From: Bacillota bacterium
Lineage (GTDB): Bacteria > Bacillota > Clostridia > Tissierellales > Peptoniphilaceae
Length of the DNA: 64,000 nucleotides
Assembly: GCA_028724185.1 (NCBI GenBank)
Contig: JAQYDN010000007.1
Span: 25,447 to 89,446, forward strand
Reading direction: 5' to 3'
The position numbers and the translations under genes were made by a program. Position 1 is the stretch's first letter. Each line of letters opens with the position of its first letter. Positions 1 through 64,000 of this stretch are shown here, piece after piece. The notes beneath the pieces were generated by a model. That model did no database searches. It saw nothing but the letters and a program-made list of their open reading frames with translations, and had not been told where the DNA came from.

Positions 1-882
1 TTGTCTGGTCGCCTTCTCCTCGACGAGCCGCGCCATCTGCGGGTAGGTGACGGTGATGATGCTCGTCACGACGATCCCCGTCACAAAGCCCTGGATTTTC
101 GTCGCGTAATTGATGACCGGCACGCCGATCGTCGCGATCGAGGAGGCGAGCGACTTACTGATGATGTTGTTGAGTTCCAACACCGAGGTCGAGATAAAGA
201 TCGGGATGATCAGGATAAACAGCTTTTTAAGCCCACTAACTTCTTTATAACCGCTCGTGCGGAAATGAAACCCGGATTTTCGGATATAGGGCAAAAAGAA
301 GATGAATTGAAAGACGAAGGCGAATAAGATCCCGAACGCGAGGAGCGTGAGGTTGCCGTCCCGTCCCAAAAACATCGCGGCGATCAGAACCGAGTTCATC
401 ACGACGGAGTGAAGGATCGAGACGATAAAGTGGCTGTAGATTTGAAGGTACGCCTTAAAAATCGCAAAGACGGCGAGCGTCGTAATGCTCACCGCGGTGA
501 TGCGCGTCATATAGACGGTCTTATCGAAGACCGCGCCCCGAAAGCCGCTCGCCATCATCCGAACCAGGTTCGGCGCAAAGATAACGGCGAGGAGGCTCAA
601 GACGAGCGCCGCAAGCGCGAGGATCACCGAGAGTTTGCTCGTAAAGCGGTCGGCCTCCTCGCGCCCTTCTTTATGGGCGATTTCGGTATAGATCGGGATA
701 AAGCCCCCCGAGAGGGACCCCGACAGCAGATTCGATACGACCATGGGGAGGGTAAAGGCGATTAAAAAGATATTCGCCACCTCGGAGGTACCAAAAAAAT
801 GGGCTAGGGCTTTTTCCCTAGCCAGTCCAAAAAACTTCGTGCCGATCGTAATCAGCATAAGCAGAAGCGATGTCTTTTGCAT
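1..882 (-). CDS. murJ: Lipid II flippase MurJ/MviN family (partial, runs off window start)
   Basis: My reverse translation from ATG at 882: MQKTSLLLMLITIGTKFFGLAREKALAHFFGTSEVANIFLIAFTLP..., MviN/MurJ-type N-terminus; open to base 1. Not in the ORF track because it has no stop in the window. Confidence 0.85.
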   Translation of the reverse strand, partial: MQKTSLLLMLITIGTKFFGLAREKALAHFFGTSEVANIFLIAFTLPMVVSNLLSGSLSGGFIPIYTEIAHKEGREEADRFTSKLSVILALAALVLSLLAVIFAPNLVRMMASGFRGAVFDKTVYMTRITAVSITTLAVFAIFKAYLQIYSHFIVSILHSVVMNSVLIAAMFLGRDGNLTLLAFGILFAFVFQFIFFLPYIRKSGFHFRTSGYKEVSGLKKLFILIIPIFISTSVLELNNIISKSLASSIATIGVPVINYATKIQGFVTGIVVTSIITVTYPQMARLVEEKATRQ

Positions 883-888
883 AGCGAC

Positions 889-1908
889 CTACTTCAATAT
901 TCCGAATTCGTATCCTTGGGCCTTTAAGTTGTCGATGACGTTACCGAGGGCATTCGCCGTCAATTGTTTCGACTCGGCGTCGTGCATCAGGACGACGACG
1001 ATGGATTCGTCTTTGTTGGCCTTGATCGAGGCGTTTAAGAACTCCACGAGTCCCGATTCCGTCACCGGACGGCGGCTCGCCGGCTCGGCGTCGCCTGTGA
1101 GCGCGTTCCAGTCGATCCAGTGGACGTCCATGGCGTTTAAGACGGCATCGGCCGCATCGAGGTTGTGCCAGCTCATGTGTCCGCCCGGATAGCGCCACAC
1201 GCCGCTGTAGAAGTCCTCGCCGAGGACTTTTTGCAGTGCCACCTGCGACTGTTTCGCCTCGAGTTCGATTTGGCTCGCGTTGGCGTTTCGCGAGGGATAG
1301 AGTTTTTTATAGTCGTGGCTGAAGGAGTGCATCGCGATCGCATTTCCCTCGACGAGTTCTCGGACGAGGATGTCGCGGGTCTTTTCGCCGACGCTCTTAC
1401 CGACGACGAAGAAGGTCGCGTGCGCGTCTTTTTCCTTGAGCGTGTCCAGGATTTGGGGCGTGATCTTATGGTTGGGTCCGTCGTCGAAGGTTAAAAAGGC
1501 GATTTTCTTCTCGCCCGTATACTCCGCCTCACCCCCGATAATGTCGGCGATATCGCCGGCGTCGTAGGCGTAGTCCGCCGCGCGGGTGACGTGGTTTTGA
1601 CCTTTCGCGATCCGAATTTCGATGTTGTCGTGAATGATATTATTGCGCAGATTCCCGACTTCCTCGGGGGTATATGCCTTGCTCTCATCGAGTGCGTCCA
1701 AGTTTTTCAGGACGAACCATTCCGCCTGGTCGCCGTAGGCGTACGCTTCCTCCAGTTCCCCCGCGCCCTTTAATTTTTGAAAGGCGAAGGAGACGACGGC
1801 GACGAGCACGACGAGGAGGATTACTCCCCTTAATCGCGCGCGATTGCGCCGTTTTCGGATGCGCGCACGGCGCCGTTGTCTTTCCCTCTCCATCTCTTCT
1901 TTGTTCAT
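889..1908 (-). CDS. Polysaccharide deacetylase (NodB domain) family protein
   Basis: 339 aa; TM near N-terminus; NodB motif AFLTFDDGPNHKITPQILDTLKEKDAHATFFVVG and HSFSHDY. Confidence 0.88.
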   Translation of the reverse strand: MNKEEMERERQRRRARIRKRRNRARLRGVILLVVLVAVVSFAFQKLKGAGELEEAYAYGDQAEWFVLKNLDALDESKAYTPEEVGNLRNNIIHDNIEIRIAKGQNHVTRAADYAYDAGDIADIIGGEAEYTGEKKIAFLTFDDGPNHKITPQILDTLKEKDAHATFFVVGKSVGEKTRDILVRELVEGNAIAMHSFSHDYKKLYPSRNANASQIELEAKQSQVALQKVLGEDFYSGVWRYPGGHMSWHNLDAADAVLNAMDVHWIDWNALTGDAEPASRRPVTESGLVEFLNASIKANKDESIVVVLMHDAESKQLTANALGNVIDNLKAQGYEFGILK

Positions 1909-1923
1909 CTGCTCATTTCCTCC

Positions 1924-3318
1924 TTAAGGATGTCGTACGGTAATATTCTGTGCAATTTTCTTTCCCTCGCCGTCGACGTAGCCTCTCAGCACGTTGCCGT
2001 TCCAGAACCACTCGACGCGACGCTCGTCGATGGCGGGTTCGATGTTGATGAGATCCAAGTCGTCGGCCGCATTCGAGAGGATGTCGACCAGCCGGACGGT
2101 ATTTTCCTGCCCCAAAGCCAAGTACCGCCCGCTCACGAGTCTCAAGCTGTGGGGTTTGTCGCGGTCGTAAAACGCCGTCGTAAGGCGCCTTCTGCTCTCC
2201 AGGTCGTACACCCGGCAAAGTCCGAGGTCCAAGTCGTCGACGACAAGTACCGCATCGTCCAGAATAAAATCGAGATCGCCGCTCTCCGGCAAGAACCACG
2301 TTCCGCGCGCGTCGCTCACCGAGAGCGCGCCCTCTTTCAGACACGCAATCCGCCCGTTCGACACCTCGTAGCGATCGACGGCGCGATCGATGTCTTTTTT
2401 CAAGCTCTTGTCATTCGGGTCGTAGCTGAAGATGCCCTCCGGGGTCTTGAAGTACAAGATGTCCCCGTCCGAGCGGACGTCGAGGGCATCCTTCATGCTG
2501 TAGGGTCTCGGAATCGTCTCGACCGCACCCGTCGACATGCGGTAAAGATAGACATTAAACGGATCCATCGCCACCGCCGTCTTTGTGCGCGCGTCGTAGC
2601 CGCGGGGCTCTTCGAGCGCGAGCTGCCTCGTGTAGCGGATCTTGCCCTCCGGGCCGATGCGGTAGACGGTCGCGAGATTGCCGGGCACTTTCTCGCCCCA
2701 CGCCAGAAAGTCCGCGCCGTTTACATCGAAGATCTTGGTCGCCATCGTGCCGTCCCGGTAGGGAGTTATGCCGTCGACGTCGATCTGTCTGAGTGCCACG
2801 ACCTTGCGCCCCGCCCGATCCGGCGAGATCACGATAGAATGCCCCTCGCCGCTCGCATTGACGGTGTAACCCATCTCCTCCAACATAAAGCGCATCGGCA
2901 CGTAGAGGATGCCGTCCGCGTAGGTCGGGTAGACGTCGCTCTTCGCGCGGCCCGACTGTTTGACGTAGGCGGGCCTGTCGAGCGCCATCTGAACGCGGTT
3001 AATTTGATGGATCGTCACGATCTGATCGGCCCTCGAGTAGGTAACTTTGTCTTTGCCTACGATCGCCTGAAGGTCGCTAAGCGCCAGGAAATAATTGCCC
3101 GATGCGACGCGCAGGGGATGTTTTAATTCGACCGGCACGGTCTCTTTCGTCTTCGGCACGAATCGCTCGACGGATACCTCCGCCTCCGGCCGCTCGAGCG
3201 CGAGGGATTGTTGTTTTACTCCGTCAAATAAGGCGGCGCTGTCCGCGCTCACTCCCGCCCCCGTCGTGAGGAGTAGCGAACACAGGAGACAGACCGTCGT
3301 GATGATGTTTCGAAGGAT
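1924..3318 (-). CDS. Secreted protein with copper-amine-oxidase N-terminal-like (stalk) domain
   Basis: ILYVPMRFMLEEMGYTV... stalk-domain motif; signal peptide LRNIITTVCLLCSLLLTTGAGVSA. ORF extends to 3390, but an SD (GGAGGTGA) sits just upstream of an in-frame ATC at 3318. Confidence 0.65.
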   Translation of the reverse strand: MLRNIITTVCLLCSLLLTTGAGVSADSAALFDGVKQQSLALERPEAEVSVERFVPKTKETVPVELKHPLRVASGNYFLALSDLQAIVGKDKVTYSRADQIVTIHQINRVQMALDRPAYVKQSGRAKSDVYPTYADGILYVPMRFMLEEMGYTVNASGEGHSIVISPDRAGRKVVALRQIDVDGITPYRDGTMATKIFDVNGADFLAWGEKVPGNLATVYRIGPEGKIRYTRQLALEEPRGYDARTKTAVAMDPFNVYLYRMSTGAVETIPRPYSMKDALDVRSDGDILYFKTPEGIFSYDPNDKSLKKDIDRAVDRYEVSNGRIACLKEGALSVSDARGTWFLPESGDLDFILDDAVLVVDDLDLGLCRVYDLESRRRLTTAFYDRDKPHSLRLVSGRYLALGQENTVRLVDILSNAADDLDLINIEPAIDERRVEWFWNGNVLRGYVDGEGKKIAQNITVRHP

Positions 3319-3386
3319 AGGCTCGTCACCTCCGTCTCTTATTTTATCACAGCATTTCCCACTCATGGGGAGATGTTCCCGCCGCC

Positions 3387-5042
3387 TCAACGGTCAAAGA
3401 GCGAGACGACGTTGTCGCGCTTCCTTGCCCCGATATATTTCAACACGCCCTCGCCCAAGGGTGACATCGTCGCGTAGTAGCGGTCGTCGAAGTCCAAACG
3501 GTAGAGGTTCATGTCCTGCCCCATCCGGATGATCGAGGCCTTGATCCGCGTCGCGCGGGTGTCCGAGCTCGGCTCCGTCAACAGTTTTTCGACGTAAGCC
3601 TCGTCCGTAAATCTCGACCACATGGTCGCGACGGGCCACGCCCTGAAGTAGAGGTCGTGCGCGTAGAGGTGCGGGCTGAGGAGCGTCGTCAGCCAGAGCG
3701 ACAGTTTCTCTTCCTGCGAAAACTGCATGTATTGGTCCATGCGCGTCGTCACCTCGAAGCGCTCGTCGTCTCTTGCGACGAGTCCCTTGAGCTCGGCGAA
3801 TTTCCGGAAGAGGACGAGGACGGGAAAGCTGCCCTCCCTGAGTGTGCGCGTCTCCTTCGCATCCACATTATTTACGAGCGGCATCAGGTAGTCCAGCGAC
3901 TTTCGGTTCAAGGCACCGGTCTTCGTCGCCTCCATCTCGTGGTTTAAAAAGGTCTCCAGGTAGCGGTCGTAGTGCGCGATAAAGGGAACGTAGCGTCCGC
4001 TCGTCGCGCGGACGGCGCGGTCCAAGTCCTTTGAACGATAGATGCCCGCGACCGAGTTTTCGAGGTTCGACTTATACGCGAGCAGATTTTCCCGCGCCGA
4101 TCGTATCGCTTCCGCCGCCGCCTCGTTCTCCTCCTCGATCGCCCCGCGCTCGAAGATGTCGAGCATGCGGACCAGCTGCGCGTCGTCCGTAAACTCGCCC
4201 TCGCGCGACGCCTCCTCGAAGAGACCGTCGTAGTCGGTAAAGCCTTCGTCTTCGAAGCTCTCGCCCGAGCGGATGAGAAGTTTCGACTCCAACCGCTCGA
4301 GGACGTAGATATCCGAAACCGCGACCTCCGAGTCTTCGCTAAGCTCCGTCGCCAGGCGGTAAATGCCGCCCTCCCCGTCGCCCTCGGACCAGTCGTAGAT
4401 AAAGTTATCGTGTTGATCTTCCCGCGCCTTCTCCATGCTCAGGACGAACAGAAACATGAGGTCGGGATTTCCGTCTTTTAAACTCTGTTTATAGACGTCG
4501 GGATCTCCCTCGAGCTGAGGCTGCATGTGGATCATCTCGAAGAAATTATCGGAGAAGGTCTCGCGCATATCTTCGGGTACTTTGCTCGAAATGCGAAACG
4601 CGAAGTTCCCTACGCTCGATTCGATCACGCGTCCGAAGAATATATCGCCTTCGCTCAACATCTTCGTCTCGTCCGTCTTCTGCAGGATTTTCGCGTGTTC
4701 GCGAAAGGCCATGTTCTGTACATAAATGCCGTTTTCGGCGATGTAATTGACGCGGTAAATCGAGAGGTAGGAATCGAACAGCTTCTCCAGATAGGGATCC
4801 ACGCCCCGCATCTCGTGCAGGTGACGCCAAAACTGATGGATGAGGTTGTTTGTCGTCTCTCTATTTTCCAAGGTGTCGAACATGAGCCAACTCGCCATAT
4901 CGAAATCGGAGACGGACTCCTTCATCGGATAGTACAGCCGCTCGTCTTCAAACATCTCCTCGAGCGGGATGCTGTAGCGCGCAGAATCGACGATGGCCGC
5001 CAAGTCTTCGATCGTCTTTAACCAAAGTTGTGTATTAGACAT
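3387..5042 (-). CDS. Hypothetical protein, 551 aa, acidic, no recognised domain
   Basis: Long ORF with ATG start; coherent protein; no family recognised by eye. Confidence 0.75.
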   Translation of the reverse strand: MSNTQLWLKTIEDLAAIVDSARYSIPLEEMFEDERLYYPMKESVSDFDMASWLMFDTLENRETTNNLIHQFWRHLHEMRGVDPYLEKLFDSYLSIYRVNYIAENGIYVQNMAFREHAKILQKTDETKMLSEGDIFFGRVIESSVGNFAFRISSKVPEDMRETFSDNFFEMIHMQPQLEGDPDVYKQSLKDGNPDLMFLFVLSMEKAREDQHDNFIYDWSEGDGEGGIYRLATELSEDSEVAVSDIYVLERLESKLLIRSGESFEDEGFTDYDGLFEEASREGEFTDDAQLVRMLDIFERGAIEEENEAAAEAIRSARENLLAYKSNLENSVAGIYRSKDLDRAVRATSGRYVPFIAHYDRYLETFLNHEMEATKTGALNRKSLDYLMPLVNNVDAKETRTLREGSFPVLVLFRKFAELKGLVARDDERFEVTTRMDQYMQFSQEEKLSLWLTTLLSPHLYAHDLYFRAWPVATMWSRFTDEAYVEKLLTEPSSDTRATRIKASIIRMGQDMNLYRLDFDDRYYATMSPLGEGVLKYIGARKRDNVVSLFDR

Positions 5043-5946
5043 GGGTTACTCCTTCATTATAGAGTGCTTGTATTTCTTCCAGACTTTTCAAAACGGCGTT
5101 GACGTGAAAGTTCACCGTCGGATCCAGGACCGCATCGTCCACGCGCTCAAAGATCGACGTGTACTGAAATAAATCCCGAATCATTAATTTGTTTTCCACG
5201 CTGAGTTTACTATCGGTCAAATCCATGTGCAAAAGCACCTGCAGATAGACGAAAATCTCTCCGTAGAGGTCGAGCAATTTTTCGACGCCTTCGATCTCGA
5301 CGTCCTTTGAAAAGGGTTCGTCCATTTCTTTTCGAAGCAATTCAAACGAATCCTGCGCCTTGGTCAATTCCTTTTGAAGTCCTTCGAGGTCGGGTTTTTG
5401 ATCCGCCAAAATAATCACCTCGGATAGGTGAAAGATATCCTTGTAGGTCTTTTCGAGTAACTCTTTAAATCCCCTCTTCGGCGTCGGCTTCGCGATCAAA
5501 TAGTTGATGACGACCGACACGATGATGCCCAAAAGGGTCCCGATCAATCGGTTGATGCCATAAATTAACTGGGATTGTTTCGAGGAAAAACTCGCGACAA
5601 AAATAATATTTGTCAGATTGATATAGCGATTTAACTTAAATCTCAATAAGGTCAGTATGATAATGATAATCCCCGCGCCGGCGATAAACGGCCGGATGTA
5701 GGGGTTTTTGGTGATAAGGGACAAAAAATATCCCAATATGACGCCCATGACGCAGGTAAACATCCTGAGCCTCACGGCGCGATGCGTCTCGTGCACCGAC
5801 GGCTGCATCGTCGTCATCGACGCGATGGCGACAAACAGGGGCGTATTTAAGCCGAGTAGATTCCCGATAAACAAACTGACGACCACGGACAGGGCCGTCT
5901 TAAATGTCCGCATCCCTATACGGGGGGTTCTTTTTTTCATTTGCAT
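5035..5946 (-). CDS. FUSC / aromatic acid exporter family membrane protein
   Basis: MQMKKRTPRIGMRTFKTALSVVVSLFIGNLLGLNTPLFVAIASMTTMQPSVHETHRAVRLRM..., ArAE_1/FUSC-like N-terminus; start placed at internal Met. Confidence 0.8.
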   Translation of the reverse strand: MQMKKRTPRIGMRTFKTALSVVVSLFIGNLLGLNTPLFVAIASMTTMQPSVHETHRAVRLRMFTCVMGVILGYFLSLITKNPYIRPFIAGAGIIIIILTLLRFKLNRYINLTNIIFVASFSSKQSQLIYGINRLIGTLLGIIVSVVINYLIAKPTPKRGFKELLEKTYKDIFHLSEVIILADQKPDLEGLQKELTKAQDSFELLRKEMDEPFSKDVEIEGVEKLLDLYGEIFVYLQVLLHMDLTDSKLSVENKLMIRDLFQYTSIFERVDDAVLDPTVNFHVNAVLKSLEEIQALYNEGVTHV

Positions 5947-6086
5947 ATATGAATGGTATTCCTCCGTCCCTCCATCCCGGTTATAGCAAAAGTATAGCAA
6001 ACTGTGAAGAATCTGCAAGTGAGATCGGCGTTTCAATCCGTGAAATTTGGGTAGATAAAGAAAAAGTAGTGAGAGGAGACATAAAT

Positions 6087-6635
6087 ATGCGTATTGAATT
6101 TTACGGTAAGAATATTGAACTCACTTCGGCTCTTAAAAATCAGGCTGAAAAGAAATTATCGAAGCTCGATAAGTATTTCTCCGAAGAAGTCGAGGCGAAA
6201 GCCACCTTCTCCACCATCAAAGGGGATCATACCACCGAGATTACGGTCTTTTTACCTTCCTCGATTATTCGTGCCGAAGAGACGACAGAGGATATGTATG
6301 CCTCCATCGATCTAGCCGTCGACGCCCTCGAAAGACAGGTGCGCAAATATAAAACGCGTCTTAAAAAACGCAATCAAAACACGAAATCCATACGATTCGA
6401 TAACTTCGATCAGTCGCTCCCGAAGGACGAGGACGACCGTCAGGGAAAAATCGTCACGAAGCGAAAAGCCTTCACCCTCACGCCCATGCTCGAAGAAGAA
6501 GCCATTCTACAGATGGAGCTGTTAAATCACAACTTCTTTATCTTCCTCGATGCGGACTTGGGCGAGCCGGCACTTCTCTATAAGAGAAAGGACGGCAACT
6601 TCGGCCGAATCGACTTCGATTACGTCAGCGACTAG
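6087..6635 (+). CDS. hpf: Ribosome hibernation promoting factor, long form
   Basis: MRIEFYGKNIELTSALKNQAEKKLSKLDKYF... plus C-terminal dimerisation-type domain; RBS gagaggag. Confidence 0.9.
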   Translation: MRIEFYGKNIELTSALKNQAEKKLSKLDKYFSEEVEAKATFSTIKGDHTTEITVFLPSSIIRAEETTEDMYASIDLAVDALERQVRKYKTRLKKRNQNTKSIRFDNFDQSLPKDEDDRQGKIVTKRKAFTLTPMLEEEAILQMELLNHNFFIFLDADLGEPALLYKRKDGNFGRIDFDYVSD

Positions 6636-6674
6636 TCGTATAATCGGTCGCAAATTATCTTATCGTTCTATAGA

Positions 6675-6712
6675 AAAGGTCCTTGTGCCGTGCTGTACAA
6701 GGACCTTTCTTT
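6675..6712. terminator. Intrinsic (bidirectional) terminator
   Basis: aaaggtccttgt-gccgtgctgt-acaaggacctttcttt between convergent genes. Confidence 0.8.
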
Positions 6713-6718
6713 ATGCGA

Positions 6719-7990
6719 TTATTTCGATTCGATCTCCTTGGGGAGTTCGATAAATACCTGAAACTGGTCGTCGTCTACGACGATGCGGAACTTTCCGCCC
6801 AAGATCTCCACGAGATTTTTGGCGATGTATAAGCCGAGGCCGCTGCCTTCGGTGGTACGGCTCTTATCGCCGCGGATGAATTGATCTTGCAGTTCGCTGT
6901 TGGAGACGTTGATCCTATTTTTCGAGGTGTTCTTCAAGCTGAAAAACACCTTGTCGCTTACGATCGAGGCCCGCCCCTCCACGGTCGTCTCGGGCTTCGC
7001 ATACTTGTAGGCGTTGCTGAAGAGATTTTGGATGACGCGGCTCAACGCGTTGCCGTCCGTGTACATCGGGATATTCTCCTCGTCCGATTCGTAGGTAAAG
7101 TTCAAGTCCCTCGCCTCGTAATCGGCCGCGACGTCGCCGTAGATTTGGCCGATCAGCTCGTTAAAATCGATGACCGCGGGCTCCAAGGTAACGTTGCCGC
7201 TCCCGGTCTTCGAGGCGTCGATCAGGTTGACGATCATGCTCTTTAAGCGCTCGGAATTTCGGCCGAGGATGTGGACATAGCTCTTCGCCTCGTCGTCCAT
7301 GGTCTCTTTTTTACTCAGGATATCGGCGTAGTTGATGATGCTCGTAAGCGGCGTCTTTAGATCGTGGCTCAGATTGGTGATCAGCTCGGTCTTCATCTTT
7401 TGGGACTTCACCTGTTCCCGCGCCGCCCGGTACATCGAGTCCTTAATGCGCGTCAAGTCCATCAACGAGTCGTAGGTCGACTCCTTCATCATCGGCGAAA
7501 AGGCGGTGATGTCGACGTAACTTTGCGTCTCCGCGATCGCCGCCCGTAAAATTCTGTTTTGAATGACCTCGTCTTCTCCCATCAGGACCAACCGCAAAAC
7601 CGGCATCAGGACGATGCCGTAGAGCACCGGAAAGCCCGTCAAGACCATGAGCGTGTAAAAGACCAGGGAGAAGTTCGCGACGATAAAAAGCCGGTAGATG
7701 CCCTCTTTTTTGTACTCTTTAAAGAGGTAGGCCGTCATCCACATCCTCGAGGTCGTGCTCATAAAGATCTTGATGAGCCAAAAGGACACGATGATGATCA
7801 TGACGACGAACAAGTGGCGAAACGACTTCATCGGGTCGTAGATGTCGACGCCAAAAAAAGAAAACAACAAGCTGCACACCGCGATTAAAAACCACGCATC
7901 CGCCCAAATAAATTCGAGATAGCTCTCCCTACAGTATTTATGCAGCTTCAGCTTGAGCCATTCTTTTAATTGACCGCCCTTTTCAGACAT
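6719..7990 (-). CDS. Sensor histidine kinase
   Basis: H-box NLSHDLKTPLTSIINYADIL; G-box GSGLGLYIAKNL; N-terminal TM helices. Confidence 0.92.
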   Translation of the reverse strand: MSEKGGQLKEWLKLKLHKYCRESYLEFIWADAWFLIAVCSLLFSFFGVDIYDPMKSFRHLFVVMIIIVSFWLIKIFMSTTSRMWMTAYLFKEYKKEGIYRLFIVANFSLVFYTLMVLTGFPVLYGIVLMPVLRLVLMGEDEVIQNRILRAAIAETQSYVDITAFSPMMKESTYDSLMDLTRIKDSMYRAAREQVKSQKMKTELITNLSHDLKTPLTSIINYADILSKKETMDDEAKSYVHILGRNSERLKSMIVNLIDASKTGSGNVTLEPAVIDFNELIGQIYGDVAADYEARDLNFTYESDEENIPMYTDGNALSRVIQNLFSNAYKYAKPETTVEGRASIVSDKVFFSLKNTSKNRINVSNSELQDQFIRGDKSRTTEGSGLGLYIAKNLVEILGGKFRIVVDDDQFQVFIELPKEIESK

Positions 7991-8685
7991 TAATCGACGT
8001 CCTCGAATTTATAGCCCATGCCGTAGACCGACTTGATGTAGTCCGGCTTGCGCGGATTAATCTCGACCTTGTCGCGCAAGTGCGAAATGTGGACGGAAAT
8101 TACTTTCTTTACGTCGTGGGCGGATTCCTCCCACACCAATTCGTAGATTTCGTCGCTCGAAAACACGCGGCCCTTGTTGCGAATTAAGAGGCGCAGGATC
8201 TTGTACTCGTGCGGCGTGAGGTTGGCGATCTCGCCGTCGACGCGAACTTCTTTGGCGTTGTCGTCGAGCGTGATGCGTCCCCCCTTGTAGTTGCCGTCGT
8301 CGATCTCGGCCGCGCCGAGAGATGTATAGCGCCTAATCCCCGAATTGACGCGCGCGATCAGCTCGACCGCGTTAAAGGGCTTAATGATGTAGTCGTCGGC
8401 GCCCATGTTGAGCCCGATGATTTTATCGGTGATCTCGCTTTTTGCACTTAAAATGATGATCGGAATATTGCTGGTCTCCCGAATCTTTAAAATCGCGGAC
8501 ATCCCGTCCATCTTCGGCATCATCAAATCCATCAGGACGAGGTGAATGTCTTCGCGTTTCATAATTTCCAGGGCCTGCTCTCCGTCATACGATTCGAAAA
8601 CTTTATACCCTTCGGCTTCCAAGTAGATTTTGATCGCCAAAACGATATCCTTCTCATCATCACAAACTAAAATATTATATTGCAT
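7990..8685 (-). CDS. OmpR-family response regulator
   Basis: Receiver VCDDEKDIV..LMDLMMPKMDGM; winged-helix C-terminus; 1-bp overlap with the kinase. Confidence 0.93.
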   Translation of the reverse strand: MQYNILVCDDEKDIVLAIKIYLEAEGYKVFESYDGEQALEIMKREDIHLVLMDLMMPKMDGMSAILKIRETSNIPIIILSAKSEITDKIIGLNMGADDYIIKPFNAVELIARVNSGIRRYTSLGAAEIDDGNYKGGRITLDDNAKEVRVDGEIANLTPHEYKILRLLIRNKGRVFSSDEIYELVWEESAHDVKKVISVHISHLRDKVEINPRKPDYIKSVYGMGYKFEDVD

Positions 8686-8755
8686 AGACCCTCCTTCATA
8701 TTGTCTCTATTCTATCATAACTATGGTATAATCGCTTATGGAGGCAATATGAAAC

Positions 8756-9688
8756 ATGAATAAATGGAAAAGGAATCTTAAAGGTTTGGTAAGAAAAAGG
8801 CCGTTCGCCTTTTTCGATATTTTTTTATATCAAGTTTTAAATAATAACTTCTTCCAACGCGCCGCCGGGTTATCTTATTTTTTAATCCTGGCGATCTTTC
8901 CTTTTTTTATCGCGTTGTTGCATATCGTAAATTATGTCAACGTGAACTACCTTTCGTCTATTATTTCACTAATTAATCAGCTCCCGCCGGAAATTAAAGA
9001 AATTATTCTGAGTTTCATGAAAGACCTCGAGATCAACTCGTCGGGCACGCTGCTCTCGGTCTCGTTGATCGGTTCGGTCTACATCGCGAGCAACGGCATC
9101 CGGCAAGTGATGCGGACTATCAACGAGGTCTTAAATATCACCGAGAAGCGCAATATCTTCGCACAAATGGGGCTGTCGTTTCTCATGACGGTCGGTCTGT
9201 TTATCGTCATTATCTTGATTTTGATTACGCAGGTTCTCGGCAACAATTTTTTAAATTTTCTCTTTAATCTGCTTCAATTCCCGGAATTGAGCCACTTCGT
9301 CACGCAGCTGTTGATGCGGTTAATCCCGCTGGCCTTTATGTTTTTTATTTTTTACTGTCTTTATTACTTCAGCCCGAAGTGGCCGCGCGGCAAGCACCCC
9401 ATCTCGTCCATCACGCTGTTAAGTGCACTGTTTGCGACCGTCGGGGTCATCTTGACGACGGCCATCTTCAGTTTTTACGTATCGCGTTTTTCAAATTATT
9501 CGAATACGTACGGATCCCTGGCCGGCATGATTATTTTCCTGGTTTGGCTCTACCTGTTCGGGCTGATCCTGTTATTCGGAGGGGCCGTGCAGGCGTCGCT
9601 CTATAAACTCTACTACGACGGCGCCCACTGGCCCCGAAAGGAGACGATGTTTCAAAATATCGTCTCCGCGCACGATAGAATATGTTAG
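8756..9688 (+). CDS. YihY/BrkB family inner-membrane protein
   Basis: RAAGLSYFLILAIFPFFIALL and multiple TM helices. Confidence 0.88.
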   Translation: MNKWKRNLKGLVRKRPFAFFDIFLYQVLNNNFFQRAAGLSYFLILAIFPFFIALLHIVNYVNVNYLSSIISLINQLPPEIKEIILSFMKDLEINSSGTLLSVSLIGSVYIASNGIRQVMRTINEVLNITEKRNIFAQMGLSFLMTVGLFIVIILILITQVLGNNFLNFLFNLLQFPELSHFVTQLLMRLIPLAFMFFIFYCLYYFSPKWPRGKHPISSITLLSALFATVGVILTTAIFSFYVSRFSNYSNTYGSLAGMIIFLVWLYLFGLILLFGGAVQASLYKLYYDGAHWPRKETMFQNIVSAHDRIC

Positions 9689-9702
9689 GAGGTTAAGCTT
9701 AT

Positions 9703-10473
9703 ATGAGACAATTTATCGTCGACGCGTTTACCGATACCGTATTTAAGGGCAATCCCGCCGCCGTCTGTCTGCCCGACCGCCCCCTCTCCGACGAGCTGAT
9801 GCTCAAGATCGCGATGGAAAATAATCTCTCCGAGACGGCCTTTATCGCCAAGGACGGAGAGAATTACTTATTGAGGTGGTTTACCCCGAAAGAGGAAGTC
9901 GACCTATGCGGACACGCGACGCTCGCGAGCGCCTTTATCGTCTTAAATGTCTTGGAGCGCGACCGCAACGACGTGACCTTCGATACCCTCTCGGGCAAGT
10001 TGAAGGTTGCGCGGCGGGGCGATCTCTTCGAGATGGACTTTCCCGCCTACGAACTCGAGCCCGTCGCGGTCACAAGGGCGATGGAGGAGGCCGTCGGCGC
10101 AAAACCGCGCGAGGCGTACATGGGCCGCGACCTTCTCCTCGTCATGGACGACGACTACGACATCGATACCTACCCCGATATGAAAAAGGTCCTCGCCTTG
10201 GACGGCCTGCTCCTGCACGTCACCAAGCGCGGCGACGAGTACGACTGCATCTCCCGCTCCTTCGCCCCGAAGCTGAACGTCCCCGAGGATCCCGTCTGCG
10301 GATCGGGGCACTGTCACATCTCGGTGTATTGGTCGAGTGTACTCCACAAGCCCGACATCCTCGCATTTCAAGCGAGTCCGCGCACGGGCATATTGCATAC
10401 CTCGGTCATCGGCGACCGCGTCACCCTGGCGGGCGGAGCCGTCCTGTACTCCCGCGGACAGATCCATATTTAG
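9703..10473 (+). CDS. PhzF family isomerase
   Basis: VDAFTDTVFKGNPAAVC...LSETAFI...DLCGHATLASAFI; DPVCGSGHCHI. Confidence 0.93.
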   Translation: MRQFIVDAFTDTVFKGNPAAVCLPDRPLSDELMLKIAMENNLSETAFIAKDGENYLLRWFTPKEEVDLCGHATLASAFIVLNVLERDRNDVTFDTLSGKLKVARRGDLFEMDFPAYELEPVAVTRAMEEAVGAKPREAYMGRDLLLVMDDDYDIDTYPDMKKVLALDGLLLHVTKRGDEYDCISRSFAPKLNVPEDPVCGSGHCHISVYWSSVLHKPDILAFQASPRTGILHTSVIGDRVTLAGGAVLYSRGQIHI

Positions 10474-10540
10474 TAGGATTCAATCGTTTATAAACATAGC
10501 GGCCGTTCCATCGCGAGCGGCGACAACTTTTATCACACAC

Positions 10541-10577
10541 AAAAGAGGCGAGCGTCGCGCGACACTCGCCTCTTTTT
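10541..10577. terminator. Intrinsic terminator between convergent genes
   Basis: aaaagaggcgagcgtcgcgcgacactcgcctcttttt. Confidence 0.85.
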
Positions 10578-10587
10578 ATTTCATAGT

Positions 10588-11616
10588 TCAGCGCTCTATC
10601 CGCATCCCCGTCTCGCGCGAAAAGACATGCACGTCGTCCTCGTCTCTCACCTCGAGCGAGTAGGTCTCGCCGATCTTTTTCTCCTCTTCCTCGGCGCTCA
10701 TGACCTTCAAGGTCGTCTCTCCTTTTTCCAGATAGTAGTAGCGGAGCGCGCCGTGATTTTCGGCGAGCCGCAAGGTAAACTCGCCCCCTTCCGCCATGCG
10801 CAGGTTTTCAGGGCGTATCCCCAAGACGACTTCCTCGTCGAAGGTCGGAAGCGAGAGAAGAAGGCTCTCTCTGCCTTCCCTTTCCCCGAGAAAGTTCATC
10901 GTCACCGAGCCGATAAAACTCGCGACGAAGAGATTTTCGGGACGCTTGTAGATTTCTGTCGGCGTCCCGATCTGCTGAATCTTCCCCTTGTCCAACACGA
11001 CGATGCGATCGGCCATCGTCATCGCCTCGGTCTGGTCGTGGGTCACATAGACCATCGCGACCCCGAGGTCTCTCTGCAGCTCGACGATCTCGTGGCGCAT
11101 CTGGACGCGAAGTTTCGCATCCAAGTTGGAGAGGGGCTCGTCCATCAAAAAGACCTTCGGATCCCGGACCATCGCCCGGCCGAGCGCGACGCGCTGTCTC
11201 TGCCCACCGGAGAGGGCGCCGGGTTTCTTCTTCAAGATATCTTCGAGCTCCAGCGCCTCGGCGGCGCGGGAAACTTTTCTCTCGATCTCCTCTTTCGGCG
11301 TCTTTCGAATCTTCAACCCGAACGCCATGTTCTCGTAGACGTCGAGGTGGGGGTAGAGCGCGTAGGACTGAAAGACCATCGCGATGTCCCGATCCTTCGG
11401 TTCGACATCCGCAATGTCCCTTCCGTCCAAAAAGATCTCTCCCTCCGTCGCCTCCTCGAGTCCCGCGATGATTCGAAGCAGCGTCGATTTTCCGCATCCG
11501 GAGGGGCCGAGCAGCGCGAGGAGTTCCCTATCCTTCACCGAAAAGTTGATGTCTTCGAGCGCCCTCGTGCCGTCGTCGTATACTTTGGTAATGCCTTGTA
11601 AGTTTAAATTTGCCAT
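10588..11616 (-). CDS. ABC transporter ATP-binding protein (carbohydrate, MsmK/UgpC-like)
   Basis: Walker A GPSGCGKSTLLRIIAG, signature LSGGQRQRVALGRAMV, TOBE-like C-terminus. Confidence 0.92.
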   Translation of the reverse strand: MANLNLQGITKVYDDGTRALEDINFSVKDRELLALLGPSGCGKSTLLRIIAGLEEATEGEIFLDGRDIADVEPKDRDIAMVFQSYALYPHLDVYENMAFGLKIRKTPKEEIERKVSRAAEALELEDILKKKPGALSGGQRQRVALGRAMVRDPKVFLMDEPLSNLDAKLRVQMRHEIVELQRDLGVAMVYVTHDQTEAMTMADRIVVLDKGKIQQIGTPTEIYKRPENLFVASFIGSVTMNFLGEREGRESLLLSLPTFDEEVVLGIRPENLRMAEGGEFTLRLAENHGALRYYYLEKGETTLKVMSAEEEEKKIGETYSLEVRDEDDVHVFSRETGMRIER

Positions 11617-11619
11617 CGT

Positions 11620-12465
11620 CTATCCTTTCACCGATCCGCGCAAGATGCCCTGTACTAAGAATTTCCTGAATATCACCGCCAAGAGCGCCGGCGGCAGCAC
11701 CGCAAAGATACCCGATGCCGCGATCATGCCGACGCTGATCACATCGCGCCCCACGAAGTCCGAGAGAACCAGGGTGATGGGCTTGTGCGCGGGCGAACTC
11801 GTGAGGATTAAGGGGATCTGGTACTGGTTCCACGCCATCAACACGATCATGAGCGCCGAGGCGGCGAGGATGGGTTTTGAGAGCGGCAGCGCCAATTTAA
11901 AGAAGATCTGGCGCTCGCTGCAACCATCGACCCTCGCGGCCTCCCACAACTCCCCGGGAATCTGCTCGAGGTAGTTCGTCATCATCCACGTGTTGACGGG
12001 AAGGAGGGAGGAGACGTAGATGAGAGCGGTAAAGAAGAGTTTATCCAACAGGCCGAAGCGGGCGTAGACCGCATAGATCGGGATGATCGTCGTAAAGACG
12101 GGGATGACCATGGAGATCAACAGCGCCGTCAGGAGGAATCGCCGTCCCTTAAAGCGGTAGCGCGCGTAGGCGTAGGCGGAGAGGTAGGAGATCGGAAGCC
12201 CGAGCCCCAGCGTCATGAGCACGGCGAACAGGGAGTTTTTCAAGGCGCCGAAGACGAGCGCGTGTTCCTTGCTCGCCGGATCGAAAAGGCGCGCGTAGTT
12301 TCCGCCGTAGATATGCGCGGGGACAATCCCGCCGTCGCGCGTCAATATGCTCGTCTCCTCGGTCAAGCTGAGCGAGAGGAGCCACAAGAGCGGCCCGAGC
12401 GTCAGGATCAGAAAGAGGATCACGGCCAGGACGTAGAGGATTTGATTTTTTCTCGTCGTTTTCAT
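11620..12465 (-). CDS. Carbohydrate ABC transporter permease (MalG-like)
   Basis: EAA-type loop ELWEAARVDGCSERQIFFKLALPLSKPILA. Confidence 0.9.
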   Translation of the reverse strand: MKTTRKNQILYVLAVILFLILTLGPLLWLLSLSLTEETSILTRDGGIVPAHIYGGNYARLFDPASKEHALVFGALKNSLFAVLMTLGLGLPISYLSAYAYARYRFKGRRFLLTALLISMVIPVFTTIIPIYAVYARFGLLDKLFFTALIYVSSLLPVNTWMMTNYLEQIPGELWEAARVDGCSERQIFFKLALPLSKPILAASALMIVLMAWNQYQIPLILTSSPAHKPITLVLSDFVGRDVISVGMIAASGIFAVLPPALLAVIFRKFLVQGILRGSVKG

Positions 12466-13326
12466 CTAAGCCTCCGTCATATCTTTAATATAGAAGTAAC
12501 TGATTACGGCGGAAAGGAGCATAATCACGTAGGTGATCGCCGAGCCGTAACCGAAGTCGAGGTAGCTGAAGGTGTGGAGGTAATTGTTCACGAGGAGCGT
12601 CTGGCTGTCCAGACGAAACCCCACCATCGCGATCACCTCGTCGAAGATATTCATCGCCGCCATCAAGATCTTCACGAGCACGACGGAGAGCGACGGCAGG
12701 ATGAGCGGGAAGGTGATCTTTCTAAAAGACTGCCATCGGCTGCTTCCGTCCACCTTTGCCGCGTCGTAAAGCTCCGAGGGGATGCTCTGGAGGTTGGCGA
12801 GGATGAGCAGCGCGCAAAACGGCACGACCCGCCACGACGTCGCCACGGAGACGACGATCAAAAAGAGAAACGGATGGGTCGTAAAGGAGATGGGATCGAC
12901 GATCAGCCCCGCCCCTATGAGCAGGCGGTTCATCAGGCCGTATCCCGGATAAAAGATAAAATTCCACATCATGCCGTTTACGAGGGGCGGCAACGCCCAC
13001 GGGATAATCGCCACCGCCGTTAGAAGCGAGGTCACTTTCGTCCTCCGGTTCAACAACAGCGCGACGAAAAGGGACGCGAGCAAGGTAAATATCCCCACGA
13101 AGAGCATAATCCACAGGCTGTTTTTAAGCGCCAGGTGAAAATCCGAGGCGCCCAGGACCTTTACGTAATTTTTAAGGCCGATAAACCGGATGTCGTCCGG
13201 CTCTTTTAAGTTGTACTCCTGCAAACTGAACACGAATGTGCGGAGGATCGGAAGCATGACCGTCGCGATCATAATGAACAGGCCCGGCAAGAGGAGGAGC
13301 ACGGGGGCTTTTCTGCTTTTATTCAT
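12466..13326 (-). CDS. Sugar ABC transporter permease (MalF-like)
   Basis: EAA loop ELYDAAKVDGSSRWQSFRKITFPLILPSL. Confidence 0.9.
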   Translation of the reverse strand: MNKSRKAPVLLLLPGLFIMIATVMLPILRTFVFSLQEYNLKEPDDIRFIGLKNYVKVLGASDFHLALKNSLWIMLFVGIFTLLASLFVALLLNRRTKVTSLLTAVAIIPWALPPLVNGMMWNFIFYPGYGLMNRLLIGAGLIVDPISFTTHPFLFLIVVSVATSWRVVPFCALLILANLQSIPSELYDAAKVDGSSRWQSFRKITFPLILPSLSVVLVKILMAAMNIFDEVIAMVGFRLDSQTLLVNNYLHTFSYLDFGYGSAITYVIMLLSAVISYFYIKDMTEA

Positions 13327-13368
13327 CGTTCACCTCAAGAAAGAAGGCGACCCCGAGGTCGCCTGAGT

Positions 13369-14673
13369 TTATTTGCTTTCCGCCAAAATGTCGTCGACGG
13401 CCGTCTTAATCTTATCCGCCGCTTGATCGGCAGAGAGTTTGCCCGAGGTCATTTGGTTGGTCGTGTTGAAGATCTCGGTGCTCATTTCCGTGTAATTCTT
13501 CGGAACGCCGTTCGGGAACGGGGACTCGATCATCTTGGACAGTTCGACCATCGCGCCGCTGTCTTTGATCGCGCCGCTGTCGACGAGCTCGTTTAAGACG
13601 GAGTTTCTCGTCGGAAGCGTGGAGAGTTCTTCAAACATCTTTTCCTGATTCTTCTTGGACGTGTACCATTCGACCCACTTCTTCGCGGCTTCGGGATGCT
13701 CCGTGTAGTTGGAGATACCGACGCCTTCGGCAAACGGCACGGTCGCCGTCGCGGGAGCCTCTTTACCCGGGAGGACGATCGGCTTAACTTGGCCGACGAC
13801 TTCGCTCTGTTCGGCGTCGTCGATTCTCGTGACGTAGGAAGACGGTCCGACCATAAAGGCGGCGTCTCCGGAGAGAATCTTTGCATAGGCCATTTGACCG
13901 CTGATTTCCGCATTTGCGGGGTCGATCAAGCCCGCCTGCATAAACGTATCGACGGTTTCGAGGCCGTCTTTAAGGGCGTCCTGATTGATCGTATTGTCGT
14001 CGTTAAAGAGTCCGCCGTTTCGCGTGTAGGCGAGCCACATTAAACTCGTGCTGGTGCTTTCGTCGGCTTTTAAGGCGTAGGCGAAGGGGTATTCACAGAT
14101 TCCCTCGTCTTTTAACTTTTTGCTCGCCTCGAAGACGTCGTCCCACGTCTTGGGCTCGTCCGCGCCGACTTTGTCGAACATCTCCTTGTTATAGTAGGCG
14201 ATGCGGAAGTCGTTGGCGTACGGCATGCCGTAGGCCTTGCCGTCGACGGAAAATGTCTCGAGCGTCGGCATGTCGGCCTTGTCTTCTTCCGATACCTCGA
14301 TCGGCAGGAGCCAGTCGGCGCTTTGGAATTCCCCGACCCAGGACCAGTCGAGTTCGAAGACGTCCGCGGCGATCTGCTTTCCTGCAGCCGCCGTCGCGAC
14401 CTTTTCGCGGATGTCGTCCCAACCGGTGGGGATGACGTCGACGGTGATGCCCGTCTCGTCTTTAAATTCCTTGAGCATCTCGTCGGTGGGAGCGCCCCAG
14501 TCCGGAATCATAAAACTGATGGTCACATCGTCCATCTTTTCCGCGCTTTCCGCGGTATTCGCATCGGCCGCGCCGTCGTTTGTCGCCTCGTCCTTATCGT
14601 TTGCGTTGCCGCAAGCGGCGAGCACGAGCACGAGCGAAAGAAGCAGTGCCGAGAGCACATATTTTTTCTTCAT
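13369..14673 (-). CDS. Extracellular solute-binding lipoprotein (sugar ABC transporter)
   Basis: Lipobox LVLAACGNAND; family 1 SBP-like fold motifs. Confidence 0.92.
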   Translation of the reverse strand: MKKKYVLSALLLSLVLVLAACGNANDKDEATNDGAADANTAESAEKMDDVTISFMIPDWGAPTDEMLKEFKDETGITVDVIPTGWDDIREKVATAAAGKQIAADVFELDWSWVGEFQSADWLLPIEVSEEDKADMPTLETFSVDGKAYGMPYANDFRIAYYNKEMFDKVGADEPKTWDDVFEASKKLKDEGICEYPFAYALKADESTSTSLMWLAYTRNGGLFNDDNTINQDALKDGLETVDTFMQAGLIDPANAEISGQMAYAKILSGDAAFMVGPSSYVTRIDDAEQSEVVGQVKPIVLPGKEAPATATVPFAEGVGISNYTEHPEAAKKWVEWYTSKKNQEKMFEELSTLPTRNSVLNELVDSGAIKDSGAMVELSKMIESPFPNGVPKNYTEMSTEIFNTTNQMTSGKLSADQAADKIKTAVDDILAESK

Positions 14674-14831
14674 GTCCTTCCCTTTCTATAGTCTCTCTTA
14701 TTGCATGGTGTACTATATAATAGTTTACTAATCCCGCAATCCTTTTACAATTCTTTTACTTTATATTGGTATTTACTATGTCATTTTTCCTTTTTTTGTT
14801 TTTTCTATAGTCGATCTCCCTCGCCGCAAAG

Positions 14832-14857
14832 AAAAAACCTCGGCACGCGCCGAGGTT
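14832..14857 (-). terminator. Intrinsic terminator after comF
   Basis: aacctcggcgcgtgccgaggttttttc on the minus strand. Confidence 0.85.
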
Positions 14858-14866
14858 CTCTACCCC

Positions 14867-15493
14867 TTATTCCGCATAGGCAACGGACGCCTTCATACAC
14901 GCGAGGCCGACGACCTCGCGGGCTCCCGCCTCCTCGAGGGCGCGCGCACAATTTCGCATCGTCGCGCCGGTGGTGTAGGTGTCGTCGATCAAGAGGACCC
15001 GTCCCCGGACGGGCGCAGCGGAAAACGCGCGATCGACGTTTTTTATGCGCTCCTTCGCCGAGAGGCCGATCTGGTCTTTGACGCGCCGGTTAAGCGTAAG
15101 ACCCGCGTAGAGGGGCATTCCGAGTCGGTCGCTTATCGCCCGCGCCACGCGCTCCGGCGGGTTGAATCCGCGCACGCGCCGTTTTTTCGGCGAGATGGGG
15201 ACGACCGCGATCACATCCGCACGGTGCAGGTCACGCGCGAGCAAAAAGTCGATCGCGATCTCCGCGAGGACGTCGGCCCAAAAGATCTCGCCGCGGTATT
15301 TCAGACCGCGAATTATCTTCGAGGAGAGCTTGTTTTCCCCGAAGAGGGCGTAGGCGGGAAACTCCCTCTCCGAAAGAATCCTCTCCCCGTAAAACGGAAG
15401 GGCGTCGAGGCAGCGCTCGCAGAACCCGAAGCGCGACTTCGGCCTCTCCATACACATCACGCATCCGCCGGAGTAAAAGACGGGAACTACCAC
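14867..15493 (-). CDS. ComF family phosphoribosyltransferase-like protein
   Basis: Zn-finger-like CVMCMERPKSRFGFCERC; PRPP motif VLLIDDTYTTGATMRNCARAL; GTG start behind GGAGGA, overlapping the recD2 stop. Confidence 0.88.
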   Translation of the reverse strand: MVVPVFYSGGCVMCMERPKSRFGFCERCLDALPFYGERILSEREFPAYALFGENKLSSKIIRGLKYRGEIFWADVLAEIAIDFLLARDLHRADVIAVVPISPKKRRVRGFNPPERVARAISDRLGMPLYAGLTLNRRVKDQIGLSAKERIKNVDRAFSAAPVRGRVLLIDDTYTTGATMRNCARALEEAGAREVVGLACMKASVAYAE

Positions 15494-17670
15494 GGCACGT
15501 CCTCCTTTAACAGCTTGTCGAGGTCGGAATAGCGCGACTCGATGCGGTTGTTTTCGATCATTCGCGCCATCGCCTGTGGGTTTCCCACGAGGACGACGAC
15601 GCTCTTTGCCCGCGTCACCCCGGTATAGAGCAGGTTTCTCGTATAGAGCATGGGCGGACCGCTCAGGATCGGGATCACCACGATCGGAAATTCCGATCCC
15701 TGGGACTTGTGGATCGTCGTGGCGTAGGCGGGCTGAAGTTCGGGGAGGGTCTCCCTCGTATAGGTGCACACCTTATCGTCGTAGTAGACCTTTAGATATT
15801 CCCCGTCGGGGTCGACGGCGCTCACGCGGCCCAAGTCGCCGTTAAAGACGCCGGTACCCTCGTTGTCGAAGACAGCGGTATTCGACTTCCATTCCATCTC
15901 GTAGTTGTTTTTCGTCTGCATCACCTTGTCGCCGACCCGATAGGTGAAGCCGCGAAAATCGAGTCCTTTTTTCGACGCGTTCAATTCGCGCTGCAGCGCC
16001 ACATTTAAGTTTTCGATGCCGCAGACGCCCTTTTTCATCGGCGCGAGGACCTGGATGTCGTCGAAGGGATCGGCGTCGTAAAACGCGGGCAGCCGGTCCT
16101 TAACGAGCGAGGTAATGAGCGCGAGGACGCGCTTGGGATCCGGCTCCTCGATAAAGAAGAAGTCGGTACCCTTCGCATTCACAATCGGCGGCTTGCCGTG
16201 GTTGATGCGGTGCGCGTTTTTGACAATGTAGGACGACTCGGCCTGGCGGAAGATTTCGTCGAGGCGCACGGTCTCGACCTCTCCCGAGGAGAGAATGTCC
16301 CTAAGGACGTTTCCCGCGCCCACCGGCGGCAGCTGGTCGCCGTCGCCCACGAGGATGAGGTGCGTCTTATCCTTCAGCGAATCGAGCAGGTCCCGCATCA
16401 AGAGCAGGTCGATCATGCTCGCTTCGTCGACGATCACGACGTCAGAGTCGATCTCATCGCCCGAGACGAGGGAATCGGTGCCCTCCTCGTCGATATAGTC
16501 GTATTTTAAGAGCCTGTGGATCGTCGAGGCGCTCCTTCCCGTCGCCTGTTCCATGCGCTTCGCCGCGCGTCCCGTCGGAGCCGCGAGGGCGACGGAGAGC
16601 TTGAGTTTTTCCATCGCCTCGACGATGGCCCTGAGCGTCGTCGTCTTCCCCGTCCCGGGGCCGCCCGTGATGACGAGGAGGTTCGAATCGACGGCGCGGG
16701 AGAGCGCCTCCTTTTGGCGATCGGCAAGGTCGACGTCGAGCGATTTCGAAACCGCCTCGACCATGTCCTCGGCCATGTGCTCGGCGAGGTCGATCTTCCC
16801 CCGCCTCTTGAGCTCGCGCGCCACAAAAGATTCGGCGCGGAAGTACTTTAAAAAGTAGACCTTGATCCCCTCGCGGTCGACGATGTAGATCTCGGGATCG
16901 ACGGCGAGTTTGACGAGGTACTCCTCGAGAAAGTCGTCCTCGACCCCGAGGACCGAGGCGGCCTCCGCGATGAGCGTCTCCTTCGGCAGATAACAGTGTC
17001 CATCCTGCACGGCGCGCGAGAGCGCGAACTTCATGCCGGCGACCATGCGCCGCTCGTCCTCCCGCCCGATGCCGACCTTTTGGGCGATGGCGTCGGCCTT
17101 TAAAAATCCGATCCCGCGCACGCGGTCGGCGAGCCGGTAGGGATCGCCTTCAATGACGTGGATCGACTCGTTGCCGTAGACTTTGTAAATCGAAAGCGCT
17201 TCTTTGTTGGAGAGTTCGTAGTCGGCGGCGTCCAGCAAAAAGGCGCGCATGTCCTTCTGCTTCTCGAGCGTCTCCAGGATGACCGCGAGTTTCTTTTCGC
17301 CGATGCCTTCGACTTCCTCGAGTCGCTCCGGCGCCTCCTCAATGACATCCAAGGTCTCATCGCCGAAAGTGTCGACGATTTTTTTCGCCGTCACCTTCCC
17401 CACATGCGGAATAAGGCCACCGGAAAGGTAGCTTATCACCGCCGCTCTTCCCCGTGGCCTTATCTTCGTCACGCTCTCGAATTGGAACTGTTCCCCGTAC
17501 TTCGGGTGCCAAATCAGTTCGCCTTCGAGGCGTAAATGTTCTTGTTCGTGTAAGGCGATATGGGATCCGACGACGACGATGTCGCTGTCTTCTGTCACGA
17601 AGTTCGCGACGGTATAACCGTTGTCCTCATTTCTGAAGATTATGTGATCCAATACGCCTTCTATTTGCAA
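15487..17670 (-). CDS. recD2: RecD2-type ATP-dependent DNA helicase
   Basis: N-terminal HhH region, Walker A ITGGPGTGKTTTLRAI, C-terminal ATTIHKSQGSEFPIVV; TTG start. Confidence 0.93.
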   Translation of the reverse strand: MQIEGVLDHIIFRNEDNGYTVANFVTEDSDIVVVGSHIALHEQEHLRLEGELIWHPKYGEQFQFESVTKIRPRGRAAVISYLSGGLIPHVGKVTAKKIVDTFGDETLDVIEEAPERLEEVEGIGEKKLAVILETLEKQKDMRAFLLDAADYELSNKEALSIYKVYGNESIHVIEGDPYRLADRVRGIGFLKADAIAQKVGIGREDERRMVAGMKFALSRAVQDGHCYLPKETLIAEAASVLGVEDDFLEEYLVKLAVDPEIYIVDREGIKVYFLKYFRAESFVARELKRRGKIDLAEHMAEDMVEAVSKSLDVDLADRQKEALSRAVDSNLLVITGGPGTGKTTTLRAIVEAMEKLKLSVALAAPTGRAAKRMEQATGRSASTIHRLLKYDYIDEEGTDSLVSGDEIDSDVVIVDEASMIDLLLMRDLLDSLKDKTHLILVGDGDQLPPVGAGNVLRDILSSGEVETVRLDEIFRQAESSYIVKNAHRINHGKPPIVNAKGTDFFFIEEPDPKRVLALITSLVKDRLPAFYDADPFDDIQVLAPMKKGVCGIENLNVALQRELNASKKGLDFRGFTYRVGDKVMQTKNNYEMEWKSNTAVFDNEGTGVFNGDLGRVSAVDPDGEYLKVYYDDKVCTYTRETLPELQPAYATTIHKSQGSEFPIVVIPILSGPPMLYTRNLLYTGVTRAKSVVVLVGNPQAMARMIENNRIESRYSDLDKLLKEDVPW

Positions 17671-17676
17671 AATATC

Positions 17677-18861
17677 CTACTTTCTGTTTTTAAGCGCCTC
17701 TTTGATCGCATCGACCTTGTCGGTCTTCTCCCACGGAACGTTCAAGTCCTCGCGACCGAAGTGGCCGTATGCCGCGACGTCCTTGTACATCGGACGGAAC
17801 AGGTCGAGGTTCTTAATGATGGCCGCCGGACGAAGGTCGAATACTTGGTTGACCAATTCTTCGATTTCGTTGTCGCTCAGCTCCGAAGTGCCGTAGCTTT
17901 CGACGTAAACCGAGAGCGGGCGCGCGATGCCGATGGCGTAGCTTAATCCGATTTCGCAACGGTCGCAGACGCCTGCGGCGACCAGGTTCTTTGCGACGTA
18001 GCGTGCCGCATATGCCGCCGAACGGTCGACCTTGGTCGGGTCCTTGCCGGAGAATGCGCCGCCGCCGTGGCGTGCGTAGCCGCCGTAGGTGTCGACGATG
18101 ATCTTTCGTCCGGTGACGCCGGCGTCGGCGACGGGACCGCCCTTGACGAAGCGTCCGGTCGGGTTGACGTAGATCTTGGTGTCGTCGTCGATCAAGTCGT
18201 CGTCGACGACGGCGTCGATGACGTATTTCTTCATATCCTCGCGGATCTTATCCAACTCGACGTCGGGCTTGTGTTGGGTGCTGACGACGATGTTTTCGAG
18301 ACGGACCGGTTTTCCGTCCTGATATTCCACGGTAACTTGTGTCTTTCCGTCGGGGCAAAGGTAGTCGAGCGTTCCTTCTTTTCGAACGTCGGAGAGTTTC
18401 TTCGCCATTCTGTGCGCGAGCGAAATGGGAAGGGGCATGAGCTCTTCCGTTTCACGGCACGCATAGCCGAACATAATCCCCTGATCTCCGGCGCCGAATG
18501 CGTCGAATTCCTCGGTGTCGGCCTCTTTAAAGCGATCGACGCCCATGGCGATGTCGCCGCTTTGTTCCTTGATCGCGGAGATAACGGCGACGGAATCGGC
18601 CTCAAAGCCTTCCTGTACGCCTTGCGTGTAGCCGATGTCGCGAAGCGTCGTCCGAACGACGTTGGTGAAATCGACGTACGCGTTGGTGCTGATTTCACCC
18701 GTAATGACGACCATCCCCGTCGAGACCAGGCTCTCACACGCTACGCGAGCGTTCGGATCCTTCTCGAGAATTGCATCTAAAATACCGTCGGAGATTTGGT
18801 CGCACACCTTGTCGGGGTGACCTTCCGTTACCGATTCCGACGAAAATAACCACTTGTCCAT
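17677..18861 (-). CDS. metK: S-adenosylmethionine synthetase
   Basis: [58 protein letters not shown]. Confidence 0.98.
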
Positions 18862-18881
18862 GTCTTCCTCCTAACTTCACA

Positions 18882-19005
18882 AAAAAAGACCTGCACGCAG
18901 CAGGCCTTATTCTTATCTTCCAGACCTGACTGTCTGTAGGATTTAGCACCTGTTAAGGTTGCCGGGTTTCACAGTGCCTATTCACTCCACCGCTCTTAAT
19001 AAGAA
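18882..19005 (-). promoter_or_regulatory. SAM-I (S-box) riboswitch with terminator upstream of metK
   Basis: Minus strand: TTCTTATTAAGAGCGGTGGAG...GTGAAACCCGGCAACC...GGTGCTAAATCC...GAAGATAAGAA, then GGCCTGCTGCGTGCAGGTCTTTTTTT. Confidence 0.95.
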
Positions 19006-19054
19006 TGTTAACGAATCACATTATAACCCGAAAGGAAACTATTTGCAACGTTTT

Positions 19055-20389
19055 TTACGCGCGCCACACGCCTCTTTCCATCGCCTGTCTGGTTAATTCG
19101 TCGCGAAATTCGGGATGCGCGATGGAAATGAGCGCGCGCGCCCGCTCGGCGGTCGACTTGCCCTTTAAGTTGACGATGCCGTACTCGGTGACGACGTAGT
19201 TCGTCGTCGGCGCGGGCATCGTGACGATCGTCCCCGTCTCAAACGCGGGCACGATGTTCGATGTGCGCTTTCCATTCTTGTCGACGTGCGATGCGTGGAG
19301 ACAGATAAAGCTCATGCCCTCCGGAGCGAGATAGCTTCCGAGGGCGAAGTCCATCTGTCCGCCCGCCCCCGAAATATGGCGCATTCCCACGGTCTCGGAA
19401 CTCACCTCGCCGCGCAGATTGACGTGCAGAGCGGTGTTGATGCTCACCATGCGGCGCTGCTGCGCGATAATCGAGACGGCGTTGACGTAGTCGACCGGCG
19501 CCGTCATAAACTCGGGATTGTCCTCGACAAAGTCGTAGAGCTCCTGTGTCCCCGCGAGAAAGGCGTATACTTGGCGCCCCACGTCCAAGGTCTTTTTGCG
19601 ACCCGTAATCTTTCCCGCCTTCGCGATCCTCATAAAACTGTCCACGTACAATTCCGTGTGGACGCCCAGATCCTTGAGCGAACTTTGGGCGATGACATCG
19701 CCCACGGCGCCGGGGAGCGCTCCGATGCCGAGCTGCAGCGTCGAGCCGTCCTTCATCCGCTCGACGACGAGCTCCGCGATCTTGCAGTCGATGTCGCCGA
19801 AGGCCCGCTCCGTCGCCTCCACGAGCGGATGCGCCTCGACCTCGACGATGTAGTCGACGTCGTCCAAGTGGATCTCGCTCTCGCACCTTCCGTAGACCCG
19901 CGGCTGAGACGGGTTCACCTCGAGGATGACCGTCTTCGCCTTCTTCGCCTCTCTTAAAAAGTGGCTGCCGTCCAAGCCGAAGTTAAAGTAGCCGTGGCGG
20001 TCCATCTCGGCGGTCGTGAAGATGACCGCGTCGACCGCGAGGTTTTCGGCCATGTACCTCGGCATCTCACTAAACTTGATCGGTATGTGATTCGCCGTCC
20101 CCCGCTCGATCGCGCGGCGCACATCCGAGGAGGCGTGCCACGTCTGCCACTCAAACGGTCCTCCCGTTTCGAGAACTCGGGATGCGTCGAACAGGACGCC
20201 GTTTCGCACGACGACGTGATCGAGTTCGTCTTTCCGCGCGGCGAGCGCGGCGTCGAAGGCCCTCGGAAACATGACGCTGTAGCCCATCTCGATCGAGTCG
20301 CCGTCCCGAATCAGGCGCGCCGCCTCCTCGACCGTGATGCATTTTTGATCGTACTCTTTTTTTAATTCTCTGATGTCTCTTGTACTCAT
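19055..20389 (-). CDS. Acetyl-CoA hydrolase/transferase family (butyrate/4-hydroxybutyrate CoA-transferase-like)
   Basis: GALPGAVGDVI..., [31 protein letters not shown]. Confidence 0.88.
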   Translation of the reverse strand: MSTRDIRELKKEYDQKCITVEEAARLIRDGDSIEMGYSVMFPRAFDAALAARKDELDHVVVRNGVLFDASRVLETGGPFEWQTWHASSDVRRAIERGTANHIPIKFSEMPRYMAENLAVDAVIFTTAEMDRHGYFNFGLDGSHFLREAKKAKTVILEVNPSQPRVYGRCESEIHLDDVDYIVEVEAHPLVEATERAFGDIDCKIAELVVERMKDGSTLQLGIGALPGAVGDVIAQSSLKDLGVHTELYVDSFMRIAKAGKITGRKKTLDVGRQVYAFLAGTQELYDFVEDNPEFMTAPVDYVNAVSIIAQQRRMVSINTALHVNLRGEVSSETVGMRHISGAGGQMDFALGSYLAPEGMSFICLHASHVDKNGKRTSNIVPAFETGTIVTMPAPTTNYVVTEYGIVNLKGKSTAERARALISIAHPEFRDELTRQAMERGVWRA

Positions 20390-20403
20390 TGCTTTCCTCG
20401 TAT

Positions 20404-20430
20404 AAAAAAAGCCGACGACCGTCGGCTTTT
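20404..20430 (-). terminator. Terminator between the two CoA-transferase genes
   Basis: aaaagccgacggtcgtcggcttttttt on the minus strand. Confidence 0.85.
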
Positions 20431-20442
20431 GCTCCTTGAATG

Positions 20443-21783
20443 TTATCTCTTGTTGCTTGCTCTCCAGATGCCCATTTCTTCGGCGTTTTTAATGAGTTCG
20501 TCTCTGAAATCGGGGTGTGCCAAGTTGATGAGGCCTTCCGCTCTTTCCCAAGTCGACTTACCCTTGCAGTTGAAGATGCCGTACTCGGTGACGATGTATT
20601 GGGTATTCGGTCTCGCAACGGTGATAGCCGATCCGGTCTTAAAGTTCGGTAAAATTCTCGATTCCACTTCGCCCTTTTTGTTGGTATAGGTCGAGCTCAA
20701 GCAGATAATGCTCTTACCACCCTTGGCGAGGTATGCGCCCAATGCGAAGTCCAACTGTCCGCCGGCGCCCGAGATGTGTTTAAATCCGGTCGATTCGGAG
20801 GAAACTTGTCCCCAGAGGTCGACGTTCAGCGCATTGTTGATGGAAATAAAGTTGTCGATTTCCTTGACGACGGCTGCGGCGTTGGTGTAGCTGACCGGTG
20901 CGGCCATACATTCCGGATTTTCGTCGATAAATTCGTAAAGCTCCTTGCTGCCTGCGGCGAAACCGTATACTTGACGATATCTGTCGATGGTCTTCTTCGA
21001 ACCGTTGACCTTGCCTTTTTTGGACATCTCGACGAAGGCGTCGACGTACATTTCGGAGTGAACGCCGAGGTCCTTTAAGTCGCTGTCCGCGATCAAAGCG
21101 CCGACGGCATTCGGCATACCGCCGATACCGAGTTGAAGGGTGGCACCGTTGGGGATTTCGTCGACGATGTATTCCGCAACCGCTTTATCGACGTCTCCGT
21201 AGGGAGCCGAGGGTACTTCGAAGGGATCCGTCGGTTCAGCTTCGACGACGTAGTCGACCTTGTCGATGTGAATTTCCGACTCGCTGCGTCCGAAGCAGTA
21301 AGGGAATTTTTCGTTGACTTCGATAATGACCGTCTTTGCCTTTTCGATGACCGCCATTTGGTGAGATGTATTCAAACCGAAGTTAAAGTAACCGTGTTTA
21401 TCCATCGGCGTTGCGACGACGATGGCGACGTCGAGGTCAACTTCGTCGCGATAGTACTTCGGAAGTTCCGAATAGCGAAGCGGCACGTAAAATGCACCGG
21501 CGCCGGCGTTGATCGCTTTTCGTTCTCCGCCACTGGAGTGCCAGCTGTTCCACACGAAGTGTTTTCCTTCGGGGTCGACTTTGGCGACTTCGGGAAGTTC
21601 AAATGCCAAACCGCCATAGAAGATGACGTCGTTCAATTCGTCGACGCGTTTTGCGATTTCCTTGTCGACTGCCTTGCTGACGCCTGCGGCCCAGCCCATT
21701 TCGACGCGGTCGCCGGATTTAATCTTCGCGGCCGCCTCCTTAGCGGAGATTAACTTTTCGTTGTATTTTTTTGAATAATCCAT
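20443..21783 (-). CDS. Acetyl-CoA hydrolase/transferase family (butyryl-CoA:acetate CoA-transferase-like)
   Basis: [13 protein letters not shown]..., [34 protein letters not shown]; start at [10 protein letters not shown] behind GGAGGATGAG. Confidence 0.9.
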
Positions 21784-21901
21784 CTCATCCTCCATCTGTA
21801 ATATAGAATTCAAGCTTTCGCTAGCTCGTCTATTGATAATATACACGATCCCATTTGATTTTTCAATTTATAAAGCTAAAGATTGTTATTTTTTTATAAA
21901 A

Positions 21902-22696
21902 TTAAAATCCGAATCGTCGGTATAAATCTTCTCGTCGGTCCTTTAAAAAGTGTTGCCACTCCCGCGCTTTTTTTAGAAATTCCCGACTCACCTCGGCGGT
22001 ATAGACGCCGGGCGCGTGATCGGCCTTTACGAGAAACTCGGCGTGCGGTCCCACGATCGCCGTTCCCCCACTCCGGTAGGTGCCGTCTCCGTTCGACTTA
22101 CAGAATCCCGCACAGGCGAGATAACATTGATTCTCGAGCGCCCGGGAACATTGCACGAGTTCGAGGTGGCGCATCCACTTCGACGGCCAGGCCGCCGGGA
22201 CAAACAGGACGTCGACGCCGCTTAACCCGTAACAGCGGAGCCACTCGGGAAAGTTCATATCGTAGCAGATGACGACGCCACAAGGCACGCCGTCCAACTC
22301 GAACAGGCCGATCTCATTTCCCGCGGCGTAGTAGTCGCGCTCGATGCCGTCCTGGTAGAGATGCACCTTGTCGTAGACCGCGACCTCCTCGCCCTTTCTG
22401 TCAAAGACATGGGCGGTGTTATAGACTGCTCCGTCCCGGCGCTCCGCGACGGATCCGCCGACGATGTTGACCGCATACTCTTTCGCCGCCTTCGAGAGAA
22501 GCTTGCGCGTCCTCTCGCCGCCTTCGTCCGCCTGATCGCGATGCGTCTCGGGCGGTCCGAACACGTTCCACTTTTCGGGCAACACGATCACATCCGGCTC
22601 CTCCTTCGCCGCCTCTTCGATCATCGACGCACAGTACGCGAACGGATCCATGTGGGATGCCCGCGTCGCGTCGAACTGTACACAGCTTATTTTCAT
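21902..22696 (-). CDS. Carbon-nitrogen hydrolase (nitrilase/omega-amidase-like)
   Basis: VIVLPEKWN; KVHLYQ; VVICYDMNFPEWLR (E-K-C triad); start at MKISCVQFD. Confidence 0.9.
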   Translation of the reverse strand: MKISCVQFDATRASHMDPFAYCASMIEEAAKEEPDVIVLPEKWNVFGPPETHRDQADEGGERTRKLLSKAAKEYAVNIVGGSVAERRDGAVYNTAHVFDRKGEEVAVYDKVHLYQDGIERDYYAAGNEIGLFELDGVPCGVVICYDMNFPEWLRCYGLSGVDVLFVPAAWPSKWMRHLELVQCSRALENQCYLACAGFCKSNGDGTYRSGGTAIVGPHAEFLVKADHAPGVYTAEVSREFLKKAREWQHFLKDRREDLYRRFGF

Positions 22697-22744
22697 AGAC
22701 GTCCTCCCCTTCCTTTTATCCTTCGACGGTCGATTCTTCCTACT

Positions 22745-22775
22745 AAAAAAGGCCGACCTTCGCAGTCGACCTTTC
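22745..22775 (-). terminator. Terminator after lysS
   Basis: aaggtcgactgcgaaggtcggccttttttag on the minus strand. Confidence 0.75.
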
Positions 22776-22786
22776 ATCTCTTCTAT

Positions 22787-24685
22787 TTAAGCTAATTTCG
22801 CGCCCGCGGGGATTCTATCGGAAATCACCAACAGATTCAGTTTTTCCTCGCCCTCCTCCTCGTGGATGGCGGAAAGCAACATGCCGCAGGAGTCGATGCC
22901 CATCATCTTTCTGGGCGGTAAGTTGACGATAGCGACTAAGGTGCGACCCACGAGGTCCTCGGGGTTGTAGTAGTCTTTAATGCCCGATAAGATGATGCGG
23001 TCCTCGCCGGAGCCGTCGTCCAGGGTAAACTTCAAAAGTTTTTTGCTCTTCGGCACTTCCTCGCACGCCTTGACCTTGACGGCTCTGAGATCGGATTTTA
23101 TAAAGGTGTCAAAATCGACCATCTCTTCAAACAGCGGCTCGACGGTCACGTTCGAAAAGTCGATTTCCTCGATCTCGTCCTCGAGAAGGGGCTTCTTCGG
23201 GGCGTCGTCTTCGTCGTCCGACAGCGGTTTCATCGTCGGGAAGAACAAGACGTCGCGAATGCTCGATTGATCGGTCAAGAGCATAATCATGCGGTCGACG
23301 CCGATTCCGAGTCCTCCCGTGGGGGGAAGGCCTACTTCGATGGCGTTGACGAAGTCGTAATCCATGGGATGCGCCTCGTCGTCGCCTTTTTCCTGGTCCT
23401 TGACCTGTTCTTCAAAACGCTCGCGTTGATCGATCGGGTCGTTCAACTCGCTGAAGGCGTTGGCAAATTCCCAGGTATTGATAAAGGCCTCGAAACGGCG
23501 CGTGAGTCTCGGATCTTCGGGGTCGCGCTTGGCGAGGGGGCTGACTTCGACGGGATGGCCCGTAACGAAGGTCGGTTGAACCAATTTTTCCTCGCAGAAT
23601 TCCTCGAACATTTCGCTGATGACGTGACCGCGCGTCCAGAAGGGCTGTACGTCGAGCCCCTTTTCCTTCGCGATGGCGAGCGCCTCGTCGTCGGTGTCGA
23701 TCGCGGAAAAGTCGATGCCCGCGTATTCCTCGATCGCCTCTTCCATGCTGACGCGTCGCCACGGCGGCGTGAGGTCGATTTCCGTTCCCTGATACGTAAT
23801 GACCGGGGATCCCAAGACTTTTTCGGCGGCGTAGGCGAAAAGGTTTTCGGTGATCACCATCATCTCGTCCATGTCGACGTAAGCTTGGTACAACTCGATG
23901 TTGGTAAACTCGGGGTTGTGGCGCGAATCCATCCCCTCGTTTCTGAACATCTTGCCCATCTCGTAGACTTTGTCGAAGCCGCCGACGATCAGGCGTTTTA
24001 AGAACAGTTCGTTTGCGATGCGCATTTGAAGGTCGATGTCGAGCGCATTGTGGTGGGTCAAAAACGGTCTCGCGTTGGCACCGCCCGCGACGTTTCCTAA
24101 AATCGGCGTCTCGACTTCCAAAAATCCGCGATCGTCCAGGTACTCGCGGATGGCCTTGATGATGGCACTTCGCTTAAAAAATACGTCCTTGACCTCGGGA
24201 TTGATGATGAGGTCGACGTAGCGTTGACGGTAGCGCAAGTCCATGTCCTTCAGGCCGTGGAATTTTTCGGGGAGGACCTGAACGCTCTTCGACAGGAGCT
24301 CGGCACTCTCCGGCTCGACGGAGATCGCACCGGTTTGGGTACGGACGACTTTTCCCTTGACGCCCAAGAAGTCTCCGACGTCAGTGGCCTTGATGACCGC
24401 GTAATCGTCGCCCAATGTATTTTTTCTCGCAAAGATTTGCACCTGTCCGTAGGTGTCCTGCAAGTCTAAAAAGGCGAGCTTGCCGTGACCTCGCTTGCTG
24501 ACGATGCGCCCCGCGATCGACACGGTCTTTCCCTCCATCTCGTCGAAGCGATCGACGATGGCGTCGGTGTAGGTATCGACGTCGTACTTTTCGACGAGAT
24601 AGGGACTGTTGCCTTCGTCGATAAGATCCTGAACTTTTTCGAGTTTTCTGTCTCTGACTTCACTGCTCTTTTGGAGCTTCGCCAT
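22787..24685 (-). CDS. lysS: Lysyl-tRNA synthetase (class II) with C-terminal Trbp111/MetG-C-like OB-fold domain
   Basis: Class II motifs (RYRQRYVDLI, FRNEGMDSRHNPEFTNIELYQAY, GLGIGVDRMIMLLTDQSSIRDVLFFP), then extra ~110 aa VDFDTFIKSDLRAVKVKACEEVPKSKKLLKFTLDDGSGEDRIILSGI... Confidence 0.95.
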   Translation of the reverse strand: MAKLQKSSEVRDRKLEKVQDLIDEGNSPYLVEKYDVDTYTDAIVDRFDEMEGKTVSIAGRIVSKRGHGKLAFLDLQDTYGQVQIFARKNTLGDDYAVIKATDVGDFLGVKGKVVRTQTGAISVEPESAELLSKSVQVLPEKFHGLKDMDLRYRQRYVDLIINPEVKDVFFKRSAIIKAIREYLDDRGFLEVETPILGNVAGGANARPFLTHHNALDIDLQMRIANELFLKRLIVGGFDKVYEMGKMFRNEGMDSRHNPEFTNIELYQAYVDMDEMMVITENLFAYAAEKVLGSPVITYQGTEIDLTPPWRRVSMEEAIEEYAGIDFSAIDTDDEALAIAKEKGLDVQPFWTRGHVISEMFEEFCEEKLVQPTFVTGHPVEVSPLAKRDPEDPRLTRRFEAFINTWEFANAFSELNDPIDQRERFEEQVKDQEKGDDEAHPMDYDFVNAIEVGLPPTGGLGIGVDRMIMLLTDQSSIRDVLFFPTMKPLSDDEDDAPKKPLLEDEIEEIDFSNVTVEPLFEEMVDFDTFIKSDLRAVKVKACEEVPKSKKLLKFTLDDGSGEDRIILSGIKDYYNPEDLVGRTLVAIVNLPPRKMMGIDSCGMLLSAIHEEEGEEKLNLLVISDRIPAGAKLA

Positions 24686-24705
24686 GCTATTCCTCCTGCT
24701 CTTTT

Positions 24706-25185
24706 TTATTTGATCGAGATCTTTAAAACTTCCAATCTGACTTTACCTTGGGGAACGTCGATTTCGGCGATGTCGCCGATGCCCTTGCCCATCAATCCCG
24801 CGCCGATGGGGCTTTCGTTGGAGATCTTTCCCTCGAGCGGATCGGCCTCGGCACTTCCGACGATGTCGTAGGTGTCTTCTTCTCCGCTGTCGACGTCTTT
24901 GACGGTGACGGACGAGCCGACGTTGACGATTTGGTCGTTCAACTCGTTTTCCTTGATGACTTTCGCGTTGCGCGCCATGTACTCGAGCTTGGCGATGCGC
25001 TCTTCGACCTGAGCCTGTTCGTTTTTCGCCTCGTCGTACTCGGAGTTCTCGGACAAGTCGCCGTAGCCGAGTGCAACTTTGATTCTCTCGGCGACCTCTT
25101 TACGTCTGACGGTCTTTAACTCGTCGATTTCGTCTTCGATTTTTTGTAAACCCTCTTCGGTGATTAATACTTCATTCTCTGCCAT
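24706..25185 (-). CDS. greA: Transcription elongation factor GreA
   Basis: LITEEGLQKIEDEIDELKTVRRKEVAERIKVALGYGDLSENSEYDEAKNEQA. Confidence 0.96.
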   Translation of the reverse strand: MAENEVLITEEGLQKIEDEIDELKTVRRKEVAERIKVALGYGDLSENSEYDEAKNEQAQVEERIAKLEYMARNAKVIKENELNDQIVNVGSSVTVKDVDSGEEDTYDIVGSAEADPLEGKISNESPIGAGLMGKGIGDIAEIDVPQGKVRLEVLKISIK

Positions 25186-25230
25186 TGTACCACTCCTATT
25201 TTGCGAATCCTCGCCTATTTTTGAATTTAT

Positions 25231-25256
25231 GAAGAAAGGACCCGCATCGGGTCCGC
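25231..25256 (-). terminator. Terminator after dusB
   Basis: ggacccgatgcgggtcctttcttc on the minus strand. Confidence 0.7.
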
Positions 25257-25297
25257 ATAATCAATTCGTTTCATTATATAAAACATGTCTTTATCTG

Positions 25298-26248
25298 TCA
25301 ATCGGTCGACGACAATCGGGCGATCTCGTCGAGATAACGGACGATCTCCTCGGGGTCGCTCAGAGACAGGATGTGGCTTCGATGTCTCTTCGCGTCTTTC
25401 ATCCCCTTCAGATAGCCGATAAAGTGTTTGCGCATCTCGATGACGCCTAAGTGTTCGCCCTTGTCGCGAATGCTCAAGGCGAGATGTTCTTTCGCCACGC
25501 GAATAATCTCCTCGGCACTTGGGGCGGGGATTGCCTCGCCCGAAAGCGCGGCCTTAATTTCCCGAAAGATAAAGGGATTTCCGATCGCGCCGCGTCCGAT
25601 CGCGACGCCCGATACACCCGCGTCCGCATGGCTCAATGCCTCGTCGGCCGAGGCGATGTCGCCGTTTCCCACGACAGGTATCGAAATCTCCCGCGCCACC
25701 TCCGCGATAAAGTCCCAATCGGCCCGCCCCTGATAGTAGGCCTCGCGGCTTCGCCCGTGCACGGTGACAAACTCGACGCCTTCTTCTTCGGCGATCTTTG
25801 CGATCGCCATCCCCTCGGTGTCTCCTTCTAAAAAGCCCTTTCGGATTTTGACGCTCACGGGAATGCGCGAGGTCTCCACGGCCGCGCGCATAATCGCCCG
25901 CGCCTTGTCGGGCGTCTTCAACAGGGCGCTCCCGCTGCCGGTCTTTACGATCTTCGGCGCGGGACAGCCCATGTTGATGTCGATGCTCTTAAACGGGAGT
26001 TCTCCCTCGTTAAGCTTTTCGATGACGGCGCGAAATTGCTCCGCGTCGTCCCCGAAGAGCTGCAGCGATACGGGCGCCTCCTCGGGCGAGACGCTCATCA
26101 GCCTTCTCGTCTTCTTATCTCCATAATAAAGCGCCTTGACGCTCACCATTTCCGTCGTCGAGTAATCCATGCCGTATCGGCTCGAGATGACGCGAAAACT
26201 TCGGTCGGTGTAGCCCGCCATAGGCGCGAGTGCGACGGTGAATGGCAT
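25298..26248 (-). CDS. dusB: tRNA-dihydrouridine synthase
   Basis: ALAPMAGYTDRSFR; INMGCPAPKIVKTGSGSALLKTP; start/stop overlap with coaX. Confidence 0.94.
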   Translation of the reverse strand: MPFTVALAPMAGYTDRSFRVISSRYGMDYSTTEMVSVKALYYGDKKTRRLMSVSPEEAPVSLQLFGDDAEQFRAVIEKLNEGELPFKSIDINMGCPAPKIVKTGSGSALLKTPDKARAIMRAAVETSRIPVSVKIRKGFLEGDTEGMAIAKIAEEEGVEFVTVHGRSREAYYQGRADWDFIAEVAREISIPVVGNGDIASADEALSHADAGVSGVAIGRGAIGNPFIFREIKAALSGEAIPAPSAEEIIRVAKEHLALSIRDKGEHLGVIEMRKHFIGYLKGMKDAKRHRSHILSLSDPEEIVRYLDEIARLSSTD

Positions 26249-27021
26249 CAGCTGTTCAAATCGTAGATGATTCTCAGGCCGTCCATGGTCAAGTCGCGGT
26301 CGATCACGATGTCGTAGGCGCTCTCCGAGACGAGGAGCGTGGAGAACCCGCCGGTCGCGATAATTCGGATGTCGCTCGGATCTTTTTCGAGTTCTCTGCA
26401 AATGTGCTCGATGATGCCGTCGATCATGGTCGAAAACCCGTAGTACAGCCCGTTTTGCATGCTGCTTACCGTCGTCTTCCCGATGACTTTTTCAGGCTTG
26501 ATGATCTCGACTTTGGGAAGTTTCGAGGTCTGCGAGACCAATGCCTCCGCCGAAATCCCGATGCCCGGAATGATCAAGCCGCCCAGGTAGTTTTTCTTGT
26601 CGTCGACGACGCAAAATGTAATCGCCGTCCCGAGGTCGATGATGATACAGGGTCCGCCGTAGCGGTGCACGGCGGCGACGGCGTTTACGATCCGATCGGC
26701 GCCCACTTCCTTCGGGTTGTCGTATCGAATGTTGATCCCCGTCTTAATGCCCGCGCCGACGATCAGGGGGTATTGGTGGAAATACTTGATAATCATATTT
26801 TGCATCGTGTGCATGATGTTCGGCACGACCGACGACAAGATGACCGCCTCGATGTCGACGGGTTTTAACTGGACGTTGTCGAGCATTTCCGTCACGAGCA
26901 TGCCGAACTCGTCGCTCGTCTTATTTTGATCGGAGGCAATCCGCCAGTCGTGAATCAACTCGGTGCCCTTAAAGGCGCCAAAGACGGTATTGGTATTTCC
27001 GACGTCTATCGCTAATAACAT
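26248..27021 (-). CDS. coaX: Type III pantothenate kinase
   Basis: MLLAIDVGNTNTVFGAFKG; GADRIVNAVAA; IIDLGTAITFCVVD. Confidence 0.95.
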   Translation of the reverse strand: MLLAIDVGNTNTVFGAFKGTELIHDWRIASDQNKTSDEFGMLVTEMLDNVQLKPVDIEAVILSSVVPNIMHTMQNMIIKYFHQYPLIVGAGIKTGINIRYDNPKEVGADRIVNAVAAVHRYGGPCIIIDLGTAITFCVVDDKKNYLGGLIIPGIGISAEALVSQTSKLPKVEIIKPEKVIGKTTVSSMQNGLYYGFSTMIDGIIEHICRELEKDPSDIRIIATGGFSTLLVSESAYDIVIDRDLTMDGLRIIYDLNS

Positions 27022-27040
27022 GTTTCACCTTACTTTTCTT

Positions 27041-27799
27041 CTAATTCTTTTTACTCATCGACCAACCGCTGACGACGCCGGTCGAAACGATGCCTGCGAG
27101 AATGCCCTCGGGAACGCCCGAAGTGATGATGGTCCCGAAAATGACGACGTTGACAATATCCGTCGGCGCGCCCATCGCCGAGACAAATCGCTCGGCAAAG
27201 AAGAGATAAATCCCTCCCATGACCATCGCGGAATGGATGACCGTCGCGATAAATGCCGACAGGACGACGGATGCGCTCTTGGATTCGGATTTATAGATCA
27301 AGTAAAGAAGACCCGCGGACAAAATTAAAAATAAAATATTTAAGACAAACCCCGCGCCGAACGTCGAGGTCGCGATGTCGCGGTAGATGCCCCAAGCGAG
27401 AAAAATCATCGCGGCGATCCACGCGACGAGGGCGATGCGCCTCAAGTGCTTGCCGTCTACGCGATTGAGCGCCCGAAAGAGGTAGTAGGCGAGGATACCC
27501 AACAAGACTCTCGGTAAGATGGAAATCAGCGGGTTGTAAAAGACGAACGAGATCGGGGTCGGCCGCGTGATGGCGTTAAACAGCGAACTCAATCCGAAAA
27601 TCAGCCCCACAAATCCCCCCACGACGGGTCCGTCGATAAAGGCTGCGATCAACACGGGGATGTGCATGGTCGTGGCGTTGAGCGGTCCGATCGGCACAAA
27701 TCCGAGCGGCGTCAGGCCGAGTACGACGGTGATTGCTCCTAAAATTCCGATGTCCACGATTTGTCGCGCGGACAAGCGGTTCTTCTTCAATTTTTTCAT
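27041..27799 (-). CDS. ECF transporter S component (probable pantothenate transporter, by coaX adjacency)
   Basis: ECF S-component membrane protein (RQIVDIGILGAITVVLGLTPLGFVPIGPLNATTMHIPVLI); next to coaX. Confidence 0.82.
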   Translation of the reverse strand: MKKLKKNRLSARQIVDIGILGAITVVLGLTPLGFVPIGPLNATTMHIPVLIAAFIDGPVVGGFVGLIFGLSSLFNAITRPTPISFVFYNPLISILPRVLLGILAYYLFRALNRVDGKHLRRIALVAWIAAMIFLAWGIYRDIATSTFGAGFVLNILFLILSAGLLYLIYKSESKSASVVLSAFIATVIHSAMVMGGIYLFFAERFVSAMGAPTDIVNVVIFGTIITSGVPEGILAGIVSTGVVSGWSMSKKN

Positions 27800-27861
27800 A
27801 AATAAAGCCTCCGATCCGGCTCGTGACGATGCCGGTCATTCATTCTACTTATTCGTTTTTC

Positions 27862-28779
27862 TTACACACTGTATACCGCATTGGCGACGGCTCGCGCGAC
27901 GACTTTGGGCATGTAGTACTCCGCGAGTTGCATCTCGCATCGCTTGCGGTTCGTCGCCACCGCAAAGATCGTATCGCCGTCGAGTTCCGTATGCACGGGG
28001 ACGATGCTCCTCGCATAGCCGTTGTGACTGATCGAAGCTAGCTTGCACAGCTGAGTCTTCGTCAGCGTCGCGTCGGTCGCGACGACGGCGAGCGTGGTGT
28101 TTTGATGTTTCCCCCGTTGAAAATCGACGACGCCCTTTGAAAGCGCCTCATCCACCGAGACGGCTCTTCCGTCGACGACAGGTTCCGCGATAAAACGTCC
28201 CCTCTCGTCGTCGACGATGTTGCCGAAGGCGTTGAGTGCGACGATCGCGGCGAAGGTTACGCCGTCCACCTCGATCGACGCCGAGCCGATGCCGGATTTT
28301 TTAGCATAGAATACGCCCATGCTCTTTGCGACGGTCGCGCCGCAACCGGCCCCGACGGATCCCTGTCTTCGCTCATCGCGGCTCGCCTTCTCATACGCCT
28401 TAAGACCCATCGCCTGATCGGGCCAGGCGTTCGCGTCTTTGTAGGTCAAGTCGAAGAGTACCGCCGAGGGGACGATCGGCACCACGCCGACGCCGACGTC
28501 GAAGCCGATGCGGTCCTCCCTGAGCCCGCGCATCACTCCCGATGCCGCCTCCAGGCCGTAGGCCGAGCCGCCGCTCAGGACGAAGGCGTGAACTTCGTCG
28601 ACGGCATACGTCGGGTGCAGGAGTATGCACTCCCGCGTCCCCGGTCCGCCGCCGCGAACGTCGACGCCCGCGGTGTTCCCTTCGGGCGGTAGGACGACGG
28701 TGACGCCCGTCCCCTTCGATTCGTCTTCTTCGTGACCGACGGCGATGCCTTCGACGTCGGTGATGTATCCGGTATACAT
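27862..28779 (-). CDS. P1 family (DmpA/L-aminopeptidase-like) peptidase
   Basis: GTGVTVVLPPEGNTAGVDVRGGGPGTRE; VLSGGSAYGLEAASGVMRGL; VGAGCGATVAK. Confidence 0.92.
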   Translation of the reverse strand: MYTGYITDVEGIAVGHEEDESKGTGVTVVLPPEGNTAGVDVRGGGPGTRECILLHPTYAVDEVHAFVLSGGSAYGLEAASGVMRGLREDRIGFDVGVGVVPIVPSAVLFDLTYKDANAWPDQAMGLKAYEKASRDERRQGSVGAGCGATVAKSMGVFYAKKSGIGSASIEVDGVTFAAIVALNAFGNIVDDERGRFIAEPVVDGRAVSVDEALSKGVVDFQRGKHQNTTLAVVATDATLTKTQLCKLASISHNGYARSIVPVHTELDGDTIFAVATNRKRCEMQLAEYYMPKVVARAVANAVYSV

Positions 28780-28968
28780 GAAACCTCCTTTTCGGGTTGT
28801 AATCAGTTTATTATAACATATTTGTGAAATACTTCCCACACGACTTCGCGCCCGCCTCCCCACTTTATCTAAAAAGTATATTTTTATCTAAGGTATCTAT
28901 TTTATCGGAATCACACTACCCTTCACCGTACCTTTTGGTATAATAAGACATTATAGAAGGAGGTTTCT

Positions 28969-31416
28969 ATGCGTAAAACAGAGAGACAAAACTCGCGCGA
29001 AGAGAACACTTTGCGTTGGAGCTCTGCCTTTAAAATCATATTATTATTAATTGTCATACTCGGCATTACCTTAGTCGGTCTCGCCGGCGCCTACGCGATC
29101 ACGGCGATCAGCGAATCTCCGAAGATCGATCCGAAAAACGTGCGCTCCGCCATCGCGGAGACGTCGGTGGTTCGCGACAAGGACGGCGAAAACGTCGAGC
29201 GCCTCGTTCAAAACGAATTCAGCGAATGGGTGCCGATCGACCGGATGCCGAAACATCTGCTCGAGGCGGCCGTCGCCATCGAGGACCAGCGTTTCTACGA
29301 GCACAACGGCGTCGACTTCAGGCGCCTCATCTCCGCGACGATTCGAAATTTACAGAACATGGACTTCTCCCAGGGCGGTTCGACGATCACCATGCAGGTG
29401 GCGAAAAACCTGTATACGTCGCCGGTCCAAAGTTTCGCGAGAAAGTTTAGGGATATTTACTACGCCTTCCAATTGGAAAGTAACTTATCGAAAAAACAAA
29501 TCTTGGAAGCGTACTTAAATTCCGCCGCTTTCTCCAAGGGGACGATCGGCGTACAGGCCGCCGCCAAGACGTTCTTCGATAAGGACGTCGAGGACCTCAC
29601 GCTCGCCGAGTCCGCGATGATCATCGGCGTCACCAACCGACCTTCGGAATACACGCCCTACAACGTCGCGCCCATCGAAGAAGGCGACGACCTCGAAAAC
29701 ATCCAGATCGCCCTCGTCCCCGCCAATGCGACCGACAACAAGGTCGCCGAAAACGCGGAAGGCGAGGAGGGCTCCGAAGAGGGCGGCGTCTCCGAAGAAG
29801 ACGTCCAGCTCGCGGAGACACTCGCGGAAATGGGAACCGTCGACCCCTTCGAACTGAGCCAAATCAAATCGGGCGACATCATCGTGAGAAAGGCCGTCCC
29901 CAATCCCCAAAGCAAAAAACGCCAGGAACTGATCCTTCATAAAATGAACGCTCTCGGCATGATCGACGAATCCACGATGCAGGAAGCCATCGACGAGCCG
30001 ATCAACCTCAAGCTCGGCATCCGTACGACCAAGGGCATCTCGTCCTACTACGTCGATGCCGTCAAAGACGAAGTGCTCGAGATCTTGCGCAGCCAGGGTC
30101 ACGAAGAAGAAGAGGCCCAAAACATCTTGTATAACGGCGGACTCGTCATCGAGACGCCCCTCGATTTAAACATCCAAAAGATCTTGGAGGACAAGGTCGC
30201 GCAAAACAGCTTCTTCCCCGGACGCCACACCGACAAAAAGGGCATCCTCCAACCGCAAGTCGGCATCACCGTCATGAACCATCAATCCGGTCAAGTCGTC
30301 GCCCTCGTCGGAGGACGGGGCATCGGCGGAAATAATATCTTAAACCGCGCCAAGACGCCGAGACAACCGGGATCGGCGATCAAGCCGATCGGTCCGTATT
30401 TGGCCCTTCTAAACGAAGGCGGCACGGCGGCGGATGTCTACCGCGACCTGCCGAGACCCGGCGGATGGCCTAAAAACTCCACCGGCTACCAAGGCTACGC
30501 CACCGTGCGCAACCTCATCCGCAACTCCTCCAACGTCGGGGCCTACCTCGTCGGGAAAGGTCTCGCGCCGGATGAATCCGAAGCGAGCCGGATGATGATC
30601 GAAAATTTGAGACAAATGCAGATCTCCACAGTCGTCACGCCGGAGGATAACGACAAGTATCCCAACATCGACACGACGAAGTACAACGACGTCAACTTGG
30701 CCTCGCTCACCCTCGGCGGCATGACCATCGGGATCAGCCCCCTCGAGATGGCGGGCGCCTTCAGCACCTTCCCGAACCACGGCGAGTTTATCAAACCGTC
30801 GTTTATCGATAAGATCACCGATAAATCGGGCGCGGTCATCTACGAAAATCCGAGAGAGGCCGTCGAAATCACCTCGCCCCAAAACGCCTATATTATGACG
30901 TCCATGCTCGAGGGCGTCGTCCGGAGCGGTACCGGTACCTACGCCAGATTCGGCGGCATGCACATGGCGGGCAAGACCGGTACGACCAACGACAAGCGGG
31001 ACAGCTGGTTCGTCGGTTACACCCCCTACTACACCGCCTCGGTTTGGATCGGAAACGACGACAACACCTCGCTTTGGGACCACTCTCGAATGGCCGCCAA
31101 CTTATGGCGCTCGATTATGAGAGACGTCCACAGCGACCTCGAGGACAAGGACTTCGAAGAACCCGAAGAAGGCCTCTACAGCCGCTACATCTCCGCCGCG
31201 GGCTACACCGAAATCTTCGCCGACGGCACGGCGGCCAAGGGCACGAAAAAACTTTACCGAAACATTCCGCCCAAGCCGAAGAAGCCGAAGGTAACCAAAC
31301 AGGATAACGACAGCGACAAGAGCAACTCGAACGGCAACAGCCAAGGCAGCGGAAATAGCCAAGGCGGCGGAAACGGCAATTCCGGCAACGGAAGCGGTAA
31401 TTCCTCGGAACAATAA
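28969..31416 (+). CDS. Class A penicillin-binding protein (PBP1a)
   Basis: Transglycosylase motifs AAVAIEDQRFYEHNGVD, QGGSTITMQVAKNLY; transpeptidase PGSAIKPIGPY, KTGTTND; low-complexity G/N/S tail. Confidence 0.95.
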   Translation: MRKTERQNSREENTLRWSSAFKIILLLIVILGITLVGLAGAYAITAISESPKIDPKNVRSAIAETSVVRDKDGENVERLVQNEFSEWVPIDRMPKHLLEAAVAIEDQRFYEHNGVDFRRLISATIRNLQNMDFSQGGSTITMQVAKNLYTSPVQSFARKFRDIYYAFQLESNLSKKQILEAYLNSAAFSKGTIGVQAAAKTFFDKDVEDLTLAESAMIIGVTNRPSEYTPYNVAPIEEGDDLENIQIALVPANATDNKVAENAEGEEGSEEGGVSEEDVQLAETLAEMGTVDPFELSQIKSGDIIVRKAVPNPQSKKRQELILHKMNALGMIDESTMQEAIDEPINLKLGIRTTKGISSYYVDAVKDEVLEILRSQGHEEEEAQNILYNGGLVIETPLDLNIQKILEDKVAQNSFFPGRHTDKKGILQPQVGITVMNHQSGQVVALVGGRGIGGNNILNRAKTPRQPGSAIKPIGPYLALLNEGGTAADVYRDLPRPGGWPKNSTGYQGYATVRNLIRNSSNVGAYLVGKGLAPDESEASRMMIENLRQMQISTVVTPEDNDKYPNIDTTKYNDVNLASLTLGGMTIGISPLEMAGAFSTFPNHGEFIKPSFIDKITDKSGAVIYENPREAVEITSPQNAYIMTSMLEGVVRSGTGTYARFGGMHMAGKTGTTNDKRDSWFVGYTPYYTASVWIGNDDNTSLWDHSRMAANLWRSIMRDVHSDLEDKDFEEPEEGLYSRYISAAGYTEIFADGTAAKGTKKLYRNIPPKPKKPKVTKQDNDSDKSNSNGNSQGSGNSQGGGNGNSGNGSGNSSEQ

Positions 31417-31423
31417 GAACACA

Positions 31424-31455
31424 AGAAGAATCTCCCTAGGGAGATTCTTTTTTTA
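31424..31455 (+). terminator. Terminator after PBP
   Basis: agaatctccctagggagattcttttttt. Confidence 0.9.
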
Positions 31456-31595
31456 TTCTCCAAACTTAGAACTTTAAAAAGAAGCGATCGACACTGCTTT
31501 TTAAAGCAGCGCACAGGTGATCGCCTTTTTACAAAAACCGACGCATAGGCCGTCAAAAGAGCGAATACCCGTGCCCTCCGCCGTAAAAAAAGCGC

Positions 31596-31630
31596 AAAAA
31601 AAACGAGAGATGATGCATCTCTCGTTTTTT
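31596..31630 (-). terminator. Terminator after SLH protein
   Basis: aaaacgagagatgcatcatctctcgttttttt on the minus strand. Confidence 0.85.
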
Positions 31631-31636
31631 ATATCC

Positions 31637-34600
31637 TTACTTCCAAATCCAGTGGTCGGAAGCCAGGAGTATCTCTATATAAGCCCAGTGGTCGTCTTTT
31701 AAATCGACGTAGTTCGCGGGAAGCACGAGATCGTCCGCGCTGTCGGCTTTTCTCCCGATCCTCGCATTGATAATCTTCACAGCTTCCGCTCGGGTAATGC
31801 CGTCGTTCGGCCGGAAGGTGCCGTCCGGATACCCGTCGATGCGCCCGTTGCCGTAGGCTCGATTAATGAAATCCTCCGCCCAGTGGCCCCGAATGTCGTC
31901 AAAGGGAGCGACGACGCCGTCGTCCCGATCAGATATTTCGATCATCTTGGCGAATTCCGCCCGGGTAATCGCCTGATCCGGTCGGAAGGTGCCGTCGGGG
32001 TAGCCTTCCATGATCCCCTCCTTCACCACGGCATGGATATAGGCGTTATACCAACCGTCCGGCGTGTCGGGGAAGTTCGCCTGCGTCTTGTCGCTCACGT
32101 CGAGTTCACAGGCGCGCGCGAGCATGGCCGCGGCCTCCGAGCGGGTAATCTTTTCTTCGGCTCGAACGGTGCGATCGGGATAACCCCGGACGTAGCCTTT
32201 GACGAAGACCTTCTCCCGGTTTATACCCGGCTTGTCGATGGGATCCATGGGAATGAATCCGCTGCCCGGCGGCTCCGGTATATTCCCGTTATCGCCCGAA
32301 TCCGTCTTCTTCCAACCCGCCTTAAGGGTCATCGCGTCTGTGACTTTCAGCGGGAAATGGATCTTTTTCCCGTCTCGCAACCAGCCGATAAAGTCGTAGC
32401 CGTCTCTTTCGACCTTGGTGCCTTTTAAGTCGTCTGCGGTGAGCCCGTATCCGTCCTTCACCCAGTAGAAGTTTTCCCCGGTTAAGGTCCCGCCGTCGGG
32501 ATCCAAGGCGAGTTTATGATAGACGGTCACATCGGGATTATCCTTCGATTCGGATCCGGGAACGATATTCGGCTGTTTCCCGTTCCATATAGCATAAATC
32601 GTTCGATCGCCGGATAGACGGATCATCTCGTCGTCCTTGATGAGCGTACCGTCTTTTTCGTAAGCGTAGCCTACGGGATTCTTTCCGTCTTTTTGAATCT
32701 CGACGGGCAGATCTTTTGTCGTAAAGGCGAAATCATCGGCTACCCAGTAAGCCTTCTCGCCCTTTGTAAAGGTTCCGCCGTTCGGATCGATGGTTAACTT
32801 GTGATAAGTCTTTCCGTCGACCGTCGGCCCCCCGTCCTCATACCAGGATTCCGGCGCGAAGTCCGGCGGTAGGATCGTGAGCTGGAATTTATAATTCTCG
32901 GCGCGGAGCGTCCGTGGTCCATGATAATTATAATTATATTCTTTGACGGGTTCTTCTTCGTCCCGGTGGTACAAATCTCCCGCAATCTTAAAGCCCAAGG
33001 CTTCGAGCTTTTCACTCTTTAAGCGCGTGTTCTCCCGCACATCGGTGCCGTAGATGTTTTTGGGAAGCATGGTGATATAAGTGGTCTTATTTCCCTCGAT
33101 TAAATCGTCCACCAAATAGTCCACGCCGTCCAATGTTCGGTAAAGGGAGATGTTGATATCTTCATCTTTTAGCTTTTCGGTCTTAACGTCGTCCTTTAGA
33201 CCCGCCCAATGAATTTCCGAGGTGGCGGATAAGGTTCTTAACTCCTCTTTCGGCTTTCCATCCTCAAAAATCATCTGCACGGGATCCGAACCTATATATA
33301 AAGATCCATACACGGCCACGCCGCCCGCATATCGGCTCTTATTGTCTTTGATGATCACCCTCGAATAGGTATCTTCTAAGGAAAGCGCGTTTTTATCTCT
33401 AAGGATCGCTTCGGTATAAGCATTGTCTTCCCTCTTAAATATCACCGGCTCGTCAGAAGACTTTAATTTTTTATCGATTGGTCTAAAGTCATAGGTATAA
33501 TAATCAATTTTCGAACCTACTTTCGTGTAGTTTGGAAGGATTTGCAGATCCGCTGTCGTTAATTTTCCTATATCTTTCCCGTCACTAAACATCCCTTCAC
33601 CAATTACATTGTTAGTAATGGTAGCTCCATTTTCGGGGAATATCTTAACGATGGGCGCAAAACCATCTTGGAATAAGCCGCCATAAGAGTTTTCGGCATC
33701 ATTTCCCGTCATCACAGTGCCGCCCATCAATAATTGGTATGGGTTTTTGGATACAAAAATCCCTCCGCCCTCATCTTGGGCATAGTTATCGTGTATCAAT
33801 ACTTGATTCTTGCCGCGGCGGCCGATCATAGCATCTGCCGTGCCGACGTAGATGGCGCCGCCTTCTCCCGGCGAAAAGTAAGGATAATTAAGCGTAGGAA
33901 TAAAATTCAAGTAATCGCCGAATTTTAAGGCTTGATTGCCCGTAAATTCTCCGCCGTTGACTTCCAAGGTCACCTTGAATTTTTTTGTCCAGTCGGAGTA
34001 TGGCCTCTTCCGAAGCGCGATTCGATTGTTATAACGATAGTGATCCCATGCTAATACCCCGCCGACTTCGCCCTTGTTGTTGGAGATGGTGCCGCCGTTA
34101 ATGGTGAGATCGGCGTGGAACATCCCGATGATGCCGCCGGCGGATTTATTGGTGATCCCCCAGTTGCCGTCGATGGTCCCGCCGTTCATTATAAACTCGG
34201 CGTTGGCTTTCTCCTCCCAAGTGTCGATATTGCTGTCATTGACATTGTTGATATTTACTTCATAGGCGCCGACCCAAATAGCCCCGGCATCGGAGATATT
34301 TTTTTGCATCAATCCGCCGTTCATGGTCATCTTCGCGCCGATATCGAGTCTCGCCACGCCGGCACTGCCCTCGTGGATCATGGTCTTGTAGTCAAAGGGC
34401 GCCAAGGATTCCCTTACTTTTTGATCGTTATAGGTTAAATCGTCGAAGTTCTTTACTTGGGTGTGGTTATTCGTAAAGAATCCGTCGTTTAACACAAGCT
34501 CTGCGTGGTCGCCGACGGTAAAGGCGCCGGCGGAATAGTTGGACTGAGGCTGTCCGTAGCTGCCGTATCGCATGCCGGAGACTTCGCCGCCGTTAAAGAT

Positions 34601-35254
34601 GATCTTCCCCTTCGGTCCGCTGGCTCCGAGGGCGGCTACATACATGCCGCTATCGATGTTTTTATCATCGACAAATTTCGGGCCTTTCCCCTCTCCGCCG
34701 ACGATCAACTCGCCGTTTGCGACATCGATCAAGGCGCCGTTCATCTTATTGTTCGGCCTCCCGGGAATGGCTTGAACATTCGCACCCGGTTGATATCCCT
34801 TCCCCGGGTCTCCTCCCTCGCCGTCGAAGATGAGTTTTTCGTCATCCGATAAGACGGTGAGTTTGCCGCCTTCTTTTACTTCGAAGAACCGGCCGTGGTA
34901 GCCCGCCGCTCGCTTAAAGACGGCCTCCCCATCATTTTTAATGACGACGCTCTTATTTTCGATGACGATGGGTTCCGTAAACAGATAGTCCCCCGAAACC
35001 TCGATCTCGGACTCGCTTTTTGCGGCATTTTTTAACGCGTCGAAACCCGAGGCGGGGACGCGAACCGCCTTCTCGGGCACTTCGATATTTCCCGCTTCCA
35101 CATGATTTGTCGACTCTTCTTCGGCCGAGGGCGTCTCCTCTAAAGAAACCGTGTCCTTTCCGGTTCCCTTTTCCGCTTCTTCGGCGAAGGAGGCGGCGGG
35201 AAACCCGCTCAGCAACAATACCATAGCCAAAAAAAGCGCCAGTCTTTTTTTCAT
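31637..35254 (-). CDS. Large secreted SLH-domain surface protein with beta-helix-like N-terminal region and InlB/Flg_new-like repeats
   Basis: 1205 aa; signal peptide; repeated MNGG-type turns (FIMNGGTIDGN, LTINGGTISNN); two YHKL(T/A)(I/L)DP(N/D)GGT repeats; three C-terminal SLH repeats (GYPDGTFRPDQAITRAEFAKMI). Confidence 0.9.
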   Translation of the reverse strand: MKKRLALFLAMVLLLSGFPAASFAEEAEKGTGKDTVSLEETPSAEEESTNHVEAGNIEVPEKAVRVPASGFDALKNAAKSESEIEVSGDYLFTEPIVIENKSVVIKNDGEAVFKRAAGYHGRFFEVKEGGKLTVLSDDEKLIFDGEGGDPGKGYQPGANVQAIPGRPNNKMNGALIDVANGELIVGGEGKGPKFVDDKNIDSGMYVAALGASGPKGKIIFNGGEVSGMRYGSYGQPQSNYSAGAFTVGDHAELVLNDGFFTNNHTQVKNFDDLTYNDQKVRESLAPFDYKTMIHEGSAGVARLDIGAKMTMNGGLMQKNISDAGAIWVGAYEVNINNVNDSNIDTWEEKANAEFIMNGGTIDGNWGITNKSAGGIIGMFHADLTINGGTISNNKGEVGGVLAWDHYRYNNRIALRKRPYSDWTKKFKVTLEVNGGEFTGNQALKFGDYLNFIPTLNYPYFSPGEGGAIYVGTADAMIGRRGKNQVLIHDNYAQDEGGGIFVSKNPYQLLMGGTVMTGNDAENSYGGLFQDGFAPIVKIFPENGATITNNVIGEGMFSDGKDIGKLTTADLQILPNYTKVGSKIDYYTYDFRPIDKKLKSSDEPVIFKREDNAYTEAILRDKNALSLEDTYSRVIIKDNKSRYAGGVAVYGSLYIGSDPVQMIFEDGKPKEELRTLSATSEIHWAGLKDDVKTEKLKDEDINISLYRTLDGVDYLVDDLIEGNKTTYITMLPKNIYGTDVRENTRLKSEKLEALGFKIAGDLYHRDEEEPVKEYNYNYHGPRTLRAENYKFQLTILPPDFAPESWYEDGGPTVDGKTYHKLTIDPNGGTFTKGEKAYWVADDFAFTTKDLPVEIQKDGKNPVGYAYEKDGTLIKDDEMIRLSGDRTIYAIWNGKQPNIVPGSESKDNPDVTVYHKLALDPDGGTLTGENFYWVKDGYGLTADDLKGTKVERDGYDFIGWLRDGKKIHFPLKVTDAMTLKAGWKKTDSGDNGNIPEPPGSGFIPMDPIDKPGINREKVFVKGYVRGYPDRTVRAEEKITRSEAAAMLARACELDVSDKTQANFPDTPDGWYNAYIHAVVKEGIMEGYPDGTFRPDQAITRAEFAKMIEISDRDDGVVAPFDDIRGHWAEDFINRAYGNGRIDGYPDGTFRPNDGITRAEAVKIINARIGRKADSADDLVLPANYVDLKDDHWAYIEILLASDHWIWK

Positions 35255-35446
35255 CCAACCAACCTTTCAAATATCTGTCGTCTTCTCGCGTTTCCGCCCG
35301 TCTCGCTTCCGTCTTTCATCCCCTCGAGGCGCGACGTTCTCTCGATTCGATCACCCCGCCGAATATGTTAGGGCAATGTCCGGGGTGTTTCTATCCACAT
35401 ATACATCTATCCGATATTTTAACCGAAGATCCGAGCGTTCGCGGAA

Positions 35447-36208
35447 TTACCTGCTCCCCGCACTCGATGCGCCGTTTTTTTCGTAAAATCCGAAACACCG
35501 CGCGCTGAAACCCGGGGCGCCGACGACGTTCGGATAGCCGACGAATATGACGCCGCCGGTCGGAGGCATCTTGTCGAGGTTTCTCAACAATTCCACCTGA
35601 TAGATGTCCTGCGCCAAGACGTAGGTCTCGACGGGAAGACTTCCCACCTCGTTGGAGATAATGGAGGCGTCGGTATCCGAGGTCTCGTGCCCGATCGCCT
35701 TGACGCCTCTCTCTTCGATGAGCAGGCGGCAGGCGGGGATCGACCAACCCGGATAGTGGCTCACGCCGTCCTCGTCGATGTTGTCGAAGTTTTCCTCGCG
35801 CTTCGACCAATCGGTGCGGAGCGCGACAAATGCCCCTTCGGGAATGTCCCCGTGGGCACGCTCGTGTTCCAAAATGTCGTCCGGCCCGACGATGTAGTCG
35901 GGATCTTCCTTCACTTTCTCCGAGACGTCTACGACGACCAAGGGAAGCAGCGCGTCGCGCGGATCGAGTTCATCCAACATACGACCGCCCTCGGTAAAAT
36001 GTCCGGGCGCGTCAATGTGGGTACCGTACTGGCTCACCATCGAGTAGACGATCGCCGTAAACGCGTCCTTCTTAAAATTGTAGATTTCTTCGCTTTCGAG
36101 CGACCCGAATCCGGCCCAGTGCGGCGTCTCGGGCGAGACGGGATGCGACAGTTCCACGAATTCTATGCGTTTTTTAAAATCTTCAAGTTTTTCCCAAAGT
36201 GATGACAT
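35447..36208 (-). CDS. Cyclase family protein (kynurenine formamidase-like)
   Basis: ELSHPVSPETPHW...SQYGTHIDAPGHF...VALRTDWSKR. Confidence 0.85.
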   Translation of the reverse strand: MSSLWEKLEDFKKRIEFVELSHPVSPETPHWAGFGSLESEEIYNFKKDAFTAIVYSMVSQYGTHIDAPGHFTEGGRMLDELDPRDALLPLVVVDVSEKVKEDPDYIVGPDDILEHERAHGDIPEGAFVALRTDWSKREENFDNIDEDGVSHYPGWSIPACRLLIEERGVKAIGHETSDTDASIISNEVGSLPVETYVLAQDIYQVELLRNLDKMPPTGGVIFVGYPNVVGAPGFSARCFGFYEKNGASSAGSR

Positions 36209-36267
36209 GACGTTCCTCCTTTTTTAAGGTTTATATCCATCCGCGTTGACGAACTAACGCGCAAGCG

Positions 36268-36292
36268 CAAAAAATGCCCCGAAGGGCATTTC
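36268..36292 (-). terminator. Terminator after thiC
   Basis: aaatgcccttcggggcatttttt on the minus strand. Confidence 0.85.
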
Positions 36293-36312
36293 AAGCGATT
36301 TTATGATTGTAT

Positions 36313-37614
36313 TTAGAGGATGTCGACGTCTTCCCCCGAGAGGGCTTTGTTCATGCTCCGCACCGCGCAGAATTTTCCGCACATGGAGCAGGTCTCTTCG
36401 ACTTCCGGCGCTCTCTCGTCGCGCACGCGCTTAGCGTGTTCGGGGTCCATCGCGTTTTCAAACATCTTGTCCCAGTCGAGTTCGCGTCTGGCCGCGCCCA
36501 TGCGGTCGTCGGCGTCGCGCGCCCCGGGAATTTTCTTCGCGATATCGGCGGCGTGGGCCGCGATCTTCGAGGCCATAATCCCCTGTTTGACGTCGTCGGC
36601 ATTGGGAAGTGCCAAGTGTTCGGCCGGCGTGACGTAGCAAAGGAAGGCCGCACCGCTAGCCGCCGCGACGGCACCGCCGATCGCCGAGGTGATGTGATCG
36701 TATCCGGGGGCGATGTCGGTGACGATCGGTCCCAAGACGTAAAACGGCGCGCCGTGGCAAATGCTCTGTTGAATTTCCATATTGCTGCGCACTTGGTCGA
36801 GCGGGACGTGTCCCGGGCCTTCGACCATGACTTGGACGTCTTTTTCCCACGCTCTTTGCGTCAACTCGCCGAGTCTGACGAGTTCTTCAATTTGGAGCAG
36901 GTCGCCCGCGTCGGCGAGGCAACCGGGGCGGGCGCCGTCGCCCAGGGAAATCGTCACGTCGTATTCCCTGCAGATGTCCAGGATCTCGTCGTAGTATTCG
37001 AAGAAGGGGTTTTCGTTTCCGGTCATGCTCATCCACGCGAAGATCAGCGAACCGCCGCGGGAGACGATGTTGGTGCGGCGTCCGAAGCGTTTTAGCTGTT
37101 CGACCGTGCGTCGGGTGAGTCCGCAGTGGAGCGTCACGAAGTCGACGCCGTCTTCGGCGTGGGCGCGGATAACTTCGAGGAAGTCTTCGGCGGTGAGTTC
37201 TCCCAAGTCTTTTTGGTGATAAATGACCGAGTCGTAGATCGGGACGGTGCCGATCATCGCGGGACATTCGGAGGTGAGTTTTCTCCTGAAGATCTTCGTA
37301 TCGCCGTGCGTCGAGAGGTCCATGATGGCGTCGCCGCCGAGGTCGACGGCGTATTGTACTTTTTTCAACTCTTCGTCCAAGTCGGAGACGTCCTTCGATA
37401 CGCCCAAGTTGACGTTGATCTTCGTCTTGAGCATGCTCCCGATCCCCGTCGGCTTGATGCACTTGTGGTTTTTATTGGCGGGGATGGCGACTTTTCCCTC
37501 CGCTACCCAACGGCGAATATCTTCGACGTCGCGATTTTCGTATGCTGCGACGGCTTCCATTTCTTTGGTCACGATGCCTTGTCTGGCCGCATCCATTTGT
37601 GTCGTATAGGTCAT
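36313..37614 (-). CDS. thiC: Phosphomethylpyrimidine synthase
   Basis: [47 protein letters not shown]. Confidence 0.97.
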
Positions 37615-38408
37615 GATTTAAAACTCCTTACCATATGATTAATCGGTCCCCGTCCTTTTCCCAAGTCGAGTCCGTCGTTGATTGCTTCGTACACGTAATC
37701 TTTGCCGCGATCGACCGCTTTCGCGACGCTTAAACCCAGCGCCAAATGCGAGGCGATCGCCGAGGACAGGGTGCAGCCCGTCCCGTGCGTATTGGGGTTG
37801 TCGAGCATCGGCTTTTCGTAGCGGTAGAGCTTCCCGTCGTAGAGGATATCGACGGCATCGCCCACGCCGTGACCGCCCTTGACGAGGGCGGCGACGCCGT
37901 AACATTTATAGATGCGTTTTGCCGCATCGATCTGCTGATCGACCGTCTCGATTTTCATCTCCGCCAGAATCTCCGCCTCCGGAATATTCGGCGTCACGAG
38001 CGTCGCTCGCGGAATCAAGACGTTTTTCAGCGCCGACTCGGCCTCTTTTTTTAAAAGACGCACCCCGCTCGTCGAAACCATCACGGGATCGACGACGACG
38101 GGACCTTCGTAATCGTCGAGCGCCTTGGCGATTGCCTGAATAATGTCGGGCGAGGAGACCATGCCGATTTTAATCGCATCCGGTTCGATATCGCTTCGCA
38201 CGGCTCGAATCTGCGCCCGCACCATCTCCTCGGACACGTCTTCGATCGCATCGACGCCCCGCGTATTTTGTGCCGTAATCGAGGTGATCGCGGAGGTGGC
38301 GAAGACGCCCAGGGCCGTCGCCGTCTTAATGTCGGCTTGGATGCCCGCTCCCCCCGACGAATCGCTCCCCGCGATCGTCATCATCGACTTCATTTCGCCT
38401 GCTCCCAA
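37611..38408 (-). CDS. thiD: Hydroxymethylpyrimidine (phosphate) kinase
   Basis: [39 protein letters not shown]. Confidence 0.95.
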
Positions 38409-39076
38409 CGCGCGACGAGTTCCTCGGCCGCCTCCTTCGGGTCGTCCGCCGAGGCGATCGCCGAGACGACGAAAAATCCGTCGACGCCGGCATCCGCGAG
38501 GTCCTTCATATCGTCCGCTTTAACGCCCCCGCCGATGGTCACGGGGAGCGGCGAAATGCGCGAAAGTTCCTTGAGTTCTTCGAGCGAACGGTAGATGATG
38601 TTGCCCTCGCTGTCGATGCCGCAATCTCTCTTCGTCGCGGTCTCGTGTAGGGGACCCGCGCCGAAGTAGTCGATGTCTTTAAAATTATTGTCCTGAACAT
38701 AGCGCGTCAAGTCGCCCGTCGGCGCCGACAGGCCGATCACCGCGTCGGGCCCCAGGTATTTTCTGCACACGGCGACCGGGATGTCGGACTGTCCGACGTG
38801 AATACCGTCGACTTTCGCGCCGGCTTCCCGCGCCGCGAGAACGACGTCGAGTCGGTCGTCGATCAAAAGCGTCACTTCATCGGATAAGTCCATCTCCCTT
38901 AAGAGATCCGAGGTCTCGATCGCCAGATCGATCAACGCTCTTGCCGAAATCTCCTTCGAACGCAGTTGAATACAGGTAAATCCCGCTTCGACGGCGTTTC
39001 GGATAATCGGAACAACCGGCCGCCCCAAGGTGTTTTCGGGGCCGACCACGAAATATTTTTCAATGCTGAATTTCAT
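38390..39076 (-). CDS. thiE: Thiamine-phosphate synthase (paralog 1)
   Basis: IQLRSKE...[44 protein letters not shown]. Confidence 0.92.
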
Positions 39077-39077
39077 C

Positions 39078-39893
39078 TTATATGACCTCCATCGAGCAAC
39101 CCGACACGTCGCTCGGGCCCAAGTTGGAAAGCGCGTCTAAAAAGGCGACTTTAAAGCTCGCGGTACCTTCGGCCTCTTCTTCGGCGCGCTTTCCCGCGAC
39201 ATTGTAGGCATTCGTCGCCGCGAGCGCCGCCGTAAAGGGATCCGCCACCGCGAGATAGACCGCGCACACGCCGCCCAGGGAACAGCCGCTCCCCGTAATG
39301 CGGGCAAAGTATTCGCTTCCGCCGTGTGAAAGAATCGTCCGCTCGCCGTCGGTCACGAGGTCGTCTCGTCCCGAGACGCAGACGGCACCGCCGATAAAGC
39401 GCGCGATCGCCTCGGCGGACTCTCTCGCGGAGACGACGGTGTCGGTCGAATCGACGCCGCGCACCGTCCCCTTATCGCTCGAGACGAGTCCCCACATCTT
39501 CGCGACGCTGATCACTTCCGAGGCGTTACCCCGAATGAGTCTCGGAGGGTACGATTTCATTCCCTCCAACAGCTTCGTTCGAAGGTCGCCGACGCCGACT
39601 GCGACCGGATCCAGCACGTAGCCGCCGTGTTCATACGCCGTCTTCGCCATCTCCGGGACGGTCTGTTCGTAGACCGGCAAAATCGTCCCGACGTTGATGT
39701 AAATCGCAGGCGCCATTTCCGCCATCGCGCGGCCCTCGTCGGGCATGTAGATCATAGCGGCCGATCCGCCCGCGGCAATTTGCGCGTTTGCGACGAAGTC
39801 GATGGTCACGAAATTCGTAATCGACGGCGCCATCGGTCCCGTGCGTCGAACGTCCTCCACCGCTTTTTCTAAAGCTTGTTTGATATCTTCCAT
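39078..39893 (-). CDS. thiM: Hydroxyethylthiazole kinase
   Basis: SITNFVTIDFVANAQIAAGGSAAM; LIRGNASEVISVA; ITGSGCSLGGVCAVYLA. Confidence 0.94.
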   Translation of the reverse strand: MEDIKQALEKAVEDVRRTGPMAPSITNFVTIDFVANAQIAAGGSAAMIYMPDEGRAMAEMAPAIYINVGTILPVYEQTVPEMAKTAYEHGGYVLDPVAVGVGDLRTKLLEGMKSYPPRLIRGNASEVISVAKMWGLVSSDKGTVRGVDSTDTVVSARESAEAIARFIGGAVCVSGRDDLVTDGERTILSHGGSEYFARITGSGCSLGGVCAVYLAVADPFTAALAATNAYNVAGKRAEEEAEGTASFKVAFLDALSNLGPSDVSGCSMEVI

Positions 39894-39910
39894 ATTCAAC
39901 CTTCCTACAC

Positions 39911-39948
39911 AAAAAAAGAAGTATCCTCTCATTGAGAAGATACTTCTT
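39911..39948 (-). terminator. Terminator of TPP riboswitch leader
   Basis: aagaagtatcttctcaatgagaggatacttcttttttt on the minus strand. Confidence 0.9.
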
Positions 39949-39972
39949 GGCGATTGATTTGATAAACATCGC

Positions 39973-40051
39973 CTGCATTCCTACGAGAGTGTTAGCTCAC
40001 AGGTTCAAAGGGTCAGGTTTTACCTTCTCAACGTCAAAGTCCCCCTTGCAG
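39973..40051 (-). promoter_or_regulatory. TPP riboswitch (THI element) upstream of thiM
   Basis: Minus strand: CTGCAAGGGGGACTTTGACGTTGAGAAGGTAAAACCTGACCCTTTGAACCTGTGAGCTAACACTCTCGTAGGAATGCAG. Confidence 0.93.
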
Positions 40052-40101
40052 TATTCGATTAAGAAAACCTTAACACCCATGCGAATGTTTGTCAAATGCG
40101 A

Positions 40102-40578
40102 TTATTTAATTTTTAAACGCCCTACTTTGCCGCTCGCGTGTTCGATGTCGATCGAAAAGACGGCCGCTTTTCCGCAATTTTCAGCGGTTTTCGCGTTCAT
40201 CTCGCGATCGACGCTCGGTGCGAGACGATCCGTCATAAAGCGCAGCGCTTTTTTTCTTTCCTCGCCTTCCAAGACGGATACGCGACCGAAGAGGATCGCC
40301 GAGGCGTAAGCCGTCGTGTATTCCTCTTCGACGATCTCACTCTCGCCGACGACGGTAAAACTCACGCGGTTATTTTTTTGCATCGCGTCCCACTTATGTC
40401 CGGACGTCGTGCCGTGAAAGTAAATCTTTCCGCCCTCGTAGGCGTAGTTTACGGGAACGCCGTAGGGATAGCCGCCAACCTCTGTCAGCGAGAGCACGCC
40501 CCACGTTTCCTTCTTTAAGAGTTCGCGCAACGCGCCATCGGACATCTTCTGTTCGGCGCGCGTCATGTCCCTAAACAT
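40102..40578 (-). CDS. Pyridoxamine 5'-phosphate oxidase-like (NimA-like flavin reductase fold) protein
   Basis: WGVLSLTEVGGYPYGVPVNYAYEGGKIYFHGTTSGHKWDAMQKNNRVSF. Confidence 0.88.
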   Translation of the reverse strand: MFRDMTRAEQKMSDGALRELLKKETWGVLSLTEVGGYPYGVPVNYAYEGGKIYFHGTTSGHKWDAMQKNNRVSFTVVGESEIVEEEYTTAYASAILFGRVSVLEGEERKKALRFMTDRLAPSVDREMNAKTAENCGKAAVFSIDIEHASGKVGRLKIK

Positions 40579-41323
40579 GCTTCTCCCTTATCTTTTCAAA
40601 GGTGTATCTGAATTTTCCCTGTGTCTTCTTTCCGTATTCGATCGCCTCGACCGGACAGTGATTGATGCACGCCATACAGTGGGTGCAGCGGTCGAGCCAC
40701 ACGGGCCTTCCGTCTTCCATCACGACGTTGGCGAGGACGCACCGTCTCTCACACTCGCCGCAGCCGATGCACGCATCGGTCGCATAAAACGGGTCGGCCT
40801 TGACGAAGAGCGCATAGAAGGCGCCGTTGATGAGCGATCCGAATCTCCCTGAAAATTTGACGGGTTCTCGGTGGAATTCTCCCCGCGCGATACACGCCGC
40901 GATCCGCTCGATCTTCTCTTCGGCGCGCGCCACGATCTCTCTCGACTCGCTCACGCCGGGCACGTCGAACATCGCGACGTAATTTTCGGGCATGACGACC
41001 GAAAAGATGCCGCCGTAGGAAACGCCGATGTCCTTCGCGAGAACTTTCGCGTATTTCTCGGCATTTCCGATTCCCCCGCCGCATGTCATGACGAAGTAGA
41101 TGCGCTCGGCCGATACCTTAATCTGCCTCAGATAATTCTCGACAAGTCTCGGCACGCGCCAGCAGTAAGTCGGCGTGACGATTATCGCCGTCGCATCGTC
41201 GATGTCGTCCATCGTCCCCGATCGGATGCGCTCTCCGAGGTCGATGCTATCCGTCTTCAAGTACTCGCCCAGCTTCGAGGCGACGTAGGCGCTGTTTCCC
41301 GTTCCGCTATAGTAGTAAATCAT
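40571..41323 (-). CDS. EFR1 family flavodoxin-ferredoxin protein
   Basis: Flavodoxin-like YYYSGTGNSAYVA; two 4Fe-4S motifs CIGCGECERRC and CTHCMACINHCP. Confidence 0.9.
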   Translation of the reverse strand: MIYYYSGTGNSAYVASKLGEYLKTDSIDLGERIRSGTMDDIDDATAIIVTPTYCWRVPRLVENYLRQIKVSAERIYFVMTCGGGIGNAEKYAKVLAKDIGVSYGGIFSVVMPENYVAMFDVPGVSESREIVARAEEKIERIAACIARGEFHREPVKFSGRFGSLINGAFYALFVKADPFYATDACIGCGECERRCVLANVVMEDGRPVWLDRCTHCMACINHCPVEAIEYGKKTQGKFRYTFEKIREKHV

Positions 41324-41353
41324 GATTCCCTCCTACAGGGAAGTATAGCACAA

Positions 41354-41968
41354 CTACAGGCGATTCAACATCTCCCGCAGCTCCAAAACCGCCCGCTTCG
41401 GATCCTCGGCGTACTGGATCGCCGAGACGACGCAAATGCCGTCCATCGGAAGTCCCGCAAGCTTCGGCAGCGTCTTTCGGTTAATGCCGCCGATCGCAAA
41501 GACGGGCACGCGCACCGTCTCTTTGATGGCACGAAACATCTCGGGAGAAGTCCTCTTCGTAATCACTTTGGTGTTGGTGTGAAACAGGGCGCCCGTCCCG
41601 AAGTAGTCGGCGCCTTCCCGCTCCGCCTCCTTCGCCCGCTCGACGCTCTTCACCGAGGCGCCGATCACCGCGTCCTCGCCCAAGATTTCGCGCGCCACCG
41701 ATACCGGCAAGTCGTCCCGTCCGAGGTGGACGCCGCAGCCGACCGCCTTCGCCACGTCGATGCGGTCGTCGACGATAAAGGTCGTTCCGTGCGCGTCCGC
41801 CTTTTCCTTTAGCCGCATCGCCAGCCGATAAACCTCGGCGTCGGTCCGGTTCTTCTCGCGCAGCTGCAGGTAGTCGATGCCGCCCTCGAGCGCGGAATCC
41901 ACCGACGCGAAGAAATCGTCCTCGCGCTCGAACGCCTCCGAGTTGGTCACAAAATAGAGAGATTTCAT
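41354..41968 (-). CDS. thiE: Thiamine-phosphate synthase-like protein (paralog 2)
   Basis: YLQLREKNRTDAEVY; FIVDDRIDVAKAVGCGVHLGRDDLPV; DYFGTGALFHTNTK. Confidence 0.9.
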   Translation of the reverse strand: MKSLYFVTNSEAFEREDDFFASVDSALEGGIDYLQLREKNRTDAEVYRLAMRLKEKADAHGTTFIVDDRIDVAKAVGCGVHLGRDDLPVSVAREILGEDAVIGASVKSVERAKEAEREGADYFGTGALFHTNTKVITKRTSPEMFRAIKETVRVPVFAIGGINRKTLPKLAGLPMDGICVVSAIQYAEDPKRAVLELREMLNRL

Positions 41969-43140
41969 AGACGGATGTAGTCGTTTCTCAAGACGTAGAG
42001 ACCTTCTTCGCCGAGGTCCTCCTCGATCTCATCGAGCGTCCGCGTATCGGCGATGACGAATTGTTCCTCGCCCTCGTCCTCTTCGTGTTCTTCGGTGCGA
42101 CGGCCGATTCCCGTATCCACCGACGCGGAGATCTTCGTGGCGCCGTAATACATCGCGCGGTCTCTGAATTCTTTTCTCTCGCGCGTGGAGATCGTCATCG
42201 ACGCAAAGGGCATAAAGATGCGTATCGCGAGGATAAACTGCATCAGTTTCTTTTCGCCGATGCGGTTCGTGTTGTCGACCTCCTCGGCGCCGTGCGTCGG
42301 GCGAATCCTCGGAAGAGAGATCGCGATTTCGATATGCGGATATTTTTGTTGAATTAAAAATGCGTGCAGCCCCATGGAGTAGGCGTCTCTTACCGGGTCG
42401 CTCAAACCGAACAGCGCGCCGAATCCGACGCCGCGCATGCCGCCCATCGCCGCTCGCTCCTGGGTGTTCATCCGGTAGGTGATGCTGCGCTTGTGTCCGT
42501 GGGGATGGTAGTACGCGTAGGCCTCGGGGTCGTAGGTTTCCTGAAATACCGTTACGAAGTCGGCGCCCGCCTCTTGGAGACGCTCATAGTCTTCGACGTT
42601 TACCGGGTAAATTTCGAGACCGACGACGCGGAAGTACTTTCTCGCGAGGCGTACCGCCATCTCGATATAACTGATCGGGGAAAACTTATCGGATTCGCCG
42701 GTAAGAATCAGGACGTCTTCAATGCCCTCCGCGGCGAGCGCCTTCATCTCGTCTTCGATCTCTTCCTCGCTGAGCATCGCGCGCTTGATGTCGCTCTTCG
42801 AGTTAAATCCGCAGTAGCGACATCCGTTTTCACAATAATTGGCGATGTAGAGCGGGGAGAAGGAGTAGACGTTGTCGCCGAAGTATTGGCGGCGCAGCAT
42901 CCGCGCTTTTTCGGCCATGGGCTCTAAAAAGTCCTCCGCCGCCTCGCTCAAGAGCGCGTAGTAATCGTCCGGACTCAGACGGTCCTTCTCGAGCGCCGCG
43001 CGCACGTCTTCGGCGGTGACGGTTCGATTCGACTGTTCTTTATAGCTCGAGGCGATCTTATTCGGAATCTCCTCCGAAATTCGATCCATCTCCGGAAAGT
43101 ACTCGTGGACATCTTTAATATTCATGGGCGCACCTCTCAA
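41965..43140 (-). CDS. thiH: 2-iminoacetate synthase ThiH (radical SAM)
   Basis: Radical [49 protein letters not shown]. Confidence 0.94.
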
Positions 43141-43898
43141 TCAAAAAAGTCTCTCAACGGCGACGAGGGATCGGCCCCGCGGCTCAGCACTCTGCCCGGC
43201 TTGGACAGGTAGGCGAGGCGTCCCGCTTCGATTCCCTTCTTAAATGCCTCCGCCATCATCGGAATGTTCGAGGCCGTCGCGATGCCGGTGTTCGCCATGA
43301 TCGCAGCCGCTCCCATTTCCATCGCCTCAGCCGCTTGAGACGGACGGCCGATTCCCGCATCGACGATGACGGGAAGGTCGATTTCGTCGATGATGATCTG
43401 GATAAAGTCCTTCGTCGAAAGACCCTTGTTGCTGCCGATCGGCGCGGCGAGGGGCATGATCGACGCCGCACCGGCATCCCTCAAATCTCTCGCATAGTTG
43501 AGATCCGGATACATATACGGCATGACGATGAAGTCTTCTTTTGCGAGCACTTCCGTCGCCTTCAACGTCTCTTCGTTGTCCGGAAGAAGGTATTTGGAAT
43601 CGCGCATAATTTCAATCTTGACGAGATTTCCGCAACCCATTTCCTTGGCGAGTCGCGCGATGCGGATCGCCTCGTCGGCGTCGCGCGCGCCGCTCGTGTT
43701 GGGAATGAGCGTCACGTGTTCGGGTATGTAGTCCAAGATGTTTTTAACATCGGCCGTGTTCGCGCGTCTCAAGGCGACGGTCACCATTTCCGCGCCGGCG
43801 TGTTCGACCGCCGCATCGATCAACTCCGGTGCGTATTTTCCCGAGCCCAAGATAAAACGTGAGCTGAATTCCTTATCTCCCAATGTCCACTTATCCAT
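43137..43898 (-). CDS. thiG: Thiazole synthase
   Basis: [58 protein letters not shown]. Confidence 0.96.
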
Positions 43899-44526
43899 GA
43901 ATATCCTCCTCTTGATCGATCAGTTCCAAGACGACGCGACATTCCATCGCCGCAATCGCCATCACTTTCGGCATGTAACAATCGTTTCTGTTTTCGCCGT
44001 GGAAATCTCCGACGACATATATATTGTTCAAGTCCTTTCGACGCAGCTTTCCGTGGATGCCCGCGACACCCGTCGTACAGATATAGGGCTTTTCTCTCTC
44101 GCAAAAATAATCGTAGGCGAGCACCTTCGACTCGACACCGTCGAAGGCCTCGATAACGATGTCCGCCTCGTCGTATAAGCGCTCGAGTTCGCCTCCATCG
44201 ACGTAGCGATCCCTCGCCTCCACTTCGACATAGGGCAACATCTCTTGCAGGTGCGCCTTCGTCCGCTCCACCTTCTTTTTACCGATGTCGCGGACGCCGT
44301 AGTTTTGCCTGTTTAAATTCGACGCCTCGACCACGTCGTAATCGTAAAGAATCAAGCGGCCGATTCCTAAACGCGCGAGCATCATCGCGACATTACTCCC
44401 GAGGCCGCCCGCGCCCAAGATCGCGACCGTCACATCTTTCAGTTTCGAATTAATCTCGGGTCGCTGCCTCGCGAGGACCGCCTCGCGTTTAACCTCCACC
44501 GGTAAAAGAAAAAACTTCCAGCACAT
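43891..44526 (-). CDS. thiF: ThiF-family adenylyltransferase (start uncertain)
   Basis: [43 protein letters not shown]; overlaps thiS end. Confidence 0.92.
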
Positions 44527-44683
44527 CGTCGTCCGTAACGTAGGTCGTATCGATGTCTGCGCGGCGAACCAGTTCCCGGTTCTTTTCGAGTGCTACCGCC
44601 TCGGGATCGAAGCCCGCATCGATTAATACGGATCGCAAATCTTTTTTTCCGTCGATTTTTACATCCCTGTCGTTTATTCTCAT
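44489..44683 (-). CDS. thiS: Sulfur carrier protein ThiS
   Basis: Small ubiquitin-like protein ending ...[21 protein letters not shown] before ATG. Confidence 0.92.
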   Translation of the reverse strand: MRINDRDVKIDGKKDLRSVLIDAGFDPEAVALEKNRELVRRADIDTTYVTDDDVLEVFSFTGGG

Positions 44684-44696
44684 AGTCACCTCCTAC

Positions 44697-44746
44697 AAAA
44701 AAAGACACGAAGAAACTACACCCGCGGTGGTGTACCCCTTCGTGCC
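44697..44746 (-). promoter_or_regulatory. Leader terminator/attenuator hairpin directly before thiS RBS
   Basis: Minus strand: GGCACGAAGGGGTACACCACCGCGGGTGTAGTTTCTTCGTGTCTTTTTTT then GTAGGAGGTGACT ATG. Confidence 0.7.
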
Positions 44747-44761
44747 TTGCACTCTGCTGTC

Positions 44762-44790
44762 AATATAACATATCCGTTTTCCCTTGGCAA
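44762..44790 (-). promoter_or_regulatory. Predicted promoter of thiSFGHE operon
   Basis: TTGCCA - 17 nt - TATATT on the minus strand. Confidence 0.55.
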
Positions 44791-45180
44791 CCGTTTTCGT
44801 CAAAGTCGTAAATATCTAAAACGGGAAATAGGTTTGTTTACCTATATAGATCCATATATCTAACGATTTTAACTCAAATTTCACTTATCGGCACCATTCG
44901 ACATGCAAAACATTCAATTTACTGAATTTTTCGCTTTCTTCCTTTACTTTATCCCGGTCTCGTCTTCCCGCCAAAACCGACCGCCGACTGAAAATAATTC
45001 GGCTATTAATTAACAATCTTAAAAAAATTGTGAAATTTAATTCTAATTTTCCCGTCGACTCCTCTTTTTTCCGTTTCCCTATAAAAATAATTTTATTTTT
45101 TTCACATTAAAGGTTTAATTTTTTAAAGAACCGTGTATAATGTATTTAAACGAAATCATTTTAATCTATGGAGGTGGCAT

Positions 45181-46560
45181 ATGTCATTTGCAGACTTTTT
45201 GACTAAGTTCGATGCTGTTCTTTGGGGTGCTCCTTTAATGATACTTCTCCTCGGAGCCGGCATTATCTTGTCAATTCGCACACACTTTGTTCAATCCAAA
45301 CATTTTGGATACATCTTGAAAAATACGCTTGGCAAAATGTTCGCTAAAAGCGAAGTTGAAGACGGTGCGATCTCACCTTTCCAAGCACTTTCCACCGCGC
45401 TGGCCGCTACGGTCGGTACCGGAAACATCGTCGGCGTATCGGTCGCCATCTTAGGCGGCGGCCCCGGTGCCATATTTTGGATGTGGGTGGCCGCATTCTT
45501 CGGCATGGCGACGAAGTTCTCGGAAGTTAACTTATCCATTGCCTATCGTATAAAAACCGAAGACGGCTACGCCGGCGGTCCGATGTACTACATAGACCGC
45601 GGTCTGAAAAAACCCTGGCTCGGCAAGTGCTTTGCCCTCCTCGCGGCCATCGCGACATTCGGAATCGGCTGTTCCGTCCAATCGAATGCGATCGCCGGCA
45701 CGTTGAACTCCTCGTTTAACGTCTCCGCCACGGTCACGGGTATCGTCGTTACGGTCCTCGCAGCCATCGTCGTCATCGGCGGCATTAAGTCGATCGCCAG
45801 AGTTACCGAAAAACTCGTTCCCTTTATGGCTGCTTTCTACATCATCGGCGGTCTGATCATTATCATCGGAAACATCGGTAACCTTCCCGGTGCCATTCGC
45901 GACATCTTCGTCGGCGCATTCAACCCGGCAGCTGTCGGCGGCGGCGCCCTCGGCTACACCATCATGGTCGCCATGAGAAACGGCATCAGCCGCGGCGTCT
46001 TCACCAACGAAGCCGGCTTAGGTTCCTCGCCTATCGCTCACGCGAGCGCTTCGACCGACCACCCGACTCGTCAAGGGATGTGGGGCGTCACCGAAGTATT
46101 CTTGGACACCTTCGTCGTATGTACGATTACCGCATTAGTTATCTTAACTTCCGGCGTACTGGACCTCGGCGAAACCGACGCATCGGCTCTCGTCGCGACG
46201 GCATTCTCGCTGCACTTCTCATTCGGCCGCTACATCGTTTCCATCGGTCTTATGCTCTTCGCCTTCTCGACGATTCTCGGCTGGGAATTCTACGGCGAAA
46301 CATCCGCCCGTTACTTGTTAGGTAAAAAAATCAGCATTCCCTACAAGATTGTTTTCCTTATCATGGTCTTCGTCGGCTCGACGATGAACCTCGACCTCGC
46401 ATGGACCGTTGCCAACATCTTAAACGGCTTAATGGCCATCCCGAACTTGATCGGCTTAATCGGCCTCTCCGGCGTCGTCGTCGCTCTTCAAAAAGACTTC
46501 TTCCGCGACGACCGCTTGCGCAAGTCGCCCGAAGAATACAGCCATATCGTCAAACGCTAA
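45181..46560 (+). CDS. Alanine/glycine:cation symporter (AGCS family)
   Basis: SPFQALSTALAATVGTGNIVGVSVAI; GISRGVFTNEAGLGSSPIAHASAST; RBS tatggaggtgg. Confidence 0.95.
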   Translation: MSFADFLTKFDAVLWGAPLMILLLGAGIILSIRTHFVQSKHFGYILKNTLGKMFAKSEVEDGAISPFQALSTALAATVGTGNIVGVSVAILGGGPGAIFWMWVAAFFGMATKFSEVNLSIAYRIKTEDGYAGGPMYYIDRGLKKPWLGKCFALLAAIATFGIGCSVQSNAIAGTLNSSFNVSATVTGIVVTVLAAIVVIGGIKSIARVTEKLVPFMAAFYIIGGLIIIIGNIGNLPGAIRDIFVGAFNPAAVGGGALGYTIMVAMRNGISRGVFTNEAGLGSSPIAHASASTDHPTRQGMWGVTEVFLDTFVVCTITALVILTSGVLDLGETDASALVATAFSLHFSFGRYIVSIGLMLFAFSTILGWEFYGETSARYLLGKKISIPYKIVFLIMVFVGSTMNLDLAWTVANILNGLMAIPNLIGLIGLSGVVVALQKDFFRDDRLRKSPEEYSHIVKR

Positions 46561-46566
46561 ACGTAT

Positions 46567-46600
46567 AAAAAAGCATCCTGTCCTCAGGGTGCTTTTTTTG
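46567..46600 (+). terminator. Terminator after AGCS symporter
   Basis: aaaagcatcctgtcctcagggtgcttttttt. Confidence 0.85.
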
Positions 46601-46777
46601 ATGCCGTCCTCACCATGTCGTTTCGAGTAACTATCGACAAAACGCCTTCACTTATAGACCGATCACCTCGTAATATTCGGCAAACGAGATTTGCACGGGG
46701 AAAAATGTGGTATCCTTATCTATAGACTTTCAATCTCATTTGACTCTATTATTTGCTTTGTCGGAAGGAGAAATCTC

Positions 46778-48127
46778 ATGGACAATCATTTTGATTATAT
46801 CGTTATCGGAGGCGGATCCGGCGGATCCGCAACCGCAAATCGCGCCGCCGAATACGGCGCAAAAGTCGCCATCGTCGAAGAAAATCTCTTCGGCGGTACC
46901 TGCGTCAACCGGGGCTGCGTGCCGAAAAAAATCTTGTGGTACGGTTCCACGATTCGCAGAACACTCGAAAAAGAAGCGCCGAATTACGGCTATCGCCTCG
47001 ACAACTGGTCTTTCGACTTTAAGACGCTGCGCAGGTCGCAACAGGATTATCTCGACCGGGCGCGCAATTCCTTTGAGAAAAGTCTCGAAAACAACGGTGT
47101 CGCTCGGATCAAAGGGCGCGCTCGCTTCAAAGACGCGCATACCATCGTCGTCGACGGCAAGGAGTATACCGCCGATCACATCACGATCGCGACGGGCGCC
47201 TCGCCGACGCCCTGTCCCCTGCCGGGCGCGGAATTCGTCGACTACTCGAACGACTTCTTCAACTGGAAAGACCTTCCCCGATCGGTCGCCGTCATCGGCG
47301 GCGGATATATCGGCACGGAGCTTTCCGGATTCTTGGCGGGTATGGGAGTCGACACCCGACTGTTAGTCAGAAAAGACCGCATCCTCAGAAAATTCGATCC
47401 CTTCGTCACCGACGCCCTCACAGACGAACTCATTAATATCGGCGTCGACCTCCGCTTCGAGACGTCCGCGGCTTCCTTTAAAAAAGTCGACGGCGGCGTC
47501 GAAATAACCTTCACAGACGGCGACAAAGCCACCTTCGAACGCGTCATCTGGGCGGCCGGCGTCCGCCCCAACGTCGACGACTTGGGACTCGAAAACACCG
47601 ACGTCGAGATCGACGAACGCGGCCGCATCGTCTCCGACGACTACGAGTGCACCGCGGAAGAGGGCATCTACGCGTTTGGCGACGTCACGGGCAAGTTGGA
47701 TTTGACCCCGGTCGCAATCGCGGCGGGGCGACGCCTTTCGGATCGCCTCTTCGGCGGCGAAAAAGACGCGCACTTAAACTACGAGAACGTTCCGACGGTC
47801 ATCTTCTCCCACCCGCCGATAGGAACTGTCGGACTCACGCTTAAAGCCGCCGAAGAAAAGTACGGCAAGGAAAACGTCAAGGCTCATACGTCTTCGTTTA
47901 CCGACATGCGTTCGTCGGTCTCGGGCCATCCCATGGCCTCGAAGATGATGCTCGTCTGCGCGGGCGAGGACGAAAAGATCGTCGGCATTCACGCTCTTGG
48001 CGCGGGCGTCGACGAAATGATGCAGGGATTCGCCGTCGCCGTCAAGATGGGCGCCACCAAGGCGGACTTCGACGCGACCGTCGCCATTCACCCGACGAGC
48101 GCCGAAGAGTTGGTCACGATGCGCTAG
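46778..48127 (+). CDS. Glutathione-disulfide reductase-like FAD/NAD(P) oxidoreductase
   Basis: [51 protein letters not shown]-terminal [14 protein letters not shown]. Confidence 0.9.
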
Positions 48128-48175
48128 TAATACAAACCCCTCTGCACACAGAAGCACTTTCTATGGCATAGACTG

Positions 48176-48220
48176 AAACCCCTAAAGTTAAACCAATGAC
48201 GTTCAGCTTTAGGGGTTTTT
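48176..48220 (+). terminator. Terminator after glutathione-reductase-like gene
   Basis: aaacccctaaag...ctttaggggttttt. Confidence 0.8.
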
Positions 48221-48510
48221 GTGTACTCACATGTCGTACAATTTCAAACTTACATCATAAAAAATTCTCACCCCCTAAAGTAGGTGCATATTTTATGAAA
48301 TGACAAGACAAGCACAGTTATGGAGGTGATATATGCTTAAAAATCTATGATCGATGAGTAAAACCGTGCTCCTTATAATGATTTTATTGCATAAATCTTA
48401 AACTCTAAATAATCACTATCTACAAGATGTATAACGAAACCTAATTTGAGTAATCTGTCTCTCCTCAATAATATTCATGATTTCATAAGATCAATTTGTA
48501 ATCACATTCT

Positions 48511-48562
48511 TCTCCAAATTAGAGAACCTCCAGAATATTCTGGAGGTTCTCTAATTTGGAGA
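48511..48562. repeat. Perfect 52-bp palindrome
   Basis: tctccaaattagagaacctccagaat|attctggaggttctctaatttggaga, 26-bp arms, no mismatch, no spacer. Confidence 0.95.
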
Positions 48563-48594
48563 TACTTATCTTTTATAAAAATATCTTCTTAACT

Positions 48595-49776
48595 TTATAA
48601 AAGATTCATTGACATTTGCACAAAATAGTCAACACCTTTAATCAATATATCCTCATCAACAAGGAATTTCGGATTATGATTTGGATAAATCACACCGTCA
48701 CATTCTTTTGAAGTATTTAAGAAGGTGAATACTGCAGGAACTTCTTGGGCAAAATAAGCAAAATCTTCGCTACCCATACTAGGTTTTGAGAGCTTCTTTA
48801 CATTTTTTTCACCAAAAAGTTCTTTACTACCATTGAAGACTTTATCTGCCAATTCTTCATCATTAATTAAGGCCGGATAACCAAAATTATAGTTAATCTC
48901 AGCTTTTCCATCATAACTTTCTGCTGTATGGGTACAAATTTTCTTACAACCATCTGCTATTTGCTGTCTCACTTCTTCACTTAAGCATCTCACGGTGCCA
49001 TTAATGGACACGGAATCAGGTATGATATTATATTGAGTTCCGCCATGTACTTGACCAATAGTAAACACAGCAGAATCAAGAGCGTTAACTTTTCTCGCCA
49101 TAAAAGCTTGTAGTGCTAAAATAGCAGAAGCTGCCATAGGAACCGGATCGATGGTATCATGCGGATAAGCACCGTGTCCTCCTTGTCCCACAAAATCAAC
49201 CGTGAACTCATCTAAGGATGCCATCATAGGGCCTCCAACAAATCCCATTTGCCCAATCTCAATTTCTTGTGATAGAACCCCTACGTGTTGACCTAATACA
49301 TAATCAACCTCCGGATTCTTTAGACAACCTTCATCAATCATTGGCTTAGCGCCACCATCTTTTTCTTCGGAAGGTTGAAATAGAAGCTTGACATTACCTT
49401 TAAGCTCATCTCTATGGTTATTTAAAATAATTCCTGTAGTTAGAAGAATCGCTGTATGACAGTCATGCCCGCATGCGTGCATATTTCCGTTTATCGATTT
49501 AAATTCAAGATCCGTCTCTTCTTTAACGGGAAGCGCATCCATGTCCGCTCTAAGACCTAGTGTCTTCCCAGATTTTTCACCTTCTATCAATGCGACAACT
49601 GCAGAACCATTTACGATCTTTTTATATGGAATACCATTTTCCTCCAAAACATCACATACGTACTTTACAGTCTTCGGAAGATCAAAACCTATCTCTGGTA
49701 TTTGATGAAGATCACGCCTGAATTTAATAAGGATTTCTTCTGCTTTTGATTGATCATATTTAAAAGCTTTCATCAT
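48595..49776 (-). CDS. M20 family metallopeptidase/amidohydrolase
   Basis: FRRDLHQIPEIGFDL; GLRADMDALPVKEET; NMHACGHDCHTAILL. Confidence 0.93.
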   Translation of the reverse strand: MMKAFKYDQSKAEEILIKFRRDLHQIPEIGFDLPKTVKYVCDVLEENGIPYKKIVNGSAVVALIEGEKSGKTLGLRADMDALPVKEETDLEFKSINGNMHACGHDCHTAILLTTGIILNNHRDELKGNVKLLFQPSEEKDGGAKPMIDEGCLKNPEVDYVLGQHVGVLSQEIEIGQMGFVGGPMMASLDEFTVDFVGQGGHGAYPHDTIDPVPMAASAILALQAFMARKVNALDSAVFTIGQVHGGTQYNIIPDSVSINGTVRCLSEEVRQQIADGCKKICTHTAESYDGKAEINYNFGYPALINDEELADKVFNGSKELFGEKNVKKLSKPSMGSEDFAYFAQEVPAVFTFLNTSKECDGVIYPNHNPKFLVDEDILIKGVDYFVQMSMNLL

Positions 49777-50444
49777 TTTTCACCCTTCTTTCTTGTTTTA
49801 ATTCCAAAGAAAATTGTAGCAAATACTGTTACCGGAACGATGACAAAGGTTGGTGCTCCAATTTTTATCAATATAACTGTAAGTACTAAGGCGAAAAGAC
49901 CACTCTTAATATCTTTTATAGCAAACATCGCATACATTGATCCAAATATGGACGGAGCTATAAAATCAAAAGCCGCTAAAACTGATTCTGGCAAGATTGA
50001 AATGATGTAACTACCCGCAACTGCAGCTAGAACCGTTACAATTATATTCGTAATGATTGATCCTGCAATTCCTAAAGTTGAGACTAATTCCGCTTTATTC
50101 GTGCCACCTTCGACCCCTACGGCTTCTTGCGCGAGCGCTGAACATGGCACTCGCATATTACCCAAGTTCCCTGATATAAAACCCATGAATGTTCCGGGCA
50201 ACCCTAGAATTGGAAAATAAGAAATAGGTTCAATTATATAATAAGATCCAAAGATTGCAGCAATTAGAGCCCAACCTTTTAGAATATTAGCTGCACCTGG
50301 AAATGCATCATAACGAATAGATATATATAGTGCAGGCAAAAATGAAAACAGAACACCTAAAAGATTTAATATACGTCCCATTTTTATGACGGGTTTCGTA
50401 AACTGCTGTTCATATTGTTGATCTTGATTTGTTAAGTTTTCCAT
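49773..50444 (-). CDS. Uncharacterised multi-spanning membrane protein (putative transporter subunit)
   Basis: 223 aa hydrophobic protein overlapping the M20 start (ATGA) and following the DUF5058-like gene. Confidence 0.75.
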   Translation of the reverse strand: MENLTNQDQQYEQQFTKPVIKMGRILNLLGVLFSFLPALYISIRYDAFPGAANILKGWALIAAIFGSYYIIEPISYFPILGLPGTFMGFISGNLGNMRVPCSALAQEAVGVEGGTNKAELVSTLGIAGSIITNIIVTVLAAVAGSYIISILPESVLAAFDFIAPSIFGSMYAMFAIKDIKSGLFALVLTVILIKIGAPTFVIVPVTVFATIFFGIKTRKKGEK

Positions 50445-50456
50445 ACTACACCTTCC

Positions 50457-51155
50457 TTATGAACGAGCGATTGTGCCGGCTATCATGCCGATAATCAGTG
50501 CAAAACCTAAATTAAATTCCATCAGAATTGGTATCTTTTTCCCAAGTTGATTCAATAGGATCATCGCAATACCCGCAATGACAGCGGCTACAGCATTCTC
50601 TATTGAAGGCATTGCATTACTGACCGCCAAATATCCCATTGCGCCACACATACCCGAAACAGATATTACACTCGTTATAGAAGTATCTCCTTTTGTCAAT
50701 TTATAAGAGATCGCATCTAATTTATCAGTTAATAGTGCTACTACTAGTAACCAACCGCAGCCATTAAGCGCCATGACCCAACATGCATTTGCATAGTTTA
50801 CAAGATTGTAATCTGGTGAATCTAACGTTGTACCCATCGCTTGTGCCGCCATTTCAGCAGCTGTGAGCTCTGTATGAGCTGCTCCTATGATGGAAAGTCT
50901 CTGCCAGGCCAATGGTCCACCAATTTTTGACATGAGACCTAACATGACGACAAATACACCTAATGCAGGTCCAATTGCCGAAATAGCGCCCGTTCGGAAA
51001 GCCTTCACTTGTTCTTCAGAACTAAGGTCTACCAATGATCCTACTTTTTTTGCTCTCCTACTATATGTAATTGCCAATGCCCCAACTATTAGAACAAGTG
51101 GTAAAGACATAAGCCACAAAACCGGATCGTTGGCATAATCTAAATAAGAACTCAT
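50457..51155 (-). CDS. DUF5058-like integral membrane protein
   Basis: DYANDPVLWLMSLPLVLIV...AISAIGPALGVFVVMLGLMSKIGGPLAWQRLSIIGAAHTELTAAEMAAQAMG; recalled resemblance to DUF5058. Confidence 0.72.
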   Translation of the reverse strand: MSSYLDYANDPVLWLMSLPLVLIVGALAITYSRRAKKVGSLVDLSSEEQVKAFRTGAISAIGPALGVFVVMLGLMSKIGGPLAWQRLSIIGAAHTELTAAEMAAQAMGTTLDSPDYNLVNYANACWVMALNGCGWLLVVALLTDKLDAISYKLTKGDTSITSVISVSGMCGAMGYLAVSNAMPSIENAVAAVIAGIAMILLNQLGKKIPILMEFNLGFALIIGMIAGTIARS

Positions 51156-51520
51156 ACATAACTCCTTTCCATATTTCATAAATAATATCTTATATTTTTA
51201 ATTATAAAGCTCTCCTAACAGCAAGTCAACCAAGGTACTGAATTATTTTCTCTTAATTCGATCATTTAATTAAATAACTATTTTTATATGTTCTATATAA
51301 GATAATTTATTTCGCAAATCCGAATTTTCTGCACCCCAATAAAACAATGCATTACTAAATCTAACTACATAGCATTAGAGTGATCGTCGCACAAAAAGTC
51401 CACCGACAAGTTATGAGCAAGCTCATTTTGAATAAATGCTTCAATGAAGAGCTATTGTTACTTGGAATATGTCGTCCATAAGCTCCCACAAAATATCGGA
51501 GATGTATGCCGTTTAAACGC

Positions 51521-51558
51521 AAAAATACCGGAGACGATTCGACGTTCTCCGGTATTTT
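51521..51558. terminator. Terminator (after flavodiiron gene, minus direction)
   Basis: aaaataccggagaacgtcgaatcgtctccggtattttt on the minus strand. Confidence 0.8.
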
Positions 51559-51605
51559 ATCCATGTCGGGATTGCTATAAGGAAAGTCCCTCTATTCTTT
51601 ATCGC

Positions 51606-52808
51606 TTATTTCTTTAAGGCTTTTGCCATTTCTTTCGCCATTTGACGGCATTTTTCGTAGTCGTCATCTCCGGGCAAGCCCATGACGTCGATGGTCGTCG
51701 GCAGGACGTCCCACTTCGACTCTTCGGCAAACGCGGCGAATTCTTTTTCGGCGCCTCCGCCCCAGGTGTAGTTGGTGAAAGTTCCCAAGACGTGGTTTTT
51801 CATCTTTTGTTTCTTGAGAACTTCGACGAGTTGGGCCATCGGCGGGAACAGGCCGACGTTATAGGTCGGGCAGCCCAAGATAATGCCCTTGTAGAGCCAG
51901 GTCTCGCTGATCAGATAGCTCAAGTGGGTCTTCGAGACGTCGCGGATGCGAATGTTGCGGACGCCTTCTTCTGTCAGGGCGCGCGCGAGTGCCTCGGCCA
52001 TAATTTCCGTATTGCCGTACATCGAGCCGTAGACGATCAAGACGCCGTCTTCGGTTTTTTGTTCGCTTAAATCGCTATAGAGCGTGACGATGCGCTCGAT
52101 GTTTTCGCGCCAAACGGGGCCGTGGTCGGGACAAATCATCTTGATGTCGAGCCCTTCGAGTTTCTTTAATGCACGGATAACTTGGACGCTGTATTTTCCG
52201 ACGATGTTGGTGTAGTAACGAATGGTTTCTTCGCGATATTTATCCCACTCGACCTGGTCGTCGAAGATCGCGCCGTCGAGCGTGCCGAAACCGCCGAAGG
52301 CGTCTTGACTGAATAAAATGCCGCTTTCTTCTTCAAAGCAGACCATCGATTCGGGCCAGTGGACCATGGGCGTGGTGTAGAATGTGAGTTCTCTCTCGCC
52401 GATTGCGAGGGTCTCGCCGTCTCCGACGACTTTGACGTTGTCTTCGCCGATCTTGTAGAAGTTGTTCATCATCTTGACGGCTTTTTTATTGGTGACGATT
52501 TTGACATCGGGGAAGTGTTCGATAACCATTCTGAGCGACGAGGTATGGTCCGGTTCCATGTGGTTGACGACGACATAGTCGAGGGGACGGTCGCCGAGTG
52601 CCTTTACCAAATTGTCCATAAACTCTTGAACCGAATCGATTCTTACGCAGTCGATCAGACAGGTCTCGCTTCCTCCGTCGAATAGATACGAGTTGTAGCT
52701 GATGCCGTCGGGCAACGGCCACATCGCTTCAAATAAATGTGTATAGCGGTCGTTGACGCCGATATAATGTACATGATCGTTAATTTTTACTACTCTTAAA
52801 TTAGCCAT
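51606..52808 (-). CDS. FprA-type flavodiiron protein
   Basis: Metallo-beta-lactamase HMEPDHTSSLRM; flavodoxin domain VIYGSMYGNTEIMAEALARAL. Confidence 0.95.
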   Translation of the reverse strand: MANLRVVKINDHVHYIGVNDRYTHLFEAMWPLPDGISYNSYLFDGGSETCLIDCVRIDSVQEFMDNLVKALGDRPLDYVVVNHMEPDHTSSLRMVIEHFPDVKIVTNKKAVKMMNNFYKIGEDNVKVVGDGETLAIGERELTFYTTPMVHWPESMVCFEEESGILFSQDAFGGFGTLDGAIFDDQVEWDKYREETIRYYTNIVGKYSVQVIRALKKLEGLDIKMICPDHGPVWRENIERIVTLYSDLSEQKTEDGVLIVYGSMYGNTEIMAEALARALTEEGVRNIRIRDVSKTHLSYLISETWLYKGIILGCPTYNVGLFPPMAQLVEVLKKQKMKNHVLGTFTNYTWGGGAEKEFAAFAEESKWDVLPTTIDVMGLPGDDDYEKCRQMAKEMAKALKK

Positions 52809-52894
52809 AACCTCACCTTTCTATTGACTTGATAATAATCTAACTACGCTACTATCGATTTTATCGCGTCATTCTTTGTTTTTCAATACCGTGC

Positions 52895-53650
52895 TTACAT
52901 GTCCAGCTCGAGCGACACGGGGCAGTGGTCGGATCCGTAGACCTCGTCTAAAATATCCGCCTCGATGATGGCATCGTCCAGCGCGTCGCTTACGACGAAG
53001 TAATCGATGCGCCAGCCTGCGTTCCGCTCACGCGCCTTCGTGATATAACTCCACCAGCTATAGCGATCTTCCGCGTCGGGATAGAGGTAGCGGAAGGTGT
53101 CGGTGTAGCCCGCGTCGAGAAGGTTTTGGAACTGGCTGCGCTCCTCGTCGCTAAAGCCCGCGTTTCTCCGATTGGAAGACGGGTTCTTGAGATCGATCTC
53201 ATGATGTGCCACGTTCAAATCGCCACAGAGCACGACGGGTTTGACGCGATCCAACATATTTAAATACTCGCGGAAGTCGTCTTCCCACTCCATGCGGTAG
53301 TCCAAACGCTCCAGCCCGCGCTTCGAATTCGGCGTGTAGCAGGTCACGAGAAAGAAGTCCTCGAATTCGCAGGTGATGACCCGCCCCTCCTTGTCGTGTT
53401 CCTCGATTCCGATGCCGTAGGAGACATGGAGGGGTTCTTCTTTTGTAAAGACCGCCGTCCCGCTGTAGCCTTTCTTTTCGGCGTAGTTCCAGTACTGATG
53501 ATACCCCTCGAGCTCGAGATCTAATTGTCCTTCGGATAATTTCGTCTCCTGAAGGCAAAAGATGTCGGCATCGACGTCTTCAAAGAAATCCATAAATCCC
53601 TTTTTTAACGCGGCTCGAATGCCGTTTACATTCCATGATATAAGTTTCAT
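52895..53650 (-). CDS. xth: Exodeoxyribonuclease III
   Basis: [53 protein letters not shown]. Confidence 0.95.
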
Positions 53651-53651
53651 C

Positions 53652-54470
53652 TTATTCTCCTTTGTCGTATGCGTCGAGAAAACTCACCGCCTTCCCCGAC
53701 CGATCTTTGTAACCCAGTATCGCGCCCAGTTCGACGTTTTGCGCCGATCGAAAGATCGACATTTCGACGTTGGGGTTTTCCTCGGCGAGTTCCCGAATCA
53801 AATTTTTCACGTAGGCCCTCGCCCCGTAGTTTTCCTTCTGCGTCACGGTACACGCGCAGTCGATCGGCGTGAGTTCGTTGTGCTTAACCCAGCGCTTGAT
53901 GTCCTCCTCGCGGATAAAGACCATCGGGCGGATAAGCTCCATGTTCTTAAAATTCGTCGCGTGCAGCTTGGGCATCATCGTCTTGTAGCTGCCGCCGAAT
54001 AAAATATTCATCATGATCGTCTCGATCACGTCGTCGAAGTGGTGTCCGAGCGCGAGCTTGTTGGCGCCCAGGGAGCGCGCCTTGTCGTAGAGACTTCCCC
54101 TGCGCATCCTCGCACACATATAGCAGGGCTTTTCGCCTCCCATGTCCTCCGCTACCTCGAAGACGTTGCTGTCGTACATCGTGAGGGGAATTCCCATATC
54201 CTCCGCCGTCTCCAGGACCTGGCGTTGAATCGAGGGGAGGTAGCCCGGATTCATGCAAATAAATAAGAGATCGAATTGCTTTTTCCCGTGGCGCTTCAGC
54301 TCCTGCAAGAGCTTCGCGAGCAAGAGCGAGTCCTTTCCGCCGCTGATCGCGACGGCGATCACGTCTCCGTCGTCGATCATATCAAAGTCGTTGATACCCT
54401 TAATGAAGCGGCGCCATATCTGTTTTCTATATTTCTTTATAATACTTCGTTCAATTTCTTCTACTGCCAT
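53652..54470 (-). CDS. TtcA-like tRNA thiolation (PP-loop) protein
   Basis: PP-loop [53 protein letters not shown]. Confidence 0.92.
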
Positions 54471-54741
54471 AACCTCGGCCTCTCTATAATAAAAAATCCC
54501 GATTCGCCGGGACGTCGTTTACCGATGTTATGGTACTATAATGCGAGCGGTTTTTCAATCAATCCCTTCCAGATAGATAGTTACCCGATATCTTTAATCC
54601 TATGCCGCTTGAATTTACGAGAAGTCGATAAAAGCGCGCCTTTTATTACCTCCGTTTCACAATTTCGAAATTTTTACCCGACTATTTTACAAATAAGCCT
54701 TGATTTTTTTACCGATATGCTCTAATATAATATAAGTATTC

Positions 54742-54817
54742 GCTAACGTGGCTCAGATGGTAGAGCAGCTGATTCGTAATCAGCAGGTCAGGGGTTCAAG
54801 TCCCCTCGTTAGCTCCA
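54742..54817 (+). tRNA. tRNA-Thr (anticodon CGT)
   Basis: Cloverleaf: GCTAACG/CGTTAGC acceptor, GCTGA TTCGTAA TCAGC anticodon arm, GGGGTTCAAGTCCCC T-arm, encoded CCA. Confidence 0.96.
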
Positions 54818-54820
54818 AGG

Positions 54821-54844
54821 AAGGCGCCGGAGGCGCCTTTTTTT
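54821..54844 (+). terminator. Terminator after tRNA-Thr
   Basis: aaggcgccggaggcgcctttttttt. Confidence 0.9.
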
Positions 54845-54917
54845 ATACCTTCATCGCGTGCGGAGATTTTTTGCGCGCGATTTTTTATGCCCTGATGTGC
54901 CGCCTTTTGCGCTCCAT

Positions 54918-54946
54918 AAAAAAAGACACTCCCGAGAAGTGTCTTA
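54918..54946 (-). terminator. Terminator after truA
   Basis: gacacttctcgggagtgtcttttttt on the minus strand. Confidence 0.85.
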
Positions 54947-55687
54947 GTCGTAGTCGATCGAAACGAGGATGAGTCCTTCGGCGGGCGCCGTCGGCCCCAA
55001 GTCGCCCCGCTCGAGCGTCCGGGTCGCTTTTAGGAGCTGATCGGTCGGCTTCAATCCCCTACCGATCTCTATGGCGCAACCCATGATGATGCGTATTTGA
55101 TTTTTAAGAAAGCTCTCCGCGTAAAAATCGGTTTCGATAAAGTCGCCCCGCCGCACGAGTTCGATCCGGTCGATGGCGCGCTTCGGGTTCGACGGCGAGG
55201 CGTATCGCCCGATAAAGGCGCTGAAGTCGTGGAAGCCCTCGATCGCCTTGAGCGCCTCGCGCATCCTCTCTTCGTCGAGCGGAAAGGACACGTGCGTATA
55301 CGCCCGGTCGAGAAAGCCATTTCGATTTCTGCGATTATAGATGCGGTACTTATAGTGTTTTCGTTTCGCGCCATAGCGCGAGTGAAAGTCCTCCGGTACC
55401 TCGACCGCCTCGGTGACGCTCAGGTCCTTCGGGAGGTGGTAGTTGATCACTTTCGGAAGATTCCCGAGGTCGATCGGCGTGTCGGATCTGAAGTTCGCCC
55501 GCTGCCCCATGGCGTGAACGCCCTTGTCGGTCCTTCCCGCCGACTGCAACACGATGTCGTGGCCGACGGTCTCTCGAATCGCCGTCTTTAGCAGTCCCTC
55601 GACGGTGCGAAGTTTCTTCGGATACTGGTCCTGATACCCGTGGAAGTCGCTGCCGTCGTAGGATACCGTGAGCAAAATATTTCTCAT
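54944..55687 (-). CDS. truA: tRNA pseudouridine synthase A
   Basis: MRNILLTVSYDGSDFHGYQ; SAGRTDKGVHAMGQRANF; ATG overlaps ecfT stop. Confidence 0.95.
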   Translation of the reverse strand: MRNILLTVSYDGSDFHGYQDQYPKKLRTVEGLLKTAIRETVGHDIVLQSAGRTDKGVHAMGQRANFRSDTPIDLGNLPKVINYHLPKDLSVTEAVEVPEDFHSRYGAKRKHYKYRIYNRRNRNGFLDRAYTHVSFPLDEERMREALKAIEGFHDFSAFIGRYASPSNPKRAIDRIELVRRGDFIETDFYAESFLKNQIRIIMGCAIEIGRGLKPTDQLLKATRTLERGDLGPTAPAEGLILVSIDYD

Positions 55688-56496
55688 GGCAGGGGAACGG
55701 GCATGTACCGCGTCGCGCAGACCAGGATAAAGAACAGGACGTTGCCCGCGAAGTAAACGCGGTCTTTTTGCGTGACTTCGAGCGGATTCAGTTTCGTCCT
55801 GTGCTCGCCTCCGCGGTAACACCGGCTCTCCATCGCCGTCGCAAGTTCCTCGGCGCGCCTCAGCGCGTTTAAGATAAGCGGCACCAAAAGCGGCACGAGG
55901 TTTTTTGCGCGATTCATCACATTCCCCGACTCGAAGTCGGCGCCGCGCGCCATCTGCGCCTTCATAATCTTATCCGTCTCGTCGACGAGCGTCGGAATAA
56001 AGCGAAGGGCGATCGTAATCATCATCGCGATGGCGTGGGCGGGAAATCCCACGACTTTTAGGGGAGACAGAAGTTTTTCGATCCCCTCGGTGAGCGCGAT
56101 CGGTGAAGTCGTCAGCGTAAGCAAACTCGTCCCCATGACGAGCAGGATCAGGCGGATGGCCATAAAGATCGCCTGGTAAAGCCCTTCCCTCGAGATACTG
56201 ATAAATCCCGCCCGGAAGATCTCTTCGCCGGGGATAAAGAACAGGTTCATGATAAAGGTGAAGATTAAGATAATCCTCAGCGGTCGAAGCCCCTTGACCA
56301 CGAGTTTCACGGGGATTTTCGCCGCGATAATGGCCAAAAACAACCACGCAAAGATCAGTATATACGGCCAAAACGCGTTGATGAAAAACAGGCTGACGAT
56401 GAAGATCACCATGATTAAAATTTTATAGCGGGGATCCAACGCGTGTACCGACGATTCCGACGGATAGTATTGCCCGATCGTAATATCTTTAAGCAC
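55684..56496 (-). CDS. ecfT: ECF transporter transmembrane (T) component
   Basis: QYYPSESSVHALDPRYKILIMVIFIVSLFF; ARGADFESGNVM; AMESRCYRGGEHRTKL. Confidence 0.95.
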   Translation of the reverse strand: MLKDITIGQYYPSESSVHALDPRYKILIMVIFIVSLFFINAFWPYILIFAWLFLAIIAAKIPVKLVVKGLRPLRIILIFTFIMNLFFIPGEEIFRAGFISISREGLYQAIFMAIRLILLVMGTSLLTLTTSPIALTEGIEKLLSPLKVVGFPAHAIAMMITIALRFIPTLVDETDKIMKAQMARGADFESGNVMNRAKNLVPLLVPLILNALRRAEELATAMESRCYRGGEHRTKLNPLEVTQKDRVYFAGNVLFFILVCATRYMPVPLP

Positions 56497-57349
56497 GTCT
56501 TCCCTCCCACCATGATTTCAATTCCTCGTACGCCTCGTCGACGGTGATGCAGTTTTCCTCCACCGCCAAACCTCTTTCCTTCAACATCGACATCGTGCTC
56601 CGCACCTGCGGCACGCCCAGGCCGATCGCGTGCAATTCGTCCTCGCGCGCAAAGATTTCCCGCGGGGTACCGTCCATGCGTATCTCGCCGTGATCCATGA
56701 CGATCATGCGCGTCGCAAGCTGGGCGACCTCCTCCATGCTGTGGGAAACCAGGACGATGGTCGTCCCCGTGGACTCATAGATGCCGTGGATCTCGCTTAA
56801 GATTTCGCGGCTGCCGCGCGGGTCGAGGCCCGCGGTCGGCTCGTCCAGGACGAGGACTTCGGGTTCCATCGCGAGAATGCCCGCGATCGCCACCCGGCGC
56901 TTTTGCCCGCCCGAGAGCGCGAAGGGACTCTCCTCGGCGATCTCGTCGTAGGAAAGGCCCACGCGCTCCATCGCCCGGCGGACGCGCGCGTCGACTTCCT
57001 CCTCGGGAAGCGCGAGGTTAACCGCGCCGAAGGCGATGTCCTTGGCGACGGTCTCCTCGAACAGCTGATACTCCGGATACTGAAAGACGAGCCCCACCTT
57101 TTGGCGCAGCGCCGGCATATTGCCTTCTTTTTTAAAGTCGACGCCGTCGTAGAGAATTTCTCCCCTCGTCGGTCGGTTCAACCCGTTTAAGTGTTGCACC
57201 AGGGTGGACTTGCCGCTCCCCGTATGTCCGATCAGCGCGATAAATTCCCCGGCTTCGATGTCGAGACTGACGTTATTTAGTGCCCTCTTTTCGAAGGGCA
57301 TTCCCTCGTTATAGATGTAACTTAAATTTCGGATGCTGAGGCGTGACAT
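56489..57349 (-). CDS. ecfA2: ECF transporter ATPase (A2)
   Basis: Walker [52 protein letters not shown]. Confidence 0.95.
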
Positions 57350-58155
57350 AAGGCGTCGACAAACTCCTCTCTATTTAAAATACCCTCGGGAAGCGGCACG
57401 CCGATTTTCTTCAGTCGAAAGGCGAGTTCCGTCACCTGCGGCACGTCGAGGCCGATCTCTTTCATCGTGTCCACTTGATTGAACACCTCTCTCGGCTCTC
57501 CCTCCAAAATAACCGACCCGTCTTCCATGACGACCACGCGGTCGGCCAGGACCGCCTCGTTCATAAAGTGGGTGATCAGGACGATCGTCTTGTTCTCCTC
57601 CCGGTTTAAGCGCAGGATCGTCTTCATAACCTCCTGTCTGCCCACGGGGTCGAGCATCGCGGTCGGTTCGTCCAGGATGATGTAATCGGGGTTCATCGCC
57701 AAGATGCCCGCGATCGCCACGCGCTGTTTCTGGCCGCCCGAGAGGTTGTAGGGCTGGGCATCCTTATACTCGCTCATCTCGACGGCATCGAGCGCGTAGT
57801 CGACGCGTCGGCGCAATTCGTCGCGCTCGACGCCCAGATTTTCCGCGCCGAAGGCCACGTCTTCTTCGACGACGGTCGCGACGATTTGATTATCGGGGTT
57901 TTGAAACACCATCCCCGCCCGCGCGCGAATCTTCCAAATATCTTCTTCGCTTTTCGTATTCATTCCGTCGACGATAACGTCCCCCTCGACGGGTCGATGG
58001 AGTCCGTTGATGCACTTGGCGAGCGTCGATTTCCCGCTGCCGTTGTGGCCCAAAACCGCCACAAACTCGCCTTTTTCGATTTTCAGGTCGACGCCGTCGA
58101 CGGCGTTTTTATCGGCATCTTCGTACCGGAACACTAAATGATTGATTTCTAACAT
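57322..58155 (-). CDS. ecfA1: ECF transporter ATPase (A1)
   Basis: [54 protein letters not shown]. Confidence 0.95.
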
Positions 58156-58246
58156 GAGAGCTCCTTGCAAGCTAAAACGACTCTATTTAACTTATGTAGT
58201 ATATCACAGAAGCGGGCAAAGTTCTCGCCTGCAAAAATACTACACG

Positions 58247-58280
58247 AAAAAAGAGCGAGCGAACACTCGCTTCGCTCTTT
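58247..58280 (-). terminator. Terminator after TrpP-like gene
   Basis: aaagagcgaagcgagtgttcgctcgctctttttt on the minus strand. Confidence 0.8.
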
Positions 58281-58286
58281 GTGCGC

Positions 58287-58796
58287 TCAACGCGCCCGAC
58301 TGCTCTTGAGACGCCCTCCGATGACGCGCTCGTAGACGATGCCCATAACGGCGTTTAATGCCGCCGTCGGAAGGACGACCGTCACAAACAGGGCGGCGAA
58401 GGGCGCTCCGCCGGGAAGCCCCACGATGAGCATAGCCGCCAGCAAAAAGACCGTCCCGCTCACGATCGTCGAGATAAAGTAGAGAATCGTCCTCTTTACG
58501 ATGCCTTCTTTCAGAACGTTGCGACACATAAACATCGCAAACAGCGCGGTAATCGGCTTGTCGATCAGGTTCGCGATTTGTCCACCGGGGAATGTGGTCG
58601 TAATCGCCGACATGACCGCCATGGCGGCGCCGATCGCCAGAGTATGTTTGATGTCCGGGTAGATCACGATGTAGGCGACCATAAAAAATAATAAAAAGTC
58701 CGGTCTCATTCCGTAAAAAAATCCCGGAACGATGTAGTGAAAAATAGTTCCCAATGCGATGAAGATCGCTCCCTGTACTAACGACTTGGTGCTCAT
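58287..58796 (-). CDS. TrpP-like (ECF S component/tryptophan transporter) membrane protein
   Basis: MSTKSLVQGAIFIALGTIFHYIVPGFFYGMRPDFLLFFMVAYIVIYPDIKHTLAIGAAMAVMSAITTTFPGGQIANLIDKPITAL. Confidence 0.82.
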   Translation of the reverse strand: MSTKSLVQGAIFIALGTIFHYIVPGFFYGMRPDFLLFFMVAYIVIYPDIKHTLAIGAAMAVMSAITTTFPGGQIANLIDKPITALFAMFMCRNVLKEGIVKRTILYFISTIVSGTVFLLAAMLIVGLPGGAPFAALFVTVVLPTAALNAVMGIVYERVIGGRLKSSRAR

Positions 58797-58817
58797 AATA
58801 ACTCCTTTTCCAGGCAC

Positions 58818-59065
58818 AAAAAAACCATTTGCTCGATTTAGGAGCAAATGGTAAATTCACGGTGCCATCCTAGTTACGTCCAAGAGGACGCTTCTCAATT
58901 AGATACTAACATATCCTATCTCTGTAACGGGAGATCCGTCTCGGTTACTCGATTCACCTCGCACTCACAGACCCATTCATCTTAGCTCGCTTCATCGGTT
59001 CACACCAACCACCGACTCTCTGGGAAGGATCACTAAAACTACTTACTTCTGTTCGACGTTTTCAA
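58818..59065 (-). promoter_or_regulatory. T-box leader (probable Trp specifier) with terminator
   Basis: Minus strand: CAGAGAGTCGGTGGTTGGTGTGAACCGA stem I, specifier region GAATGGGTC, T-box AGGATGGCACCGTG, terminator ACCATTTGCTCCTAAATCGAGCAAATGGTTTTTTT. Confidence 0.92.
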
Positions 59066-59125
59066 TATTTATTAGGATTGCTTCTATTATAGCAGATTAT
59101 CCCGAATATGCAACACGTTTTCTCG

Positions 59126-59368
59126 CTAAAGTTCTTCGACCGAAAAGACGATCTGTCCGTCTTCTCTTATAAAGGCGGGGACGCCGACTTGTTTGTTGTC
59201 CTTGACGACGTCGAATTCCGCCCTGCTGTCTCTGAGCGCCATAAATTCCTTCAGCTTTCCGATCGAGCTCGTAATATCGATGTCCTCGTACTCGATCCCC
59301 TCCTCGCGCAGTCGCTTCTTCGCGGCGACGCAATCCGGGCACAGTTCCGTTTCATACATTCGAATCAT
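59126..59368 (-). CDS. Glutaredoxin-related protein
   Basis: 80 aa, thioredoxin-fold YETELCPDCVAAKKRLREEGIEYEDIDI; GVPAFI. Confidence 0.88.
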   Translation of the reverse strand: MIRMYETELCPDCVAAKKRLREEGIEYEDIDITSSIGKLKEFMALRDSRAEFDVVKDNKQVGVPAFIREDGQIVFSVEEL

Positions 59369-59384
59369 CGCATCTTCTCCTTAT

Positions 59385-59412
59385 AAAAAGAGCCGGCGCA
59401 GGCCGGCTCCTG
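59385..59412 (-). terminator. Terminator after the ATP-grasp gene
   Basis: aggagccggcctgcgccggctcttttt on the minus strand. Confidence 0.85.
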
Positions 59413-59417
59413 AGCTT

Positions 59418-61085
59418 CTATTTATTCCTGTTTTCCAATAGGCGTATTCTCTCTTCGAGCGCGTGAACGCGTCTTTCAAGAGCCGCGTAACGCGGATCGT
59501 CGACCGGTCGATTCTCGTAGCGATCGGGCTCGGGATATCCTGCATTATACGGATGTTGCTCGTTCCAATCCCCAGCGTACACGTCGGCCTCCTCTTCCAT
59601 GTCGTCTCTCAAATCTTCCGCTTTGTCATACCACTCGGCCGCTTTTTGCTTCGCGCCTTCCTTGTAGGCCCTTCCGCGGCGTCTGGCTTCTTCCTCGAAG
59701 TCGTCGATCGCCTCGTCCGCTTTATGACCCCATTCGTAGGCCTTTTGTCGCATATCGGCCCTGTAGGCATTTCCGCGGCGCTTCGCCTCTTCGCCGAAGT
59801 CTTCGAGCGTCTCATCCGCCCGGTCGCGCCACTCGGAGGCCTTTTCTCTGTACAGGTCGCCGCGACGTCTCGCTTCCTCTTCGAAGTCGTCGATCGCCTC
59901 GTCCGCTTTATGGCCCCATTCGTAGGCCTTTTGTCGCGCGTCTTCTTTATAAGCTCTGCCGCGACGTTTGGTCTCTTCTTGGAAGTCTTCGATTTTTTCC
60001 TTCGTCTGTTCGGCGAGGCGCTCTTTCAGCGTCGTAAGCGCGCGACGATGCGCGGCTTTATTTTCCTCGCGGCGTCGCTCTCTGATGTCCTCGACGTCGC
60101 CTTTTTTGCCGTCGTCGGTCAGATTTTCGCGCGCCATCGCAACTTCTACAATCTTTCGAATAAACTCGTCATAACTCAATCCCGCCGCTTCGGCACCTTT
60201 TATGATGTCCGAGGTCTTCGGATCGAGTCCCGCGAGCGCGTTTACTTCGAGGACATAGGCCGTGCCGTCTTTTACGCGCATATCGATGCGCGCGTAATCT
60301 CTCAATTGCAGGAGATCGTATACGCGACGCGCCGTATCTTCCACCGCCTTTTTCTCGGCCTCGGTGAGGCGCGCCGGAACGTGGTAGTCGACGAGATCTT
60401 TGTGCTTCACGTCGAATGTAAAAATCTTGGGGTGATGGCCTACATTCGAAAAGTCGACTTCGACGGGGGGCAGGATCTCCTTGTCCTCGCCGTTTCCGAT
60501 GACGCCGACGGTTATTTCCTTTCCGTCGATGTACTCGCTCAATACGATTTCGTCGGTGTAGGCGAAGAGATCTCTCGATGCCTTAAACAAGTCTTCGGCG
60601 TCGCGCACGAAACACACATCCGTGATGCCTCTGCTCGAGCCGTCGCAGTTGGGCTTGACGACGACGGGATAGGTCACGTCGATCTTCGCCAAGGACACCG
60701 GAGAGTCGGCGACGTCGGTCTTCGGATGAGCGATGTCGTTTCGCTCCAAGACCGCCGCCGTCAACGCCTTGTCGTCGCTTATGCCGTGTCCGATCGCGTT
60801 GGAACCCGTATAGGGAATGCCCGCCGCATTCAACAGCGTCGGCAACTCCGTGCGATCCTCGATGTCGTCCTTGCCGTTGGCGAGATTGAAGACCAAGTCG
60901 ATCCCGTCTTCTTCCAGCTTCTTCACGATGTCGTCGTCGAAGACGTATTCGATAACGTCGTATTGCTCATCGAGCGCTTTCTCGATATGTTTTACGACTC
61001 CGTTTTGGTAGTCGGCCTCCGCCTTGGCGGCAGCCGGCGTCTTTCTGTCGATCTGTGAAATATCTCTGATAATACCGATTCGCAT
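59418..61085 (-). CDS. D-Ala-D-Ala-ligase-like ATP-grasp protein with C-terminal charged helical repeat tail
   Basis: Ddl-like FNLANGKDDIEDRTELPTLLNAAGIPYTGSNAIGHGISDDKALT; KPNCDGSSRGI; VLEVNALAGLDP; tail repeats IDDFEEEARRRGRAYKE..RQKAYEWGHKADEA. Confidence 0.88.
   Translation of the reverse strand: MRIGIIRDISQIDRKTPAAAKAEADYQNGVVKHIEKALDEQYDVIEYVFDDDIVKKLEEDGIDLVFNLANGKDDIEDRTELPTLLNAAGIPYTGSNAIGHGISDDKALTAAVLERNDIAHPKTDVADSPVSLAKIDVTYPVVVKPNCDGSSRGITDVCFVRDAEDLFKASRDLFAYTDEIVLSEYIDGKEITVGVIGNGEDKEILPPVEVDFSNVGHHPKIFTFDVKHKDLVDYHVPARLTEAEKKAVEDTARRVYDLLQLRDYARIDMRVKDGTAYVLEVNALAGLDPKTSDIIKGAEAAGLSYDEFIRKIVEVAMARENLTDDGKKGDVEDIRERRREENKAAHRRALTTLKERLAEQTKEKIEDFQEETKRRGRAYKEDARQKAYEWGHKADEAIDDFEEEARRRGDLYREKASEWRDRADETLEDFGEEAKRRGNAYRADMRQKAYEWGHKADEAIDDFEEEARRRGRAYKEGAKQKAAEWYDKAEDLRDDMEEEADVYAGDWNEQHPYNAGYPEPDRYENRPVDDPRYAALERRVHALEERIRLLENRNK
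59590..60010 (-). repeat. Intragenic repeat encoding ~33-aa helical units
   Basis: Near-identical DNA at ~59700-59755 and ~59886-59940 (gtcgtcgatcgcctcgtccgctttatg[a/g]ccccattcgtaggccttttgtcgc); peptide repeats visible in translation. Confidence 0.85.
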
Positions 61086-61156
61086 AATTCACGCTCCCTT
61101 TTGTCCATGATCTCTTGGATATTGTCTACCCGAATAAGGGAGGCGTGAATCACCGA

Positions 61157-64000
61157 TCACTCGCTATAATCTCCGATTTCGTAGATTTCCACGTCGTCTG
61201 CGACCGGATTATTTTTCAACATGTCGACGTAAACTTTCGCCTTGTCCAGGTTCGTAAACAGCTCGACGTCGCATTCGATCGCGTTTCTTCGAATTAAGAA
61301 TCCGTCGCGCTTCGAGTCGTTTCCCTTGGTCGGCGTATTGAAGACGATGTCGATCTTGCCCTCTTGAATTAAGTCGATCATCGTCGGGGCGCTCTCGCCG
61401 ATGCGGCGAACTTCCTCGGCCTCGATGCCGTTTTCTTCGAGGAAGGCGCGCGTCCCCTTCGTCGCGTAGAAGTGAACGCCCAGCTCCTTGAGTTCCTCGG
61501 CGATCGGCAAAAATTCCTCTTTGTCGCGGTCGCGCAGCGTGCACAGGACGTTTCTCTCTCTGTTTGAGATATCCATGCCGGCCGCTAAAAAGCCCTTCGC
61601 CATGGCCTCTTCTTCGGTTCTGCCGACGCCCAGCACCTCGCCTGTTGAGCGCATTTCGGGCCCGAGAGAGGCCTCGACGCGGTGCAGCTTTTCGGTGGAA
61701 AATACGGGGATTTTTACACAAGTCAGATTCGAGCGATCCCCGATGCCGGTGGAAAAGCCCAGGGATTTAAGGGAATAGCCCAACATCACTTTCGTCGCAA
61801 GTTCGGTGATATTGGTACCCGTCACCTTCGAGAGATAGGGGACGGTCCTCGAACTTCTCGGATTGACCTCGATCATATAGAGCGTCTCGTCCTTGATGAT
61901 AAATTGAATATTGATCATGCCGATGACGTCGAGCTCCAAGGCAACTTTTCGCGTCGCATCCAGGATTTCCGCTTCCATCTTCTCCGAGATGTTGCGGCTC
62001 GGGTAGATGCTGATCGAGTCGCCGCTGTGAATGCCCGCGCGCTCCAAGTGTTCCATAATGCCCGGAAGATAGACGTCGGTTCCGTCGCAGATCGCGTCGA
62101 CTTCACATTCCATCCCCTCGATGTACTGGTCGATCAGGACCGTACGATTCGGCTCCATCTCGAAGGATTCCTCGAGGTAATAGCGGAGGTCGTCGTCGTT
62201 CATGCAGATCTCCATGCCCTGGCCGCCGAGGACATAGGAGGGTCGGACGAGGACGGGATAGCCGATGGACTTCGCGCCCTCCATCCCCTCTTCGACACCG
62301 TGAACACCGAGTCCCTTCGGGCGTCTGAGGTCCAAGGCCTCGAGCATCGCGTCGAATTTTTCCCTGTCTTCGGCGCGGTCGATCGCCGTGGGGTCGGTCC
62401 CGAGGATCGGAACGCCCTTTTCCTTAAAGACGCCGGCGAGTTTGATCGCGGTCTGACCGCCGAATTGCAGGATGACGCCGTCCGGATCCTCCTTTTCGAT
62501 AATGTTTAGGGTATCTTCCGCCGTCAACGGTTCGAAGTATAGTTTATCGGAAATGTCGAAGTCGGTGGAGACGGTCTCGGGGTTGTTGTTGATGATGATG
62601 GTCTCGTAGCCTTCCCGGCGAAGCGTCTTGACGCAGTGGACCGAGGCGTAGTCGAATTCGACGCCCTGTCCGATTCGGATGGGCCCGCTGCCGATGACGA
62701 CGATGCGCTTCGCATCCTCTGTGACCGGCGACTCGTCCTCGCCTTCGTAGATCGAGTACAGGTAGTTTACCTCGGCATCGGCGAGACCGCCTTGGGTGTC
62801 GACCTTGCGGTAGGTCGCATCGATCCCGAAGAGCTTTCTGAGCTCTCTTACGAAGTTTTCGCTCACGTCCAGGCGCGATGCGATGATTTCGTCGCTGAAT
62901 CCCAGGCGCTTCATCTCGCGCAACTTGTCCTCGCTCAGGTCTTCCTTCTTCATGCGCTCGAGCTCGGACTCGACGTCGACGATGTGTTTGATGATGCGCA
63001 AAAAGTACGCGTCCATACCCGTTTCGCGCGAGAGGCGTTGGATGTCGTAGCCCGTATTTAAGAGCGCCGCGAGGTAGAAGAGTCGCTCGTCGTTCGGGCG
63101 CTTGACGTTTTCTTTAAGCGTCGCGATATCCATCTCCTTAAAGCGCGGGTGGAGCAGGCTGAATGCGCCTATTTCGAGCGAGCGCAGCCCCTTCAGGAGC
63201 GTCGCCTCGAAGGTCGACCCGATCGCCATCACTTCGCCCGTCGCCATCATCTTCGTCCCGAGGTTGCGGTCGGCGTTGAAAAATTTATCGAACGGCCACT
63301 TCGGCAGCTTGACGACGACGTAGTCGATCGAGGGTTCGAAAGCCATCGATCGCGTTCCCGTGATCTTGTTTTCGATCTCATCCAGCCCGATTCCGAGCGC
63401 GATCTTCGCCGAGACGCGCGCAATCGGGTAGCCCGTCGCCTTCGAAGCGAGCGCCGACGACCGGCTGACGCGCGGGTTGATCTCGATGACGGCGTATTGC
63501 AAACTGTTCGGTTCGACGGCGAATTGCACGTTGCACCCGCCCTCGATGCCGACTTCTTCGATGATCTTAAACGCCGATTTGCGCAACATGTCGTGCTCGA
63601 TGTCGGTGAGCGTCTGCGTCGGTGCGACGACGATGCTGTCGCCGGTGTGGACGCCGACGGGGTCGATGTTTTCCATATTGCAGACGCAGATCGACGTCCC
63701 GTTGGCGTCGCGGATGACTTCGTATTCGATCTCTTTCCAGCCCGTGATGCATCGTTCGATCAGGACCTGTCCGACGCGGGATAGGTGGATGCCGGCGTGT
63801 GCGATCGTCCGAAGTTCCTCCTCGTCTTCGCAGATACCGCCGCCGGTTCCGCCCAAGGTAAAGGCCGGGCGCACGACGACGGGGTAGCCGATCGTATTCG
63901 CGTAGTCGACGGCGTCGTCGACGGATTCGACGGTCTTCGATTCGATGATGGGCTCGCCGATTTTCTCCATCAGCTGGCGAAATTCCTCGCGGTCTTCCCC
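61157..64000 (-). CDS. carB: Carbamoyl-phosphate synthase large subunit (partial, N-terminus beyond window)
   Basis: FTLGGTGGGICEDEEEL; IEINPRVSRSSALASKATGYPIA; GSGPIRIGQGVEFDYASVHCVKTLR; frame open to 64000. Confidence 0.97.
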   Translation of the reverse strand, partial: GEDREEFRQLMEKIGEPIIESKTVESVDDAVDYANTIGYPVVVRPAFTLGGTGGGICEDEEELRTIAHAGIHLSRVGQVLIERCITGWKEIEYEVIRDANGTSICVCNMENIDPVGVHTGDSIVVAPTQTLTDIEHDMLRKSAFKIIEEVGIEGGCNVQFAVEPNSLQYAVIEINPRVSRSSALASKATGYPIARVSAKIALGIGLDEIENKITGTRSMAFEPSIDYVVVKLPKWPFDKFFNADRNLGTKMMATGEVMAIGSTFEATLLKGLRSLEIGAFSLLHPRFKEMDIATLKENVKRPNDERLFYLAALLNTGYDIQRLSRETGMDAYFLRIIKHIVDVESELERMKKEDLSEDKLREMKRLGFSDEIIASRLDVSENFVRELRKLFGIDATYRKVDTQGGLADAEVNYLYSIYEGEDESPVTEDAKRIVVIGSGPIRIGQGVEFDYASVHCVKTLRREGYETIIINNNPETVSTDFDISDKLYFEPLTAEDTLNIIEKEDPDGVILQFGGQTAIKLAGVFKEKGVPILGTDPTAIDRAEDREKFDAMLEALDLRRPKGLGVHGVEEGMEGAKSIGYPVLVRPSYVLGGQGMEICMNDDDLRYYLEESFEMEPNRTVLIDQYIEGMECEVDAICDGTDVYLPGIMEHLERAGIHSGDSISIYPSRNISEKMEAEILDATRKVALELDVIGMINIQFIIKDETLYMIEVNPRSSRTVPYLSKVTGTNITELATKVMLGYSLKSLGFSTGIGDRSNLTCVKIPVFSTEKLHRVEASLGPEMRSTGEVLGVGRTEEEAMAKGFLAAGMDISNRERNVLCTLRDRDKEEFLPIAEELKELGVHFYATKGTRAFLEENGIEAEEVRRIGESAPTMIDLIQEGKIDIVFNTPTKGNDSKRDGFLIRRNAIECDVELFTNLDKAKVYVDMLKNNPVADDVEIYEIGDYSE

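Follow-up and report, generated by a model that had tools for sequence, protein, structure and literature searches.

A Ddl-fold ATP-grasp protein of Aedoeadaptatus with a helical rod and a conserved terminal coiled coil, a probable pseudoenzyme scaffold in five species

Ddl-family cell-wall ligases are drug targets and are kin of the ligases that confer vancomycin resistance. The closest described counterpart of the protein reported here is Ddl itself (PF07478; Bacillus anthracis Ddl, PDB 3r5x and 3r23), with which it shares the fold, the domain order, both ATP-binding lysines, the GSS loop and the set of Arg, Asp, Glu and Asn residues. In contrast with Ddl, the protein has altered pocket positions and 235 additional C-terminal residues that make up the rod and coiled coil, it is separate from the housekeeping copy, and the catalytic site is missing from five of the orthologs. 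ATP-grasp relatives without the catalytic apparatus or activity have been described, including the truncated ATP-grasp protein in a graspetide branch (PMC8939145) and human TTLL12 (PMC3520985), but they belong to ATP-grasp families other than Ddl. In the open-access literature we found neither a pseudoenzyme of the Ddl type or fold nor a Ddl with a coiled-coil tail, in keeping with the preliminary description of this locus, which knew of no Ddl with such an architecture.

The R-h-x-x-h-E motif specifies parallel three-stranded coiled coils, with some known exceptions (PMC3653964). Trimers that carry it (coronin-1, engineered cortexillin/GCN4 and the CoilSer designs) resemble the C-terminal helix of our protein in having hydrophobic residues at positions a and d, Arg at g and Glu at e; here the motif occurs as a tandem pair. 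We draw no common ancestry from this resemblance, and the trimer proposed below is read from sequence.

The gene lies in the window, meaning the whole stretch of 64,000 nucleotides that was analyzed. It is a 555-aa open reading frame, located exactly where the preliminary description had placed it. The features of the gene and its surroundings are as follows.

59418..61085, minus strand: the whole gene, comprising a Ddl-like ATP-grasp domain, a helical rod and a terminal coiled coil (ORF list, orthologs).
60126..61085, minus strand: Ddl-fold ATP-grasp domain, aa 1-320, with all tested catalytic residues present (Pfam, AlphaFold2, Foldseek, alignment).
60144..60683, minus strand: match to Pfam PF07478, aa 135-314 (E 8e-33).
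59556..60092, minus strand: predicted long helical rod, about aa 332-510, with 11-residue periodicity (AlphaFold2, Fourier analysis).
59663..59937, minus strand: three tandem 99-bp (33-aa) repeats within the rod (Tandem Repeats Finder).
59496..59555, minus strand: linker, about aa 511-530, of low predicted confidence (AlphaFold2).
59424..59495, minus strand: terminal coiled-coil helix, aa 531-554, with RVHALE at residue 539 and RIRLLE at 546, both R-h-x-x-h-E (conservation, AlphaFold2, motif search).
61157..64000, minus strand: carB, carbamoyl-phosphate synthase large chain, running past the window edge; conserved upstream neighbor (ORF list, synteny).
59126..59368, minus strand: glutaredoxin-like gene (CPDC), the downstream neighbor in most of the genus (ORF list, synteny).
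59385..59409, minus strand: terminator-like hairpin GAGCCGGCCTGCGCCGGCTC, then TTTTT, just 3' of the gene (sequence, fold).
61086..61152, minus strand: leader hairpin in which the ligase gene's ribosome-binding region would be paired (fold, z -2.9).

The first 320 residues had been taken for a Ddl-family ATP-grasp ligase domain, and both domain and structure searches agree. The Pfam match is to the C-terminal domain of Ddl, and Foldseek matches the predicted domain to Ddl structures, the best being 3r5x (E 4e-23, TMt 0.80). The tail, which begins at about residue 330, has no Pfam match above cut-off. The AlphaFold2 prediction, made from shallow alignments (7 sequences, intact homologs among them), consists of the Ddl-like domain, a single helix spanning about residues 332 to 510, the low-confidence linker and a helix at 531 to 554.

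The ligase-rod gene is found in seven of the eight genomes of the genus Aedoeadaptatus, sampled at one genome per species. Members of this genus are human-associated anaerobic bacteria. Besides the window species, the carriers are A. ivorii, A. nemausensis (record titled Peptoniphilus nemausensis), A. coxii, A. pacaensis, A. urinae and A. coli; these six were identified by an alignment scan of the named genomes, whereas a single-sequence scan of genome contigs produced no match. All six named orthologs lie after carB, and they share the gene order carB, ligase, (glutaredoxin-like gene), ECF S, A, A and T, truA within the extents of the retrieved regions. The sister-genus copy (G013) is also situated between carB and ECF genes. 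Because the ligase domain, rod and terminal coiled coil occur together at the equivalent locus in six named sister species, a misassembly or a fused neighboring reading frame is ruled out. In the eighth genome (G005), carB leads straight into a T-run hairpin and then the glutaredoxin-like gene, and the ligase gene is cleanly absent; since this species has lost it, the gene is dispensable.

Several other observations concern the locus and its surroundings. The glutaredoxin-like gene was not found between the ligase and ECF genes in A. ivorii or G013 (L051, L052), and G005 encodes an additional membrane protein, similar to an ECF S component, between the glutaredoxin-like gene and ecfS (L049, 6983-7492, minus strand). 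A TCGGGTARA-like box and AAAGGAGYGTGA of the leader (61086-61152) are retained in orthologs, and the full leader hairpin is less clear in A. pacaensis, A. urinae and A. coli. A T-box leader at 58837-59065 (minus strand), between the glutaredoxin-like gene and the gene for the ECF S component, suggests amino-acid-linked control of the ECF transporter. Elsewhere in the window, SAM and TPP riboswitches at 18910-19005 and 39961-40056 (both minus strand) score above the Rfam gathering thresholds. A 531-aa antisense reading frame at 59463-61058 (plus strand) overlies the ligase gene and probably arises mechanically from codon usage. G023, from a different genus of the family, has a ligase relative in two pieces with stops (L058, 7507-8174), which is probably a broken copy.

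The window protein has K106, K144, G149-S151 (the GSS loop), R266, D268, E280 and N282, and the lysines, Arg, Asp, Glu and Asn are likewise retained in A. ivorii, in G013 and in tail-less relatives. In A. nemausensis, A. coxii, A. pacaensis, A. urinae and A. coli, K106, K144, the GSS loop, R266, E280 and N282 are all lost, D268 is kept in A. pacaensis only, and the metal-ligand motif is gone along with much of the omega-loop region. The dead domain of A. urinae is predicted to adopt the Ddl fold (pLDDT about 90, from an AlphaFold2 alignment that contained intact homologs). All five dead copies are full-length open frames with neither stops nor frameshifts. Over the dead domain, dN/dS is 0.15 to 0.31 by the NG86 method, which is approximate wherever dS exceeds 1: the value is 0.15 for A. 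nemausensis and A. coxii, 0.184 for A. pacaensis and A. urinae (bootstrap CI 0.117-0.276), and about 0.3 in comparisons with A. coli. Neutral simulation of the A. pacaensis sequence introduces 15 stops on average, and the frame is kept in 0 of 500 runs.

Because the frames are open, dN/dS is below 1 and neutral evolution fails to preserve the frame, the dead copies look like functional proteins and not pseudogenes. Judged from sequences and predicted models, the five sister orthologs would be pseudoenzymes in which the fold is kept, the catalytic residues are lost and purifying selection persists. Since the catalytic site has been destroyed in five species, yet selection has kept the protein, we favor the reading that an oligomerizing Ddl-fold ligase turned into a pseudoenzyme scaffold at least once and that the conserved function is non-catalytic (probability roughly 0.6). 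The lasting job of the protein looks structural rather than catalytic.

The terminal coiled coil has a mean pairwise identity of 81% across the seven orthologs, versus 39% for the ligase domain and 20% for the rod, and the final ~22 residues are the best-conserved stretch of that length in the protein. Two tandem R-h-x-x-h-E motifs, in heptad register, are present in all seven orthologs; when the window coiled coil is shuffled, two such motifs arise in 10 of 20000 cases. Between close dead copies, dN/dS of the coiled coil is 0.026-0.05 (NG86). The coiled coil is confined to this gene among 130 genomes of the family, and the PDB sequences closest to it are mostly designed trimeric coiled coils, a similarity of design and not of ancestry. 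The motifs indicate that the terminal helix is probably a parallel three-stranded coiled coil. A role in a defense system was also considered and rejected, the sole lead being a weak coiled-coil match to ZorA.

In species with an intact site, the protein might instead be a second D-Ala-D-Ala, D-Ala-D-Ser or D-Ala-D-Lac ligase of cell-wall synthesis, as its Ddl fold and full set of tested ATP-grasp catalytic residues would allow. We regard this as rather unlikely. A separate contig of the window genome encodes a canonical Ddl of 396 aa, a second ddl of the kind that the preliminary description had thought worth seeking, and canonical ddl is found in eight of eight genomes of the genus. The window protein falls far below every NCBIfam cut-off for Ddl and Van ligases (best 153.8 versus 243 bits) and lacks the N-terminal S-x-E-x-x-V-S motif of its own genome's Ddl. 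Its neighbors are carB, the glutaredoxin-like gene and the ECF transporter, with no cell-wall genes. The position of E. coli DdlB Tyr216, which together with Ser150 marks ligases specific for D-Ala-D-Ala (PMC7691350), is His, and the Leu beside the conserved pocket Ser (DdlB Leu282) is Asp; both calls are approximate, as they depend on an omega-loop alignment in which the window genome's canonical Ddl is itself misaligned. Because the cut-offs are missed and the pocket is changed from Tyr to His and from Leu to Asp, the intact form in the window species and A. ivorii probably uses a substrate other than D-Ala plus D-Ala.

Tail-less Ddl-like ligases of the order (G025, G038, G027 and G026) and the G013 protein are about 30-51% identical to the ligase domain, and most have the pocket 'N-x-L-x-G-L...S-D' of the window protein. 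They differ in having neither the rod nor the R-h-x-x-h-E coiled coil, and G013 has a dissimilar 105-aa tail. Gene neighbors gave no clue to the substrate of the tail-less relatives, with no consistent neighbor in G025 or G038. Among plasmid sequences, coverage of the query stays below 80% in every record, and in the matches listed the similarity ends at the ligase domain.

The rod has a Fourier peak at 99 degrees in the window tail, or about 3.64 residues per turn, where an 11-residue periodicity corresponds to 11/3 = 3.67. None of 2000 shuffles reaches the peak, and for any ortholog no more than 6 of 2000 do so. Tandem Repeats Finder counts the 99-bp unit 3.0 times, with 67% matches, and residue identity within the window rod is highest at a lag of 33, followed by 29. 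Along with the predicted helices, these data bear out the earlier view of a helical tail of 11- and 33-residue repeats followed by a coiled coil. The RRG-AY and EWGHKADEA motifs, which had been called invariant, are indeed common to the repeats inside the window protein, but not to the orthologs, whose repeat units are different (about 18 aa in A. nemausensis). Across the seven orthologs the length of the rod (125-212 aa in the others) and its repeat unit vary, whereas its periodicity and hydrophilic character are constant. A search for tail-like sequence in other proteins of the window genome found none. A single alpha-helix of alternating charge was rejected, as A. nemausensis and A. coxii alone have an i,i+3/4 salt-bridge score clearly above that of shuffles.

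The preliminary description proposed that this amphipathic 11-mer tail anchors a working ligase to membrane, cell wall or polymer, or to itself. The periodicity would suit an anchor, as would a weak similarity to the Pfam Apolipoprotein family (E 7e-6), but that match attains 26.3 of the 90 bits needed, and a match to a YtxH-like family attains 10.4 of 37.5. The likeness to Apolipoprotein A1/A4/E and YtxH-like proteins is one of charged helical repeats that fall below both curated cut-offs. In all seven orthologs the rod is highly charged (39-51%), net negative and poor in large hydrophobic residues (7-17% aliphatic), and the segment with the best hydrophobic moment has a mean hydrophobicity of about 0 or below. 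Taken as a raw fraction, just 17-35% of 18-residue windows have a membrane-binding score D above 0.68. At best, there is weak support for membrane binding by the rod. The low conservation of the rod and the absence of a catalytic site from five orthologs also make an anchored, working ligase an unlikely explanation. What survives of the proposal is tethering of the protein to itself, as oligomerization is the best-supported option.

Simple decay, in which the ligase became useless in the genus, its site eroded, one species lost the gene and the dead copies do nothing, fits the clean loss between carB and the glutaredoxin-like gene in G005, the broken relative in G023 and the ligase-tree branches, which, measured against the species tree, are longer for dead copies than for intact ones, but it is highly doubtful given the intact frames of five species, a dN/dS clearly under 1 for dead domain and tail alike, the failure of every neutral simulation to keep the frame and an almost unchanged terminal coiled coil.

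The number of losses of catalysis depends on which tree the gene followed. In a species tree built from about 5.3 k aligned columns of RpoB and proteins near it, CarB and the two ECF ATPases, the window species groups with A. coxii and A. nemausensis (bootstrap 98), which implies two independent losses if the gene followed that tree. The ligase tree instead groups the two dead clades together, and when tested on the ligase alignment the species tree is rejected (AU p 0.027). This conflict could be due to shared rapid evolution, to gene conversion in the window species, or to a true single loss.

Under the pseudoenzyme-scaffold reading, the gene product would be an oligomer, each chain carrying an N-terminal Ddl-fold ATP-grasp head at the end of a long rod of 11-residue periodicity. 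The chains would be joined at the far C-terminus by the short coiled coil, which probably makes them trimers. The heads of the window species and A. ivorii probably still use ATP to make an amide or peptide bond, with something other than D-Ala plus D-Ala as the substrate. In the five dead species, the head might serve as a scaffold, a stalk or a pseudoenzyme that binds a ligand or partner, and the essential element would be the C-terminal oligomerization helix.

The dead catalytic domain under purifying selection, which the preliminary description missed, moves attention from ligase chemistry to the tail. A bolder and more tentative proposal is that the genus repurposed a Ddl-fold ligase as a stalked, trimerizing pseudoenzyme scaffold; if the gene tracked the species tree, catalysis died twice while the same coiled coil was kept, and the oligomer may have been the main function even before the loss. 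Among close species, a single gene at a single locus is intact, dead or absent, and this constitutes a natural series. The series allows one to ask what an ATP-grasp fold does without its chemistry, and whether an added oligomerization tail permits that change.
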